A DNA stretch of 54,633 nt, from contig NZ_JALKFX010000042.1 of NCBI RefSeq assembly GCF_023243045.1, positions 1-54,633 of the forward strand, given 5' to 3'. Position 1 is the first letter of the stretch, and each line of letters starts with the position of its first letter. This stretch comes from Frankia sp. AgB32. GTDB lineage: Bacteria > Actinomycetota > Actinomycetes > Frankiales > Frankiaceae. Below are positions 1-54,633 of this stretch, one piece after another. A program made the translations under genes and the position numbers. The notes under the pieces were generated by a model. The model did not search any database and had not been told where the DNA came from. It saw nothing but the letters and a program-made list of their open reading frames with translations.

Positions 1-303
1 GGTCAGGCCACCGCTGGGCGTCGGCAACGGCTCGCCGTGGGCCGCCACCAGCGCCGTGCCGAGCCGTCGGGCGGCCCCCCCGGTGCCCCGCCCGCCGGGG
101 CCGGGGCCCCCCGCCGGGGCCGGGGGGGCGCCCGCCCCCACCCCCCGGTCCGGGCCCTGGGAATCTGGCCGGTGCTGCACTGCGCGCCCATCCCGGTCAA
201 CGTCGTCGTGGCCCGCACAGTGGGCCGGGCTCTCCGTGCCACATGGTTCCAGACGTGCGCACCCGGGGATGCGCAGGGTGGCCGGCACGTCGCGCGAAGG
301 TGG
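1..303. other. Left edge, G/C-rich low-complexity DNA without a supported gene
   Basis: I see no convincing gene here. Bases about 70-160 are runs of C and G with short inverted repeats, the kind of tract where assemblies stop. Open frames cross the stretch in several registers, as expected from the base composition, but their translations are Pro/Gly/Arg-rich and match nothing I recognise. A gene truncated by the left edge cannot be excluded. Confidence 0.5.
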
Positions 304-1614
304 TCAGAAGACGAGCTCGGTCACCGTGTGGATGAGCAGGCCCACCAGCGCACCAACGACCGTTCCGTTAATCCGGATGAACTGCAGGTCCCGGCCGACG
401 TGCAGCTCGATGCGCCGCGAGGTCTCCGCGGGCTCCCAGCTCGCCACCGTGTCCCCGATGATCGCCGCGATGTCGCCCTTGTACCGTCCGACGGCCCGGG
501 TGGCGAGGTCGGCGGCCCCCTGGTCGACAGTGGCCGCGAGCACGGTGTCCGTGGCCATGCGCTGGCCGAACGCGGCCAGCTCGGAGCTCGCCCGGACCCG
601 GACGGTGCTCTGCGGGTCGGTGGTGAGGTCCAGCAGGATCGTGCGCGTCGTCGCCCAGATCGCCGAGACCGCCCGGCCGACCTCCGGGTGCCCCAGCAGG
701 CGCTGCTTGATCTGCTCGACCTGCTCGCCGAGGCAGGGATCGGTGCGCAGCCGGCCGGCGAAATCGCCGAGGAACCGATCGATCGTCTGGCGAATCCGGT
801 GGTCGGGGTCGGCCCGCAGGTCCGCCAGCGCCTCCAGGGCCTTGTCGTACGCCTTGGCCGAGACCGCCTCGTCCAGCCACTGCGGCGTCCAGGCCGGAGC
901 CTGATCGCGCACGAGGCGGGTGAACGTCTCCGGATTGCGCACGAGCCAGTCCTGGATCTCGGCGACCAGGACGTCGACCAGCCGGTGGTGCAGGCGATCG
1001 TCGAGCACCCGCTGCAGCGCCGTGCCCAGCACGCCCGCCCAGGGCCGTTCGACGATCCGCGGCAGCACCGCCTTCTCGACGATCTCGCCGACGAGGTCGT
1101 CGTTCATTCCGGCGATCGCCGCGGACAGCCGCTCGGCGACCTCGGTGGTGACCCGCTCGGCATGCGCCGGCTCGCCCAGCCAGGTCCCCACCCGCCGGGC
1201 CACCCCGATGCCGTCGATCTTCTCCCGGATGACGTCCTCGGCGAGGAAGTGCGTGCTGACGAAGTTCTCCAGGCCGCGGCCGAGGGCGTCCTTGCGGTGC
1301 GGGATGATCGCGGTGTGCGGGATCGGCAGCCCGAGGGGATGGCGGAACAGCGCGGTCACCGCGAACCAGTCGGCCAGCGCGCCGACGACCCCCGCCTCGG
1401 CGGCGGCGGCCACGTAGCCGGCCCAGGCGGGCCCCCCGTGGCTGCGCCAGCCCTGGGCGGCCAGGTAGACGGTCACGACGACTGCGAGCAGTCCCGTCGC
1501 GATCAGCCGCATCCGGCGCAGGCCCTGGCGCAGCCCTGGCTCGTCCGCCGTCCCCCGGGGAAAGGCGGTCCCGCGTTCGTAGGTCGCGCCCTCGGGGGCC
1601 ACCGCGTCGTCCAT
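304..1614 (-). CDS. DUF445 family membrane protein
   Basis: This 436-residue protein looks like the DUF445 family, membrane-anchored proteins of unknown function. A hydrophobic segment lies near the N-terminus (LIATGLLAVVVTVYLAAQGW). It is followed by the family-typical stretch GALADWFAVTALFRHPLG and then IPHTAIIP. A long, mostly helical charged region follows, and a second hydrophobic segment (GTVVGALVGLLIH) ends the protein. I chose the ATG at 1614 because a GGGAGG ribosome-binding site lies about 11 bases before it; an in-frame start at 1659 lacks one. It reads on the minus strand, like the small membrane protein gene at 1885-2187. The family is recognised with good confidence; no specific role can be inferred. 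Confidence 0.85.
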   Translation of the reverse strand: MDDAVAPEGATYERGTAFPRGTADEPGLRQGLRRMRLIATGLLAVVVTVYLAAQGWRSHGGPAWAGYVAAAAEAGVVGALADWFAVTALFRHPLGLPIPHTAIIPHRKDALGRGLENFVSTHFLAEDVIREKIDGIGVARRVGTWLGEPAHAERVTTEVAERLSAAIAGMNDDLVGEIVEKAVLPRIVERPWAGVLGTALQRVLDDRLHHRLVDVLVAEIQDWLVRNPETFTRLVRDQAPAWTPQWLDEAVSAKAYDKALEALADLRADPDHRIRQTIDRFLGDFAGRLRTDPCLGEQVEQIKQRLLGHPEVGRAVSAIWATTRTILLDLTTDPQSTVRVRASSELAAFGQRMATDTVLAATVDQGAADLATRAVGRYKGDIAAIIGDTVASWEPAETSRRIELHVGRDLQFIRINGTVVGALVGLLIHTVTELVF

Positions 1615-1884
1615 CGAGCGCCGTCCCTCCCTGACCCGCCTGCGCACCGACCATCCCACCCGGACGGCCCGGTGAACGGTCGTCGCCCCGTCCCCGGGGA
1701 CTCGCGGCTGCGGACTGATCGTCCGGCTTCTCGGACACCCTATGTGTCGCGGCGCGGCCGATGACCCGCGGCGAGGGCCGAGACCGCGGGGGAGGACGGC
1801 ACGGGCTGTCCGGTCCGGGTGGGGCGCTCGCGTGGCGGGTGGGCGCAGGGCGCCCCGACCGCGGCCCGGCTGGGCCCCGTGCGG

Positions 1885-2187
1885 TCACCGGCGCCGTCGC
1901 GCCGTCCCGTGGGCCCGGCGGTGGATCACGACGAGATCGACCACGGCCACGGCGGCCAGCAGCGCGAGGAACGCGGCGGCACCGGGATTGCCCGCCCGTG
2001 CGAACAGGACGGCCGTCACCCCGCAGAAGAGCAGGCCGAACAGGGCGAGCACCCGGCGCAGCCCGAGGGCGCTGCGCGCCGGCGGCCATCCGCCCGACCC
2101 GCGGGACAACCGGCGCCGCCAGCGCCGACGCGGGAGGTCCCCTTGCTCGCGCTGGTGCGGCAGGGAGCTGGTCACGGTCCTCGGCAT
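1885..2187 (-). CDS. Small two-helix membrane protein, DUF6343-like
   Basis: This 100-residue protein has an Arg-rich N-terminus and then the motif ARSALGLRRVLALFGLLFCG. Two hydrophobic helices follow at about residues 42-60 and 66-86. It ends in a basic tail (VIHRRAHGTARRRR), which predicts a small inner-membrane protein with cytoplasmic ends. The pattern of an RSAL..R motif, two helices and VDLVVIHRR resembles the actinobacterial DUF6343 family; I make that assignment from memory of the pattern. The ATG at 2187 is preceded by a weak AGGG. No function is known. The gene lies between the DUF445 gene and the divergent thioesterase gene. Confidence 0.55.
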   Translation of the reverse strand: MPRTVTSSLPHQREQGDLPRRRWRRRLSRGSGGWPPARSALGLRRVLALFGLLFCGVTAVLFARAGNPGAAAFLALLAAVAVVDLVVIHRRAHGTARRRR

Positions 2188-2318
2188 GCCCTGTCCGCGG
2201 CGACGCGAACCGGCTGCCCGGGTCCGCGGGCGGCGGCGTCCGACGGGCGCCGCGGTGGCCTGCCGCGGGTCGACGGTGGCCGGACCGGTCAGGCTGACCC
2301 GCCTGGCAGAATGTCAGG

Positions 2319-3311
2319 GTGACAGCCCCGAGTGAACCCGGCATCTCACCCGGATCGCCCAGCGGGCCGCCGGTGGGGGCGCGCACTCTGGCGACGGCCG
2401 CGTCCGCCGGGCGTGCCGAGCCGCCCCTGCCGCGCCAGCAGGCGGCGGCGATCACCGAGGCATGGGCGGAGCGCGACCCGCGCCGGGACGCCACGTCCGC
2501 CGCCGATCTGCTCGGTCTCACCGTGGATGCCGAGGCCCGCCGGGGCGCGTTCGTCGCGGCACCACACCTGCTCAACGCCCGCAGGACCCTGTGGGGCGGC
2601 TGTGGCCTCGCCGCCGCCATCGCCTTCGCGCAGGCCTGCGGCGCCCGGGAGTGCGTGTGGGCCCAGGCCCAGTTCGTCGGCCCCGTCCATGCCGGCGCGA
2701 CCGTCGAGCTGCGCGCCGACGGGGGCGCACTGTCCCAGGCCGCGGTCCGGGCGACGGCGGAGGGGCGCACGGTGTTCCGGGCGGGTGGCACGTTCGGCCG
2801 GGCGACCGGGGCGGTGACCCGGTTCGCCCCGTCCGGTTCCTGGGCTCCGGACCCGCTCGACTGCCCGCCGCGGGAGTACCCGGCCTGGTTGACCTTTCCG
2901 CGCGATGGCGTGCTCTCCCTGGTCGAGCAGCGGTGGGCCAGGCCGCCCCGCACCGTGCTCGACGGAACGCCGGGCACCGGCCGCAGCGCCCTGTGGCTGC
3001 GCCTGGTGCCGCCGCTGCCGCTGACCGGTGCCGCGCTGGCACTGCTCGCCGACTTCACTCCGGTCGGCCTGATCGAGGCCATCGGGGACATGTCGATGGG
3101 CACGAGCCTGGACAACCAGCTGCGCGTCATCGCCGCACCGGTCGGGGAGTGGATCCTGCTCGACGTGCGGGTGGAGGCCATCGTCCGCAACGTCGCCCAG
3201 CTCCGGGCGCGGATGTACGACGCCGCGGGTGCGTTGGTGGCCACCGCCGGCCAGGCGGCCCTGGTCCACCGGGTGCGACCGCCGGGCGACGCCGTGCCCG
3301 GGCAGGGATGA
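2319..3311 (+). CDS. Acyl-CoA thioesterase family protein (double hotdog)
   Basis: This 330-residue protein is likely a double-hotdog acyl-CoA thioesterase of the TesB-like group, which hydrolyses acyl-CoA to free acid and CoA in the cytoplasm. The first hotdog is visible at about residues 85-165 (FVAAPHLLNARRTLWGGCGL, then WAQAQFVGPVHAG and ATVELRADGG). The second covers about residues 220-320, with the helix stretch FTPVGLIEAIGDMSMGTSLD followed by ILLDVRVEAIVRN. The N-terminal 60 residues look disordered. The GTG start at 2319 is the only in-frame start before the domain. Substrate range cannot be read from the sequence. The gene stands alone and is followed by a perfect inverted repeat. 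Confidence 0.75.
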   Translation: MTAPSEPGISPGSPSGPPVGARTLATAASAGRAEPPLPRQQAAAITEAWAERDPRRDATSAADLLGLTVDAEARRGAFVAAPHLLNARRTLWGGCGLAAAIAFAQACGARECVWAQAQFVGPVHAGATVELRADGGALSQAAVRATAEGRTVFRAGGTFGRATGAVTRFAPSGSWAPDPLDCPPREYPAWLTFPRDGVLSLVEQRWARPPRTVLDGTPGTGRSALWLRLVPPLPLTGAALALLADFTPVGLIEAIGDMSMGTSLDNQLRVIAAPVGEWILLDVRVEAIVRNVAQLRARMYDAAGALVATAGQAALVHRVRPPGDAVPGQG

Positions 3312-3968
3312 CCTGCCGGCTCAGGCGGGCAGGTGGGCGGCCGGCGGATTGAATCCGCCGTAACCGGGCACCTGCTCCAGATCTCTCCTTTCGGGCTTCG
3401 GGCGGGCGTGGCGACGTAGCCTGATTGCTCTTCACGGCAAGGTAAGAGGCGTGGCCGGTGGGTGGTTGCCGGTTCTCGTCGTCGATGGATGACGGCTGTG
3501 CGTCCGGCGGTTCATCGATGTGCCTCTCGGAATATCGATGGGTGCGCGTTGTCGCTGTCGCGAATCCGGTTATCTGGCGCGCCGCCAGGAACTGCGGAGT
3601 CGGGTGAGTGCGTGCTGGTTACCGCTGCTGCGTGCTCGCTTTGGCGGCTGGGCGTTGCCTGGGACCGCCTACCCTGGATCTCACTGCCGTTCGTGATAAT
3701 CGGCAGCTGGCATCCCTTATGCCGTCACGGCCTGCGACCCTGTCGTTGCTTTTTGGTTGAAGCGACAAGCCCCTAACACCCGTCCTGGAATCCCCCGCTA
3801 GAGTTAGCCCTCGCCCCGAGGTCAATCGCCCGATGCCCGGGCCAAGTCGGCAATGCGTCGGTCCAAGCGTTGTCGTGTGTGGTCCTCCTGGGGCAAGTCC
3901 CGTTGAAGTCGAACCACTCACCCCGCACATGAGGCGCCCACCTGACGGGTGCCGGACGAGAGGACCGG
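3312..3968. other. Gene-free leader region ahead of the first conservon
   Basis: About 650 bases separate the thioesterase gene from cvnA. Apart from the inverted repeat at 3342-3360 I see no gene here. The stretch from about 3470 to 3800 is less GC-rich than its surroundings, as expected for a promoter and untranslated leader of the conservon operon. I could not identify a convincing -35/-10 pair. Confidence 0.4.
3342..3360 (+). terminator. Perfect 9-bp inverted repeat after the thioesterase gene
   Basis: CGGCGGATT and AATCCGCCG are exact reverse complements around a single central G, 30 bases past the thioesterase stop. The RNA would fold as a tight hairpin. No T-run follows, which is common for actinobacterial terminators. 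It could also be a protein-binding palindrome. Confidence 0.5.
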
Positions 3969-6900
3969 ATGCTCCAGAATTGGCCCATCCGCTCGAAGCT
4001 CGTGGTGATTCTCGTCGTCCCCCTGGCCGCCTTGGCGGTGCTGAGCGTGATACAGGTGCGGGGGAACGTCGACAACGTACGGGCCGCGAACCGAATCAAG
4101 TCGCTGGCCAGCTTCTCGATCAAAGCAAACGACCTGGTAGCGGCGTTGCAGACCGAGCGGTTCGCCACGAACTCCTACGTTGGCTCGAGCTATCTGGCGA
4201 CCCCCCAGGGGCAGCTGGCCGTCGACGCGCGCGTCCCGGTCGACCAGGCGCTGGCGACCTACCGCGCGGGTGAGTCGGGCCTGCCGTCGAGCGCCCGGGA
4301 CCCGCTGGCGACGACGCTGGCGGCGATCTCGACCCGGCTGGACAAGCTCCCCGCGCAACGGCGGGCGATCGACGCGCGCGAGGCGCGGGTCGATCAGAAC
4401 AACACCTATTACAACGATCTGGTCGACGACCTGCTGTCACTCAACGGCCGCGTCGCGCTCGGCAGCCACAGCGCGGCCCTGGTCAACGGGGCGGCCACGC
4501 TCGCCAGCATCTCGCAGGCCAAGGAAGAAGCCGCACAGCAGCGCGGCGCCGTCGCCCGCGTGATCATTCTTGGTCAGCAGGACCAGCTCACCCTGCACCA
4601 GATCGAGAGCTCGGCCGGTGCCGAGGACGCCTGGCTGACGCAGTTCCGCACCACCGCGACCGCGGACGAGCAGGCGTACTACAACGCCACCGTCGGCCGT
4701 ACACTGTCGGCCGCGACGGCTATTCGTGACACGACGGTGAACGCAGTGGTGTCCGGTCAACCCGTGACGACCACCCAGCAGGCCTGGCTCCAGGCCGTCG
4801 GGGTAAAGATCGACGCACTGCACGAGGTTGAACTCCGGATCGCCAACGATTTGGGTACGACCAGCTCGGACATCTCTAGTTCAGCTACCCGCAACGCACT
4901 GCTCGGCGGGATTGGTGTGACGTTGGTCCTATTCCTGTCGATCGCCATTTCGCTGCTCGTCGCGAGTCCGATGATCCGGCATCTGCGTACCCTGCGACAG
5001 GGCGCGCTCGAAGTCGCCACCGACCGGCTTCCCGGGGTTGTCGAGAGGCTTCACCGCGGCGAACAGGTCGAGATGACCGCGGAGATATTCCCCGTCGATG
5101 TAAAGAGCACGGACGAGATCGGCCAGCTCGCTGAGGCGTTCTCCACGGTGCATGCGGTGGCCGTGCGCACCGCGGTGGAACAGGCCGCCATGCGCAAGAG
5201 CATCGGTGACACCTTCCTCAACCTCGCCCGACGCAGCCAGGCGCTCATTCACCGCCAGTTGAAGATCATCGACGGCCTGGAGCGCAAGGAGACCGACCCC
5301 GACGAGCTCGAGGAACTGTTCCGGCTCGACCACCTCGCCACCCGCATGCGTCGCCACGCGGAGGACCTCATCGTCCTGTCGGGCTCCAAGCCCGCCCGAG
5401 GCTGGCGCCGCCCGGTCGAGATCAAGGATGTCGTGCGCGGCGCCGTCGCCGAGGTCGAGGACTACACGCGGGTCAAGGTCATGCCCATCGACGGCGGCGC
5501 CATCAGCGGCCACGCGGTCGGTGACGTCATCCACATGCTCGCCGAGCTCATCGAGAACGCCACCTCCTTCTCGCCGCCCCACACCCCGGTGCAGGTCAAC
5601 GGGCACGAGGTCTCCAACGGCTTCGTCATCGAGGTCGAGGACCGCGGCCTCGGCATGAGCGCGCAGGAGTTCCAGTCCATCAACGAGCGGCTGTCCGACC
5701 CGCCACCGTTCGACCTGTCGACCAGCGAGCGGCTCGGGCTGTTCGTCGTCGGCCGCCTTGCCGTCCGGCACGCGGTCTCGGTGAAACTACGCCCCTCGCC
5801 GTACGGCGGCACGATGGCCATCGTGCTGGTCCCGACCGGCCTGCTGCGCCAGTCCGACGAGGACGGCGACGGGCGCCCGACGAGTGGCGGCGCGACCGTC
5901 CGCTCGCTGCCCGCGCCGGCCGTGCCCGCGCTCGACGGCCCCCCCTTTGACGAGGACGGCCTGGCCGAGCGCGGGCCCAACGAACCGCGACCGGCCGCGC
6001 CCCGTCCCGGCGATCCCCGTCAGGACGAGTCCCGCTCCGGCCAGTCCCGCTCCGGCCAGCCCCACTCCGACGAGTCCCGGCCGAACGCGCTGCGCCCGAC
6101 CGAGCGCCGGCGCGCGGGCCGCGGGGAACGCCGACTGGATCTCGCTCCGCCGATGGACGCCGACGAGCACCCCGCGGACGGCGTGCGCCCGGCCTCCGTG
6201 CCACTCGCCGACGTGCCGCGCGCCGAGGAGCCGGTGCCAGCCGAGCAGATCCCCGTGGATCCGCTCGCCGATGGGCCCCTGACCGCGCCGCAGCCCACCT
6301 ACATGCCCGAGTCGATCACGGGCGCCGACGAGACCCTCCTCGACGACCTGCCGGTGTTCGCCACCGTCCGGTCGAACTGGTTCGTCGCCGACCGACCCTC
6401 GCACCCCGGCGCCGGCGGCCGGCGCTCCGACGGCCCGACCCGCGTCCCGGGCGAGGCCGCCGAGTCCGAGCGGGCGGTCGACGGTGAACCCGGTTCGGTC
6501 GACCGTGACCCGTCGACCGGCGGCGATCAGCGCCGCTCGCGGATGATCGGCCGCGACGCCGCCGCGCTCGGCGCGGGCGAGCTGGACCGGGGACCGCGAG
6601 GTGGGGATCTGCCGCAGCTGCCCAGCCGTCGGGCCCGCCCGGGCAACGGCTATCCAGCGGGTTTCGCCGACCCGGCAGCCGCCGACGACGGGCGCGCGCC
6701 GGTCGAACCGGCCGCGGTGCCGGCCGGGCCCGCGGTGCGACCCGGCCAGGGAGCGAACTTCCCGGATCCCGGCCGCTACGACCCGGCCGGTTATGGGTCC
6801 CCCGCCCGCGACGGTGCCCTGGGCGCCGGCCCGCCGGCCTCCAGGTTCGGCAACCCCGGACCGGGGGACCAGCCCGCCAGGTCGGCGCGCCCGGGTGAGG

Positions 6901-7307
6901 TGGGTCGCCACGACCCGCTGACCTCGCCGCTGAGCCGCACCACCGGCCCGCGCCAGCCCGACCCGCGTCGCGGTGGCCCCGCGGGACCCGGCGCCACCGG
7001 CCCGGGCGACGAGGTCGTCCCGTTGCACCGGCGGGCCGGCCGCGGGCGCGACGGCGGGGACGCGGCCGAGGACGGCCAGCGCGGTGAGGAGCAGACCGAC
7101 CTCGGTCTGCCGAAGCGGACCCGGCGGGCCAGCCTCGCCCCCCAGCTTCGCCGCGACGCCGCCAGCGAGCGCCCCGCCCCGCTCGCCGCGCACCGCAGCC
7201 CGGAAGAGATCCGCACGATGATGTCGTCCTTCCAGAGCAACTTCGGTCGCGGTCTGGCGGACGGCCAGGACTCCAACGACGGCGATGACGTAGGAAAGGT
7301 GACCTGA
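3969..7307 (+). CDS. cvnA: Conservon CvnA: nitrate/sulfate-sensor-type histidine kinase-like protein
   Basis: This 1112-residue membrane protein matches the sensor of Streptomyces-type conservons. A first transmembrane helix (about residues 11-30) follows MLQNWPIRSK. An extracytoplasmic NIT-like (nitrate/nitrite-sensing) helical domain spans about residues 35-305, and a second helix lies at about 310-335. A HAMP-like stretch leads to a HATPase_c domain at about 515-625. Its N-box is ELIENATSFSPP, its G1 box EDRGLGMS and its G2 box RLGLFVVGRLAVRH. The usual H-box is replaced by the conservon-type LFRLDHLATRMRRHAEDL, so classical autophosphorylation is uncertain. Residues 630-1112 are a long Pro/Arg/Asp-rich, probably disordered tail. 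The stop is one base from the next start, so cvnA and cvnB form an operon. Confidence 0.9.
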   Translation: MLQNWPIRSKLVVILVVPLAALAVLSVIQVRGNVDNVRAANRIKSLASFSIKANDLVAALQTERFATNSYVGSSYLATPQGQLAVDARVPVDQALATYRAGESGLPSSARDPLATTLAAISTRLDKLPAQRRAIDAREARVDQNNTYYNDLVDDLLSLNGRVALGSHSAALVNGAATLASISQAKEEAAQQRGAVARVIILGQQDQLTLHQIESSAGAEDAWLTQFRTTATADEQAYYNATVGRTLSAATAIRDTTVNAVVSGQPVTTTQQAWLQAVGVKIDALHEVELRIANDLGTTSSDISSSATRNALLGGIGVTLVLFLSIAISLLVASPMIRHLRTLRQGALEVATDRLPGVVERLHRGEQVEMTAEIFPVDVKSTDEIGQLAEAFSTVHAVAVRTAVEQAAMRKSIGDTFLNLARRSQALIHRQLKIIDGLERKETDPDELEELFRLDHLATRMRRHAEDLIVLSGSKPARGWRRPVEIKDVVRGAVAEVEDYTRVKVMPIDGGAISGHAVGDVIHMLAELIENATSFSPPHTPVQVNGHEVSNGFVIEVEDRGLGMSAQEFQSINERLSDPPPFDLSTSERLGLFVVGRLAVRHAVSVKLRPSPYGGTMAIVLVPTGLLRQSDEDGDGRPTSGGATVRSLPAPAVPALDGPPFDEDGLAERGPNEPRPAAPRPGDPRQDESRSGQSRSGQPHSDESRPNALRPTERRRAGRGERRLDLAPPMDADEHPADGVRPASVPLADVPRAEEPVPAEQIPVDPLADGPLTAPQPTYMPESITGADETLLDDLPVFATVRSNWFVADRPSHPGAGGRRSDGPTRVPGEAAESERAVDGEPGSVDRDPSTGGDQRRSRMIGRDAAALGAGELDRGPRGGDLPQLPSRRARPGNGYPAGFADPAAADDGRAPVEPAAVPAGPAVRPGQGANFPDPGRYDPAGYGSPARDGALGAGPPASRFGNPGPGDQPARSARPGEVGRHDPLTSPLSRTTGPRQPDPRRGGPAGPGATGPGDEVVPLHRRAGRGRDGGDAAEDGQRGEEQTDLGLPKRTRRASLAPQLRRDAASERPAPLAAHRSPEEIRTMMSSFQSNFGRGLADGQDSNDGDDVGKVT
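6010..6080 (+). repeat. Short tandem repeats in the cvnA tail
   Basis: A 15-base unit based on cagtcccgctccggc is repeated two to four times with drift. It encodes a Q/E-S-R-S-G/D repeat inside the disordered C-terminal tail of CvnA. Such in-frame repeats usually vary in number between strains. Confidence 0.6.
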
Positions 7308-7308
7308 G

Positions 7309-7728
7309 ATGCGCCCGCTGGGACCGTCCGAGAACATGAGCTGGTTGCTCAACAACCTCGTCAAGAAGGTGCCGGAAGTCACCTACGTGATCGCTCTGTC
7401 CTCGGACGGCCTGCTTCTCGCGACGTCGTACGGGATGGACCGGACCACGGCCGATCAGCTCGCGGCGGTCGCCTCCGGCTTCAACTCGCTCGCCCGCGGA
7501 GCCGGCCGGTTCTTCGGCGGTGGCAGCGTCCGGCAGACGATCGTCGAGATGGACGAGGGCTTCCTGTTCGTCACGGCCGTCGGCGACGGTTCCTGCCTGG
7601 CGATCCTGTCCAGCCCCGGCGCGGACATCGGCCTCATCGCCTACGAGATGGCCCTGCTGGTGACGAGGGTCGGCGAGTTCCTCACCCCGGAACTGCGCGC
7701 GCAGATGCAGTCCGCGCTCCCGCTGTAG
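7309..7728 (+). CDS. cvnB: Conservon CvnB: Roadblock/LC7 domain protein
   Basis: This 139-residue protein is a Roadblock/LC7 protein, the second conserved member of conservons. Family members regulate small GTPases or form dimers on membranes. The domain covers most of the protein: VIALSSDGLLLATSYG, then ADQLAAVASGFNSLARG, QTIVEMDEGFLFVTAVGDGS, and IGLIAYEMALLV near the end. The ATG at 7309 has a GGAAAGG ribosome-binding site and sits one base after the cvnA stop, so translation is probably coupled. In conservons it is thought to work with CvnC and CvnD at the membrane beneath CvnA. Confidence 0.92.
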   Translation: MRPLGPSENMSWLLNNLVKKVPEVTYVIALSSDGLLLATSYGMDRTTADQLAAVASGFNSLARGAGRFFGGGSVRQTIVEMDEGFLFVTAVGDGSCLAILSSPGADIGLIAYEMALLVTRVGEFLTPELRAQMQSALPL

Positions 7729-7839
7729 CGACCCGACCCATGACGGCCGGCGGGGGTGCGGCGGCGGGTTTGGCCCGCCGGTCGACCTCCTGCCCGCGCC
7801 GACCGGACCGCAGAGAACTCTCCAGGCAGGAGGACCGGC

Positions 7840-8211
7840 ATGTCGTACGACGAGGAATGGTTCGACGAAGAGGCGGGTCCGGTCGTCCGTCCCTACGCCG
7901 TGACCGGGGGCCGGACCCGGCCGACCAACCGGGCGCTGGATCTGGTTGCCCTCGTGATGACCACACCCAACGGGCGGCTGATGACCGCCACGTTGGAGGC
8001 GGAGCAGCGCGCGATCGCGCTGCTGTGCCATCGGGTGCAGTCAATTGTGGAGATCTCCGCCCGACTGGACCTCCCGCTCGGGGTCGTGCGCGTCCTCGTC
8101 GGCGACATGCTCGATGCCGGCCTGGTCACCGTGACCCGTCCGGCCCGATCCTCGGACCGCCCCTCCGCGGCCCTCATCGAAAGGGTGCTCGATGGACTAC
8201 AGGCCCTCTAG
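7840..8211 (+). CDS. cvnC: Conservon CvnC: DUF742 protein
   Basis: This 123-residue protein belongs to DUF742, the third conserved member of conservons. The family signature is visible as VVRPYAVTGGRTRP near the N-terminus. A winged-helix-like core follows (VQSIVEISARLDLPLGVVRV, then LVGDMLDAGLV), and the protein ends VLDGLQAL. I chose the ATG at 7840 because it follows a strong GGCAGGAGGA site; the open frame upstream of it is Arg-rich and unrelated to the family. Its last 20 bases overlap the GTPase gene, which supports co-translation. DUF742 proteins have no known enzymatic activity. Confidence 0.92.
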   Translation: MSYDEEWFDEEAGPVVRPYAVTGGRTRPTNRALDLVALVMTTPNGRLMTATLEAEQRAIALLCHRVQSIVEISARLDLPLGVVRVLVGDMLDAGLVTVTRPARSSDRPSAALIERVLDGLQAL

Positions 8212-8821
8212 AACGCGCCCGCCGGAGGCGGCGACGTCCCTGCACCCGGTAAAGATCATTATCGCCGGCGGGTTCGGGGTCGGGAAGACGACGTTCGTCG
8301 GGGCGGTCAGCGAGATCCCACCGCTGACCACAGAGGCCGCGATGACCTCGGCGAGCATCGGGATCGACGACACCAGCTCGGTCACCTCGAAGACCACGAC
8401 CACCGTCGCCATGGACTTCGGTCGGATCACCCTCGTCGACAGCGTGATCCTCTACCTGTTCGGCACGCCCGGTCAGGACCGGTTCTGGTTCATGTGGGAC
8501 GAGCTGGTCCTCGGCGCGATCGGCGCGGTGGTGCTCGTCGACACCCGTCGGCTGGCGGACTCGTTCCCAGCCATCGACTACTTCGAGGAGCGGGACATCC
8601 CGTTCCTCGTCGCTCTGAACCGGTTCGACGGTTCCCGGGAGTACCGCGGCGAGGACGTCCGGGCGGCGCTCGACCTCGACCCCCGCCGGCCGTTGGTGTT
8701 CTGTGACGCCCGCCAGCGCGAGTCGGTCCGCCAGGCGCTGGTCGCCCTGGTTCGCCACGCCCTCGACGTGGTTTCGGCGGAGCAGTCGGGCCGGCCGGCG
8801 CTGCCCCAACGGTCCGGGTGA
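8192..8821 (+). CDS. cvnD: Conservon CvnD: small Ras/Rab-like GTPase
   Basis: This 209-residue protein is the conservon GTP-binding protein (MglA-like/ATP-GTP-binding family). The P-loop is GGFGVGKTT at about residues 26-34. A Switch I-like threonine-rich segment follows, the G3 motif is LFGTPGQDRFWFMW, and the base-specificity region is ALNRFDG, with N and D in place of a full NKxD. These motifs predict GTP binding. Catalysis probably depends on partners, because the G3 Gln is followed by DR as in other conservon GTPases. The ATG at 8192 follows AAAGGG and overlaps cvnC by 20 bases. With CvnB and CvnC it likely forms a membrane-associated G-protein module below the CvnA sensor. Confidence 0.92.
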   Translation: MDYRPSRTRPPEAATSLHPVKIIIAGGFGVGKTTFVGAVSEIPPLTTEAAMTSASIGIDDTSSVTSKTTTTVAMDFGRITLVDSVILYLFGTPGQDRFWFMWDELVLGAIGAVVLVDTRRLADSFPAIDYFEERDIPFLVALNRFDGSREYRGEDVRAALDLDPRRPLVFCDARQRESVRQALVALVRHALDVVSAEQSGRPALPQRSG

Positions 8822-8937
8822 GCGCCGTCGCCGACGGCCGGGGGGCAACCGGTAACACCACACACCTCGCGGTGGGGACGAGCTGGGCGACCGGTCCTCG
8901 TCGAGAGACTCACGAACCAGCTCCGGGGAAGGGCACG

Positions 8938-9966
8938 GTGCTTGATCTTCTCGGCCTCGACGGCGTCGCGTTGTCCGCCTACCGGCTCTGGTTGCGTCAC
9001 GGTTCGCTGGGTGTGGCCGATGTCGCGGAGCTTCTCGGAGAGCCGGCGCGCGACGTCGGTCAGGCCCGTGATCGTCTGCTTGAACTGGGGCTGCTGCTCG
9101 CCTCGCGGGAACGGCCCGGTCACTTCGTCGCGGTGCACCCCGAGGCCGGTCTGGACCATCTGCTCCAAGCCCAGCACGAACAACTCATCCGGCGCCATGA
9201 GCGGCTGGTGCGCGCACGCGCGCAGGTCAGCGTCTTCGTGTCCGACTACCTGGAGAGCCGACCGGATCCGGACGGCGTCGAGGTGCAGCGCATCGACAGC
9301 GTCGACCACGCGCGGGCGGAGCTGCTGGCGATCGTCGGACGGGCCGAACGTGAGGTCCTGACCCTGCGTATCCGACGTCGAGCGGCATCGACGCTGTCCA
9401 ACGATGTCATGCCGGTGGAGCTGCGCGCGCTGCGGCGAGGTGTGGTGATGCGTAGCGTACTGCCGCGCGCCACCCGCCAGGACGAGAACGGCGTCGGCTA
9501 CCTGCGCACCGTCGCCGCGCACGGGATGGACGCCCGTCTGCTGGATGACCCGCGGCTCGAGGCGACCACGGTCGACGGCCGGATCGCCCTCATCGGCCCC
9601 GCCCTCGGGGCCGCTCCCGGCCGTGGTGGCGGTCGCGGCGTTGGCGGCGGTCATGCCCTCCTCGTGCGCACGCCCGAACTCGCCTCCGTTCTGCGAACCC
9701 TGTTCGAGCAGGTCTGGGAGATCGCCGAGCCGATCAGCGGCGAACTGGCCGACGCGTCCGCGCCCGAGGCCGCGGACAATCCGTCCGACTCCGAACGACT
9801 GCTGCTGCGACTGCTCAGCCTCGGAGTCAAGGACGAGGCGGCCGCCCGTCACCTCGGCGTGTCCGTGCGCACCGTCCGGCGAATGATCGCGGACCTGATG
9901 ACGCGCCTCGACGCGCGCAGCCGATTCCAGGCCGGCACCCTGGCGACCCGCCGCGGCTGGCTCTGA
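8938..9966 (+). CDS. TrmB/LuxR-type helix-turn-helix transcriptional regulator
   Basis: This 342-residue protein has two DNA-binding regions. An N-terminal TrmB-like winged helix covers about residues 5-65 (LSAYRLWLRHGSLGVADVAE, then LLEPARDV-like helices). A LuxR-type helix-turn-helix lies at the C-terminus (DEAAARHLGVSVRTVRRMIA). Between them is a domain resembling the phospholipase-D-like middle part of TrmB-type sensors (HARAELLAIVGRAEREVL). I prefer the GTG at 8938, preceded by GGGGAAGGG at a good distance. The GTG at 8818 overlaps the cvnD stop and would add 40 poorly conserved-looking residues. It is the last gene of the conservon operon and could be its transcriptional output. Confidence 0.8.
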   Translation: MLDLLGLDGVALSAYRLWLRHGSLGVADVAELLGEPARDVGQARDRLLELGLLLASRERPGHFVAVHPEAGLDHLLQAQHEQLIRRHERLVRARAQVSVFVSDYLESRPDPDGVEVQRIDSVDHARAELLAIVGRAEREVLTLRIRRRAASTLSNDVMPVELRALRRGVVMRSVLPRATRQDENGVGYLRTVAAHGMDARLLDDPRLEATTVDGRIALIGPALGAAPGRGGGRGVGGGHALLVRTPELASVLRTLFEQVWEIAEPISGELADASAPEAADNPSDSERLLLRLLSLGVKDEAAARHLGVSVRTVRRMIADLMTRLDARSRFQAGTLATRRGWL

Positions 9967-10484
9967 CCCCGCTGGCGCCGGCCGCTGGTTGATCGCGTCC
10001 GGGCGTGCACACGCACGCCCGGACCGGGCTGAACTCAACCGGTCGCGTTTTTGCTGGGTTGTGTTCTGCATGCGTACCAGTTGGCACCTGATTGCCGGGG
10101 CAGTTTGTTGCCAGACAGTTTCCGGGACGCCGGCAGCTTCTGGCCGCATGCTCTCGATGAGCCCAGCAGAGACCACCTCGAACGGGTGGTCGCGAAGGCA
10201 CGTCCGGCAGTCGCGTGACCGGCGTGCCCGCGAGCCTGTTCCGACCAGCCGACCCTGTGCAGCGTGTGATCTCCGGCAACGACGCCGACGCACGCATGTC
10301 CGCCATGCAGACCGTCAGACCGTCAGACCGCCACGCCGTCGTGCCTTATGCCGCCGCACCGCCAGATCCCGCGCTGCGCAGACCCCGCAGTGCCGCCCAA
10401 GCCGCCGCGCCCTCGTTTCGTCGCCGCAGCCGAAACGAGCCCGTGTCCGACGGCCCTGGCCCAGCACCCTACTAGGAGCATGTA
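9967..10484. other. Intergenic region ahead of the polyketide cluster
   Basis: Apart from the hairpin at 9997-10024, this 518-base stretch holds no gene I can support. At 10312-10330 the 8-base unit ccgtcaga is repeated in tandem two and a half times. The promoter of the polyketide cluster must lie here, but I could not identify -35/-10 elements with confidence. Confidence 0.4.
9997..10024 (+). terminator. Perfect 12-bp stem-loop ending the conservon operon
   Basis: GTCCGGGCGTGC and GCACGCCCGGAC are exact reverse complements around an ACAC loop. The structure begins 31 bases after the regulator stop. It has no U-tract but is strong enough to act as an actinobacterial terminator, separating the conservon from the polyketide cluster. 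Confidence 0.7.
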
Positions 10485-10862
10485 GTGCCCGCAGCCGCCG
10501 GATCGCAAACCTCGGCCGCCACCACTCCCGGAAAACGCACACATCGCACTCTGATCGTGGCAAGAATGAATCCCGCCGACGCCGATGCGGTCGCGGAGAC
10601 CTTCGCGGAGTCGGACGCGGGCGAGCTGCCCGTGATCGTCGGTGTCACCCGACGTGAGCTTTTCACTTTTCATGGATTGTACTTCCACCTCATCGACGCC
10701 TCGGCGGACGTCGCGCCGGCGGTCGCGAACGTGCGCGAGCATCCGCTTTTCGTCGACGTGAACCGCAAGCTGGACCAGTACATCACCGCCTACGACCCGG
10801 CGACCTGGCGCGGCCCGGCCGACGCGATGGCCCGGAGCTTCTACCACTGGTCGGCCGACTGA
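10485..10862 (+). CDS. TcmI-family type II polyketide cyclase
   Basis: This 125-residue protein is a TcmI/WhiE-ORFVII-type polyketide cyclase, a small dimeric ferredoxin-like-fold protein that guides late ring closure of aromatic polyketides. Typical features are HRTLIVARMNPADADAVAE at the start of the fold, ESDAGELPVIVGVTRRELF, FHGLYFHLID, and the ending PATWRGPADAMARSFYHW. The GTG at 10485 has an AGGAG site six bases upstream. The roughly 20-residue Ala/Thr-rich start is longer than usual. It is the first gene of a same-strand polyketide cluster running to 16636. Confidence 0.88.
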   Translation: MPAAAGSQTSAATTPGKRTHRTLIVARMNPADADAVAETFAESDAGELPVIVGVTRRELFTFHGLYFHLIDASADVAPAVANVREHPLFVDVNRKLDQYITAYDPATWRGPADAMARSFYHWSAD

Positions 10863-11094
10863 CCGCTCCACCGCGGGACCGGTGGGGCCCGCGCGCGCCC
10901 ACCGCCTTGCGTGGCGGCGCCCCGTCCACCCGATCTCCCGCGAGCCGCATATAGAGGTCGCTGGTGGTTTCGCGCCGCGTCTCGTCGCGATCCGCCGATT
11001 CTCGCCGGCCCGGTCCGTCGCCCCACCCGGCGCCCCCCGTTCCGTGAGAAGTCATGCCCGAGCAGCCCCAGGACGATCCAGCAAGGAGCTTTTC

Positions 11095-11352
11095 ATGCCC
11101 CAGGAATGGACCGCCGACGCACTCCTCGACTTCCTCGTCGACCAGGTCGGACTCCCGCAGGAGGACCGCCCGAGCACCCTCATGGTGAGCCTGACCGACA
11201 TTGGTCTCGACTCGTTGGCATACCTGCACCTGTCCGCCGAGGTGGCCGACGTGTTCGGCGTCGACCTGCCCGCCGAGATGATTCCGGGGCAGTCGCTCGC
11301 CGAGATCCTCGACACCGTCAACGCGGCCCTCGGGGAGCGCGAGCCGGTCTGA
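11095..11352 (+). CDS. Acyl carrier protein of type II PKS
   Basis: This 85-residue acyl carrier protein carries the growing poly-beta-ketone chain on a phosphopantetheine arm. The attachment serine is Ser40 in DIGLDSLAYL. The rest is a four-helix carrier fold, with VFGVDLPAEMIPGQSLAEIL covering the helix 2-3 region. The ATG at 11095 has an AAGGAG site upstream; the open frame continues further upstream but is not carrier-like. It sits between the cyclase and aromatase genes, with 232 bases separating it from the cyclase gene. Confidence 0.92.
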   Translation: MPQEWTADALLDFLVDQVGLPQEDRPSTLMVSLTDIGLDSLAYLHLSAEVADVFGVDLPAEMIPGQSLAEILDTVNAALGEREPV

Positions 11353-11462
11353 TCCGAACATCCACCCCGTCGATCTTCTGTCCTGCACCTACCACGCCGT
11401 GACACCTGTGTATCCGTACCCGACGTCCGTCCCGGATTCCCTTTCCTAACCGCGGAGTAGCT

Positions 11463-11969
11463 GTGAGTGGGCACACCGACAACTCAATCCTCATCAACGC
11501 CGACATCGACACCGTCTGGACCATGACCAACGACCTGGAGTCGTGGCCGGACCTGTTCACGGAGTACGCGTCCATCGAGATCATCGAGGTGACCGGAAAC
11601 ACCTTCAGGTTCCGGCTGACCATGCGCCCGGACGAGAACGGCACCGTGTGGAGCTGGGTGTCGGAACGCACACTCGACCCGGTCGGCCGACAGGTGCGCG
11701 CCCACCGCATCGAAACCGGCCCGTTCGAGTACATGCACATTCACTGGACCTACGCCCCGGAGGGCATCGGTACCCGGATGCGCTGGGTGCAGGACTTCCA
11801 TCTGCGGCCCACCGCGCCCCGCAACGACGAGCAGATGACCGATCGCCTCAACACGAACACCGCGCGGGAGATGGCGGTGATCCGGGACAAGGTCGAACGG
11901 GCCGCCGCGGCCGGCTCGACCACACTGCTCGCTGACACATCGGCCGCCCCCGTGCCGGAACAGGTCTGA
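11463..11969 (+). CDS. Aromatase/cyclase, SRPBCC fold (WhiE ORFVI/TcmN N-terminal-like)
   Basis: This 168-residue protein is a single-domain SRPBCC (START-like) aromatase/cyclase that folds and aromatises the first rings of the polyketide. It opens with the family hallmark, an alternating strand followed by [20 protein letters not shown]. It continues with [29 protein letters not shown], and the C-terminal helix with [14 protein letters not shown]. It is the mono-domain form, as in spore-pigment clusters; clusters with a reduced starter often use a di-domain form. The GTG start at 11463 follows GCGGAG. It lies 110 bases after the ACP gene and 14 bases before the cupin gene. Confidence 0.88.
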
Positions 11970-11983
11970 GGAGGACGGCCCCG

Positions 11984-12457
11984 ATGGCATCCCCAGCGAT
12001 CGCGCCCCCGAAGGTCCTCTGCATCCACGATGTCGCCCCCAACCGGCGCCGCGGCGGCGACATCCGCACGCTGCTGTCACCGGCGACGGTCGGCTCGACG
12101 TCCGGATTCCTCGGCACTCTCACCCTGGAACCAGGCGAGTTCGTGACCGAGCACTGGCATCCCTACTCGGAGGAGTTCCTCTACTGCGTGCGCGGCGCCG
12201 TGACCGCACGCCTCGACGGCCAGGACCACGCTCTGCCCGCGGAGCACGGCGTCTGCGTGCCGATCGGGATGCGTCACCGCATCACCAACGACGGCGACCA
12301 GACGGCGTTCCTGGTGTTCCACCTCAGCCCGCTGGCGCCCCGTCCCGACCTCGGCCACGTCGACACCGAAGCGGTGCTCAACCCGGACGCGGCGCACACG
12401 CCGATCATCCGCTCCGGCCCGTGGGCCGAGGCGCTCCCGCCCGGATCCCGGCGGTGA
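11984..12457 (+). CDS. Cupin-domain protein of the polyketide cluster (WhiE ORFII-like)
   Basis: This 157-residue single cupin protein resembles the cupin found next to KS genes in spore-pigment clusters. Cupin motif 1 is [18 protein letters not shown], with two His and a Glu as likely metal ligands. Motif 2 includes [12 protein letters not shown], with the last His ligand. The protein probably binds a divalent metal, but its reaction in pigment clusters is not established. It ends within the KS-alpha start (GTGA overlap), indicating coupled translation. Confidence 0.85.
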
Positions 12458-13746
12458 GGCCGCCGCGCGAGGTGGCGGTCACCGGCATCGGGGTGGTCGC
12501 CCCGGGCGGGACCAACCGCAAGGAGTTCTGGACGCTGCTCACCGACGGCCGCACCGCGACGCGGCGGCTGTCGTTCTTCGACCCCGCGCAGTTCCGCTCC
12601 CAGGTCGCCGCCGAATGCGACTTCGACCCGGCGGCGGCAGGCCTGAGCGCCCAGCAGGTCGCCCGCAACGACCGGTTCGTGCAGCTGGCCCTGGCCGCGG
12701 CCCTGGAGGCGGTGGACGACAGCGGCCTCGACCTGCGGCCCGCCGGCACCGGCGGGCTCGGTGACGACGACGCCGGCCCGGTCGTGGGCGTGAGCATGGG
12801 CAGCGCCGTCGGCGCGACGACCCGGCTGGAGAACGAGTACGTCGTCGTGTCCGACTCCGGCCGGCACTGGGAGGTCGACCCGCGCTACGCCAGCTCGTTC
12901 CTCTACCACGCGCTCGTGCCGAGCTGCCTGGCCACCGAGATCGCCGACCGGTTCGGCACCCACGGGCCGGCGGCGGTGGTCTCCACCGGCTGCACGTCCG
13001 GCATCGACGCCGTGGGACACGGCGCGCAGCTCATCGCCGACGGCGAGGCCGACATCGTGATCGCCGGCGCCTCCGACGCGCCGATCTCCCCGATCTCCGT
13101 CGCCTGCTTCGACGCGATCCGGGCGACGACGCAGCACAACGACGATCCCGAACACGCCTCCCGCCCCTTCGACGCCAGCCGGGACGGCTTCGTGATGGGC
13201 GAGGGCGCCGCGGTCCTCATCCTGGAGGACGCGGCCGCGGCCCGTGCCCGCGGCGCGCATGTCTACTGCCACGTCGCCGGATACGCGTCCCGGTCCAACG
13301 CGTTCCACATGACCGGCCTGCGGCCCGACGGCGCCGAGATGGCCGAGGCGATCCGGATCGCGATGTCGGCCGCGCGGGTCAACCCCGACGACATCGACTA
13401 CGTCAACGCACACGGCTCGGGTACCAAGCAGAACGACCGGCACGAGACGGCCGCCTTCAAGCGGGCCCTGGGTCCGCGGGCCTACGGCGTGCCGGTCAGC
13501 TCGATCAAATCGATGATCGGCCACTCCCTCGGCGCCATCGGCTCGCTGGAGATCGCCGCCTGCGCCCTGACCATCGAGACCGACGTCGTCCCGCCGACGG
13601 CCAACTGGACGACGAGGGACCCGGTCTGCGATCTGGACTACGTGCCGAACGTGGCCCGTGACCACGCCGTCGACGTCGCCCTGTCGGTGGGCAGTGGCTT
13701 CGGCGGGTTCCAGTCCGCCGTCGTCCTCACCGGGCCGAACCGGTGA
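12454..13746 (+). CDS. Type II PKS ketosynthase alpha (KS-alpha)
   Basis: This 430-residue beta-ketoacyl synthase builds the polyketide chain by decarboxylative Claisen condensation of malonyl-ACP. The active-site Cys180 lies in [12 protein letters not shown]. The catalytic His320 is in [12 protein letters not shown], and Lys352/His357 are in [13 protein letters not shown]. All four catalytic residues are intact. The GTG at 12454 overlaps the cupin stop by four bases (GTGA). The product ends four bases inside the KS-beta gene, so the pair is translationally coupled, as in essentially all type II PKS clusters. Confidence 0.96.
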
Positions 13747-15074
13747 GCGCGACCGCCGGAGCCGCTGTCGCGCACGCCGGGGAACGTCCCGCACCCGCAC
13801 CCGCACCCGCACCGGCGCCGGCGCCGCGCGAGCCGGGGTCGCCAACGTCCCGGCCGGTGGTGACCGGCCTCGGGGTGGTCGCGCCCAGCGGCATCGGGGT
13901 CGAGGAGTACTGGGCCTCGACGCTGCGCGGCGAGTTGCGCGTCGCCCCCATCACCCGGTTCGACCCGGCCCGCTACGACGCAACCCTCGCCGGTGAGGTC
14001 GTCGGATTCACGCCGGAGGAGCACGTCGACAAGCGGTACCTCGTGCAGACCGACCGCTGGACCTGGTTCGGGATGGCCGCGTCCAGGCTCGCCTTCGCCG
14101 ATGCCGGCTACGACCCGGCCGCCCACGATCCGTACGCGACGGCGGTCGTGTTCGGCAGCGGCTCGGGCGGCAACGACTTCGGGCAGCGGGAACTGCAACG
14201 CCTGTGGACACGGGGACGTACCGCCGTGAGCGTCTACCAGTCGATCGCCTGGTTCTACGCGGCGACCACCGGCCAGACGTCCATCCGGCACGGCCTCAAG
14301 GGGCCGTCCGGTGTCCTGGTCAGTGATGGTGCCGGCGGGCTCGACAGCCTCGCCCAGGCCAGGCGGGCGGTCCGCCGCGGCACCTCCGCCGTCCTCGCCG
14401 GCGCCGCCGAGGCGGGGCTCACGCCGTACGCGCTGACCTGCCATCTCTCCAGCGGGAGGGTGAGCACCGCGGCGTCGCCCGCCGACGGCTACAAGCCGTT
14501 CGACGCGCGGGCGAACGGCTACCTGCCCGGGGAGGGCGGCGCGAGTCTGCTCGTCGAGGACCCGGCGTCGGCGGCCGCGCGGGGAGCGTCCCGGATCTAC
14601 GGGGAGATCGCGGGCTACGCCGCCACGCATGACGGCGGCGACGACCGCGGGCCCGTGGCGGGCGGCCGCTGGCTGGCGACGGCCATGCGGCGGGCGCTGG
14701 CCGATGCCGACCTGCGACCTGACGACATCGATGTCGTCTTCGCCGACGGTGCCGGTTCCGTCGACCTCGACGCGCGGGAGGCGGCGGCGATCCGCGCGGT
14801 GTTCGGCGACCGGCCGGTGCCCGTGACAGCGCCCCAGGGCCTGATCGGCCGGCTGTGCGCCGGCGGCTCGGCGCTCGCCGCGGCCACGGCGCTGCTGTCG
14901 ATCCGGGACGGTGTGATCCCCGCCGTGGGGAACCTGGACACCCCGCACCCCGATCACGGTCTCGACCTGGTGCGGGAGCCTCGCCAGACCCGGGTGCGGA
15001 CCGTGCTGGTCAACGCCCGAGGCTACGGCGGGTTCAACAGCAGCCTCGTGCTGCGTGCCGTCGAGCAGGGCTGA
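13743..15074 (+). CDS. Type II PKS chain-length factor (KS-beta)
   Basis: This 443-residue ketosynthase homologue partners KS-alpha as the chain-length factor, which sets polyketide size. The active-site Cys is absent. The corresponding position, Gly196, lies in [17 protein letters not shown]; most chain-length factors have Gln there, which makes this one unusual. An N-terminal extension of about 35 residues contains an Ala-Pro repeat before the fold starts at [13 protein letters not shown]. The gene overlaps KS-alpha by four bases (GTGA) and is followed by 133 bases before the reductase gene. Confidence 0.94.
13788..13826 (+). repeat. Hexameric repeat encoding an Ala-Pro linker in KS-beta
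   Basis: The unit cccgca (drifting to ccggcg) is repeated about six times and encodes alternating Pro-Ala near residues 16-28 of KS-beta. It is a low-complexity in-frame repeat prone to length change. Confidence 0.8.
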
Positions 15075-15207
15075 CCTCACGCGCCGAGGTTGCCCTCCGG
15101 GCCCGGCCCTGCCCTGCCCTGACGCCGCACGTGCCGGCCCGATTCCGATCCCGATCCTTCGACGTCCGAAACCCGATTGTTCTTTTGACTCAGGAGACGA
15201 GACAGCG

Positions 15208-15945
15208 ATGTTCCCAGACCTGGCCGGGCGACGAGCCCTGGTAACCGGCGGTACCCGTGGCATCGGCCGAGCCGTCACGCTCGGTCTCGCCCGAGCCGGC
15301 GCCACGGTCGTCGTCGGTCACCAGCGGGAGAGCGAGGAGGCCGAGAGCCTGCGCCGCGAGCTGAAGGCCACCGGCAAGGACCACCTGCTCGTGCAGGCCG
15401 ATGTGGCCGATCCGGCGCAGATCGGGGAGTTGATCGAGGCCACCGGCACCCACCTCGGCGGCCTCGACATCGTCATCAACAGTGTCGGCACCATCAGTCA
15501 CATCCCGTACGCCCAGCTGCCGATCGAGGCCTGGACGCAGGTGCTGGCCACCAACCTCACCGCCACCCACCTGGTCACCCAGGGCGCCCTGCCGCTGCTC
15601 GGCGACTCGGGCTCGGTGGTCAACATCGGCTCCGGCGCCGGGCTCGTCGGCGTGCCGCTGCGCGCCCACTACACCGCTGCGAAGACCGGCCTGATCGGGC
15701 TGACCCGGTCCCTGTCGAAGGAACTCGGCGCCAAGGGCATCCGGGTCAACCTGGTCTCCCCAGGCGTCATCGAGACCGATCAGGCCGCCGGCATGCCCGA
15801 GGCGGCCCGGGCCGCGTACACCAACCGCATCCCGCTGGGCCGGCTCGGCGAGGCCGACGAGGTCGCCGCGGTCGTGCTGTTCCTGGCCAGTGACGTCTCG
15901 TCCTATGTGAACGGCGCCACCTTCACCGTCGACGGAGGAATCTGA
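15208..15945 (+). CDS. Short-chain dehydrogenase, 3-oxoacyl-ACP reductase type (cluster ketoreductase)
   Basis: This 245-residue classical SDR of the FabG type probably uses NADPH to reduce a keto group of the polyketide or its starter. The cofactor loop is TGGTRGIG at about residues 13-20. The structural motif reads NSVG instead of the usual NNAG. The catalytic Ser is in NIGSGAG, the catalytic Tyr/Lys in HYTAAKTG, and the protein ends in FTVDGGI. The ATG at 15208 follows AGGAG. It overlaps the next gene by one base (TGATG). Unreduced spore-pigment pathways lack a ketoreductase, so its presence suggests a different product. Confidence 0.88.
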   Translation: MFPDLAGRRALVTGGTRGIGRAVTLGLARAGATVVVGHQRESEEAESLRRELKATGKDHLLVQADVADPAQIGELIEATGTHLGGLDIVINSVGTISHIPYAQLPIEAWTQVLATNLTATHLVTQGALPLLGDSGSVVNIGSGAGLVGVPLRAHYTAAKTGLIGLTRSLSKELGAKGIRVNLVSPGVIETDQAAGMPEAARAAYTNRIPLGRLGEADEVAAVVLFLASDVSSYVNGATFTVDGGI

Positions 15946-16289
15946 TGACCGCGACCCCGCCCTTCCGGATCATGCTGACGATGCGGATCCACCCGGGCCG
16001 CGAGGCCGAGTTCGAGCGCACCTGGCTGAACATCGGCGACGTGGTCACGTCCCATCCCGCCAACCTCGGCCAGTGGCTGGTCCGCTCCGAGGAGGAGTCG
16101 AGCACTTACTACATCGTCAGTGACTGGGTCGACGAGGCCAAGTTCCGCGAGTTCGAACGCAGCGACCGGCATCTGAAGCACCGGCAGGCCCTGCACCCGT
16201 TGCGGGCCAGCGGTTCCATGGTCACGGGCAGCGTGCTGACGCATCTGTGTGGCGCCGCCGCCACCGCGCCGGTCGCGGCGGTCGGCTAG
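15945..16289 (+). CDS. ABM-fold small monooxygenase-like protein
   Basis: This 114-residue protein fits the antibiotic biosynthesis monooxygenase (ABM) fold, a dimeric ferredoxin-like fold. In aromatic polyketide pathways such proteins act as cofactor-free anthrone oxygenases or cyclase helpers. Visible features are the first strand FRIMLTMRIHPGREAEFERT, then LGQWLVRSEEESSTYYIVSD and the Trp/Phe-rich WVDEAKFREFERS. The ATG is coupled to the ketoreductase stop (TGATG). Whether it is an oxygenase or a cyclase cannot be decided from sequence alone. Confidence 0.78.
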   Translation: MTATPPFRIMLTMRIHPGREAEFERTWLNIGDVVTSHPANLGQWLVRSEEESSTYYIVSDWVDEAKFREFERSDRHLKHRQALHPLRASGSMVTGSVLTHLCGAAATAPVAAVG

Positions 16290-16291
16290 CC

Positions 16292-16636
16292 GTGGTCGCC
16301 GAGCCGACGGTCCGGGTGATGATCTGGGCGATCGATCCGCCGGACGACCCGGGCGCCGTGGAGCGGGCCTACCACGAGATCAGCTCGAAGCTGGTCGGCA
16401 CCGAAGGCCTGCTCGGCAACACACTGCAGCGATCGGCGGCCGATCCGCGCCACCACGTGGTGGTCAGTGCCTGGGCCGGCATGAGCCAGTTCACCGCCTG
16501 GGAACAGGGCACGAGCCACCGCGGCACCACCTCACCGCTGCGGCCGCTGCAGGACCCCGACCGCCGTCCGATGATCTACATCGAGGCGGCCGCGTACGGT
16601 CCGACCGGCGCGTTCGACCAGCCACCCACCGGCTGA
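16292..16636 (+). CDS. Second ABM-fold small protein of the polyketide cluster
   Basis: This 114-residue protein begins at a GTG two bases after the preceding stop. It again shows an ABM-like pattern: VRVMIWAIDPPDDPGAVER, then GTEGLLGNTLQRSAADPRHH, VVVSAWAGMSQFTAWEQG, and a Pro-rich end. The LGN-LQ-S and SAW-F-WE spacing is typical of heme-degrading/monooxygenase-like dimers. Two consecutive ABM genes suggest two oxidation or cyclisation steps, or a heterodimer. It is the last gene of the cluster. Confidence 0.72.
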   Translation: MVAEPTVRVMIWAIDPPDDPGAVERAYHEISSKLVGTEGLLGNTLQRSAADPRHHVVVSAWAGMSQFTAWEQGTSHRGTTSPLRPLQDPDRRPMIYIEAAAYGPTGAFDQPPTG

Positions 16637-16648
16637 CCAACGCGCGTG

Positions 16649-16665
16649 CCGCCGTCGCCCGGCGG
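16649..16665 (+). terminator. Short stem-loop after the polyketide cluster
   Basis: CCGCCG and CGGCGG form a 6-bp GC stem around TCGCC, 12 bases after the last stop of the cluster. It is short and without a T-run, so it is only a candidate terminator. Confidence 0.35.
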
Positions 16666-16759
16666 AAGAGGCGCTCGGACCGGTCCCATCCGCAGGCCGG
16701 GGTCGGTCCGAGCCGTCGGGACGCACCGTGCTGCCGCCCGGCCGGCGGGAGTCGGGAGG

Positions 16760-17762
16760 TCACCCTTGTACGTCACGATGCGTGTCGGCGGGCGCCAGAT
16801 CGAGTCGAAGCCCCTTGAAGATGGGATGGCGCAGCCGTCCCTCGGTCGTCCGGGAGCCGAACTCGACGTCGGCGATCATCTGTGGCTCCACCCAGACCGC
16901 CGTACGGCCGACCTCGGCGGGAACGTCGCGGAAGGGCGGGTCGGCCCGGCGCAGGAGAGCCAGGGCGGTGGCCAGCCGATCCAGCATCGCCTCGGTGAGA
17001 CCGGAGCCGACCTGGCCCGCATAGCGCGGACCGCTGGGCGCTGCGGTGCCGACGAGCAGCGCGCCGATCTGGTCCGCTCGGCGACCAAGACCGACTCCCA
17101 ACCGCCGATGAGGACGCTCTGACGTCGGGTGTGCCGAATCTTCACCCAGTCGGCTGAGCGACGTCCGGCTGATACAGGGAGCCACGTCGTTTCGCGACGA
17201 CGCCCTCCAGCCCCGCCTGGCCGGTGGCGGCCAGCACCTCGCGGCCCGTTCCTTCCAGCTCCTCGGACAGGTGCAGCCGGCCGGGCCCGGCGAGCGCCGC
17301 CAGCAGCGCGCGCCGTTCGGCATAGGGCAACCCCATGGTGGAATGCCCTTCGAGAAAGAGCAGGTCGAACACGAGGTAGCGGACCGGGATCGCGGCAGCG
17401 CCCCGGCGGGCGAGCGCCGGGCTGGCGACGTGCACGCGATGACTCAGCCGTTCGAAGTCAGGACTGCCCGTCGGGCCGAAGGCGACGACCTCTCCGTCGA
17501 GAATCACCTGTGCCCTGTCCAGCGCCGGGCCGAGGGCGCCAAGCTCGGGGAGGACCGCGGACACGGGCAGCCCGCTGCGTGTGCGCAGGCGGGCCCGCCC
17601 TCCGTCGACGAAGGCCAGCAGACGGACACCATCCCACTTGACCTCGTAGGCCCAGTCCGGCCCATCCGGTGCGGTCAGCGCCGGCGTGGCGAGCATCGGC
17701 TCGATCCGGGCGGGCATCGGCTCCGCGTCGGGAGCCCCGGACGACGCGACGCGACGCACCAT
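16760..17762 (-). pseudogene. ATP-dependent DNA ligase (LigC/LigD-type), broken by two frameshifts
   Basis: The reading starts at an ATG at 17762 (GGAG just upstream) and encodes an ATP-dependent DNA ligase adenylation domain. The nucleotidyl-lysine motif is YEVKWDGVR, followed by LDGEVVAF, YLVFDLLFLEGHSTMG and GLEGVVAKRRGSLY. Near 17160 the frame fails. The sequence continues in the second frame as SADWVKIRHTRRQSVLIGGW. Near 17091 it shifts again into the third frame as GLGRRADQIGALLVG and on to EVEFGSRT and LRHPIFKGLRLD. Each shift equals one missing base. All segments of a roughly 330-residue ligase are present in order. Either this is a recent pseudogene or there are two sequencing errors in GC-rich DNA. 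Confidence 0.85.
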
Positions 17763-18177
17763 CACGCTCCGATCCTCCGGCCTCGGGTGGGGCAGGCCGC
17801 TGTACCCCGGCCGTCGGCCACTGCGGCGGCACCAGCGCGAGCCCGGCCCGCGTCGTCGCTGCGTGGCCGTGGGGGAGTTGACCTGCAACGGTTTTCGCGA
17901 ACGTCGCAGGCGCGTTCACCCTGCGGTGTACCCGCTGACCGGCGTCGGGCGCCTTCGTCCGGCGGTCCTGCCGTGGTGGTTCCGCTCCGCGAGGTCGGTT
18001 GCCCCGCGGCAGATGCGCTCGACGTGACCGGCCGTGCGGTTCACGGCGCCATGAGGCGCCACTGCGTGGCAATTCGGCGCCCTGGTGTAGAAATGCGCCG
18101 TCCGTCTGGAGGCGCTGGCAGGCGGCGGTCAGCGGTGCTGACGACCGTTCCGGACGGCGCGCTTTCGGGAGATGTGG

Positions 18178-19434
18178 ATGCCTGACTCGTCCGCGTTGGA
18201 CGTTCTTATCGGACTTGCGCTGCTGTTCGCCGCGTTCAGCCTGGCGGTCTCCCGCCTCAACGAGGCCGTGCTCGGCCTGCTGAACTATCGCGGCCGCCGG
18301 CTGGAGGCAGAGCTGCGCCGGCTGCTGGGAGGCCGGGCCGCCGGCGGCCCGCAGCCCGGTCCGGACGGCCACGCGGGTGCCGATCTGGCATCGGAACTGC
18401 TCGACGGACCCCTGCGGGCGCTGCGCACCGCGGGCGACGACAACGGCTCCGCCAACATGGCCGATCATCCACCGGCTCGCGGCGGATGGGCCGCGGTTCG
18501 ACGCGCGCGACGCCTGCGGCTGCCGTCCTATGTCCCGTCCACCGTGTTCGCACAGGCCCTGGTCGACCGCGTCGATCCGCCGGCCCGGGCGATGCTGACC
18601 CAGCTTCGCCCGCAGACCCTGCCGGACCAGACGTCCGCGGACGACCGCTCCCGCTATGAGGCGGCCTACGAAGCGGCGACCCGCGTCCTGAACGGGACCA
18701 CCGCCGAGGCCCTGTACGACGCGCTCCCCGCGGATCACGCGGCCGGCCGCGTGATCGCCGCGGCCCTGGTAGCCGCCGTTGGCTCCGCGGCGGTCGGGAC
18801 CCTCGAGGAGGGGCTGGCCGCCATGCCGCCCTCGTTGGCGAAGAACGCGCTGACAGCCGCAGTGGTCCGCACCGGCGGAGACCGAGAGAAGATCATCGCC
18901 GAGTTGGCGAAGTGGTACGACCAGGCGATGGACCGCCTTTCGGGCTGGTACAAGCGACGCGTCGCCGTGTTCCTGCTCTGCTACGCACTCGCCTTGTCCG
19001 CCGCGTTCAACCTCGACGCGATCGGCATCGCCCGCGCCCTGTGGCAGGACGGCACGGTCCGTCAGGCCGCGGTGACCGCCAGCCAGGTGGTTCAGTCCGC
19101 TCCCGCGAGGGCCGACGGGTCGGCGGGCACGGGCGATCCGCGGGCCGGCGACGCAACGGAGTCGCAGGCAGCGGATGCCACCGAAGAAGCGATTCGAGCA
19201 GTGCGAAGCGCCTCCGGCCTCGCGCTACCGATCGGCTGGATCCGGGCCACCGACGACCGTGACGATCCCCGTGAGGTGCCCCGGTCGGTGGAACGCTGGC
19301 TGGTGAAGATCCTGGGCATCGCGATCGCGTGCTTCGCCCTCACCGCGGGCGCGCCGTTCTGGTTCGAGCTGCTCGGACGTCTCGTCAACATGCGGTCCAC
19401 CGGTCCGAAGCCCCGCTCTGCCACCAGCAGCTGA
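18178..19434 (+). CDS. Conserved membrane protein of unknown function
   Basis: I do not recognise a characterised family for this 418-residue protein. It starts with a membrane helix (LDVLIGLALLFAAFSLAVSR) leading into LNEAVLGLLNYRGRRLEAEL. A long soluble helical region follows. Helix two lies at about residues 260-280 (KRRVAVFLLCYALALSAAFN), preceded by EKIIAELAKWYDQAMDRLSG. The final helix is VKILGIAIACFALTAGAPFW, followed by FELLGRLVNMRSTG. The ATG at 18178 has GGGAG at a good distance; the one at 18172 is too close to it. It has no operon partner on this strand. Confidence 0.7.
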   Translation: MPDSSALDVLIGLALLFAAFSLAVSRLNEAVLGLLNYRGRRLEAELRRLLGGRAAGGPQPGPDGHAGADLASELLDGPLRALRTAGDDNGSANMADHPPARGGWAAVRRARRLRLPSYVPSTVFAQALVDRVDPPARAMLTQLRPQTLPDQTSADDRSRYEAAYEAATRVLNGTTAEALYDALPADHAAGRVIAAALVAAVGSAAVGTLEEGLAAMPPSLAKNALTAAVVRTGGDREKIIAELAKWYDQAMDRLSGWYKRRVAVFLLCYALALSAAFNLDAIGIARALWQDGTVRQAAVTASQVVQSAPARADGSAGTGDPRAGDATESQAADATEEAIRAVRSASGLALPIGWIRATDDRDDPREVPRSVERWLVKILGIAIACFALTAGAPFWFELLGRLVNMRSTGPKPRSATSS

Positions 19435-19934
19435 TCGTCCACGCGCCGAGCGCGACCCGCGGCAACTCGTTGACCGGCCGGGCCGATCGGAGGAGCGTCG
19501 GACACGATGCCTGGACAGGGCTGGCGGGAGGGCCCCTTCGGCCTACCGATCCTCCAACAGCCGCGTGCGTGGTTCGCCGGACCGATCCGGGTTCGCCGTG
19601 AGGTGGGCGACCACACGGCATTCGTCGTCGAACGGTCGGCGGCGCCGCTGCGGGTCCGTTCCACCAGCTCGGCTTCTGAGATGTCCGGGACATGCGTCCG
19701 GGACATCCGACCTGACCGGGTCCCCGGCCCTTGTCGTCCGAGCCCTCTCGGCGGGTGGGAGTCCTGGCGCACTAGCGTCCACCCCGTGACCTTCTCCTCG
19801 GGCGAGCCCGCTCGAACGGTGCCGGCGCTGATCGCAGGGGCCATCTTCGCGCGCAGGCGCGTGGTCCCCACCGCGGGCCATGGTGGCAACGGAGCGGAAA
19901 CCCTCCGTCCCGCCCCGGCGGTACGGCCCGGCAG
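19435..19934. other. Gene-free region upstream of the enoyl-CoA hydratase gene
   Basis: No supported gene lies in these 500 bases. The only structure I see is a pair of tandem palindromes at 19682-19706, annotated separately. Frames crossing the region have no recognisable domains. Confidence 0.4.
19682..19706. promoter_or_regulatory. Tandem palindromes, possible operator
   Basis: TGTCCGGGACA (19682-19692) is a perfect palindrome around a central G. Its core GTCCGGGACA recurs 13 bases later (19696-19706 region). The 10-mer TCCGGGACAT is therefore present twice as a direct repeat with a 3-base spacer. It lies about 230 bases ahead of the enoyl-CoA hydratase start. No known regulator is assigned. 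Confidence 0.35.
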
Positions 19935-21092
19935 ATGATCTCCAGTCCAGCCGCTGTCCTCGCCGAGATGTGGGCTGACCCGGAGGCGTTCAGCCCACTG
20001 GGCAGTCGAGTCCTGCTGGCTGTCGACGCGGCGTCCGTAGACGCGGTCAGAGTCGCGGAACTCGGACGGCGGTTGCCCTGTATCTGCGTCGCCGTCGCGG
20101 ACGATCCGCGCTCGGCTCCCACGGGCATCACCACAGCCGGCTTCGACATCCTGCTCACCAGCGAGCCCGAAGCGCCCCGCCCCTGGGTGAGTGTCCCGGG
20201 GACGATGGCAGCGACCGTCGACCTGCTGTCCGGCGCGGCCAGGGCGAACCCGTTCGCCGCGGTCGCGCTGGCGCAACTGCTGCGATCCAGCACTGGCATC
20301 GACATCCGGGACGCCGTGGTGGCCGAGTCGTTCGCCTACTCGGCTCTGCAGGCGGGGCCGGAATTCGCCCACTGGCTTGCCCGCCACCGGCAGCGCCGTG
20401 CGAGGCGGGCGGCCCGAGACACCGACCGCCGAGACACCGCGGTTGCCCCGGCGGACTCCAGGGGGAAACCACAGCCAGCGGAGCGCGGGAGCCCAGCCGC
20501 GAGCGGCGCCTGGGGATCCGCCCCTGCCGTCCTCGTCCACCGGGACAGAACGGCACTCATCGTGACCCTGAATCGACCCACGGTGCACAATGCGGTGAAC
20601 GCCGCTGTGCGTGACGGCCTCGTCAGTGCGTTCCGGCTCGCCGCGCTCGACGACGACGTCACGGAGATCCGCCTCGTGGGCGCCGGGTCGTCGTTCTCCA
20701 GCGGCGGCGACCTGACCGAGTTCGGCACGTTGCCCGGCCCTGTGCAGGCGCACTCTGTGCGTACGACCCGCAGCATCCCGCTGAGCCTGCTTGCTACCCG
20801 GCTTCCGACGACCGCCTTCGTGCACGGACTGTGCATCGGGGCGGGTGCGGAGCTGCCCGCGTTCTGCGGACGGGTTGTCGCCGCTCCCGACACGACCTTC
20901 CGCCTCCCGGAGACCGCGATGGGCCTCGTTCCCGGTGCCGGCGGCACCGCGAGCCTTCCGCGGCGGATCGGCCGCGAGCGCGCGACCTACTTCATCCTCA
21001 GTGGCCAGGCCATCACCGTCGAGCTGGCCCTGGCCTGGGGGCTCGTCGACGAGATCGCACCTCGGCCGGCCATGCCCGTGGCCGGCGACTGA
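19935..21092 (+). CDS. Enoyl-CoA hydratase/isomerase family protein with N-terminal extension
   Basis: This 385-residue protein carries a crotonase domain at about residues 195-375. The oxyanion-hole regions are SSFSSGGDLTEFG and VHGLCIGAGAE. The two catalytic glutamates of hydratases are kept, in GAELPAFCGR and RLPETAMGLVPGAGGT, so it is probably an active enoyl-CoA hydratase or related enzyme. The first 190 residues are not part of a standard crotonase (usual length about 260). They read as a separate alpha/beta-looking segment with RVLLAVDAASVDAVRVAELG and NPFAAVALAQLLRSSTGIDI, joined by an Arg/Pro-rich linker. The start at 19935 lacks a clear ribosome-binding site. The substrate is unknown. 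Confidence 0.8.
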   Translation: MISSPAAVLAEMWADPEAFSPLGSRVLLAVDAASVDAVRVAELGRRLPCICVAVADDPRSAPTGITTAGFDILLTSEPEAPRPWVSVPGTMAATVDLLSGAARANPFAAVALAQLLRSSTGIDIRDAVVAESFAYSALQAGPEFAHWLARHRQRRARRAARDTDRRDTAVAPADSRGKPQPAERGSPAASGAWGSAPAVLVHRDRTALIVTLNRPTVHNAVNAAVRDGLVSAFRLAALDDDVTEIRLVGAGSSFSSGGDLTEFGTLPGPVQAHSVRTTRSIPLSLLATRLPTTAFVHGLCIGAGAELPAFCGRVVAAPDTTFRLPETAMGLVPGAGGTASLPRRIGRERATYFILSGQAITVELALAWGLVDEIAPRPAMPVAGD

Positions 21093-22149
21093 GTTCCCGC
21101 CCGGTTACCGGGCCGCTGTGCGACCGAGCCTGCCGGTCGGGAGCACGGCACGACGGACAGCCGCTCGACGCGCTCGCCGTCGCGTCGAGGACCGCCGTCG
21201 CGCCGTGCGGATCTGGCCGCGTCCCGATCCCTCCTCGGGCGCAGCCGCCAGGGTGGGCCTTCGGAGCGGCATGCCGCTGCGAGAGGTGCGAGCTGCGGAC
21301 CCGACGGTCAGCCTTCTTCTCGGGCCAGCGGCCACCTCGCACCGCGACGCTCCAGGGCTGGGACAAGGGTCGTCCGCCGTATTTCTCCGGCAGTCCGAGC
21401 ATCGCAGCTGATGACCGCCGGCGGCAGGTCCGTTGGACTCCGGCCGCACGGACAAGTGGCCGGCGCGTCGACCGGACGACCGGCCTGCCCGGGTCGGGCC
21501 GCCTGGCCGTCGCTCCAGCCGGGCGCGTCGTCCGCATGTGAACGAATCGCACGTGAGTGAGCACATCGTGTCACGTCAGACGTCATGATCGGCGCTGGGT
21601 CGGCAGATGGCGCCTGCCCGTCTCCGGCCAGGGCGCCCAGCGGTTGGAAGCGCCGTTGACATCTTCCTGACATGCCACGGTGACGTTTGGGGAGGTCGAA
21701 GGTGGGCGGCCTGGGCGCCATTCGTCCCCAGTCGAACCGGATCGGGCGGGTACGGGGGGCAAGGGCCCGACACCTCCCCCCGCGGGCTGTCGTTGGCGGC
21801 GTAGAGCTGCCGCGAGCTGGGAAGACGACAGTCGGAGGCGGGGCCTGAGAGCGCGTCGGGTCGGCCGATCTGACGGGTCCGACGCCGGGGCGGGCACGGA
21901 GGTGTCCGCGCGAGCCAGGTTCCGGTCGGTGTCGGGATGCGGTTACGCGGGTTTCCAGTGGATGAAGTGAATGTTTCCGTCCGCTGGTGACCGGGTTGGC
22001 CCGCCGATGCCACCGTCGCGGTGGGTTTGGGGCGGTAGTCTCGGTCTGGAAGAACTGGGATGATCGACGGCGCCCTGCGGCGGGCTCACCCGGGTATGTA
22101 TGGAGCGGAAGACACGAAGCGCCAAACGAGACGTGAGGGCCGGGCAACG
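21093..22149. other. About 1 kb without a supported gene upstream of pfk
   Basis: I see no gene here: the open frames on both strands are Arg/Pro/Ser-rich and lack recognisable motifs. At 21550-21588 there is a cluster of inverted motifs. ACGTGA and TCACGT face each other across 14 bases, directly followed by the perfect palindrome ACGTCAGACGT. It could be a regulatory site. The promoter of the phosphofructokinase gene should lie near the right end. Confidence 0.4.
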
Positions 22150-23487
22150 GTGGGTGCGCCACTGCTGGTGGATAATGCCGATCTATCGGTTAAGACCATG
22201 GGTCCATGCCGGATAGATTCACCTCTTCTGCCCCTGTTGGGCGAACGGCCAACGACGCAGCATTACATCGACGAGGCAGACAAGGTCCTCTACGACGACA
22301 CCACCTCCATGATCAGGGAGCGTGGTGTTGATCTTGCTGAGCTGCCGGGGTTCGAGCCGGCTGGCCCGCGCCGAAAGATCTACTTTGATCCTTCCAAGAC
22401 CCGAGTCGGTATCGTCACGTGCGGCGGCCTTTGTCCCGGGCTGAACAACGTGATCCGCGGGCTCGTCCTGGAGTTGACCTCGCACTATCGCGTCCGGCGG
22501 ATCGTTGGTTTCCGCAACGGCTACCAGGGGTTCATTCCGCGCTACGGTCACGACGTCATCGATCTCACCCCCGAGAGCGTGGCGAGCATCGACGACGACG
22601 GCGGGACCATTCTCGGCAGCTCCCGTGGCCAGCAGGATCCGGGCGAGATCGTCGACTGCCTGTCCCGCATGAACATCAACATTCTGTTCGTCATCGGCGG
22701 GGACGGGACGCTTCGCGGGGCGAAGGAGATCTCCCGGGTAGCCACCGAGCGCGGTGAGAAGATCGCGGTCGTGGGGATCCCGAAGACCATCGACAATGAT
22801 ATTCCCTACATCGACCAGAGCTTCGGCTTCCAGACGGCTTTCGGCAAGGCCGCGGAGTCCATCCGGGTCGCCCATGCCGAGGCAACCTCCGCGCCCGGTG
22901 GGCTCGGCGTCGTCCGCCTCATGGGTCGACACTCCGGTTTCATCGCCTGCTACGCGACTCTCGCCAAGAGCAACGCGGATGTTGTGCTTATCCCGGAACT
23001 GCCCTTCAAGCTCGAGGGCGACGGCGGGCTGCTGAACTACCTGCGCAGCCGGGTGCTCGAACGCGGCCACGCCGTTGTCGTCGTCGCCGAAGGTGCCGGC
23101 CAGGAGCTCATCACCGACCAGCCAGAGGGTGCCGACGCCTCCGGCAACCGTAAACTGCACGACGTCGGCCAGGAGATCTCCCGCCGGATCAAGGAATATT
23201 TTGACTCCGAGTCGATCGAGCTGAACCTGAAGTACATCGATCCGAGCTATCTCATCCGCAGCGTTCCGGCGAACCCGTACGACAGCGTGTACACGATCCG
23301 CCTTGCTCACGCCGCTGTTCACGCCGCGATGTCCGGTCGTACCGAGATGGTCGTCGGCCGCTGGCGGCGCCGTTTCATCCACATTCCGATCGGGCTGGCG
23401 GTCAGCCAGCGTAACCAGGTGGACCCGGCCGGCGATCTCTGGATGTCCGTGCTTGAAGCAACAGGCCAGCCGCCCCGCTTCGAGTAG
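22150..23487 (+). CDS. pfk: ATP-dependent 6-phosphofructokinase (mixed Gly/Lys type)
   Basis: This 445-residue protein is a phosphofructokinase that converts fructose 6-phosphate to fructose 1,6-bisphosphate in glycolysis. The fold begins at RVGIVTCGGLCPGLNNVIRG. The phosphate-donor motif is IGGDGTLRGA; Gly after GGD marks ATP users. The catalytic motif is IPKTIDNDI, with Lys where classical ATP enzymes have Gly; together they define the mixed group also seen in trypanosomes. The substrate motif is MGRHSGFIA, and EGAGQE follows. An N-terminal segment of about 80 residues (DSPLLPLLGERPTTQHYIDE) is typical of this long form. The start is uncertain: GTG 22150 (GAGGG upstream) is preferred over ATG 22060 or 22096. 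Confidence 0.88.
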   Translation: MGAPLLVDNADLSVKTMGPCRIDSPLLPLLGERPTTQHYIDEADKVLYDDTTSMIRERGVDLAELPGFEPAGPRRKIYFDPSKTRVGIVTCGGLCPGLNNVIRGLVLELTSHYRVRRIVGFRNGYQGFIPRYGHDVIDLTPESVASIDDDGGTILGSSRGQQDPGEIVDCLSRMNINILFVIGGDGTLRGAKEISRVATERGEKIAVVGIPKTIDNDIPYIDQSFGFQTAFGKAAESIRVAHAEATSAPGGLGVVRLMGRHSGFIACYATLAKSNADVVLIPELPFKLEGDGGLLNYLRSRVLERGHAVVVVAEGAGQELITDQPEGADASGNRKLHDVGQEISRRIKEYFDSESIELNLKYIDPSYLIRSVPANPYDSVYTIRLAHAAVHAAMSGRTEMVVGRWRRRFIHIPIGLAVSQRNQVDPAGDLWMSVLEATGQPPRFE

Positions 23488-23551
23488 AGCCGACGCGGCG
23501 GCCTCTGGGTGGGTGACGATCGGTGATCCACCTGTGGCCATGGGCACTCCC

Positions 23552-24514
23552 TCATTGCCGAGTGAGTCGCGCTGCCAGACCAGCCCGAACGCCGGGCCAC
23601 TCCGCACGGAGAACCGAGTAGTACGCGGTGTCGCGGGCCATGCCGTCGGTGGCGAGCATGTGTGCCCGCCGAATTCCTTCGAAACGCGCTCCCAGCCGCT
23701 CGATGGCGGCCCGTGAACGGGCGTTGCGGGCATCGGTCTTCAAACAGACCCGCACGGCCGACCAGCCATCGAAAGCATGGCCAAGCAGCAACAGCTTGGC
23801 CTCGGTGTTGATGGCGGTGCGTTGAGCGGAGGCGGAAAGCCAGGTCGCGCCGATCTCCGCCACCGACGGTAGATCCGCACACGCCGGCGGGACGTGGCGC
23901 TCGGCCCCCGGCTGGCCCGCAACCGATCCGTCCGGTGCGGAGGCGTCCGCTGCGTCGCCGTCCTGACTCGGCCGAGAGTGACCTGCGTTCGACTCCGGGG
24001 GAGACGGCCAGCTGCCGCCGGTGTGGACAGCCCCACCGTCGACCTGTGCCAACCCGGAATGTTGTGTCGACGTCTGAACGGTCACGGTGCTCACCACACT
24101 TCCGTGTACCGTCGTGCTCGTTGTGGTCCACGTCTGGCTATCCCCGTTGGACTGCTCCGTAGCTGACCAGCTCGTGGCCGTGACGCCCACCTGGCGGACA
24201 CCGGCATCCGGCCGCCAGAAACCAAGATCGAGAAAGCGCGTGGAACCGACCAGGCGGCCACCATCGATGTCTTCCGCGGCCAGGTCGCGAATGGCAAAGG
24301 GCACTGCGAGTTCCCCGTCGCGATCCGCGATGGCCGCCGCCACGTAGTCGACCATCGCCGAGCGGGTCGCCGGAACGCCCGTGAAGCCGTACGTGACCCG
24401 GTTCTCGGTGGCGGCGCGCAGCAAAGCGTCCACGTGGTCGAGGCGCAGCGGTTCCAGGCGGATACAGCGACCGGAAAGCACCGGCATGGTCCAGGGGAGG
24501 GGGAGGCTAGACAC
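23552..24514 (-). CDS. GNAT family acetyltransferase (RimJ/RimL-like) with large internal insertion
   Basis: This 320-residue protein is an N-acetyltransferase of the RimJ/RimL type. The N-terminal half (GRCIRLEPLRLDHVDALLRA, then LVGSTRFLDLGFW) and the C-terminal half (INTEAKLLLLGHAFDGWSAV, LKTDARNARSRAAIERLGAR, DTAYYSVLRAEWPGVRAGL) align with a normal 200-residue enzyme. Between them, residues about 101-217 are a Ser/Thr/Gly-rich insertion that interrupts the core where the acetyl-CoA-binding strand should follow. The GTG at 24514 is the only early start; a ribosome-binding site is not obvious. The gene lies downstream of metX on the same strand and converges with pfk. Activity is uncertain because of the insertion. 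Confidence 0.8.
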   Translation of the reverse strand: MSSLPLPWTMPVLSGRCIRLEPLRLDHVDALLRAATENRVTYGFTGVPATRSAMVDYVAAAIADRDGELAVPFAIRDLAAEDIDGGRLVGSTRFLDLGFWRPDAGVRQVGVTATSWSATEQSNGDSQTWTTTSTTVHGSVVSTVTVQTSTQHSGLAQVDGGAVHTGGSWPSPPESNAGHSRPSQDGDAADASAPDGSVAGQPGAERHVPPACADLPSVAEIGATWLSASAQRTAINTEAKLLLLGHAFDGWSAVRVCLKTDARNARSRAAIERLGARFEGIRRAHMLATDGMARDTAYYSVLRAEWPGVRAGLAARLTRQ

Positions 24515-24698
24515 GCTGCCAGGATGCCGCCGGGGTGGAGTTCCGGCCAGGCCTTTTCGCGCGCCCTTACCTCCGGTGCTTCGATCCGCGGCCCGGCCGC
24601 CCTCGTCGCAGCGTCACAACCTGGAACCGGCCGCGGCCTGCGAGGCTGGCAATGTCACCGCCCTGGTCGGGCCCACCGCACGTCGACCGGGCAGGCTG

Positions 24699-25973
24699 TC
24701 ATGGGGATGGGAGGGCGGTGCGGATGATGTCGCCTACCTGCTCCGTCTCGATGAGAAAGCCGTCGTGCCCGGAGCGGGAACGGACCCGGTGGATCGGAGC
24801 ACCGGTCAGCCCGGCGATGCCCTGCTGCAGCCGAAGTGGATACAGCCGGTCAGAGTCGACGCCGGCAACGGTGAACGGCACCGGACAGGACCGCAACGCG
24901 GCGGGGACTCCACCGCGACCCCGGCCGACGTCCTGGGTCATCATCGACCGGGTCAACGCAACGTAGGAGCCGGCGTCGAAGCGGTGCGAAAGCTTTCTGG
25001 CATGGTGATCGAGATACGACGTCACCTCGAATCGGCCGTCGGCCCGGACCCGTGCGGCGAACCGGTCCTCCAGCTCCACCTCGCTGCGATAGCTGATCTG
25101 GGCCATGCGGCGTGCCAGACCCATGCCCCCGTGGGGGCCCTGATCCCAGGGCAGGCCGTGGTAATCGCCGCCATGCCAGCCAGGATCATCGATGATCGCT
25201 TGAACCTGCAGGTCGTACAGCCCGATCTGCTCCGCGGTGGCGGTCGCGCCGCAGGCGAGAACAACCGCGTGCCGTACCCGCTCAGGGCGGCTGACAGCCC
25301 ATTCGAGTGCTCTCATGCCGCCCATCGAACCGCCGATCACTGCCGCCCACCGCCGGATGCCGAGACCGTCGGCGAGCGCCGCCTCGGCACAGACCTGGTC
25401 AGCGATGGTGATCTCGGGCCAACGGCCACCCCACGGCTGCCCGTCGGGACCGACACTGGCGGGACCGGTCGTGCCCTGACAGCCACCGAGAACGTTGGGA
25501 ACAACGACGTGGAACCGGTTGGTGTCGAGCGCGCGACCCGGACCGATCAGGCCGTCCCACCAGCCCTCGGTGGAATGGCCTGCTGCTGCCGCCCCGGCGG
25601 CATGGCTGTCACCGGTCAGCGCATGCAGGACGAGCACCGCGTTGTCCGCGACTGAGTCGAGCCGCCCCCACGTCTCGTAGGCGACGGTGACATCCGGCAG
25701 CCGGCCCCCGCGCTCCAGGGGCAACGATCCGGGTAGCTCCACGAACCGGCGGTGCCCGACAGGGTCGACCCCCGCTCGCCACGCACCGCGGAGGACCACC
25801 TGTCCGCTCGGATCAGCGTCGGCGGAGCCTTCCTGCTCGTGGGCGGCCGAGCCGGCCCGGCCAGGCCCGGCGAGCCCGGCAGGCTCCGCCCCGGCCGGCG
25901 AGATCGGGGCGGAGTTGTCCCGCTCAGCCTTTGGCCGCACGGAATCCGGCGTCGAGGTCAGCGAGGATGTCAT
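24699..25973 (-). CDS. metX: Homoserine O-acetyltransferase
   Basis: This 424-residue alpha/beta hydrolase-fold enzyme transfers an acetyl group from acetyl-CoA to homoserine, the committed step of methionine synthesis. Family features: VTVAYETWGRLD, LVLHALTGDSHAAG, GWWDGLIGPGRALDT, and VLGGCQGTTGPAS. The nucleophile Ser216 is in GGSMGGMRALEW, the Asp in AGVDSDRLYP and the His in SGHDGFLIE. The ATG at 25973 has GAGGG seven bases upstream and lies 50 bases inside the end of metY, indicating coupled translation. A roughly 55-residue N-terminal extension rich in Ala/Gly/Pro is longer than in most homologues. Confidence 0.96.
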   Translation of the reverse strand: MTSSLTSTPDSVRPKAERDNSAPISPAGAEPAGLAGPGRAGSAAHEQEGSADADPSGQVVLRGAWRAGVDPVGHRRFVELPGSLPLERGGRLPDVTVAYETWGRLDSVADNAVLVLHALTGDSHAAGAAAAGHSTEGWWDGLIGPGRALDTNRFHVVVPNVLGGCQGTTGPASVGPDGQPWGGRWPEITIADQVCAEAALADGLGIRRWAAVIGGSMGGMRALEWAVSRPERVRHAVVLACGATATAEQIGLYDLQVQAIIDDPGWHGGDYHGLPWDQGPHGGMGLARRMAQISYRSEVELEDRFAARVRADGRFEVTSYLDHHARKLSHRFDAGSYVALTRSMMTQDVGRGRGGVPAALRSCPVPFTVAGVDSDRLYPLRLQQGIAGLTGAPIHRVRSRSGHDGFLIETEQVGDIIRTALPSP

Positions 25974-27216
25974 CGATTCCCTCAATGCCGACTGACAGGC
26001 GGATCAGATCGGGAGTGACACCCGCTGCGGCCTGCTCGGCCTCGGTGAGCTGCGAGTGCGTCGTCGTGGCGGGATGGATGATCAGCGAGCGGACGTCGCC
26101 GACGTTCGCGAGGTGGCTGAACAGTTCGACCCCCTCCACGAACCTGCGCCCAGCCACAGCGTCCCCAGTGATGCCGAACGACAGGATCGCACCCGCGCCG
26201 CGCGGAAGTACCTGCTGCGCGCGGGCGTACCACCGCGAGGACTGCAGACCGGGGTAGGCGACCCACCTTACTTCGTCGCGGGCCTCAAGCCATTCGGCGA
26301 CGCGCTGAGCATTCTCGACATGCCGCTCGATTCGCAGCGAGAGAGTCTCAAGACCCTGCAGCAGGAGGAAGGCGTTGAACGGTGAGATGGCCGCGCCGAT
26401 GTCACGCAGCAGCTGCACGCGAGCCTTGGCGATGTAGGAGCCGTGGCCTAGTGCCTGCCAGTAGACAAGCCCATGGTAGCTCGGGTCGGGAGTGGTGAAG
26501 TTCGCGAACCGGCCGGAAGCGCCGTAGTCAAAGCGGCCACCGTCGACGATCACCCCGCCGATGGCGGTGCCGTGTCCACCGATGAACTTCGTCGCCGAAT
26601 GCACAACGATGTCGGCCCCGTGCTCCAGCGGCCGGTAGAGGTATGGCGTGGCGAGAGTGTTGTCGATGACGAGCGGAATTCCATGGGCATGGGCAACCTC
26701 GGACACGCCGGCGGTGTCCAGAACGTCGCCGCGCGGGTTGCCTATGGTCTCACCGTAGAACGCCTTTGTGTTCGGGCGCACGGCATCCCGCCACTCCTCG
26801 AGATTGTCGGGGTCGGCGATGAAGGTGACCTCGATACCGAGCTTGGGCAGGGTGTAGTGGAACAGGTTGTAGGTTCCGCCGTAGAGGCTGGCGGAGGCAA
26901 CCAGATGATCGCCGGACTCGGCGAGGTTGAGAATCGCCAGCGTCTCGGCGGCCTGTCCCGAAGCGGTCGCCAGGGCTCCGATGCCGCCCTCCAGCGCTGA
27001 GATGCGCTGCTCGAACACATCCTGCGTCGGGTTCATGATCCGCGTGTAGATATTGCCGGGCTCGCCGAGCGCGAAGAGTGCCGCCGCGTGATCTGTATCG
27101 CGGAAGACGTAGCTCGTCGTCTGATAGATCGGGACGGCCCTCGCGCCGGTGGTCGGATCGGGGTGCGCTCCCGCATGAATCTGCTGGGTTTCGAACGACC
27201 AGCTTTCCGTGCCCAT
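25924..27216 (-). CDS. metY: O-acetylhomoserine sulfhydrylase (aminocarboxypropyltransferase)
   Basis: This 430-residue PLP enzyme makes homocysteine from O-acetylhomoserine and sulfide, directly using the product of metX. It belongs to the Cys/Met metabolism PLP family. QTTSYVFRDTDHAAALFAL and YTRIMNPTQDVFEQRI form the N-terminal substrate region. ASGQAAETLAIL and YGGTYNLFHYTLPKLGIEV follow. The PLP lysine is Lys210 in HSATKFIGGHGTAIGG, and SVGIEGIDDILADL ends the protein. The ATG at 27216 follows GGGAGAGG. It is the first gene of a metY-metX operon. Confidence 0.96.
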   Translation of the reverse strand: MGTESWSFETQQIHAGAHPDPTTGARAVPIYQTTSYVFRDTDHAAALFALGEPGNIYTRIMNPTQDVFEQRISALEGGIGALATASGQAAETLAILNLAESGDHLVASASLYGGTYNLFHYTLPKLGIEVTFIADPDNLEEWRDAVRPNTKAFYGETIGNPRGDVLDTAGVSEVAHAHGIPLVIDNTLATPYLYRPLEHGADIVVHSATKFIGGHGTAIGGVIVDGGRFDYGASGRFANFTTPDPSYHGLVYWQALGHGSYIAKARVQLLRDIGAAISPFNAFLLLQGLETLSLRIERHVENAQRVAEWLEARDEVRWVAYPGLQSSRWYARAQQVLPRGAGAILSFGITGDAVAGRRFVEGVELFSHLANVGDVRSLIIHPATTTHSQLTEAEQAAAGVTPDLIRLSVGIEGIDDILADLDAGFRAAKG

Positions 27217-27829
27217 CTGTCAACCTCTCCCCATTTTATAGATGAAGATGAGTGCTGTTACGCGAACATTCGAGCGGGTCACCGAGGGTCCGCTGTGTCC
27301 GCAGGCATCTGTGGTGCGCCTCGCGGGCGGCGTCCGCGACATTCTGACCGTCGATCGCGTTGTCCATCGCACACGGAACCGGCTCGAAGGTGCCAGGTAT
27401 CGCCCTGGCTGCCGTATTCGTGGGTACACCGCCGGCGGGGTGGGCTAACGGCGGTCCCGACGCCGGCGGGTGTGTTCGACCGGCTGTCAGCCGACGGAAG
27501 GCCTCGCGGCTGTGGCGGTGATACGGAGGGGGACTCCGTCGAGACGCGGGCAGCCCGTCGAACATCGTCCGCTGGCTGGTAGCCGGGCTGGACGTCGGGG
27601 GAGTGACCTCACGTTTCCGACGCTAGCAGCGATGCGCGCCGTTGTCTGCCACCACCGACTGCTCCGATCGAATTTGTCGAGAATAACTGCGGCCGGCGCG
27701 TGCGGCGGGGTGGGTCATTCAGCGCTGCCCTGGTGGGTTGTGGTGATGAAAAAGATGAAAAACTGCGAGCGGTGATGTTACCAGCGCGTATGACTAACAT
27801 TTTCACTCTCTCGCCTCTACGGTTCATCC
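27217..27829. other. Divergent intergenic region between metY and the DUF222 gene
   Basis: This 613-base stretch holds the metY promoter candidate and a 6-bp hairpin (GCCAGG/CCTGGC, 27392-27409). From about 27650 onward the DNA becomes markedly richer in A and T. I looked for a SAM riboswitch on the metY side and found none. No gene is supported. Confidence 0.4.
27235..27240 (-). promoter_or_regulatory. Candidate -10 element for metY
   Basis: On the minus strand TATAAA (within CTATAAAATGGGG) ends 18 bases before the metY start. It is an unusually AT-rich hexamer for this DNA. No good TTGACA box lies 17 bases upstream (GTAACA is nearest). Transcription from it would give a very short leader carrying the ribosome-binding site. 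Confidence 0.4.
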
Positions 27830-29080
27830 ATGACGATCGATGCTGCCGCGCCGCCGGGCCATCCACCGGTCTGCTCTGGGCTGGCCACGTTGACCGGGCT
27901 GCTGGACGAGGTGATTCCTGCGCCACTCTGGTCGTTGTCCGACGCTGACCTCGACGACGCGCTGTACCAGTGCTCGGTCCAGCAGTCCCGCCTCGCAGCG
28001 CTGCAGCTGCGCATCGTGCGGGAGGTCGACGGCCGCAATCTCGCGCGCCAGGCCGAGCCAGGTTCCACCGCTGACCACATCCGGGCCCGCTTGCGGCTGC
28101 AGCCGCTTGACGCCGCCCGTCTGGTGGACCTCGCGGCCGCTGTTGACGGCCCGCTGGCCGCCACCGGGCGGGCGCTCGCCGAGGGCGCGGTCACCCCCGC
28201 CCAGGCGATGGTCATTCGGAAGTCACTTCGATCACTTCCCCTGGAGACCAACCTCGAGGCCAGGCTGGAAGCGGAGCACCTGCTACTGGGCCACGCACGC
28301 TCGTTCGATCCAGGTGAGCTGGCCCGGGTGGGACAGCGGATCCGCGAATGTCTGCGCGCCGCTGCGGGCAGGAAACCCCGCCGTCGGACGCGGCGTGCCA
28401 CCAGCACCAAGGACAGCGAGGAGGCCAGCCGGAAGCACGATCCGTCGCCCGGGCCGGGCGCCCGCGGAGACTCCGACGACGATCCGATGGAGGGCGTTGG
28501 TGAACATGCGTCATGGGACGGTGCCGAGGGCGGGACTCCTCCGGCGCCGGGCAGCGGTCCGGGAACCGGAGAGGGAGACATCCACGAAGGCAGGGCGCGC
28601 AGGCGCGGATCACCTCCGGGCACCGAGCCGGAGAGCAGCACCGAGCGCGGGGACGCAGACGGAGCCCCCGCCACGAGTGGTGGGCCGTCGGCGGCCGAGG
28701 ACCGGTCCCTGCACCTGATCGATCTGCTCGGTGGCGGGACCCGGATCATCGCCGAACTCGACAACGAGGCAGCCTCCGTGGTGTGTGAGGCGCTCGAGCC
28801 GCTGGCGACACCCAGCTCCTCAGCGGACAGTCGCAGCGCGCCGCGACGACGGGCTGACGCCCTGGTCGAACTCGCGCGACGCGCGACGGAGGCGGCACGT
28901 CCGCCGCAGGGCAGAGCTGGCCCTCGCCGCGCTCCGGCCGGTGCGTGGGCCCTGCTCTTCCGCGGATCCACGCCCTACGCGGACCCGGGTACGGGAAGCG
29001 AGTGTGGCGTGGAGCGCCGTCGCCGCCTGCCCGTCCGTCGGCAGCGGGTTACGGGCAAAGTGGAGAAACAGCACGCATGA
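27830..29080 (+). CDS. DUF222 (13E12-repeat-like) protein lacking its HNH nuclease end
   Basis: This 416-residue frame begins as a DUF222 protein: LATLTGLLDEVIPAPLWSLS, CSVQQSRLAALQLRIVREVD, HIRARLRLQPLDAARLVDL, and EGAVTPAQAMVIRKSLRSLP. A highly charged, Gly/Pro-rich segment covers residues 175-290, followed by LDNEAASVVCEALEPLA and RRADALVELARRATEA. In normal members this leads into a beta-rich part and a C-terminal HNH nuclease. Here the sequence after about residue 355 becomes Arg/Pro-rich and ends without any HNH motif. It is probably a truncated, non-functional copy. DUF222-HNH genes are often repetitive and mobile-like in actinobacteria. Confidence 0.7.
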   Translation: MTIDAAAPPGHPPVCSGLATLTGLLDEVIPAPLWSLSDADLDDALYQCSVQQSRLAALQLRIVREVDGRNLARQAEPGSTADHIRARLRLQPLDAARLVDLAAAVDGPLAATGRALAEGAVTPAQAMVIRKSLRSLPLETNLEARLEAEHLLLGHARSFDPGELARVGQRIRECLRAAAGRKPRRRTRRATSTKDSEEASRKHDPSPGPGARGDSDDDPMEGVGEHASWDGAEGGTPPAPGSGPGTGEGDIHEGRARRRGSPPGTEPESSTERGDADGAPATSGGPSAAEDRSLHLIDLLGGGTRIIAELDNEAASVVCEALEPLATPSSSADSRSAPRRRADALVELARRATEAARPPQGRAGPRRAPAGAWALLFRGSTPYADPGTGSECGVERRRRLPVRRQRVTGKVEKQHA

Positions 29081-29159
29081 GCGACGAGCGCTGAGGTGGG
29101 CACGACAGTGTCGGTGCGAAACCGTGGGGGCAACGATCGGCGGCTGGCCCCGTCTCCGG

Positions 29160-29475
29160 AGCGCGACGGTACTCGTCCCGAGGCATCCCGGTCAGCTCGG
29201 CCAACATCTCCACGTTGCGCCGTACCCTGCGCCAGGGAAGCAGAGTCGGGTCCTGGAACACGTAGCTGATCTTGTCCATCGCCACCTCGACCGTGCCCGC
29301 GGAGGCGTCGGTCAGCCCTGAGGCCAACCGGAGCAGCGTGCTCGTGCCGCAGCCGGACGCGCCGACGACACTGACGAACTCTCCGTCCCGGACCGTCAGG
29401 TCGATCGGCGCGAGCGCGACGGTTCCGTCGGGATAGCGCTTCTGCGTGCCTCGGAACGCCACAACGGGCGACGCG
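29160..29475 (-). pseudogene. Fragment of an ABC transporter ATPase (nitrate/sulfonate/taurine type)
   Basis: On the minus strand this stretch encodes the first 100 residues of an SsuB/TauB-type ATPase: VVAFRGTQKRYPDGTVALAP, then IDLTVRDGEFVSVVGASG, the Walker A region, and a Q-loop in ISYVFQDPTLLPWRRVRRNV followed by EMLAELTGMPRDEYRRA. Walker A reads GCGTST, so the essential Lys is Thr (ACG for AAG). After about 29160 the signature motif, Walker B and H-loop are missing, and the sequence turns random. Loss of both the lysine and the C-terminal two thirds marks it as a pseudogene. Confidence 0.8.
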
Positions 29476-29616
29476 GTGGAGACTCCCGGCCCGCCGGCGT
29501 CGCCGACAGGGGAAGCGGGAAGCCGCGTCGGCGCGTCCTCGCTGGCCGGCTGGTGAAACTGTCGTGGACGCCGTGCTGGTGGGCACCTGTGGCGCGAGCC
29601 GAGGGTGGTCGCCGGC

Positions 29617-29838
29617 TCATCCGCTGGCCGTGCCGTTCGCCGCGGGGGTGGGCGTCGACAGCGACGAGGATGGACTGGTCGGGTCGCCGGTCGTGCCGCC
29701 GGGCCCCGGCGCGGGCCAGCGGACGGCGGCAGCAGCCAGGTCGCGGGGATAGATGGTCGTGAACGTTCTGTCGACGTTCTGCTCGATGACCGTCGCGGCG
29801 AGAGCGTTCTGGTGGGTTCCGTCGAATCGAACGCCGTT
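29617..29838 (-). other. Out-of-use 3' coding segment of the substrate-binding protein gene
   Basis: Directly after the TGA that ends the substrate-binding protein, the same frame stays open for 73 codons. It reads NGVRFDGTHQNALAATVIEQ and TFTTIYPRDLAAAAVRWPAP before a Pro/Ser/Thr tail and a TGA at 29617-29619. This is the expected C-terminus of the family (TIMPW-G-RFD-HQN). Confidence 0.8.
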
Positions 29839-30969
29839 TCAGGGCATGATGGTCGCGTTTCCTGGAAGATCAAGTGCGACGAGGGCGGACCGTACACGTT
29901 CCCGGTCGATGCTGTCGGCGTCCATGATTGCGCGCGCAAGGATTGTCGCTGTGGTGAATGCCATAGCGGCGTTCGTTGTCATGGGCGTCCCGAAGTCCTG
30001 CTGATAGCGTTCGGTTGCGACCGCTGCCAGTGGATTGGCCCGAGCGATGGTCGGGGACCAAGGTGCCTGTCGGCTCACCCGGACCTCGAAGCCGGGTACC
30101 TCGGTAAGTCGCGACGCCTCAACCGGCGCGCCGTAAACGACTACCTCCGGCGGTATGTACCCGCCCGCGCGGAAGGCGTCTCCGATCTTTTCGCCGGTGC
30201 CACTGGATGCGGTCGTCAGTACGACGTCGGGTGCCGCGGCGCGGATTGTCGCCACCGCGGCTGGCAACTCGGTACCCTCGGGTTCGTACGGCGCGGACGC
30301 GACGATTGGATTTCCGGCATCCTCGACGAACTCCGCCACGGTCGAGCGCAGATCGTCGCCTGTGGCGTCGTTGCTGTAGAGGACGGCCACCCGTTGGGCC
30401 ACCTGTCGCTGCTGCTCGATGTTGCGAAACAGCGACAGGACGGCGCCGCCATAGTCGGCGGCGTCGGGGCCCGCGCGGAAGAACCAGTCCAGGCCCCGCT
30501 CCGTAAGTGCCGTCAGTGGCGCGTCGCCGTTGATGAACGGGGTCTGCAGCCGTTCCGCCCGCTGGCTGGCGTCCAGCGTGGCGTCCGAGTCGAGCGCGCC
30601 GACGATCCCGGCCACATCACGGTCAGCTGCCAGTGTCGCCGCTTCATCCGCTGCATGCTGTTGATCATTTTTGGTGTCCAATGTCACAACCGACAGTCGA
30701 GCATGTCCGGATGGCCCCCAGATTTGTCCGGGCTGGTATCCGGGCCACTCCTTTCCCGCGTTGATGAAGCTGCGAGCGAGTTCCGCTCCGCGTTGTGTGT
30801 CTCGTCCACTGCCCTGGTCTCCGCCGGTCGATGGCGCGAGAACTCCGATCTTGACTATCCCGGAAACATTCGATTGCCGAGAGTTGTCGGAGTGGCTACA
30901 GGCCGCAAGGGTCGCGGTACACGCGAGCGCAAGACCTGCCACGCACATCCTTCGAATACCGTGGATCAT
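29839..30969 (-). CDS. ABC transporter substrate-binding lipoprotein (branched-chain amino acid type), cut short by an in-frame TGA
   Basis: The product is a 376-residue periplasmic-binding-protein-fold lipoprotein of the Peripla_BP_6 type. The signal peptide starts MIHGIRRMCVAGL and ends in the lipobox LAAC (Cys24). Family features are VKIGVLAPSTGGDQGSGRD, GAELARSFINAG, VTLDTKNDQQHAADEAATL, VAGIVGALDSDATLDAS, TPFINGDAPLTAL and FFRAGPDAADYGG. It stops after GNATIMP, where homologues have TIMPW. The next codon is TGA, a single change from TGG, and the frame continues with recognisable family sequence. The protein thus lacks its last 73 residues and is probably inactive. It is divergent from the second conservon. 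Confidence 0.8.
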   Translation of the reverse strand: MIHGIRRMCVAGLALACTATLAACSHSDNSRQSNVSGIVKIGVLAPSTGGDQGSGRDTQRGAELARSFINAGKEWPGYQPGQIWGPSGHARLSVVTLDTKNDQQHAADEAATLAADRDVAGIVGALDSDATLDASQRAERLQTPFINGDAPLTALTERGLDWFFRAGPDAADYGGAVLSLFRNIEQQRQVAQRVAVLYSNDATGDDLRSTVAEFVEDAGNPIVASAPYEPEGTELPAAVATIRAAAPDVVLTTASSGTGEKIGDAFRAGGYIPPEVVVYGAPVEASRLTEVPGFEVRVSRQAPWSPTIARANPLAAVATERYQQDFGTPMTTNAAMAFTTATILARAIMDADSIDRERVRSALVALDLPGNATIMP

Positions 30970-31603
30970 CACGCCCCACATGCACGCGGCTCTGTGTGGA
31001 GTGAAAGCTCCAGCGACCGGCGCCGACACTAGTGGTTTGCCCGGAGCTGTCGACAGCGGGGTTGTATCCAGGGCGGACGATTAGACCACTCTCGTCAAGA
31101 GGCCCCCTGTCGGCCGTCCGGTGGGCGCAAAATAGCCTTTCGGTCTGGTTGAAGCGGCACCGACGCGAAGGCGAGCCCGAAGGGGCGATGCCGGCCGGGC
31201 GAGGGCTCGAGCTCGACGTGGTGCCGTCGAAGCTCCGGCGATCGAGAGGTGAAGAGGTACGGGACGCGTGATCGAGCCAGGAACAGAGCGGGCGGGGGCC
31301 GAGGTGCGCATTGGCGTGCCTCGGGACTCTCGCGGTCTGGACTCGCGGGACACGGATGGCCGCGGCTTTCTCGCCACGACACCCGGTCACGGATCGGGCC
31401 TCGCTGTCGGGCTTTGGAAACCGTCCCCCGGTGGTCAGACCGCGGGGCCGCCTGTTCCGGAGAGCCCGGATCGGTCCGGGGCGGCGCCTGGGTCGGAGGA
31501 ATCCGGTAGGCAGGCCTGGCGGCGCGGGCGGCGTCGCGCCGGCTTCGCCGCACGCGCGACCGATCCGGTTGTCGGTGGTGGAGAGAAAGGGAGTCGCCGC
31601 GCC
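30970..31603. other. Divergent region between the lipoprotein gene and the second conservon
   Basis: These 634 bases should hold promoters for both directions. An open frame in phase with cvnA starts at GTG 31268, but its 112 codons encode an Arg/Gly/Pro-rich stretch unlike a sensor N-terminus. I therefore treat it as leader. No convincing promoter motif or RNA was recognised. Confidence 0.4.
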
Positions 31604-34600
31604 ATGGCACGCCTGCGGCCACGCCGACGACCGGGGCTGCGGGACCTGCCCGTCAACGGCAAACTCTTCGCCGCGTTGGCCGTACCGACGGCGGCGTTCC
31701 TGGCACTCGCACTCCTGTCGGCGGTCACCTGGCTGTCCAGCGCCGCCAGCTACGGCCGCGGGGTGACGGCGGCGAAGCTCGGCCAGCAGGTCACTGCCAC
31801 CGTGCACAAACTGCAACTGGAGCGCGACCTCGCTGTCGGTTTCATCAGTAGTGGTCGGGGCGCCGATGCGGCGACGCCACTCACGGCCCGACTCGGCAGC
31901 CAGCAGCACGCGGTCGACACGGCAGTCGTCCAACTGCGGGCAGCCCTTCATGGGTCCACGGATGATCTGGGCGCCACAACCGGCTCGGTGGCCCAGCGCG
32001 TCGTCGGCGGTGTGGACGGGCTGCCGGCGCTACGGGGGTCGGTGCGGTCCGGTGGACTGACGATGGACGCGATCTTCAACCAGTACTCGACCGTGATCAC
32101 CGATCTTCTGGATCTTGACCGTCGGATCGGGCAGGGACGCGACAACGAGGACCTGCGCTACTCGGCAACCGTCCTGAACGACCTGTCCACCTTCAAGGAG
32201 ATCAACTCCCAGGTGCGCGGTCAGCTCTACGCCACCGCCTTCGCCCATCGTTTCGACGTCGGTGCGTCCGACCGCTTCTCCGGGCTGCTCGCGCAGGCGC
32301 AGACCGCGCAGGACGCGTTTCGCGCCGCCGCACGCCCGGAGGACTGGGCCCGCTTCGATCAGATCGTCAACGGCCAGGCAGTGCTGACGGTCAAACGCAT
32401 CTCCGAGCGGGCTGTGCAGCGCCAACGGCTGGACGACCTCGACATCGATCCCGACCAGTGGTTCGCCGCCAGCACCACGCACATCGAGCTGCTGCGAACC
32501 GTCGAGTCGCAGCTTCTCGCCAACACCACCCGCTCGGCCGAGCAGCTACGGACCGACGCGTGGCAGCGGACCGCACTCATCGCCGCTTTCATCCTGATCA
32601 TCACTGTCGGTGCGAGTGTCTGGACGCTCGCGATCGCGCGGACGATGACCGGGCCGCTACGGCGCCTGCGGGCCGAGGCACTGGATATCGCGGAGGTCCG
32701 CCTGCCGCAGCTGATCGAGCAGCTGTGGACGGAGGACCTCGACAAGGTCGATGCGACCATCCAGCCCATCGGCATCACCTCACGCGACGAGATCGGCGAG
32801 GTCGCCCACACCTTCGACCGGCTGCAACGCGAGGCGGTGCGGCTGGCCACCGAGCAGGCCGGTCTGCGTCGCAACGTCAACACGCTGTTCCTGAGCCTGT
32901 CCCGGCGAAGCCAGAGCCTGATCGAACGGCAGATCGCGCTCATCGATCGGCTCGAAGCCGCCGAGGAGAACCCGCTTCAACTGGAGAACCTGTTCAGGCT
33001 GGACCACCTGGCGACCCGGATGCGCCGCAACAGTGAGAACCTGCTCGTCCTAGCCGGCACGGGTCCAGGGCGGCGGCGGTCGGGCTCGGTGCCACTCGGG
33101 GACGTGCTGCAGGCCGCGCTCGGTGAGATCGAGCAGTACGAGCGGGTGCAGATCGTCGACGTGCCGGAGGTCCGCCTCTCCGCCGAGCCGGTCAACCACA
33201 TCGTTCATCTGGTGGCCGAACTACTGGAGAACGCCGCCCAGTTCTCCCCGCCCTACCTGCCGGTCGACCTGGCCGCCACCAGCGCCGACAACGGCGATGT
33301 GCTCATCGCCATCAACGATGGCGGCCTTGGCATGTCCGAACGGGAGCTCGCCGCGGCGAACCAGCGACTTGCCGAACCCCCGCTGTTCGATTTCGCCATT
33401 GCCCAGCGCCTCGGGCTGTTCGTGGTCTCCCGCCTGGCCAGCCGCCATGACATCGATGTCCGTCTGTCCCGATCCGACGCCGGCGGTGTCCGAGCGTCCG
33501 TGCGATTGCCGGCGGCTCTGCGCGCGGGTGCGACGGGCCTGGTGCCCCCGCCCGCTCGCGAAAAGGCGACCGGGCAGGCCGGTGCCGCGACCGCCCGAGG
33601 AAGTCTGGACGGCGCGCTCGTCACCTCCGTCCGCAACGGGTCCGTCCGCGACGGGCGGACCGGAGCGCAGGAGTCGGTCGGCGCCGACCTCCGAGGCGAC
33701 CAGGACCGCGCTCTGGTGGCACAGGCCAGCGTGCCGCCGCTGCGGGCGACCACGGATCCCGACAGTTCCGGCGGATCGCTGCCCCGCCGCAGGGCCGGCA
33801 ACGGCTACGACGCCCTCGCCCTCGTCGGGAACGCCTTGGCGACCCTCGACGGCCCCGCGAGTGACGACGGCGGAATTTCGGTCACCTCCGGCCGGACGCA
33901 CGGCGTGGCCGCAGACGCCGATCGGACGGGCGCCCCTCCGGCGGCCGCTACGTGGATCCATTCCCGGGTCCCCGGCGACACCATCAGCTCCGCGCTGGTG
34001 GGCAGCCACGACGAGACGCGTGCGGGCGGCGCGCCGCCCACGGATCACGGGGGCCAGCCCAGGACCGTGGGTGACGTGGCCGTGAGCCTGCCGCCCATCG
34101 CTGACGCCGTCGCCGAGCTGGAGCGGCGTCGCGCGCAGGCGGCAGGCGAGCGCGGGACGGTCGTGCCACTGCCAGGCGCAGGCACCCACCTGCCTGCCAG
34201 TCCGGTGGTGCCGGCCCGCCCGGTGGCGGAGCGCGTCGATCCAGGCGCCGGGACACAACCCGGAGCGAGGGGACCGCGAGAGCCGGGGTTCGGTGCGCCC
34301 GCGATCAGTCCAGCGGGGCCCGGACCGGGTTCGACAGCCACGCCCGTGGTCGTGTCCGCGGCTGCCCGCCGCTGGACCGAACTCGTGCGGGAGGCGGCGG
34401 CGGACGTGTTCTCGCTCGCGGCGTCACACGACCCGTTCGACTGGTTCACCCATGACCAGGCGTCCAGCGGTCCTGGTCCGGCCCCGTCGATGACCACCGA
34501 GGTGGGTTCGGCCTCGTGGTGGAACAGCGCGCCGTCCGAGAACGGGTTCCCGACGGCGTCGCCCGACGCCGGTACCGACTCCATCCCGACACCGGTCGTG

Positions 34601-34948
34601 GCGAACGATGGGTCTGCGAGCACGAGTGCCGTTGATGAACCCTGGCCCGCCGCCGGCGATGCGCCGACAGCGGCTGGCCCGGCAGCGTCCCGGGCCACCA
34701 CCCTGTCAGGCCTGCCGGTTCGCACCCCGCAGGCGCAGCCGTTCGCCGTTCAGGGGCCGCTGCCCGCGCCCGCCCGGCCGGCCGAGCCCAACCCGTTCTT
34801 CGGTTATGTCGCGAGTACCGACCGGGCGATGGACGGCAGCGAGGCGGACGCGCCCGAGTGGATCAGGGGCCGGCTGACCCGGCTGTACGAGGGTGTACAC
34901 CATGCCCGGGGAAACGGTCTCGTGCCGGCCGACGATGCCGACGGTTGA
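31604..34948 (+). CDS. cvnA: Second conservon CvnA: NIT-type sensor histidine kinase-like protein
   Basis: This 1114-residue protein has the same layout as the first CvnA. Helix one is at residues 18-43 (LFAALAVPTAAFLALALLSA). An extracytoplasmic helical NIT-type domain follows, helix two is at about 323-347 (ALIAAFILIITVGASVWTLA), and then HAMP. The conservon-type LFRLDHLATRMRRNSENLLV comes before a HATPase_c domain at about 530-640 (N-box VAELLENAAQFSPP, G1 NDGGLGMS, G2 RLGLFVVSRLASRHD). The disordered tail covers residues 650-1114. I chose the ATG at 31604 (AAGGGAG about 12 bases upstream). The two CvnA proteins differ clearly in the sensor part, so they probably detect different signals. 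Confidence 0.88.
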   Translation: MARLRPRRRPGLRDLPVNGKLFAALAVPTAAFLALALLSAVTWLSSAASYGRGVTAAKLGQQVTATVHKLQLERDLAVGFISSGRGADAATPLTARLGSQQHAVDTAVVQLRAALHGSTDDLGATTGSVAQRVVGGVDGLPALRGSVRSGGLTMDAIFNQYSTVITDLLDLDRRIGQGRDNEDLRYSATVLNDLSTFKEINSQVRGQLYATAFAHRFDVGASDRFSGLLAQAQTAQDAFRAAARPEDWARFDQIVNGQAVLTVKRISERAVQRQRLDDLDIDPDQWFAASTTHIELLRTVESQLLANTTRSAEQLRTDAWQRTALIAAFILIITVGASVWTLAIARTMTGPLRRLRAEALDIAEVRLPQLIEQLWTEDLDKVDATIQPIGITSRDEIGEVAHTFDRLQREAVRLATEQAGLRRNVNTLFLSLSRRSQSLIERQIALIDRLEAAEENPLQLENLFRLDHLATRMRRNSENLLVLAGTGPGRRRSGSVPLGDVLQAALGEIEQYERVQIVDVPEVRLSAEPVNHIVHLVAELLENAAQFSPPYLPVDLAATSADNGDVLIAINDGGLGMSERELAAANQRLAEPPLFDFAIAQRLGLFVVSRLASRHDIDVRLSRSDAGGVRASVRLPAALRAGATGLVPPPAREKATGQAGAATARGSLDGALVTSVRNGSVRDGRTGAQESVGADLRGDQDRALVAQASVPPLRATTDPDSSGGSLPRRRAGNGYDALALVGNALATLDGPASDDGGISVTSGRTHGVAADADRTGAPPAAATWIHSRVPGDTISSALVGSHDETRAGGAPPTDHGGQPRTVGDVAVSLPPIADAVAELERRRAQAAGERGTVVPLPGAGTHLPASPVVPARPVAERVDPGAGTQPGARGPREPGFGAPAISPAGPGPGSTATPVVVSAAARRWTELVREAAADVFSLAASHDPFDWFTHDQASSGPGPAPSMTTEVGSASWWNSAPSENGFPTASPDAGTDSIPTPVVANDGSASTSAVDEPWPAAGDAPTAAGPAASRATTLSGLPVRTPQAQPFAVQGPLPAPARPAEPNPFFGYVASTDRAMDGSEADAPEWIRGRLTRLYEGVHHARGNGLVPADDADG

Positions 34949-35022
34949 ACCCAGCCGCCCCGCGCGCCGCACCTGACCCTTGACGTCACCGCCGATCACA
35001 ACCGGCAGTCTGGAGGACAATC

Positions 35023-35427
35023 GTGACCCAGCCGGACAACACGAATCCCTCACTCGACTGGCTCATCAACAACTTCGTGGACTTCGTTCCCGGCGTGGCG
35101 AACGCGATCCTCGCCTCGTCGGACGGACACCTGCTCGCGGTGTGCAGCGGATTCCCCCGTGAGCGGGCCGTGCAGTTGGGCACCATCGCCTCCGGTCTGT
35201 TCAGCCTGACCACCGCCGCCGCGGAGTTCTCCGACGGCGGGCGCGTGACGCAGACGATCGTGGAGATGCCGCAGGGCTCCTTGCTACTCATGGCGGTGGG
35301 TGAGGGCTCGTGCCTCGCGGTGCTCGCCTCCAACACCTGTGACATCGGCCTGGTCGGATATGAGATGACGGTGCTTGTCGCCCGGACCCGGGAGGCGTTG
35401 ACTCCCGAGCGGCGGGCGAAGGTGTGA
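35023..35427 (+). CDS. cvnB: Second conservon CvnB: Roadblock/LC7 domain protein
   Basis: This 134-residue Roadblock/LC7 protein shows WLINNFVDFVPGVANAILAS, then DGHLLAVCSGFPRERAVQLG, QTIVEMPQGSLLLMAVGEGS and IGLVGYEMTVLVARTREALT. The GTG at 35023 has CTGGAGGA upstream. It is 74 bases after the cvnA stop and 57 bases before the DUF742 gene. In its family it would act together with a small GTPase, but no GTPase gene follows in this locus. Confidence 0.9.
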   Translation: MTQPDNTNPSLDWLINNFVDFVPGVANAILASSDGHLLAVCSGFPRERAVQLGTIASGLFSLTTAAAEFSDGGRVTQTIVEMPQGSLLLMAVGEGSCLAVLASNTCDIGLVGYEMTVLVARTREALTPERRAKV

Positions 35428-35484
35428 CCGCTGGTCGCCGGCCGACGTCCGCACGTCCGCACGTCCTGATGGCCGGGTGAGCGG

Positions 35485-35844
35485 ATGAACGGGGACGCGC
35501 CCGAGCCGTCGGGGGAACTCGTGCGGCCCTATGCGGCGACCCGTGGTCGGGCGCGGCCCTCACGACTGCTTGCGCTCGAGGCGATGGTGACCACGACGCC
35601 CCAGGGTCTCGCGAGAGTGTCCGGGCTGCTGCTGGAGCAGAAGTCGATCGTCACCTTGTGCGTGTGGCCGCAGTCTGTGATCGAGATCGCGGCCGCGCTT
35701 CGGCTGCCAGTCGGCGTGGTGCGGGTGCTGGTGGCGGACGCCGCGGCGGAGCGGCTGGTGGACATCTCCCAGCTGAGTACCCCGACGGGCGGGCCGGAGC
35801 TGGACCTGTTGGACCGGGTGCTGACCGGACTGCGCCGACTCTGA
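35485..35844 (+). CDS. cvnC: Second conservon CvnC: DUF742 protein
   Basis: This 119-residue DUF742 protein has the signature LVRPYAATRGRARPSR, then VWPQSVIEIAAALRLPVGVV and RVLVADAAAERLVDIS, and ends LDLLDRVLTGLRRL. The ATG at 35485 follows a weak GTGAG site. In complete conservons the GTPase gene overlaps the end of this gene. Here the stop at 35844 is followed by 131 non-coding bases and then proline dehydrogenase. The protein probably still pairs with CvnB; a GTPase partner, if needed, must come from elsewhere. Confidence 0.9.
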   Translation: MNGDAPEPSGELVRPYAATRGRARPSRLLALEAMVTTTPQGLARVSGLLLEQKSIVTLCVWPQSVIEIAAALRLPVGVVRVLVADAAAERLVDISQLSTPTGGPELDLLDRVLTGLRRL

Positions 35845-35975
35845 GCCGCCGAGTTCGGCGCGCGCAGCCGCGCGGACCCGCGGGGCCGCGCCACCCGACT
35901 GGACAGCCGGAGCCATCTCCGAGATGCTACCGATTGTGTTGAGTCGATCACCAAAGGTTCGGGTTCGGGGTCGCG

Positions 35976-36914
35976 ATGATCCGTGATCTCGTGCCCCGCA
36001 TCGTCGCCACCACCCCGGTCCGTGCCGGGCTCGCGCACGGTCCACTCTCCGCCGCCTTCGTCGATCGCTTTGTGGCGGGCCCGACAGAGGCTGATGCGGT
36101 CAGGGCCGTCGCCCGGCTGGCCGGCCTTGGTCTGACAGCTACCGTCGACCGCCTCGGTGAGGGCGTCACCGAGCCCGCCGAGGCGCTCGCCACCGTGGGG
36201 GCCTACCGTTGCCTGCTCGACCTGGCCGATCAGGCTGGATTCGCAGACGGTCTCGACCTGTCCGTGAAGCTGTCCGCTCTTGGCCAGGCTGTGCCGCGGG
36301 ACGGGCACAAGGTGTCCTACGAGAACGCCGCCGAGATCGCCGGGCGGGCGGCGGCGGTGAACGCCACGGTCACGCTGGACATGGAGGACCACACCACCAC
36401 CGACGCGACGCTGGACACGGTGCGGGATCTTCGCCGTGACTTCCCAACGGTCGGCGCGGTCCTGCAGGCCCAGCTGCGGCGGACCGAGGCCGACTGCCGT
36501 GATCTCGCGCATGGCGGCTCGCGGGTCCGTCTGTGCAAGGGCGCGTACCGGGAGCCGGCGGCTGTCTCGTACCGGGACCGATCCGGCGTGACCGCCGCCT
36601 ACGCGCGCTGCCTGGGCATTCTGCTGTCCGGGGCCGGATACCCCATGATCGCTACGCACGACCCCGCCCTGATCGCGCTCGCCGACCGGCTCGTTGAGGC
36701 CCATGGGCGGCCGCCGGGGAGCTACGAGTACCAGATGCTGTACGGGATTCGCCCGGGCGAGCAGCAGCGCCTCGCCGCGCGGGAGGTGACTGTCCGGGTC
36801 TACCTTCCCTACGGCCCGGACTGTGTGCCGTATCTGTCCCGGCGGATCGTGGAAAAACCCTCCAACCTGCTGCTCGCCCTTCGCGCGCTGGGGCCCGCCC
36901 GACGCGATGAGTGA
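35976..36914 (+). CDS. Proline dehydrogenase
   Basis: This 312-residue FAD enzyme oxidises proline to pyrroline-5-carboxylate, passing electrons to the membrane quinone pool. It is the mono-functional actinobacterial form. Family motifs: DLSVKLSALGQ, VTLDMEDHTTTDATLD, VLQAQLRRTEADC, VRLCKGAYREP, PMIATHDPALI, YEYQMLYGIRPGEQQ, and VRVYLPYGPDCVPYLSRR with EKPSN. These form the substrate- and FAD-binding barrel. The ATG at 35976 follows GGGG. Only seven bases separate its stop from the aldehyde dehydrogenase start, so the two genes form a proline catabolic operon. Confidence 0.95.
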   Translation: MIRDLVPRIVATTPVRAGLAHGPLSAAFVDRFVAGPTEADAVRAVARLAGLGLTATVDRLGEGVTEPAEALATVGAYRCLLDLADQAGFADGLDLSVKLSALGQAVPRDGHKVSYENAAEIAGRAAAVNATVTLDMEDHTTTDATLDTVRDLRRDFPTVGAVLQAQLRRTEADCRDLAHGGSRVRLCKGAYREPAAVSYRDRSGVTAAYARCLGILLSGAGYPMIATHDPALIALADRLVEAHGRPPGSYEYQMLYGIRPGEQQRLAAREVTVRVYLPYGPDCVPYLSRRIVEKPSNLLLALRALGPARRDE

Positions 36915-36921
36915 GGTGGCC

Positions 36922-38610
36922 ATGGTTTCTGCGGCGAGCGTCGTTCCCAACGCCGAGAACGAGCCGGCCCGCGACTACGCGCCTGGCTCGGCGGAGCGGG
37001 CCGGTCTGCGCCGGGCTCTGCTCCGTCTGGGCGGCGAGCACCTCGAGCTGACCAACACGATCGGAGGACGGAGCCGACCCGGTGGCGGAGTGTCCCGCGA
37101 CATCGTCCAACCACACGCGCATCGGCGGGTGCTCGGCACCTTGCGGGAGAGTACGCACGTCGATGCCGCCGCCGCCGTCACGGCGGCCAAGGCGGCCGCG
37201 GGGCCGTGGCGTGAGTTCGGCTTCGTGGAGCGAGCGGCGGTGTTCCTGCGTGCGGCGCAGGCGCTCGCCGGGCCCTGGCGTGACACCCTCAACGCGGCGA
37301 CGATGCTGGGCCAGTCGAAGACGTGCCAGCAGGCCGAGATCGACGCCGCCTGCGAACTGATTGATTTCTGGCGCTTCAACGTGATGTTTGCCGCAGACCT
37401 GCACGGCGCGGCGCCACGCAGTGCCGTCGGTGAGTGGAACCGGCTCGACCTCCGTCCGCTGGAGGGCTTCGTCTACGCGGTCACTCCGTTCAACTTCACC
37501 GCCATCGCCGGAAACCTGGCGACGGCGCCCGCGCTGATGGGCAACACCGTCGTGTGGAAACCCGCGCCGAGCCAGGCCTTCGCCGCCCATTTTCTGATGC
37601 GGCTGCTCGAAGACTCCGGCCTTCCACCCGGGGTGATCAATCTGGTGGGTGGGTCGGGCGAGCCAGTCAGCGACGTCGTCTTCGCCGACCCGGATCTTGC
37701 CGGAGTCCACTTCACCGGATCCGCCACCGTCTTCGCTCGGCTGTGGCGATCCGTCGCCGCCCATCTGGACGGCTATCGCGGCTATCCCCGGATCGTCGGC
37801 GAGACCGGCGGCAAGGACTTCGTGGTCGCGCATCCCTCCGCCGACATCGACGTCCTGCGCACGGCGTTGGTGCGGGGAGCCTTCGAGTACAGCGGCCAGA
37901 AGTGTTCAGCGGCCTCCCGGGCCTACGTACCTGCCAGCCTGTGGCGGCGGATGGACGCGGAGCTGGCGGCGGCGACCGAGGCGCTGTCAGTCGGCGACGT
38001 CAACGATTTCGACCACTTCACCGGCGCGGTGATCGACGCTCGCGCCTACGCGCGACTGGCAGCCGCCTGCACCCGGGCGGCGAGCGACGCCACCATCACG
38101 GTGCTGGCCGGCGGGCACTGCGACGACTCCACCGGCTGGTTCGTACGACCGACGGTCCTGGTCGGTACGGACCCGGGACGCGAGTGGTTCACCCGTGAGC
38201 TGTTCGGCCCGATCCTGTCCATCCACGTCTACGACGACAACCGCGTCGGGGCGTGGGACGAGGTGCTGCGCCTCGTCGATGCGACCAGTGAGTACGGGTT
38301 GACCGGATCGGTCGTCGCCACGGACCGGGCCGCGATCGCTCGGGCCGAGCACCTCCTGCGGTTCGCGGCCGGCAACTTCTACATCAACGACAAGCCGACC
38401 GGCGCGGTCGTCGGACACCAGCCCTTCGGTGGAGCACGCAGGTCAGGCACCGACGACAAGGCGGGGTCGGCCCAGAACCTGCTGCGCTGGGTCAGCGCGA
38501 GGATCGTCAAGGAGAATCTCAGCCCGCCGGTCGGACACGGCTATCCGCATATGGGACGCCCGTCGTTCGCCACCCCCCTCGCGGTCCCGGTCGACCTCGA
38601 GTCCGGGTAG
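36922..38610 (+). CDS. L-glutamate gamma-semialdehyde dehydrogenase (P5C dehydrogenase)
   Basis: This 562-residue NAD-dependent aldehyde dehydrogenase oxidises glutamate semialdehyde to glutamate, completing proline breakdown. Features: YAVTPFNFTAIAGNLATAPA, VVWKPAPSQAFAAHFLMRLL, GVHFTGSATVFARLW, the catalytic Glu in VGETGGKDFVVAHP, and the catalytic Cys328 in EYSGQKCSAASRAYV. FGPILSIHVYDD and NFYINDKPTGAVVGHQPFGG lie near the end. The ATG at 36922 has GAGG five bases upstream; an alternative ATG at 36907 would overlap proline dehydrogenase by eight bases. Confidence 0.96.
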   Translation: MVSAASVVPNAENEPARDYAPGSAERAGLRRALLRLGGEHLELTNTIGGRSRPGGGVSRDIVQPHAHRRVLGTLRESTHVDAAAAVTAAKAAAGPWREFGFVERAAVFLRAAQALAGPWRDTLNAATMLGQSKTCQQAEIDAACELIDFWRFNVMFAADLHGAAPRSAVGEWNRLDLRPLEGFVYAVTPFNFTAIAGNLATAPALMGNTVVWKPAPSQAFAAHFLMRLLEDSGLPPGVINLVGGSGEPVSDVVFADPDLAGVHFTGSATVFARLWRSVAAHLDGYRGYPRIVGETGGKDFVVAHPSADIDVLRTALVRGAFEYSGQKCSAASRAYVPASLWRRMDAELAAATEALSVGDVNDFDHFTGAVIDARAYARLAAACTRAASDATITVLAGGHCDDSTGWFVRPTVLVGTDPGREWFTRELFGPILSIHVYDDNRVGAWDEVLRLVDATSEYGLTGSVVATDRAAIARAEHLLRFAAGNFYINDKPTGAVVGHQPFGGARRSGTDDKAGSAQNLLRWVSARIVKENLSPPVGHGYPHMGRPSFATPLAVPVDLESG

Positions 38611-38739
38611 GCAGCCGTCGCGGCCGGCAGGGGCCGTGATGAGGCCGACATCAGCCCGGCGCAGATAAACACGGGGACGGTGAGATCCACGGACCATAAA
38701 CTTCGGCTGTCCGGTCCTTCAGATCATCCAGGAGTCGTT

Positions 38740-38976
38740 ATGCCGGCTGCCGAGCGCACGCGCCACCTTCTGACCTTCTGCGGCAAGTGCAGCTGTGGCT
38801 GCCCGGAACTGCTGGTCGACCATGAGGCGCCCACCGAGCGCCGCATCGTGATCACCGACGACTTCGGTCAGCGCATCCAGATGAGCGTCGAGCAGCTCGA
38901 GGCCATCGTCGAGGAGGCCCGCGCCGGCCGGATCACCGAGCTTGTCACCGCGGAACTCGCGCTGGGAGTGCGCTGA
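38740..38976 (+). CDS. Small Cys-rich conserved protein
   Basis: This 78-residue protein has an ATG at 38740 preceded by a textbook CAGGAG site. Its core is LLTFCGKCSCGCPELLVDHE, with four Cys spaced C-x2-C-x-C-x-C. It continues ERRIVITDDFGQRIQMSVEQ and LEAIVEEARAGRI. The Cys cluster could bind zinc or iron-sulfur, or form disulfides. The second half is a hydrophobic strand plus helix. I believe similar short proteins occur in other actinobacteria but cannot name a characterised family. It is monocistronic and ends in a very strong hairpin. Confidence 0.7.
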   Translation: MPAAERTRHLLTFCGKCSCGCPELLVDHEAPTERRIVITDDFGQRIQMSVEQLEAIVEEARAGRITELVTAELALGVR

Positions 38977-38996
38977 GGTGCCGCGAGGCAGATCCC

Positions 38997-39033
38997 GCCG
39001 CGCCGGGCGGCGGACACCTCCGCCCGGCGCGGC
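38997..39033 (+). terminator. Perfect 14-bp stem-loop after the Cys-rich gene
   Basis: GCCGCGCCGGGCGG and CCGCCCGGCGCGGC are exact reverse complements around the 9-base loop cggacacct. The stem begins 21 bases after the stop. It is the strongest hairpin I found in the window and a clear terminator candidate despite the lack of a T-run. Confidence 0.75.
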
Positions 39034-39084
39034 TGACGGGCGTGTGGTTACCCCGGTAGGCGTGCGCCGTCGGTCCCGACCCTG

Positions 39085-39696
39085 GTGACGCATCATCACG
39101 TCCTTCTGCGATCGCCGCAGCTACCTACCGCCGTCACGCTCGTCGCCGCCGTACTCACCGCGATCGTGGCGGGTTGGCATGCGGCGCGGATCCTGGCATA
39201 TGACGGTCGAGCCGATCATCTGCCAGGATTTGTCCGCCGCCTACGTCGGGGGCGCGTGGCCTTCGTGCCTGCGGAGTTCGGCCACATGGCGATCGCGGCG
39301 GGCATGGTCGTCATGTTCGTCGGTCCGGCCGCCTGGAGTTCCTCCGCTGCGTTCGCCTGCGCCTATCTGCTTCTCGCCGGGGTCTACCTGCTTCTCGTCC
39401 TGACTCATCCGGCATGCTGCGAACCGGCGAGATGGTCGTGCTGCTCGATGCTGGTGATCGAGGCGCTGGCGATGTCCTGCATGGCCCGGGCCGGCCGTTG
39501 GCCGGTGGGTGAGCTCGGTGATCCAAACGATCTTTCTGGTTGGTTCATCGTGGTCTTTGCCGCCTCCGCGGTCGCCGCGGTCGGCGGGCCGCTGCTGCGG
39601 CGGGCCGCGTCCGGGCAATCCCCTGCTCCCAGCCCGGTCACGCCGATCACCTCCCGGCTGGTGATGGCCGCCGGCATGCTCCTGATGCTGCGGTGA
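39085..39696 (+). CDS. DUF5134-like integral membrane protein
   Basis: This 203-residue protein has five to six hydrophobic segments: VTLVAAVLTAIVAGWHAARI, FGHMAIAAGMVVMFVGPAAW, SAAFACAYLLLAGVYLLLVL, MLVIEALAMSCMARAG, GWFIVVFAASAVAAVGGPLL and LVMAAGMLLMLR. The HMAIAAGMV-M pattern with a preceding acidic residue, repeated at the end as MAAGML-M, resembles DUF5134. Several Met, His and Cys residues lie in or near the helices (HPACCEP, SCCSM), which may suggest metal interaction, but that is speculation. The GTG at 39085 has no strong ribosome-binding site. Confidence 0.6.
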   Translation: MTHHHVLLRSPQLPTAVTLVAAVLTAIVAGWHAARILAYDGRADHLPGFVRRLRRGRVAFVPAEFGHMAIAAGMVVMFVGPAAWSSSAAFACAYLLLAGVYLLLVLTHPACCEPARWSCCSMLVIEALAMSCMARAGRWPVGELGDPNDLSGWFIVVFAASAVAAVGGPLLRRAASGQSPAPSPVTPITSRLVMAAGMLLMLR

Positions 39697-39808
39697 GGCC
39701 ACGGGAAGGCCGCCTGGCCAGGCCGACCGACGCCAGGCCCGCCCCCACGCGCGGGACGGCTGGCGGGGTCGGCCGCAAAGGGCGATCCCGGCGGGTTTCA
39801 ATGGAGGT

Positions 39809-40492
39809 ATGACACGTCCCCTGGGAGACTTCTCGGGCGGCCAGCCAGCCGGCCCGCCGTTCGCCCTCGAGGAGGGCGGACGGATGCTGCGGGTACGTCT
39901 CGACGGTGGCACGGTGTTTGCCAAACAGGGCTCGATGGTCGCCTACCGCGGTCGGGTCGACTTCGCCTACAAGGGCCAGGGCGTGGGTGGATTCCTCCGG
40001 CGCGCGGTCACCGGTGAGGGCCAGGACCTGATGAAGGCCGAGGGTCGGGGCACTGTCTGGTTCGCGGAGTCCGGCAGTCACATCTCGATCTTCAACCTCG
40101 ACCGGGACGCCCTGACGGTCAACGGCCGAAGCCTGCTGGCTCTGGAATCCGGGGTGAAGTACAAGATCACCTCCACTTCGGGCGGCCTCGGCGCGATGAT
40201 CGCCGGAGGTGTGTTCAACACGGAGGTGTCGGGCACCGGCGGTGTCGCCGTGCTGTGCCTGGGGTCTCCGCTGGTCCTGTCGACCGATGAGCCGGTGTGC
40301 GTCGACCGGGACGCTGCGGTCGCCTGGACGGCCGGTGTCCGGACCAGGGTGGTCTCCACCTTCAAGCTGGGCAATCTCGTGGGCCGCGACTCCGGGGAGC
40401 TCGCGCAGATCGAGTACTCCGGCCGGGGTGGCTTCGTCGTCGTCCAGTGCGGCGAGACTCCGGCGGCGGGTACGACCTCCGACAAGACCTGA
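39809..40492 (+). CDS. AIM24 family protein
   Basis: This 227-residue protein belongs to the AIM24 family, beta-rich proteins distantly related to tryptophan RNA-binding attenuator-like folds. Features: MLRVRLDGGTVFAKQGSMVA, FAYKGQGVGGFLRRAVTGEG, LMKAEGRGTVWFAESGSHIS, ESGVKYKITSTSGGLGAMIA and GTGGVAVLCLGSPLVL. The end (GRGGFVVVQCGE) completes the beta fold. The ATG at 39809 has GGAGG immediately upstream. The stop is 35 bases before the CoA transferase start, so the two are probably co-transcribed. The biochemical role of bacterial AIM24 proteins is not established. Confidence 0.88.
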   Translation: MTRPLGDFSGGQPAGPPFALEEGGRMLRVRLDGGTVFAKQGSMVAYRGRVDFAYKGQGVGGFLRRAVTGEGQDLMKAEGRGTVWFAESGSHISIFNLDRDALTVNGRSLLALESGVKYKITSTSGGLGAMIAGGVFNTEVSGTGGVAVLCLGSPLVLSTDEPVCVDRDAAVAWTAGVRTRVVSTFKLGNLVGRDSGELAQIEYSGRGGFVVVQCGETPAAGTTSDKT

Positions 40493-40527
40493 CCCGCCGT
40501 TTTCTCGACCCCGCGCTGGGAGCTGTC

Positions 40528-42123
40528 GTGCCGACACCAGGAGCACCGCCGGCCGGCGATGCGATGCCCGCGGTGCTCACGAGGTCGTCCGATCCCGCGG
40601 AGCTCACCGAACAGTCGACGCGGCTGGCGCTCGACGAACTGCGTGGAGTGCTCGTCGCGCAGGGCCTCGACGGTGGCACGGAGCGGGCGAGCGTCCCCGC
40701 GGCGGCGGGCCCGGGTGGTGCGCCGGCCGGCGCACACGCGCTGAGCTGGGCGGCCAGCGGACTGATGTGGCTGACCGGGACGCCGGATCGGGCACCCCTG
40801 GTGCCGGACGGACCAGTCCTCGATCGCGCGCGGGCAGCGGCCCGGCTGTTCGCGTCGCTGTCCGCACGGCTCGGTTGCCGGGTTGATCTTGATGTTGCTC
40901 GCCTGCTCGGCGGTCGCGCCGCCGTGCTGGGGCTGCGCCGTGGGGGGGAGTTCTCCGCGAACGGGAGCTGCCGCCTGCTACCGGCCGCGGACGAGTGGAT
41001 CGCGGTGAATCTCGCCCGCCCGCACGACGTGGGCGCCGTCGATGCACTTGTCGGGGCCCTCGGCGCCCGGACCGGACCGGCCGTGGCCCACCGGAGCCCT
41101 GCCAGCCAGGCGTGGACCGCGCTGGCCGGCACGGTTTCCACCGTTGCGGCCTCGGACGTGATCCAGATTGCGCGGTTGTTGGCCATACCGGCGTCCGTAC
41201 TCCGCACGGATCGCCGGACCGTGCCGTTCCGTTCGTTGCCGGTGGTGGACGCCCGACCCGCGGACGGCCCCGCGCCGCGCCGCCCCTCGGGGGCGCGGGA
41301 TGCCACTGATCGCCGCCCGCTCGTTCTCGACCTGTCCGCCATGTGGGCCGGACCGTTGTGCGCGCACCTGCTGGGGCGGGTCGGACTACGCGTGGTCAAG
41401 GTGGAGAGCACCACGCGCCCCGATGGCGCGCGCGGCGGCGACCCGGCCTTCTACGACTGGCTGCACGCGGGGCACGAGAGCGTTGCGCTCGACTTCGGCG
41501 CGCCGACGGGCCGGGCGCAGCTGCGGCACCTGGTGGAACGGGCAGATATCGTCATCGAGTCGTCGCGTCCGCGCGCCCTCGCCCAACTCGGTCTCGACGC
41601 GCAGGGGCTCGTCGCGGCCCAGCCCGGCAAGGTCTGGATCAGTATCACCGGGTATGGCCGGGTCTGTGGCGCAGTGGACCAGGCGCCGGATCCGGTCGCT
41701 TTCGGCGACGACGCCGCCGTCGCCGGCGGCCTCGTGGCCTGGGAGCGGGGTGCTCACGGTAGGACCCCGGTCTTCTGCGCCGACGCGATCGCTGACCCGT
41801 TGACAGGTCTGTTCGCCGCGGTCGCGGGGGCCGCCTCGCTTCTGTCCGGGGGCGGCCACCTCCTCGACATTCCCATGCGGGACGTCGCCGCCTGGGTGGC
41901 CACCCGATCTGGCGTCGACGATGGCGATCGGCGCGACCAGGCGCTTCCGTGGCGGGTCACCGGGTCTGAGCCAGCCGGCTGGACGGTGCACCATGCTGGC
42001 CGCGACCAGCAGGTACTGCCGCCACAGGCGCCGTGGTCGGACGACGCAGCCGCGCCCATACCGCGAGCCGCCCCGTCCGGTGCGCACACCCGGACAGTGC
42101 TGGCCGGGATGGGCCTGATCTGA
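40528..42123 (+). CDS. CaiB/BaiF-type (family III) CoA transferase with two half-domains
   Basis: This 531-residue protein contains a family III CoA transferase domain from about residue 268 on: LVLDLSAMWAGPLCAHLLGR, VGLRVVKVESTTRPDGARGG, FYDWLHAGHESVALDF, ADIVIESSRPRALAQLGLD, VWISITGYGR and ADAIADPLTGLFAAVAGAAS. The usual catalytic Asp of this family lies in the DP(A)FYDWLHAG region or nearby. The first 260 residues (ALSWAASGLMWLTGTPDRAP, then AARLFASLSARLGCRVDLDV and WIAVNLARPHDVGAVDALV) resemble another CaiB half-domain in reversed order. The GTG at 40528 has GGGAG five bases upstream. The substrate is unknown. Confidence 0.8.
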   Translation: MPTPGAPPAGDAMPAVLTRSSDPAELTEQSTRLALDELRGVLVAQGLDGGTERASVPAAAGPGGAPAGAHALSWAASGLMWLTGTPDRAPLVPDGPVLDRARAAARLFASLSARLGCRVDLDVARLLGGRAAVLGLRRGGEFSANGSCRLLPAADEWIAVNLARPHDVGAVDALVGALGARTGPAVAHRSPASQAWTALAGTVSTVAASDVIQIARLLAIPASVLRTDRRTVPFRSLPVVDARPADGPAPRRPSGARDATDRRPLVLDLSAMWAGPLCAHLLGRVGLRVVKVESTTRPDGARGGDPAFYDWLHAGHESVALDFGAPTGRAQLRHLVERADIVIESSRPRALAQLGLDAQGLVAAQPGKVWISITGYGRVCGAVDQAPDPVAFGDDAAVAGGLVAWERGAHGRTPVFCADAIADPLTGLFAAVAGAASLLSGGGHLLDIPMRDVAAWVATRSGVDDGDRRDQALPWRVTGSEPAGWTVHHAGRDQQVLPPQAPWSDDAAAPIPRAAPSGAHTRTVLAGMGLI

Positions 42124-42128
42124 CCCGG

Positions 42129-42160
42129 CAGGCCCGGGATTTCCGCAGGTGACGGGCCTG
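42129..42160. terminator. Inverted repeat between convergent genes
   Basis: CAGGCCCG and CGGGCCTG form a perfect 8-bp stem with a 16-base loop, starting six bases after the CoA transferase stop. It lies in the gap to the convergent membrane protein gene and could terminate transcription from both sides. Confidence 0.45.
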
Positions 42161-42213
42161 GGCGACGCCGCGTGCCGGCCCGTCCGGCGGTGTGCGCCGG
42201 GTCGCTCGGGCAC

Positions 42214-43557
42214 TCAGTCGTCCCTGGCCCGCCGAGGTCGACCTGATCGCGATCTGGGCTGGGCGCGCCGCCGACGCGTTCGCGGCCGGCTGGCGCCTGA
42301 CCCGTCGTCCGGCTCGCGGGGGTGGGTGGATCCCGCCACCTCCCCGAGATCTGCTGCGGTTGCCGGATGACCTGAATCGATCCCCGCACCGCCGGCCGGT
42401 TCGAGACCGGACGGTGGCGCACCGCCAGGCTCGGTACGGAGTGGCGGGTCGGAGGCGTCGAACACGGGTTCCGTCGGGTTGTCGTCGCCGAGGAACCCCC
42501 CTGCCGGTTGGGAGTGGGCGCGCAGGCTCCCACCCACGCCGGCGCTGGGCCGGCTCGCCCAGCCGATCTCGGTGGCGGCCTCGAAGAAGGCATCGTCCAG
42601 CCCGGGCCGGAAGCCGACGGTGGGTGCGTCGTGCGCCGGCCTGGGCCGCGGCGTGCCGGCGACACGGGATCCGAGAGGCGCGGCGGCCTGCCCCGTCGGT
42701 GGGTCCGCTGCCTGCGCAGACCCCACGGCCCGGCTGCCGCTGTCGGCGGTGTGGTGCCGGCGCCGCCCGGGATCGGCGGCCTCGACCGGCGGAGCGGCTG
42801 GGACAGGCGCGGCCAGGCTGGTGCCGTTCCCGGCCGGCGGGATCGTGCCCGCATCGACAAGATGCCACGCCACCACGGCGAGACCGACCAGCCACACGTA
42901 CCAGACCAGCTGACCGATCACTCTGACGGTGATCGCCGTGTCGACCCCGAAGGGCAGGAGCGTTCCGCCCAACATCCCGCCCGCAGCGAGCCCCCCCCAC
43001 CCGGCGAGCGCGAGGGCGGCGAGACGGGTCGACACCGCCCGACCGGGCACGCCACGGAGCAGACCTGAACGTGCCGCCTGGGCCAGCAGGACAAACGTCC
43101 AGCTCGCCGTCAACAGGCAGGCCAGGACCTCGCCCGCCATGACCCCGAACAGCGTCCGGGCCGTGTCGAAGGTGGCCAGGGCATGATCCGCCTCGGCTGG
43201 AATCGCGGCTCGGCGGGCCAGCGCCGGTACCGATACCAACCAGAACAGCACACCCGTGAGCTGGGCGGCGGCGGCCGCAGTCGCCAGCACCATCAGCAGC
43301 GGGCGGTGCGGCCCCCGCGGCAGGAGACGGACAAGCCCCACCGTTATCGGCACAAGCAGACCGTCGGCGATGCCGGCCAGGGCGAGCGCGGCGCCGATCG
43401 AGAGCCCGTGGTCCCGCACGGCGGCGAGCGTGCCGGCCGTCGACGCGGTGAGGACGTCGGGATAGCCCAGTGAGCGGCGCAGCGCGGTGAGCCCCAATGC
43501 GCCGCTCACCGCGCAGACCAGGAGCAAGGTTGCGGTGGGGCGCTGACCCGTCGACAC
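42214..43557 (-). CDS. Multi-pass membrane protein, DUF4386-like, with disordered tail
   Basis: This 447-residue protein has six hydrophobic segments within the first 235 residues: LLLVCAVSGALGLTALRR, GAALALAGIADGLLVPITVG, LLMVLATAAAAAQLTGVLF, GVMAGEVLACLLTASWTFVL, LAALALAGWGGLAAGGMLGG and VIGQLVWYVWLVGLAVVAWH. The remaining 210 residues are Pro/Gly/Arg-rich and probably disordered, ending in a basic tail. The six-helix pattern with a small-residue GALG start is reminiscent of DUF4386, but the match is not firm. The GTG at 43557 has GGGGAGG ten bases upstream. No function can be inferred. Confidence 0.6.
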   Translation of the reverse strand: MSTGQRPTATLLLVCAVSGALGLTALRRSLGYPDVLTASTAGTLAAVRDHGLSIGAALALAGIADGLLVPITVGLVRLLPRGPHRPLLMVLATAAAAAQLTGVLFWLVSVPALARRAAIPAEADHALATFDTARTLFGVMAGEVLACLLTASWTFVLLAQAARSGLLRGVPGRAVSTRLAALALAGWGGLAAGGMLGGTLLPFGVDTAITVRVIGQLVWYVWLVGLAVVAWHLVDAGTIPPAGNGTSLAAPVPAAPPVEAADPGRRRHHTADSGSRAVGSAQAADPPTGQAAAPLGSRVAGTPRPRPAHDAPTVGFRPGLDDAFFEAATEIGWASRPSAGVGGSLRAHSQPAGGFLGDDNPTEPVFDASDPPLRTEPGGAPPSGLEPAGGAGIDSGHPATAADLGEVAGSTHPREPDDGSGASRPRTRRRRAQPRSRSGRPRRARDD

Positions 43558-43732
43558 GGACGTCGCACCTCCCCGACCTCTCCGGGCTGGTGGTCGCGAC
43601 GGCGGGCGGACTCAGCCTCGCGGCGCCCGCGCCTCCCGCTTCCATCTTCCGTCACGAGAACATCACGTAGAGTAGTCGAACATGGGAGGGTGAGCCTGTC
43701 GGGGCCGCGAGGGTGGGTCATGTTCGACCATG

Positions 43733-43880
43733 TCAGTCCGTGCCGCGCTCTGTCCGTGTCGCGGGCCGTGTGAACGCGGCGTCACGGTCGATCTCGGCGA
43801 TCGTTCTCGCGTCGTCGGACATGGCGGACGAGATTGCGGCAACTACACACTGCACGCAAAGATGTACGTCGCGATGCTGA
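43733..43880 (-). pseudogene. Possible relic of a bacterioferritin-associated ferredoxin (bfd) gene
   Basis: On the minus strand a frame reads HLCVQCVVAAISSAMSDDAR followed by TIAEIDRDAAFTRP. The helix pattern and D-ART-AEI-RD resemble the [2Fe-2S] protein Bfd, which releases iron from bacterioferritin and is often encoded next to it. The first Cys pair is spaced C-x2-C rather than C-x-C, and the second Cys pair is missing. Only a decayed copy is possible, and chance resemblance cannot be excluded. Confidence 0.25.
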
Positions 43881-44091
43881 CCGGCTGTGGCGCCTCGCTC
43901 CGGTCCGCCTGCCAGGTTGATGATTTCCATCTCGGTTTCGGTGCGGCTCCCGCCTGGCTGGGGCCCGCCGAAGAGTGGTATTCAACCGTGGGCGGCGAGG
44001 CCCCCGGCTATTCCCGGCAAGGCGGTCTGCACGCCCCGATTGAGGCGGATCGTCCGTTCGTGTGTGCCACCTCCGGGTAGGCTCCTCTAAG

Positions 44092-44110
44092 TTCGGGCAG
44101 CCTTACCTGT
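44092..44110. promoter_or_regulatory. IdeR/DmdR-type iron-box candidate
   Basis: TTCGGGCAGCCTTACCTGT matches the 19-base iron-box consensus TTAGGTTAGCCTAACCTAA at 13 positions, including both ..GG..AG and CT.ACCT cores. It lies 242 bases before the bacterioferritin start. In mycobacteria IdeR binds such sites upstream of bacterioferritin genes and activates them when iron is plentiful. Confidence 0.45.
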
Positions 44111-44352
44111 ATTGGTGTCGCGGAAGACGGGGTGGTGCGGGCGTCCCCGGCTCCCTGCGAATTCCCTATCTGTGTGATTTGCTGATGCCGAGAGGTTCGT
44201 GTGTCCGACCGCTCCGACTGCTCTGTGGCGACGTCGCCGCAGATCGTTCGGGTTCCGGCAGCGGGCAGACGGCCCGGTGCTATGGGGACCGAGCCCCCCC
44301 ACGCCCGTGGGGAGGTCCGGTCGGAGACGGTCGGCGGAAGGGTGTTGAACTG

Positions 44353-44835
44353 ATGGCGACCCGTGGTGACGCGGAAATCATAGAAGTGCTTAACAGTGTT
44401 CTGACGAACGAGTTGACGACGATCAACCAGTACTTCCTGCATAGCCGGATGCAGCGGAACTGGGGCTACCGGCGGATCGCCGAGCACTATTATCACGAGT
44501 CGATCGACGAGATGAAGCACGCAGATAAGCTGATCGAGCGGATCCTCTATCTCGGTGGACTTCCGAATCTGCAGCGGCTGCACACGCTGCGTATCGGTGA
44601 GACGGTTCCCGAGCAGCTTGAGATCGACCGCACTGGCGAGGTGGACGCGGTCGACCTGCTGCGTCGGGGCATCGTGCTGGGCCGGGAGCGCGGCGATGTG
44701 GGCTCGGCGGTGTTGCTGGAGGACATCCTCGTGTCGGAGGAGGAGCACATCGACTGGCTCGACGCGCAGCTCGAACTGATCTCGCAGTTGGGTGCGGCCC
44801 ACTATCTGAGCCAGCAGATTCACGAGGACGACTGA
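44353..44835 (+). CDS. bfr: Bacterioferritin
   Basis: This 160-residue protein is a heme-containing 24-subunit iron-storage protein. The ferroxidase ligands are visible: Glu20 in LTNELTTINQYF, Glu53 and His56 in YYHESIDEMKHADK, the Glu in ERGDVGSAVLLED-type helix four, and Glu/His in LVSEEEHIDWLDAQLELI. The heme-binding Met54 lies between the two iron ligands (DEMKH), so it is a true bacterioferritin and not a heme-free ferritin. The ATG at 44353 follows GGAAGGG. It is monocistronic, with an iron-box-like site upstream, consistent with iron-dependent control. Confidence 0.96.
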   Translation: MATRGDAEIIEVLNSVLTNELTTINQYFLHSRMQRNWGYRRIAEHYYHESIDEMKHADKLIERILYLGGLPNLQRLHTLRIGETVPEQLEIDRTGEVDAVDLLRRGIVLGRERGDVGSAVLLEDILVSEEEHIDWLDAQLELISQLGAAHYLSQQIHEDD

Positions 44836-45483
44836 CTCATCCGGCGCGCAGCGGCCAGTCCCGGGTATCACGCCCGGGCCCGGCCGATGGCCTGTTCGGT
44901 GTCTGGTCGGCGCGTCGCTCCTGGGCTCGTCAAACCATCGGTGTCCGGCTGTCGCGGTCTGCCCTTCCGTCCGGCGCAGCCGTTTCGGGGTGAGCGCGAA
45001 GTGGTCGGACATCCTGGTCCGCGGCGAACCCCAGGAGGGCACTCGATGGACCCGGACCTGGCCGGGCGGCGGGAACGGCGCCTGGCCAGGTAATGCCGGC
45101 GGTCCGGTGGTTGGCCGGCTTTGCCCGGGGCACGTTCGCACGCGGAGCCGAAATTCCCCACCCGCTACGCTTTCGTTACTGGGTGTGCTGGCGGCGGCGG
45201 CGCGGTTCCATCCCGGATGATGGTGTCCGGTCTCGCTATGCAGGACCGATCCTCCTGGCGATAGGGTTCAGGCGGGGGGATCGCAACACCTGACATCGAC
45301 GTCCGCAGGGTGCCGTCGCGGCGGCTGGTAGGGGAGGAGCGGCTGATCATCGCCCGGTCTGTCCCGCTGTCGCCGTCTCGCCAGGTGGCCGTGGACGTCG
45401 CCGAACCGCCCACCTGAACTGCCGGGAGTCCCCACTCGGGTGCCCCCGGACGAATCCCTTGGAAACGAAAGGATCGTGCTCTA
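44836..45483. other. Gene-free region between bfr and sod
   Basis: Other than the stem-loop near 44860, nothing gene-like is visible in these 650 bases. Open frames on both strands are short and Arg/Pro-rich. The promoter of the superoxide dismutase gene should lie in the right half. Confidence 0.4.
44860..44878 (+). terminator. Stem-loop after bacterioferritin
   Basis: Two CCCGGG arms separated by TATCACG form a 6-bp stem 25 bases after the bfr stop. The stem is short and lacks a T-run, so the call is tentative. Confidence 0.35.
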
Positions 45484-46095
45484 GTGGCGACGTACACGCT
45501 GCCGGACCTGAAGTACGACTATGGCGCGCTGGAACCGTCCATCATCGGGCAGATAGTCGAACTGCACCATGACAAGCACCACGCGACCTACGTCAAGGGT
45601 GCCAACGACACGCTGGAAAAGATCGCCGAGGCCCGGGACAAGGGCGACTTCGGGGCGATCGTTGGTCTGGAGAAGACGCTCGCGTTCAACCTCTCCGGGC
45701 ACATTCTCCACTCGATCTACTGGGAGAACCTGTCTCCGGACGGCGGTGACAAGCCGGACGGCACGCTCGGTGAGGCGATCGCCGCTGACTTCGGGTCCTT
45801 CGACGCCTTCAAGGCGCAGCTGAACGCCGCGACCACGACGGTGCAGGGTTCTGGCTGGGGCGTGCTGGCCTACGACGCCACCGCGCAGCGGCTGCTCGTC
45901 GAGCAGGTGTACGACCACCAGAGCAACGTGGGTGTCGGCAACACGCCGCTGCTCGTGTTCGATGCCTGGGAGCACGCCTGGTACCTGCAGTACAAGAACG
46001 TCAAGGTCGACTACGCGGCCGCCCTGTGGAACATCGTCAACTGGGCTGACGTGGCTGCGCGTTACACGAAGGCCAAGGGCGCGGCGGCTCTCTGA
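45484..46095 (+). CDS. sodA: Fe/Mn superoxide dismutase
   Basis: This 203-residue enzyme converts superoxide to oxygen and hydrogen peroxide. The metal ligands are His28 ([17 protein letters not shown]), His76 ([14 protein letters not shown]), and Asp160/His164 ([17 protein letters not shown]). His145 in VYDHQ occupies the place of the active-site Gln of many enzymes, as in mycobacterial SodA. Metal preference (Fe or Mn) cannot be set from sequence. The GTG at 45484 follows GAAAGGA at about 11 bases. No signal peptide is seen. The neighbouring bacterioferritin suggests a local iron/oxidative-stress pair, though 650 bases separate them. Confidence 0.97.
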
Positions 46096-46795
46096 GCACG
46101 CTGTCCCTGCTCGACCAGCCGGGCCTGACGTTCGGCTGATCCAGTCGGTCGCGCGACGTGGCGCCTCGGCACTCGCTGAGGCATGCGTGCGGGCATGGCC
46201 GGGGCCTCCGGCGACGGACGTCCTTGCCATGCCCCCGCGCGCGCGTTGCTGTGAGATATGGCATATCTGCGTCGCCTTGACGAATGGCGTCGAGCTACTC
46301 AGTGTGGTAGACATGTCTGTGGACGTGCATCAGTCCGTTCGACGGCCGTGTGAGGCCCTCACGCCGCCACCCTGTTCCACGCGACACTGTCACTGATTCA
46401 CGACAACATGTCCGCGGCCGCCGCGCCGCGCCGGCCGCCACGGCTGTTCCAGGCCGACGCCGGGATTGCATGTCGCCACTTGCTTCCCCTTCTCCTGGAT
46501 GGTCGGGAGCCACGTCGGCCATAGGCGGTCCACGCGACCGGACCGCGGTGACCGGTAGCTCTCAGCTACGCGGCACCCTGGCCTGGCGACCACCCGTACG
46601 ACCGCGGTGCGGCCGAACGAGAATCCTCATGTGCTTGTCCGCGCCGGACAGCCGGGCATCGGTCCGCGAGGGACCCGGTGTTCTGGTGGCGACCGGCGCG
46701 AAGATCTCCTGTATGCCCCTCACACTGCCGCGCCCGCGGCACGTCCGGCCCCAGGCCGTGGCGACCGATTTCTCGCGAAGGAGTGCCAGGCGCCG
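46096..46795. other. Gene-free region between sod and the alpha/beta hydrolase gene
   Basis: I see no supported gene, RNA or repeat in these 700 bases. A frame continuous with the next gene extends upstream to 46607, but it has no ribosome-binding site and an unremarkable composition. Confidence 0.4.
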
Positions 46796-47719
46796 ATGAA
46801 GTCGCCGAGCCGTCCGCCGTTCCGAGCCGTCCCCGAGACCGGGGCCACCACCCACGCCGCGCACCCGACGCCGCCCGGGCCGACCGCGGCGGACGGGTCC
46901 GCACGACGCGAACCCCAGGTACCGGCCGCACGCAGCCACCAGACTCGAAGCGCCGCCGAGCTGCCCGCCGGTATCGGGTCGTCCCGTCGCCGCCCAGCCG
47001 ACCTCACTCCCGTGGCGCCGCGCCCCCGGTCCGCCCCGGACGCGCCCGCCCTGACCGCGGGTCGCCTGGCGGCCGGTGACCTGTGGGCGCCCGCCGCGAG
47101 CAGCTCCGCCAGGTCAGCGACGACCCTGCCAGGCCGCGCCGGCGAGCCGGAGGTCAGGTCCGTCGTCGCCGCCCTGCCGGGCCGTGGCGAGGATCTGGCG
47201 GCCTTCGCGGCGCTCGGGGAGCGTCTCGCGCTGGACGGCCACCGCCTCATCACCATCACCGGCGGAGCCAGCCGGATCCCCGCCATCGTGGAGACCCGAG
47301 TCCCGGGTGTGCCGTTCGTACTCCTGGGGTCCGACACCGGCGCGCTCGCCGCGGTCGCGATGACCGGCTCGCCCGCCGTCCGGCCCGACGGGCTGGTCCT
47401 CCTCGGCATACCGTTGTTGCACGTGCCGGTGGCGGGGCTGCCCCTGGAGGATCCCTCCCCGCGGATCCTGCCCGACCTGCCGATCCTGCTGATGCACGGT
47501 GCTGACGACGAGGTGAGCCCGCTGCCACTGGTCCGGATGACCACCCGGACCGCCCGGCAGGCCGACCTCGAGGTACTTCCCGGCGGACATGATCTGCTGA
47601 CCGGTCCGGGCCGGCGCTGCGTGGCGGCCCGGACACTGCTGTTCCTGGAGATGCTTCGGTCCGCGGACACCGCGCCGACACAGCGGGCGTTGACCCCGCA
47701 CACGTCGCCGATCGCCTGA
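46796..47719 (+). CDS. Alpha/beta hydrolase-fold protein with unusual nucleophile elbow
   Basis: This 307-residue protein has a disordered first half (Pro/Ala/Arg-rich, residues 1-125). A compact alpha/beta hydrolase fold follows. Family features are VVAALPGRGEDLAAFAALGE, RLALDGHRLITI, and the acid/histidine regions LLMHGADDEVSPLPLVRMT and LEVLPGGHDLL. At the nucleophile elbow the pattern is LLGSDTGALAA, with Asp180 at the position of the Ser in GxSxG. That fits either an Asp-nucleophile hydrolase or an inactive relative. The ATG at 46796 follows AAGGAG. The substrate is unknown. Confidence 0.7.
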   Translation: MKSPSRPPFRAVPETGATTHAAHPTPPGPTAADGSARREPQVPAARSHQTRSAAELPAGIGSSRRRPADLTPVAPRPRSAPDAPALTAGRLAAGDLWAPAASSSARSATTLPGRAGEPEVRSVVAALPGRGEDLAAFAALGERLALDGHRLITITGGASRIPAIVETRVPGVPFVLLGSDTGALAAVAMTGSPAVRPDGLVLLGIPLLHVPVAGLPLEDPSPRILPDLPILLMHGADDEVSPLPLVRMTTRTARQADLEVLPGGHDLLTGPGRRCVAARTLLFLEMLRSADTAPTQRALTPHTSPIA

Positions 47720-47742
47720 GCGGGCCAGGTCGGCGTGCCGAT

Positions 47743-48408
47743 TCAGGGCAGAAGGTATCCCCGGCGGACTGCCTCGTCGATCATGACGCGAAGGTATTCC
47801 CAGAGGGCGCGCGATCCACTCGCGATGACCTCCTGATGGGCCAGCACGTCGGCCTTGGTCACCCCGTGCGCACGCCAGCTCCGGCCGCGGGTGTAGAAGT
47901 TCAGCAGCAGTGGCTGGACTCGGTCCAGCGCCCGCGCGAAGCGGGCGTCGGGCGTGCGGCGCGCCTCGAACTCGTCCCACATCGCCCGCAGCGGGACCGC
48001 CTGGTCCGCCGGTAGCTGCGGGAAGAGCCGATCGGCGGCGGCACGCTCACGTTCCTCCTGGTCGGCGACGGCGCGCACGTCGTACAGGAAGGTGTCGCCG
48101 GCATAGACCTCGACCAGGTCGTGGATGAGCAGCATCCGGATGACGCGGGCCTGGTCGACCTCCGCGGCCGCGTACTCGCCGAGCACGACAGCCAGCATGG
48201 CGAGATGCCAGGAGTGCTCCGCGTCGTTCTCCCGGCGGGACAGATCGATCAGATGGCTCTGCCGCAGCACGGACTTGAGCCCGTCGATCTCGACCAGGAA
48301 GGCGATCTGGCGGGCGAGGCGAGCGTCGGTGATGCCCGCCGGCGGTGCGACGGGCCCGCCGGGTGACGCTGTCGCGTCGTGGCCGGACTCGGGCGGGCTC
48401 GTCGACAC
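47743..48408 (-). CDS. HD-domain phosphohydrolase (YfbR-like 5'-deoxynucleotidase type)
   Basis: This 221-residue protein is a metal-dependent HD phosphohydrolase. The metal-binding residues are in ENDAEHSWHLAMLAVVL (first His) and RMLLIHDLVEVYAGDTFLYD (the HD pair), with the final Asp in the helix ending FARALDRVQPLLLNF. This pattern is typical of HD-family hydrolases related to nucleotidase YfbR. The GTG at 48408 follows GCGAGG at seven bases; the frame is open further upstream without family sequence. It is convergent with the alpha/beta hydrolase gene and divergent from glnX. The natural substrate is not established. Confidence 0.85.
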   Translation of the reverse strand: MSTSPPESGHDATASPGGPVAPPAGITDARLARQIAFLVEIDGLKSVLRQSHLIDLSRRENDAEHSWHLAMLAVVLGEYAAAEVDQARVIRMLLIHDLVEVYAGDTFLYDVRAVADQEERERAAADRLFPQLPADQAVPLRAMWDEFEARRTPDARFARALDRVQPLLLNFYTRGRSWRAHGVTKADVLAHQEVIASGSRALWEYLRVMIDEAVRRGYLLP

Positions 48409-48646
48409 GCTGAACCTCGCAGTCTCCTGAGGGCGTCCGGCCCGCTGGCCCGGACAGCCGGCGGGTACCTGCCACCTGTGGGGGTTCGCCGCGCGACGGG
48501 GGTTCTCACCAGTATGGAGCGTCCGTGGGGACCATGCCTTCGACGCCGGCCGCGGCACGGCGCAGGCCCGGTGAGGACCCGAGGTCGGCCACACCAGGCG
48601 ATATCCTGCACGACCTAACAGGATCACGAGTACATGCGTACGCTCC

Positions 48647-50530
48647 GTGAGCGTGACTGCCGTAGTGTCGCCGCCGAGCGGGGAGCCAGAGGTCCCGCGC
48701 CGGCCGCGTCTGCGGCGACGGTCCGGTGGGGCGGATCCGCACGGCGGTCCGCGCCGCCGTTGGACGCGGTCGGCGGGAACGGAGCGCCCGGGTCGCCCGC
48801 ACCCACGCGGGATTGCCCGCCTGGCGTGGGTGGCGCAGGCGATTGTCGCCCGCTGCGACGCGATGGTGACCTTGGTCGGTCTGCTCGCGGTTCTGGTGGT
48901 GACGCTCGGACTCTTCGGACTGACCCTGCGCAGTGTGGTCGCCCACCGTCTCGACGCGACGGACGATCTGGTGACCCGCCAGGGGCAGGCCCTCGCCACC
49001 GCGCAGGAGTTGCGATCCGCGCTGTCCCAGGCTGACGCCGCCGCCGCCGGTGAGGTGTTCGCCTCGGTCGAGCTCCTGGTGGACCGCGGCGAGCCGGCGG
49101 CGCAGTTGCGACGGCGCTACGACGACATCAAGACCGGTGCCTCGTTCGAGGCCAGCGTCGCCGAGTCCGCCCGGGATGTCCTCGACCTGCGTCGGCTCGA
49201 TCCCGCGCTGTGCCCGTCCGGGGCCGACTCCAGGATCACACCAGCGGTGTCGATGCCCGGGGACGAGGCCACTGACGACGATGACCCGGGCTCCGCGGCG
49301 GGTGACGGCGATGATCCGATGGAACGCGGGGCGCCGCCGGACGGATCCGGTCAGGCCGGCGGGATGGAACCGCCGTGGTCGGACCGTGCGCCCGCGGACG
49401 CGGCGCCGGCAGCTGGCCGCGACGCCGCGGCCCCCACGGGTGCCGTACCGCCGACCGACGACGTCGCCAGCGGGGGCGGGCCGGCTCCGGCTGCCGGACC
49501 CTGTCCGCTGGAACTGCTGACCGAGGCCATCCCCGTCTACAACGGCATGGTCGAGCGGGCGCGGGCCAACGACCGGGCCGGTCTTTCGGTAGGGGAGGCG
49601 AACCTTCGCGCGGCGTCGACCATGATGCGCGCCGAGATCCTGCCTGCCACCGAGGTGCTGGTTGCCCGCTACGCCGATGCCGTCGACCTCGCCTACCAGC
49701 GGGCGACCGGGGCGCGGGGGGAGTGGGCGGTGGTGGTCACGGCGGCGTTGGCACTCGGCTCGCTGCTCGGTGTGCAGTTCCTGCTGGTCCGCCGAACCAA
49801 CAGGTTGATCAACCCGGGCCTGGTGATCGCGACGGGCGCGGTGCTGACCGCGACGATCTGGACGGCGGTGGCCTTCGGTACGCAGCAGACTCGGCTGGAC
49901 ACCGGTCGCGACGCCGGCTACCGGCCGATGACCCTGCTCGCGCGCTCGAAGACCCTGGCGCTCGAAGCCCGGGTCGACGAGAACCTCTCGCTCGCCGCGC
50001 TCGGTAACGGGGTCCGCTTCGACGAGCACTTCGCCTGGGTGGCCCGCGGCCTGGGGTTCGAGCCCAACGGGCGGCGGCTGGAACCCGAGGCGGTCACCCG
50101 GCGTGGTTCCCTCGTCGTCGCGCTCGACAGCCCGGGTGGGGCGGCCCCGCCGCCCGACCTCGAGGCGGACCTGCAGACGTGGCTGCGGGTGCGGGACTCG
50201 GTGGTCCGGCTGCTGGCAACCTCGCCGGACTCGGTGGTGGCCGCCGCCCACGGTCCGGGTGATGCCGGCTCGGCCGGGGGAGATCCGCGCTCGTCCGACG
50301 CGTTCGGCCTGGCGGTGACCCGCACGCTCGGACCCGGGACCGCCGCGTTCACCCGTTTTCTCAGCACGCTGGATGTGGCGATCGACAGCGCGCGCGGCCG
50401 GTTCGAGTCGGACGTCGACCAGGCGGCCGACACGATGCGCGGCCTGCGGTTGGCGGGCCCGGTTCTGCTGCTCGCCGCGATCGTCGCCGCGGCGGCCGGG
50501 ATGTGGCCGCGGTTGAGGGAGTACCTGTGA
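48647..50530 (+). CDS. glnX: GlnX-like membrane sensor protein
   Basis: This 627-residue protein has four membrane helices, at about residues 73-95 (LVGLLAVLVVTLGLFGLTL), 361-382 (VVVTAALALGSLLGVQFLLV), 392-413 (GLVIATGAVLTATIWTAVAF) and 603-622 (PVLLLAAIVAAAAGMWPRL). Two large extracytoplasmic helical regions lie between helices 1-2 and 3-4. The first contains a Pro/Asp-rich insert around residues 205-285. This topology and the next gene, a glutamate/aspartate-type binding lipoprotein, match GlnX of mycobacteria and corynebacteria. There GlnX receives the GlnH signal across the membrane and controls the kinase PknG. The assignment rests on topology plus context. The GTG at 48647 has a weak ribosome-binding site. 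Confidence 0.78.
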   Translation: MSVTAVVSPPSGEPEVPRRPRLRRRSGGADPHGGPRRRWTRSAGTERPGRPHPRGIARLAWVAQAIVARCDAMVTLVGLLAVLVVTLGLFGLTLRSVVAHRLDATDDLVTRQGQALATAQELRSALSQADAAAAGEVFASVELLVDRGEPAAQLRRRYDDIKTGASFEASVAESARDVLDLRRLDPALCPSGADSRITPAVSMPGDEATDDDDPGSAAGDGDDPMERGAPPDGSGQAGGMEPPWSDRAPADAAPAAGRDAAAPTGAVPPTDDVASGGGPAPAAGPCPLELLTEAIPVYNGMVERARANDRAGLSVGEANLRAASTMMRAEILPATEVLVARYADAVDLAYQRATGARGEWAVVVTAALALGSLLGVQFLLVRRTNRLINPGLVIATGAVLTATIWTAVAFGTQQTRLDTGRDAGYRPMTLLARSKTLALEARVDENLSLAALGNGVRFDEHFAWVARGLGFEPNGRRLEPEAVTRRGSLVVALDSPGGAAPPPDLEADLQTWLRVRDSVVRLLATSPDSVVAAAHGPGDAGSAGGDPRSSDAFGLAVTRTLGPGTAAFTRFLSTLDVAIDSARGRFESDVDQAADTMRGLRLAGPVLLLAAIVAAAAGMWPRLREYL

Positions 50531-51687
50531 CCCGCCGTGGCCGGCGACAGATCGCCCCCGGCGGCCGCATCGGGATCCGACTGCCACGGCCGGCCCGTCG
50601 GCCCCGGCCGCGACCGGTCGCCGCTGCGCTCGCCTGCGGTGTCGCGCTCCTGGTGACGGGTGCGGGTTGCAGCACCGCCCGCAGTCCGCTGCCGATCGAG
50701 GCCGGGCCGCTGCCGCGCTCGCCGGCGCCGGCGTCGACGCCGGCCGAGTCGTCCGCGGCGACCCAGACGGGGGGAGCCGGCACGACGAACCCGGACGGAA
50801 CCTGCCGCGAGGACGGGCAGCCGCTGCGGGCCAGCGAACCGCCGCTGGCAACGCTGCCGTCACCGGGGCAGATGCCCGCCGGCAGTCGGATGGCCATGAT
50901 TGCCCGGGGGCGCGGGTACCTGCGGGTCGGCATCGCGACCGACGCGCCGCCGGCGGGCCTGATGAACTGGCGGACCCTGCGGCTGGAGGGGTTCGATGTC
51001 GGGATCGCCCGCGCGGTCGCCGCGGCGATCTTCGGGTCGGCAGACGTCGACGACCACATCCAGTTCCATGCGGTCACCACGTCCGAACGCGAGGACCTGC
51101 TGCGTTCCAACATGGTCGACATGCTGGTCGCCACCATGACCATCACCTGCGAACGCAAGCGGCAGGTCCGGTTCTCCAGCCCCTATTACGAGTCCACGCT
51201 GCGGCTGCTGGTCCGCCAGGACGCGGGCATCGGCGGCCTTCCCGACCTCGCCGGCCGGCCGGTCTGCACCTCGGCGGGCAGCACCGCCAGCGCGAAGCTC
51301 GCCCGGCTGCCCGCGCCGGCGCCGCGGCTGGTGACCCGCACCCGGATCGCCGACTGCCTGGTCGCCCTCCAGTACGGCGCCGTCGACGCGATCGTCGGCG
51401 ACGACGTGCTGCTCGCCGGCCTGGCGGCACAGGACCCCTACACGGTCGTGCTGGGCCCGCAGGCATTCGGACCGGCCTTCGCGGCCGGCGGTCGGCTGGA
51501 CGAGCCCTACGGCATCGCCATGCCGATCACTGGCGACGCCGCGGGGGACGACGGCTTCGTCTCCTTCGTCAACGGGGTGCTTCGCCAGATCATGCTCGAC
51601 GGCACCTGGTCGCAGCTGTACGACGAGTGGCTTCGGCCGGGCCTGCGGATGCCGGGCCGTCCGCCCATCGCCAGCGTGCTGTCCTGA
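50527..51687 (+). CDS. glnH: GlnH-like glutamate/aspartate-binding lipoprotein
   Basis: This 386-residue protein is a substrate-binding lipoprotein of the SBP_bac_3 type. The lipobox VTGAGC places the modified Cys48. The binding fold covers about residues 120-380: GYLRVGIATDAPPAGLMNWR, LRLEGFDVGIARAVAAAIFG, VDMLVATMTITCERKRQVRF, RPVCTSAGSTASAKLARLPA, CLVALQYGAVDAIVGDD and YGIAMPITGDAAGDDGFVSF. The N-terminal 120 residues are a Pro/Ala linker. It overlaps glnX by four bases (GTGA), so expression is coupled. With GlnX it would form a periplasmic amino-acid sensor and not necessarily a transporter, since no permease genes are nearby. Confidence 0.85.
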   Translation: MTRRGRRQIAPGGRIGIRLPRPARRPRPRPVAAALACGVALLVTGAGCSTARSPLPIEAGPLPRSPAPASTPAESSAATQTGGAGTTNPDGTCREDGQPLRASEPPLATLPSPGQMPAGSRMAMIARGRGYLRVGIATDAPPAGLMNWRTLRLEGFDVGIARAVAAAIFGSADVDDHIQFHAVTTSEREDLLRSNMVDMLVATMTITCERKRQVRFSSPYYESTLRLLVRQDAGIGGLPDLAGRPVCTSAGSTASAKLARLPAPAPRLVTRTRIADCLVALQYGAVDAIVGDDVLLAGLAAQDPYTVVLGPQAFGPAFAAGGRLDEPYGIAMPITGDAAGDDGFVSFVNGVLRQIMLDGTWSQLYDEWLRPGLRMPGRPPIASVLS

Positions 51688-51691
51688 GCAC

Positions 51692-51708
51692 GCCGGGGGC
51701 CGCCCGGC
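51692..51708. terminator. Bidirectional terminator between glnH and pknG
   Basis: GCCGGG and CCCGGC form a 6-bp stem around GGCCG. The stem lies in the 27-base gap between the two convergent stops. Its position makes a shared terminator plausible. Confidence 0.5.
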
Positions 51709-51714
51709 CCGCGA

Positions 51715-54012
51715 TCAGATCAGGGTGCGGGGCCGGGCGCGGTTCGCCTGGTTGACCAGGCTCACCCGGCCGGCCCGATCCCGGGTGAGCCGAGCCATCT
51801 CCCGGTAGGTCTCGGCCAGGGCGAACCGCAGCTCGCGTTCGACCATCGGCCGGCCGAGCAGTTCCGGCGCTGCTGGGCCCTCGGCGGGGACGCCGCCCTC
51901 GGCGAGGATGCCCAGGGCAGCGAGGAAGATGTCGCGGCGTAGCTCCGCGCGCCGTCGTTCGCCCAGGTCGAGCAGCGGATCGGCCAGGATCGCCGCCGCA
52001 CGCAGCAGTGCCGCGCAGCCCGCGGCCGGGGCGCGGGGCACGCATGGTCGGTCCACGAGGACACCGATCATCCGTACCCGCGAGGCGGTGTAGGCGGAGG
52101 AGGAGCGTTGCACCCGCTGGTAGGCGTCGAGCCTGCCGCCTGGGTCAACCCGGCATCGGGCCAGTCCGAACGCGGCGCTCGTGACGCCGGGATCGATGAC
52201 GCACACGACGTCGAACAGCTCCGCCGCTCGCTCCCGCGCCGCGTCCCGCTCCGCGGCCGAACCGGCGCCTGCCGCCACCTCGGCGAGGGCGACGGCGAGC
52301 GCCAACCGCGGGGCGATCTCCCCCGGGACCTGCGAGTACACCCGGTCGAAGGCGGCAACGGCGAGGCCCGGGCGCCGCCCGACCAGCGCCGCGAGCCCCC
52401 TGTACCAGTCGATGCGCCATTCGTGGGGGGCGTCCGCTGTCGCCTCGTCGAGCACCCGCGCCGCCGCCTCGAGCTGCCCGGCGCGGATCGCGGCGCGAGC
52501 GAGGGCGAGCCGGACCTCGAAGGTCATCGGCACGATCGCCGCCAGCCGCGCCGAGAGCGCGTCGGGGTCCTCGTCCGGCCCGGCGGACAGCGCGGGCGCC
52601 CGCGGGTCATCCGGGTCCACCCGCAGGTCGGGCAGCACCTCCCAGGGTGCGGGCGGCCCCGCCGGCCCGGCCTCGCCGGTGGGATGCCCGGCGGAGTCGA
52701 ACCAGCGGCTCGCTAGCGGCGGCACCGGCCCCTCCGTGCTCGCGACGATCTCGTACAGCACCCCGACCAGCTCGTCGGTGAGTTCGGTGGTGCTCTGGAA
52801 GCGTCGCAGCGGGTCGGTCGCGGTGGCGCGGCGCAGGAGGCGGTCCAGCGATTCGAACTCCCGCAGCCGCGGATGGGCCCGGCGCGGCGGCAGCACGTGC
52901 CGGTAGGCGTCGACGAAGCCGGGGAAACGTCCCAGGACCAGGCGGGCGAGCGTCCGGGCGACGGCGAAGATGTCCGTCGTCACCGTGGGTGTGGTCCGCT
53001 CGATTCCGCCGGGGCGTTCGCCGTCGTCGTCGAGTTCGGGCGCCCGATAGCCGGGGGTCGACAGGTAGCCGGAGACCCGGTCGTCGAGCCGGCGCGCTCC
53101 GCCGAGGTCGATCAGCTTCACCCCGGACGGCGTGATCATCACGTTGTCCGGTTTGAAGTCGCAGTACACCAGGCCCATCCGGTGCAGGTGCCCCAGCGCG
53201 GGCAGGACCCGCAGCAGATAACGCAGCACGTCGGCGGCCGGCGGCGCGCCGGGCTGCCCGTCCGGCCCGGCGGGCGCGGAGTCGGCCAGGGCCGTCAGCG
53301 AGATCCCGGGAACGTACTCCATGACGATGTAGTCCTCGCCGGCATGGGTGACGTAGTCGAGGATCTTCACGATCGCCGGGTGGGAGACCGTGGTGAGGAT
53401 GCGGCGCTCACCCTCCGCGATCCGCCGGGCCTCCGGGTTCGCCGCGTCGAGCAGGCCCTTGAGCACCACCCACGCCTGCACGTCGTCGCCGCCGAGATTG
53501 TCGTCGGTGGCGGCGTAGACCCAGCCGAGGCCGCCATGGGCGATGACGCCGTGAACGGTGTACCGGCCGACGCGCTCGCCCGGTCGCAGCTTGACGGTGA
53601 ACGAGTAGCGGTGTCCGCACTGGCCGCAGGTGCCTTCCAGCGAGGCGGCCTCATGCTCGTCCGGGCGGGCCACCGGGGCGCCGCAACCTGCGCATTCCCG
53701 CAGGCCGACGGGCACGCTGGGGGCTTCGAGCAGCGGCGGGGTCGCGCCGGGAGGCGGGCCGATCCGACGGGGCAGGCGCAGTGGGTCCCGGGGCACGCCG
53801 GGCGCCGGTCCGCCCCGCGGGCGGCTGATCGTCCGGGGGATGGGGACCGCGGGGCCGGCATCGTCCTCCCGGCCGTCGCCGGGACGTGCGGAGCCGGTGA
53901 AGTGGGCACGGGTGGGTTCGGTCGGTTCGAGCCAGCGCGGCTGCCCCGCCTCGGCGCGAGCGGCATGGGGGTCGCCGGGGTCGTCGGGGTGCTGCCGGCC
54001 GTCTTCCACCAT
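51715..54012 (-). CDS. pknG: Serine/threonine protein kinase PknG
   Basis: This 765-residue soluble kinase has the PknG layout. After a disordered N-terminus of about 100 residues comes a rubredoxin-like metal site with Cys107, Cys110, Cys129 and Cys132 (ECAGCGAP and GTCGQCGHRYSF). A kinase domain follows at about 150-400, with a Gly-rich loop IAHGGLGWVYAATD, catalytic Lys185 in VVLKGLL, the catalytic loop YCDFKPDNVM and metal-binding DLGG. A TPR-like helical region at 430-765 ends the protein. The length is close to the 750 residues of mycobacterial PknG. The ATG at 54012 follows GAGAGG. In mycobacteria PknG phosphorylates GarA to control glutamate/2-oxoglutarate metabolism. Confidence 0.95.
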   Translation of the reverse strand: MVEDGRQHPDDPGDPHAARAEAGQPRWLEPTEPTRAHFTGSARPGDGREDDAGPAVPIPRTISRPRGGPAPGVPRDPLRLPRRIGPPPGATPPLLEAPSVPVGLRECAGCGAPVARPDEHEAASLEGTCGQCGHRYSFTVKLRPGERVGRYTVHGVIAHGGLGWVYAATDDNLGGDDVQAWVVLKGLLDAANPEARRIAEGERRILTTVSHPAIVKILDYVTHAGEDYIVMEYVPGISLTALADSAPAGPDGQPGAPPAADVLRYLLRVLPALGHLHRMGLVYCDFKPDNVMITPSGVKLIDLGGARRLDDRVSGYLSTPGYRAPELDDDGERPGGIERTTPTVTTDIFAVARTLARLVLGRFPGFVDAYRHVLPPRRAHPRLREFESLDRLLRRATATDPLRRFQSTTELTDELVGVLYEIVASTEGPVPPLASRWFDSAGHPTGEAGPAGPPAPWEVLPDLRVDPDDPRAPALSAGPDEDPDALSARLAAIVPMTFEVRLALARAAIRAGQLEAAARVLDEATADAPHEWRIDWYRGLAALVGRRPGLAVAAFDRVYSQVPGEIAPRLALAVALAEVAAGAGSAAERDAARERAAELFDVVCVIDPGVTSAAFGLARCRVDPGGRLDAYQRVQRSSSAYTASRVRMIGVLVDRPCVPRAPAAGCAALLRAAAILADPLLDLGERRRAELRRDIFLAALGILAEGGVPAEGPAAPELLGRPMVERELRFALAETYREMARLTRDRAGRVSLVNQANRARPRTLI

Positions 54013-54633
54013 GGGCGTGCCTCTCGCCACCGTGACCGTCCCGCGCCCGGGTGGTGACGACCCCGCGGGGCGCCGCACCGGATTCGGATCGCCCCGCACC
54101 CGGCAGAAGATCACCGTGCGTGGTCGACCGGGCGCGTCCACAGCCTGCCACGGCCGGGTGGGCCCGTCGCGGTGGGAGAGGGCGCGGACCTGTCAGGCCG
54201 GTGCGGTCGGCGGGCCGGCCGGGCGCATTCCCTCAAGCTCGCCCGGCGGGCATCGGACGGTGTGTGCCCACTTTGACGGGAGAGCGGGTTTCCCGGCGGC
54301 GAGGATTGGCAGTGAACGGGAGAGTGGCCCGGTGTCCGTCGAGTTTTGTTGCGCATCTCCGAATTTTCGGTGCCGCCGGCTGCCCGGATCGCCCGACGCC
54401 ATCGCGGTGGATCCGGCCCGATACTTTCGTCGTGGCGAAAAGTGTGTCGCGACGCGGCAGAACGGCCGACGTTGCCGGATTCGACGGCGGGAATAGGCCG
54501 CCCGGCCGCCGCTATCGACGGCAGCCGGGCCCGGGCCGCGCCCGGCCCGCGGGGCCGCGCCGCCGCAGGCTCGGCGCCGCGCCGGCGGCCGCCCCCCCGC
54601 CGGCGCCCCCCCCCCCCCCCCCCCCCGCCCCCC
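54013..54633. other. Upstream region of pknG and right window edge
   Basis: No supported gene lies in these 620 bases. They should contain the pknG promoter near 54020-54150. A locally AT-richer stretch around 54310-54440 may hold a promoter for something reading rightward. The last 75 bases are almost pure C/G with a run of about 20 C, which looks like the place where an assembly ended. Confidence 0.45.

Follow-up and report, generated by a model that had tools for sequence, protein, structure and literature searches.

A type II polyketide gene set in Frankia sp. AgB32 that very probably represents the frankiamicin cluster

Introduction

Positions 10485-16636 of the window, a stretch of 54,633 nucleotides from Frankia sp. 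AgB32, carry nine co-directional genes on the + strand. A preliminary description made from the sequence alone likened the cyclase, acyl carrier protein (ACP), aromatase, cupin and ketosynthase (KS) pair to spore-pigment clusters of the WhiE type, and regarded the additional ketoreductase (KR) and two ABM proteins as an unusual mixture with a product unlike classical spore pigment. This raises the question of whether the locus is a rearranged spore-pigment cluster, a new kind of type II polyketide synthase (PKS) cluster, or one that is already known. The fkm cluster of Frankia sp. EAN1pec consists of 14 genes and has been linked to a C24 pentangular polyketide. The compound itself was shown, acetate labelling included, and its assignment to the cluster relies on the structure and on the presence of a single type II PKS cluster in that strain (PMC4383371). 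No product was seen for ACN14a and EuI1c under the conditions used (PMC4383371).

Gene content and order

The nine genes are, in order, a TcmI-like cyclase, an ACP, a mono-domain aromatase, a cupin, KS-alpha, KS-beta, an SDR ketoreductase and two ABM proteins. Pfam agrees with the names first given to all nine (PF04673, PF00550, PF03364, PF07883, two ketoacyl synthases, SDR and two ABM), and the best E-value per protein ranges from 1.4e-5 to 2.8e-64, so that the assignment is not due to chance. The cluster is larger than this stretch, with five regulatory genes (HK, Roadblock, DUF742, GTPase and LuxR) directly upstream at 3969-9966, giving 14 co-directional genes in total. Family annotation covered these 14 ORFs, and the features are as follows:

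3969..7307, + strand: fkmR1-like sensor histidine kinase (NIT and HATPase_c), conservon member 1; PF08376 7.1e-42, PF02518 1.7e-9
7309..7728, + strand: fkmR2-like Roadblock/LC7 protein, conservon member 2; PF03259 1.8e-25; 83-100% in Frankiaceae fkm loci
7756..8211, + strand: fkmR3-like DUF742 protein, conservon member 3; PF05331 6.8e-34
8192..8821, + strand: fkmR4-like small GTPase, conservon member 4; PF03029 3.5e-32; 76-97% in Frankiaceae fkm loci
8818..9966, + strand: fkmR5-like regulator with C-terminal LuxR-type helix-turn-helix; PF13384 2.2e-5; 40-92% in relatives
10045..10165, + strand: conserved non-coding block; from an alignment of 14 gaps (227-921 bp)
10082..10113, + strand: 32-bp core of the block, TGGCA-N12-GGCA-NNTT-NN-TGCCA, between regulator and biosynthetic genes
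10485..10862, + strand: fkmC3-like TcmI-type cyclase; PF04673 6.1e-43; TcmI 1tuw 9.6e-28
11095..11352, + strand: acyl carrier protein (fkmC); PF00550 1.3e-6, GLDSL motif
11463..11969, + strand: fkmC1-like mono-domain TcmN/WhiE-VI-type aromatase; PF03364 4.5e-14
11984..12457, + strand: fkmC2-like cupin cyclase; PF07883 2.6e-14
12421..13746, + strand: KS-alpha (fkmA), alternative start GTG 12454 possible; PF00109/PF02801; act KS-alpha 1tqy_A 1.9e-162
13743..15074, + strand: KS-beta, or chain length factor (CLF) (fkmB), Gly at act position 161; act CLF 1tqy_B 5.4e-112
15208..15945, + strand: SDR ketoreductase (fkmD-like); PF13561 2.8e-64; 80-97% in 16 fully syntenic loci
15945..16289, + strand: first ABM protein (fkmO1/PdmH-like); PF03992 9.7e-12
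16247..16636, + strand: second ABM protein (fkmO2/PdmI-like), start between GTG 16247 and ATG 16319; PF03992 1.4e-5

The aligned pieces of the fkmR1-like kinase are 33-84% identical in Frankiaceae fkm loci, and the fkmR5-like regulator also matches PF00196 at 2.1e-4, slightly short of the curated cut-off. KS-alpha keeps the active site TGCTSG and, in the alignment to act KS-alpha 1tqy_A, the Cys/His/Lys/His set, which we take to be the catalytic residues, while KS-beta is without the active-site cysteine, as in CLFs. For the KR, ATG 15208 is a more likely start than the ORF start 15055, since AGGAG lies 11 bases ahead and relatives align over the full 245 residues. No NCBIfam family was assigned to the TcmI-type cyclase, the ACP, the aromatase or either ABM protein. 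The two KS proteins and the cupin stay below the cut-off of every model, and the KR exceeds that of one FabG subfamily model among the matches listed.

The 14 genes agree with the fkm cluster of EAN1pec in type, order and strand (PMC4383371, Table 2 and Figure 5 legend), and the likeness extends to the KS signature residues and the regulators, the comparison being with the published table and legend rather than with the sequence. In this Frankia strain the window thus holds, with little doubt, the frankiamicin (fkm) operon. TcmN-, TcmJ/cupin- and TcmI-type cyclases, a tailoring KR and two adjacent ABM genes, which define pentangular polyphenols, are all present, and the KR with an adjacent ABM pair marks this class (PMC4383371). 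Three cyclases, a KR and two adjacent ABM genes also occur in the pradimicin (pdm) and benastatin (ben) clusters, as judged from the published table (PMC4383371, Table 2), but the 14 genes here include none for sugar, amino-acid or methyl tailoring. As in the acetate-primed fkm cluster, the 14 include neither a type III KS gene nor one for adenylation. What had seemed an unusual mixture is therefore a published Frankia gene set that is widely kept and whose product has been characterised structurally. Its description dates from 2015 (PMC4383371), and the cluster does not represent a new kind.

Distribution among relatives

All 14 genes are found in the same order and strand in 16 further loci of Frankia and near relatives, and a KS-beta ortholog is present in 31 of the 35 family genomes searched. 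The first synteny table left out loci below 5 kb (L001-L047), while the second took in all loci from L128 on, some of 3-5 kb. The syntenic loci include EUN1f, a strain in Figure 5 of PMC4383371, which is 62-92% identical to the window gene by gene. Identity to a cluster with a known product had been named beforehand as the outcome that would overturn the reading of a novel mixture: the gene order is indeed identical, while the KS sequences are orthologous and not identical (80% for KS-alpha and 81% for KS-beta, to EUN1f).

KS-beta phylogeny and the spore-pigment alternative

In the KS-beta tree the window protein falls into a clade of 22 rows, all of them Frankiaceae (SH-aLRT 99) and without the EAN1pec KS-beta among them. 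All rows come from searches with the window KS-beta as query, so that the sample leans to its kin, and in the large tree the Micromonospora and Geodermatophilaceae rows were thinned (131 to 108). A topology holding 14 of the 22 fkm rows and seven whiE-type KS-betas together against the other 34 rows (55 in total) was rejected, with lnL 63.6 worse and p-AU 0.00018. The KS-beta residues N109, D110, R118, V129, T192 and A195, described as unique to the Frankia set (PMC4383371), are all present. The fkm signature residues of KS-alpha, A110 and S204, can likewise be read from the alignment, A at 110 being shared with actinorhodin KS-alpha.

These placements bear on the possibility that the locus is a rearranged WhiE-type cluster making a wall-bound spore pigment, which we consider highly improbable. 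Frankia sporulates, and the whiE clusters of Streptomyces have an aromatase, a cupin, a TcmI-type cyclase and a minimal PKS in common with the window. The window aromatase is close to a whiE-type structure, its best PDB match being 2kf2 (195.8 bits, compared with 173.8 bits at best for TcmN), which we take to be SCO5315 of the whiE locus. The available part of PMC4255298 places Frankia among the genera with a "whiE-like pathway" by reciprocal hits. The KS-beta, however, lies outside the whiE-type clade, with N and not G at position 109, A and not S at position 195, and Gly161 where whiE-type proteins have E161. The gene order likewise differs from that of all seven Streptomyces whiE-type loci, chosen by gene order and not by name, which run cupin, KS-alpha, KS-beta, aromatase, TcmI-type cyclase. 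In whiE the ACP lies between KS-beta and aromatase, and ORF VIII is a large flavin hydroxylase. The absence of such an enzyme from the cluster, noted at the outset, extends to the whole contig (C211), on which none of the 38 FAD_binding_3 matches of the genome is located (E 0.001).

Within the stretches compared, neither a KR match nor an ABM pair occurs in the seven loci, although L180 has a weak match to the second ABM protein (27% over 58 residues). Spore-pigment clusters are nevertheless not ABM-free, since WhiE protein 1 carries an N-terminal ABM domain, according to the available part of PMC6689052, and the first ABM protein of the window has its best PDB match in this WhiE protein (9lmn, E 4.8e-6). 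However, whiE ORF I is an ABM-SchA/CurD fusion protein, while Pfam finds both ABM genes of the window to be single-domain. Finally, frankiamicin was isolated from the culture supernatant (PMC4383371), which argues against a wall-bound pigment. The first expectation of a product unlike classical spore pigment, for which KS-beta phylogeny had been proposed as a check, is thus borne out by the clade, the gene order, and the KR and ABM pair.

Residue 161 and the nature of the product

Residue 161 of KS-beta, which is Gln in the actinorhodin CLF, has been replaced in all 22 fkm-clade proteins (Gly in the window, Thr in EUN1f). Gln161 is credited with decarboxylation of malonyl-ACP to the acetyl starter. 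Its replacement could favour a pentangular compound clearly unlike frankiamicin, with another chain length or starter, and the KR-ABM end has been exchanged or lost in the Protofrankia branch, so that products may vary within the lineage. Such a product is nonetheless most unlikely, as the change is common to the whole fkm clade and not special to this strain, and the full KR, ABM, ABM end is retained at the level of the Frankia relatives (O1 79-93%, KR 86-97% in eight loci of the genus: L048, L050, L051, L054, L074 and L131-L133). Five loci with an fkm-like KR and ABM pair (L093, L096, L097, L105 and L127) all retain Gln161 and fall outside this clade. The sister group in the tree comprises Geodermatophilus, Modestobacter, Kutzneria, Asanoa, Actinomadura and some Streptomyces; most of its loci compared share the order cyclase-ACP-aromatase-cupin-KS-alpha-KS-beta, and Gln161 is replaced there too, but within the stretch compared they have no conservon-LuxR match and no KR above 32%.

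The product of the frankiamicin-type gene set of Frankia is very probably a red-orange aromatic compound with five rings, and the same would be expected of this strain. The TcmN-type aromatase would close rings A and B. Closure of rings C to E and formation of the quinone would fall to the other two cyclases, cupin and TcmI-type, along with both ABM proteins, and the fkmD-like KR is expected to reduce C-6. The outcome would be G-2A, a pentangular compound of 432 Da, which may be hydroxylated at C-5 by an unlinked P450 to give frankiamicin A (448 Da). None of the 29 P450 matches of the genome lies on contig C211 (E 0.001), so that biosynthesis in this strain could end with G-2A; the 38 FAD_binding_3 matches likewise revealed no C-5 hydroxylase there.

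EAN1pec is said to have one type II PKS (PMC4383371), whereas the genome of the window has a second (C201). Red pigment alone would therefore be no proof of fkm activity in this strain.

Regulation and implications

The conservon (sensor kinase, Roadblock protein, DUF742 protein and GTPase) would control the fkm genes together with the LuxR-type regulator, probably via the conserved element in the gap between its gene and that of the first cyclase. Judged from its conservation, the block at 10045..10165 is a probable promoter or operator of the biosynthetic genes. Its 32-bp core lies in the regulator-cyclase gap in 13 of 16 fully syntenic loci and has a single match per genome in 12 of the 15 Frankia and Parafrankia-group genomes searched. 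The main text of PMC4383371 was not found to contain this element, the replacement of Gln161, or the KR-ABM exchange or loss in Protofrankia, and a literature search for Gln161/Q161 gave neither residue name among the matches listed.

Since Gln161 is gone and yet the chain is acetate-derived in the one cluster with a known product, priming would be done otherwise, for example by KS-alpha. It is a tentative and rather unlikely proposal that the fkm-clade KS-beta has dispensed with Gln161 in this manner and that the G-protein-like conservon switches the pathway on, via the LuxR-type protein, at one site that is specific to the cluster and occurs once per genome.

A plausible new mixture thus turns out to be the published frankiamicin gene set, the KS-beta of which is kept in most of the family genomes searched. 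That a family with a known acetate-derived product has lost Gln161 provides a natural test of starter formation in type II PKSs, and the single conserved site offers a concrete target for how a conservon governs a secondary metabolite.

Gene Content and Identity of the Cluster

The nine biosynthetic genes of the preliminary description are borne out by the ORFs, Pfam matches and PDB relatives, and directly upstream of them lie five regulatory genes, the first four of which (kinase, Roadblock/LC7, DUF742 and GTPase) constitute a conservon.

3969-9966, + strand: regulatory stretch of five genes, in the order NIT-domain histidine kinase, Roadblock/LC7, DUF742, GTPase, LuxR-type helix-turn-helix protein (Pfam)
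10045-10165: conserved non-coding block in the gap separating the LuxR-type gene from the cyclase gene (alignment of 14 loci)
10485-16636, + strand: biosynthetic stretch of nine genes, in the order TcmI-type cyclase, ACP, TcmN-type mono-domain aromatase, cupin, KS-alpha, KS-beta, SDR ketoreductase (KR), ABM, ABM (Pfam, PDB relatives)
17142-17888, - strand: ATP-dependent DNA ligase domain in a short ORF of 248 aa (Pfam)

The PDB relatives of the cyclase (TcmI) and of the aromatase (TcmN and the SCO5315-type 2kf2) agree with the Pfam names, and those of KS-alpha and KS-beta are the actinorhodin KS-alpha and chain length factor (CLF). The next ORF tested (16646-17122, +) gave no family in a Pfam search, and the DNA ligase-domain ORF is possibly a broken or frameshifted gene.

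In PMC4383371 a conserved Frankia cluster of 14 genes is described, and that of Frankia sp. EAN1pec (fkm) is linked to the 24-carbon pentangular polyketide frankiamicin A on the basis of the structure, acetate labelling and its being the sole type II PKS cluster of the strain. The genes of the window correspond one by one to Table 2 of that paper in list and order, so that what had been taken for an unusual mixture is the published gene set. The KS-beta residues N109, D110, R118, V129, T192 and A195, called unique to Frankia enzymes there, are all present in the window, as are A110 and S204 of KS-alpha, called unique likewise, with A110 also occurring in the actinorhodin KS-alpha of the alignment from which the window's residues were read. 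The cluster is real and was correctly observed, and it has already been described.

Relation to the whiE Spore-Pigment Clusters

Seven Streptomyces loci, chosen by whiE-type order rather than by name, share the order cupin, KS-alpha, KS-beta, aromatase, TcmI-type cyclase. The phylogenetic check proposed in the preliminary description placed the window's KS-beta outside the whiE-type rows: in a tree of 108 aligned KS-beta rows, with SH-aLRT as the sole support measure, it falls within a Frankiaceae clade of 22 rows (SH-aLRT 99), nested in a clade of 56 rows (SH-aLRT 100) without whiE-type rows. A constraint joining 14 fkm and seven whiE-type rows, apart from 34 others, was 63.6 log units worse and was rejected by the AU test (p-AU 0.00018). 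Judged by sequence, the cluster is not a spore-pigment cluster. On the other side, PMC4255298 lists Frankia among the genera with whiE-like pathways by reciprocal best hits, and the aromatase scores higher against the whiE-type structure (2kf2) than against TcmN; single components therefore resemble WhiE, as first noted.

The order cyclase, ACP, aromatase, cupin, KS-alpha, KS-beta is common to loci of Geodermatophilaceae, Kutzneria and some Amycolatopsis, Actinomadura and Streptomyces (L060-L089), and loci of that order had neither a conservon match nor an fkm-type KR.

Residue 161 of KS-beta

Position 161 (act numbering, anchored on F109/T112/F116) was compared in 131 KS-beta rows, EAN1pec not among them. 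The actinorhodin CLF has Gln161 and the window's KS-beta (13743-15074) Gly161. All 22 fkm rows are non-Gln (G 14, A 4, T 3, D 1), all seven whiE-type rows carry Glu, the Micromonospora/Plantactinospora rows S, T or A (21/21) and the Geodermatophilaceae rows G or S (17/17); Gln161 is found in 41 of 64 other rows, and all five loci whose KR and ABM pair are fkm-like (L093, L096, L097, L105, L127) keep it. The words "Q161" and "glutamine" are absent from the main text of PMC4383371, whose Fig. 4 residue alignment may show the position.

A second type II PKS of the same genome (L128; G000:C201:40650-48183) has a KS-beta 53-54% identical to the window's, with Thr at 161, together with a TcmI-type cyclase, KS-alpha and two matches each to SDR ketoreductases and FAD monooxygenases, and looks angucycline-like.

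Proposed Pathway

Following PMC4383371 and PMC6689052, the minimal PKS would make the chain, rings A and B would be closed by the aromatase and the later rings by the cupin and the TcmI-type cyclase, and C-6 would be the site of ketoreductase action. PdmH, a homologue of the first ABM protein, is reported there to be required for rings C-E; by analogy with ForS of the formicamycin pathway, an ABM protein may also assist the fidelity of the pathway. For the C-5 hydroxyl that frankiamicin A requires, PMC4383371 identified no likely gene within the cluster. A profile search gave no P450 on the window's contig, all 29 P450 matches lying elsewhere in the genome.

Conserved Non-Coding Block

The gap between the LuxR-type and cyclase genes varies from 227 to 921 bp among 14 loci, and one block within it stays alike. 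A search with its core pattern (10082-10113; TGGCA-N12-GGCA-NNTT-NN-TGCCA) covered 34 genomes, of which 13 belong to the Frankia group and two to the Parafrankia group. Twelve of these 15 have exactly one match each, in every case on the cluster strand and 3.5-4.0 kb upstream of KS-beta; the other three are G002 and G009, which have no KS-beta ortholog, and G008, with one mismatch in the aligned core (locus L051). The reversed control pattern matched in 0/34 genomes. Among the 16 fully syntenic loci, 13 have the exact pattern in the regulator-cyclase gap, from which it is absent in L051 and in the Pseudofrankia-type L055 and L057. Three additional genomes match differently: G020 has two matches, one in the gap on the opposite strand and one on another contig, the match of G014 lies on a different contig from the KS, and that of G017 far from the cluster. 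Because some of the same loci served to write the pattern, its presence at those is by construction; the single match per genome is not. PMC4383371 argues for one 14-gene operon, and the words "promoter" and "binding site" do not occur in it. The conserved element suggests a possible separate promoter for the biosynthetic half.

Distribution and Variation Among Relatives

The window's KS-beta was searched in 58 genomes, 35 of which, its own counted, belong to its family; 31 of the 35 have a match of at least 71% identity, including G029, where it is split into two pieces (74 and 69%), and G002, G009, G015 and G018 have none. Members include Frankia torreyi, F. canadensis, Parafrankia EUN1f, F. 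nepalensis, Pseudofrankia and Protofrankia. Sixteen further loci (L048, L050-L055, L057, L074, L129-L135) have all 14 genes with order and strand unchanged, the kinase gene being cut or partly matched at the stretch end in L050, L054, L055, L057, L074, L129 and L131. L049 and L056, both cut by contig edges, agree with this order as far as each reaches.

In the Protofrankia branch, and likewise in the MAG locus L059 (49% KR), the KR-ABM end is lost or exchanged and other tailoring genes are gained.

L078, 7216-16450: altered stretch of P. coriariae
L058, 3024-7293: altered stretch of Frankia sp. CIT1

P. coriariae (L078, the same place as L189) and L187/L188 have no KR match after KS-beta; in P. 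coriariae an additional ABM gene follows the ACP, and an ABM-SnoaL fusion, a glycosyltransferase-like gene and a flavin monooxygenase are also present. Frankia sp. CIT1 combines a 48% KR and ABM genes with an amidohydrolase and an O-methyltransferase. "Datisca" and "Dg1" are absent from the main text of PMC4383371.
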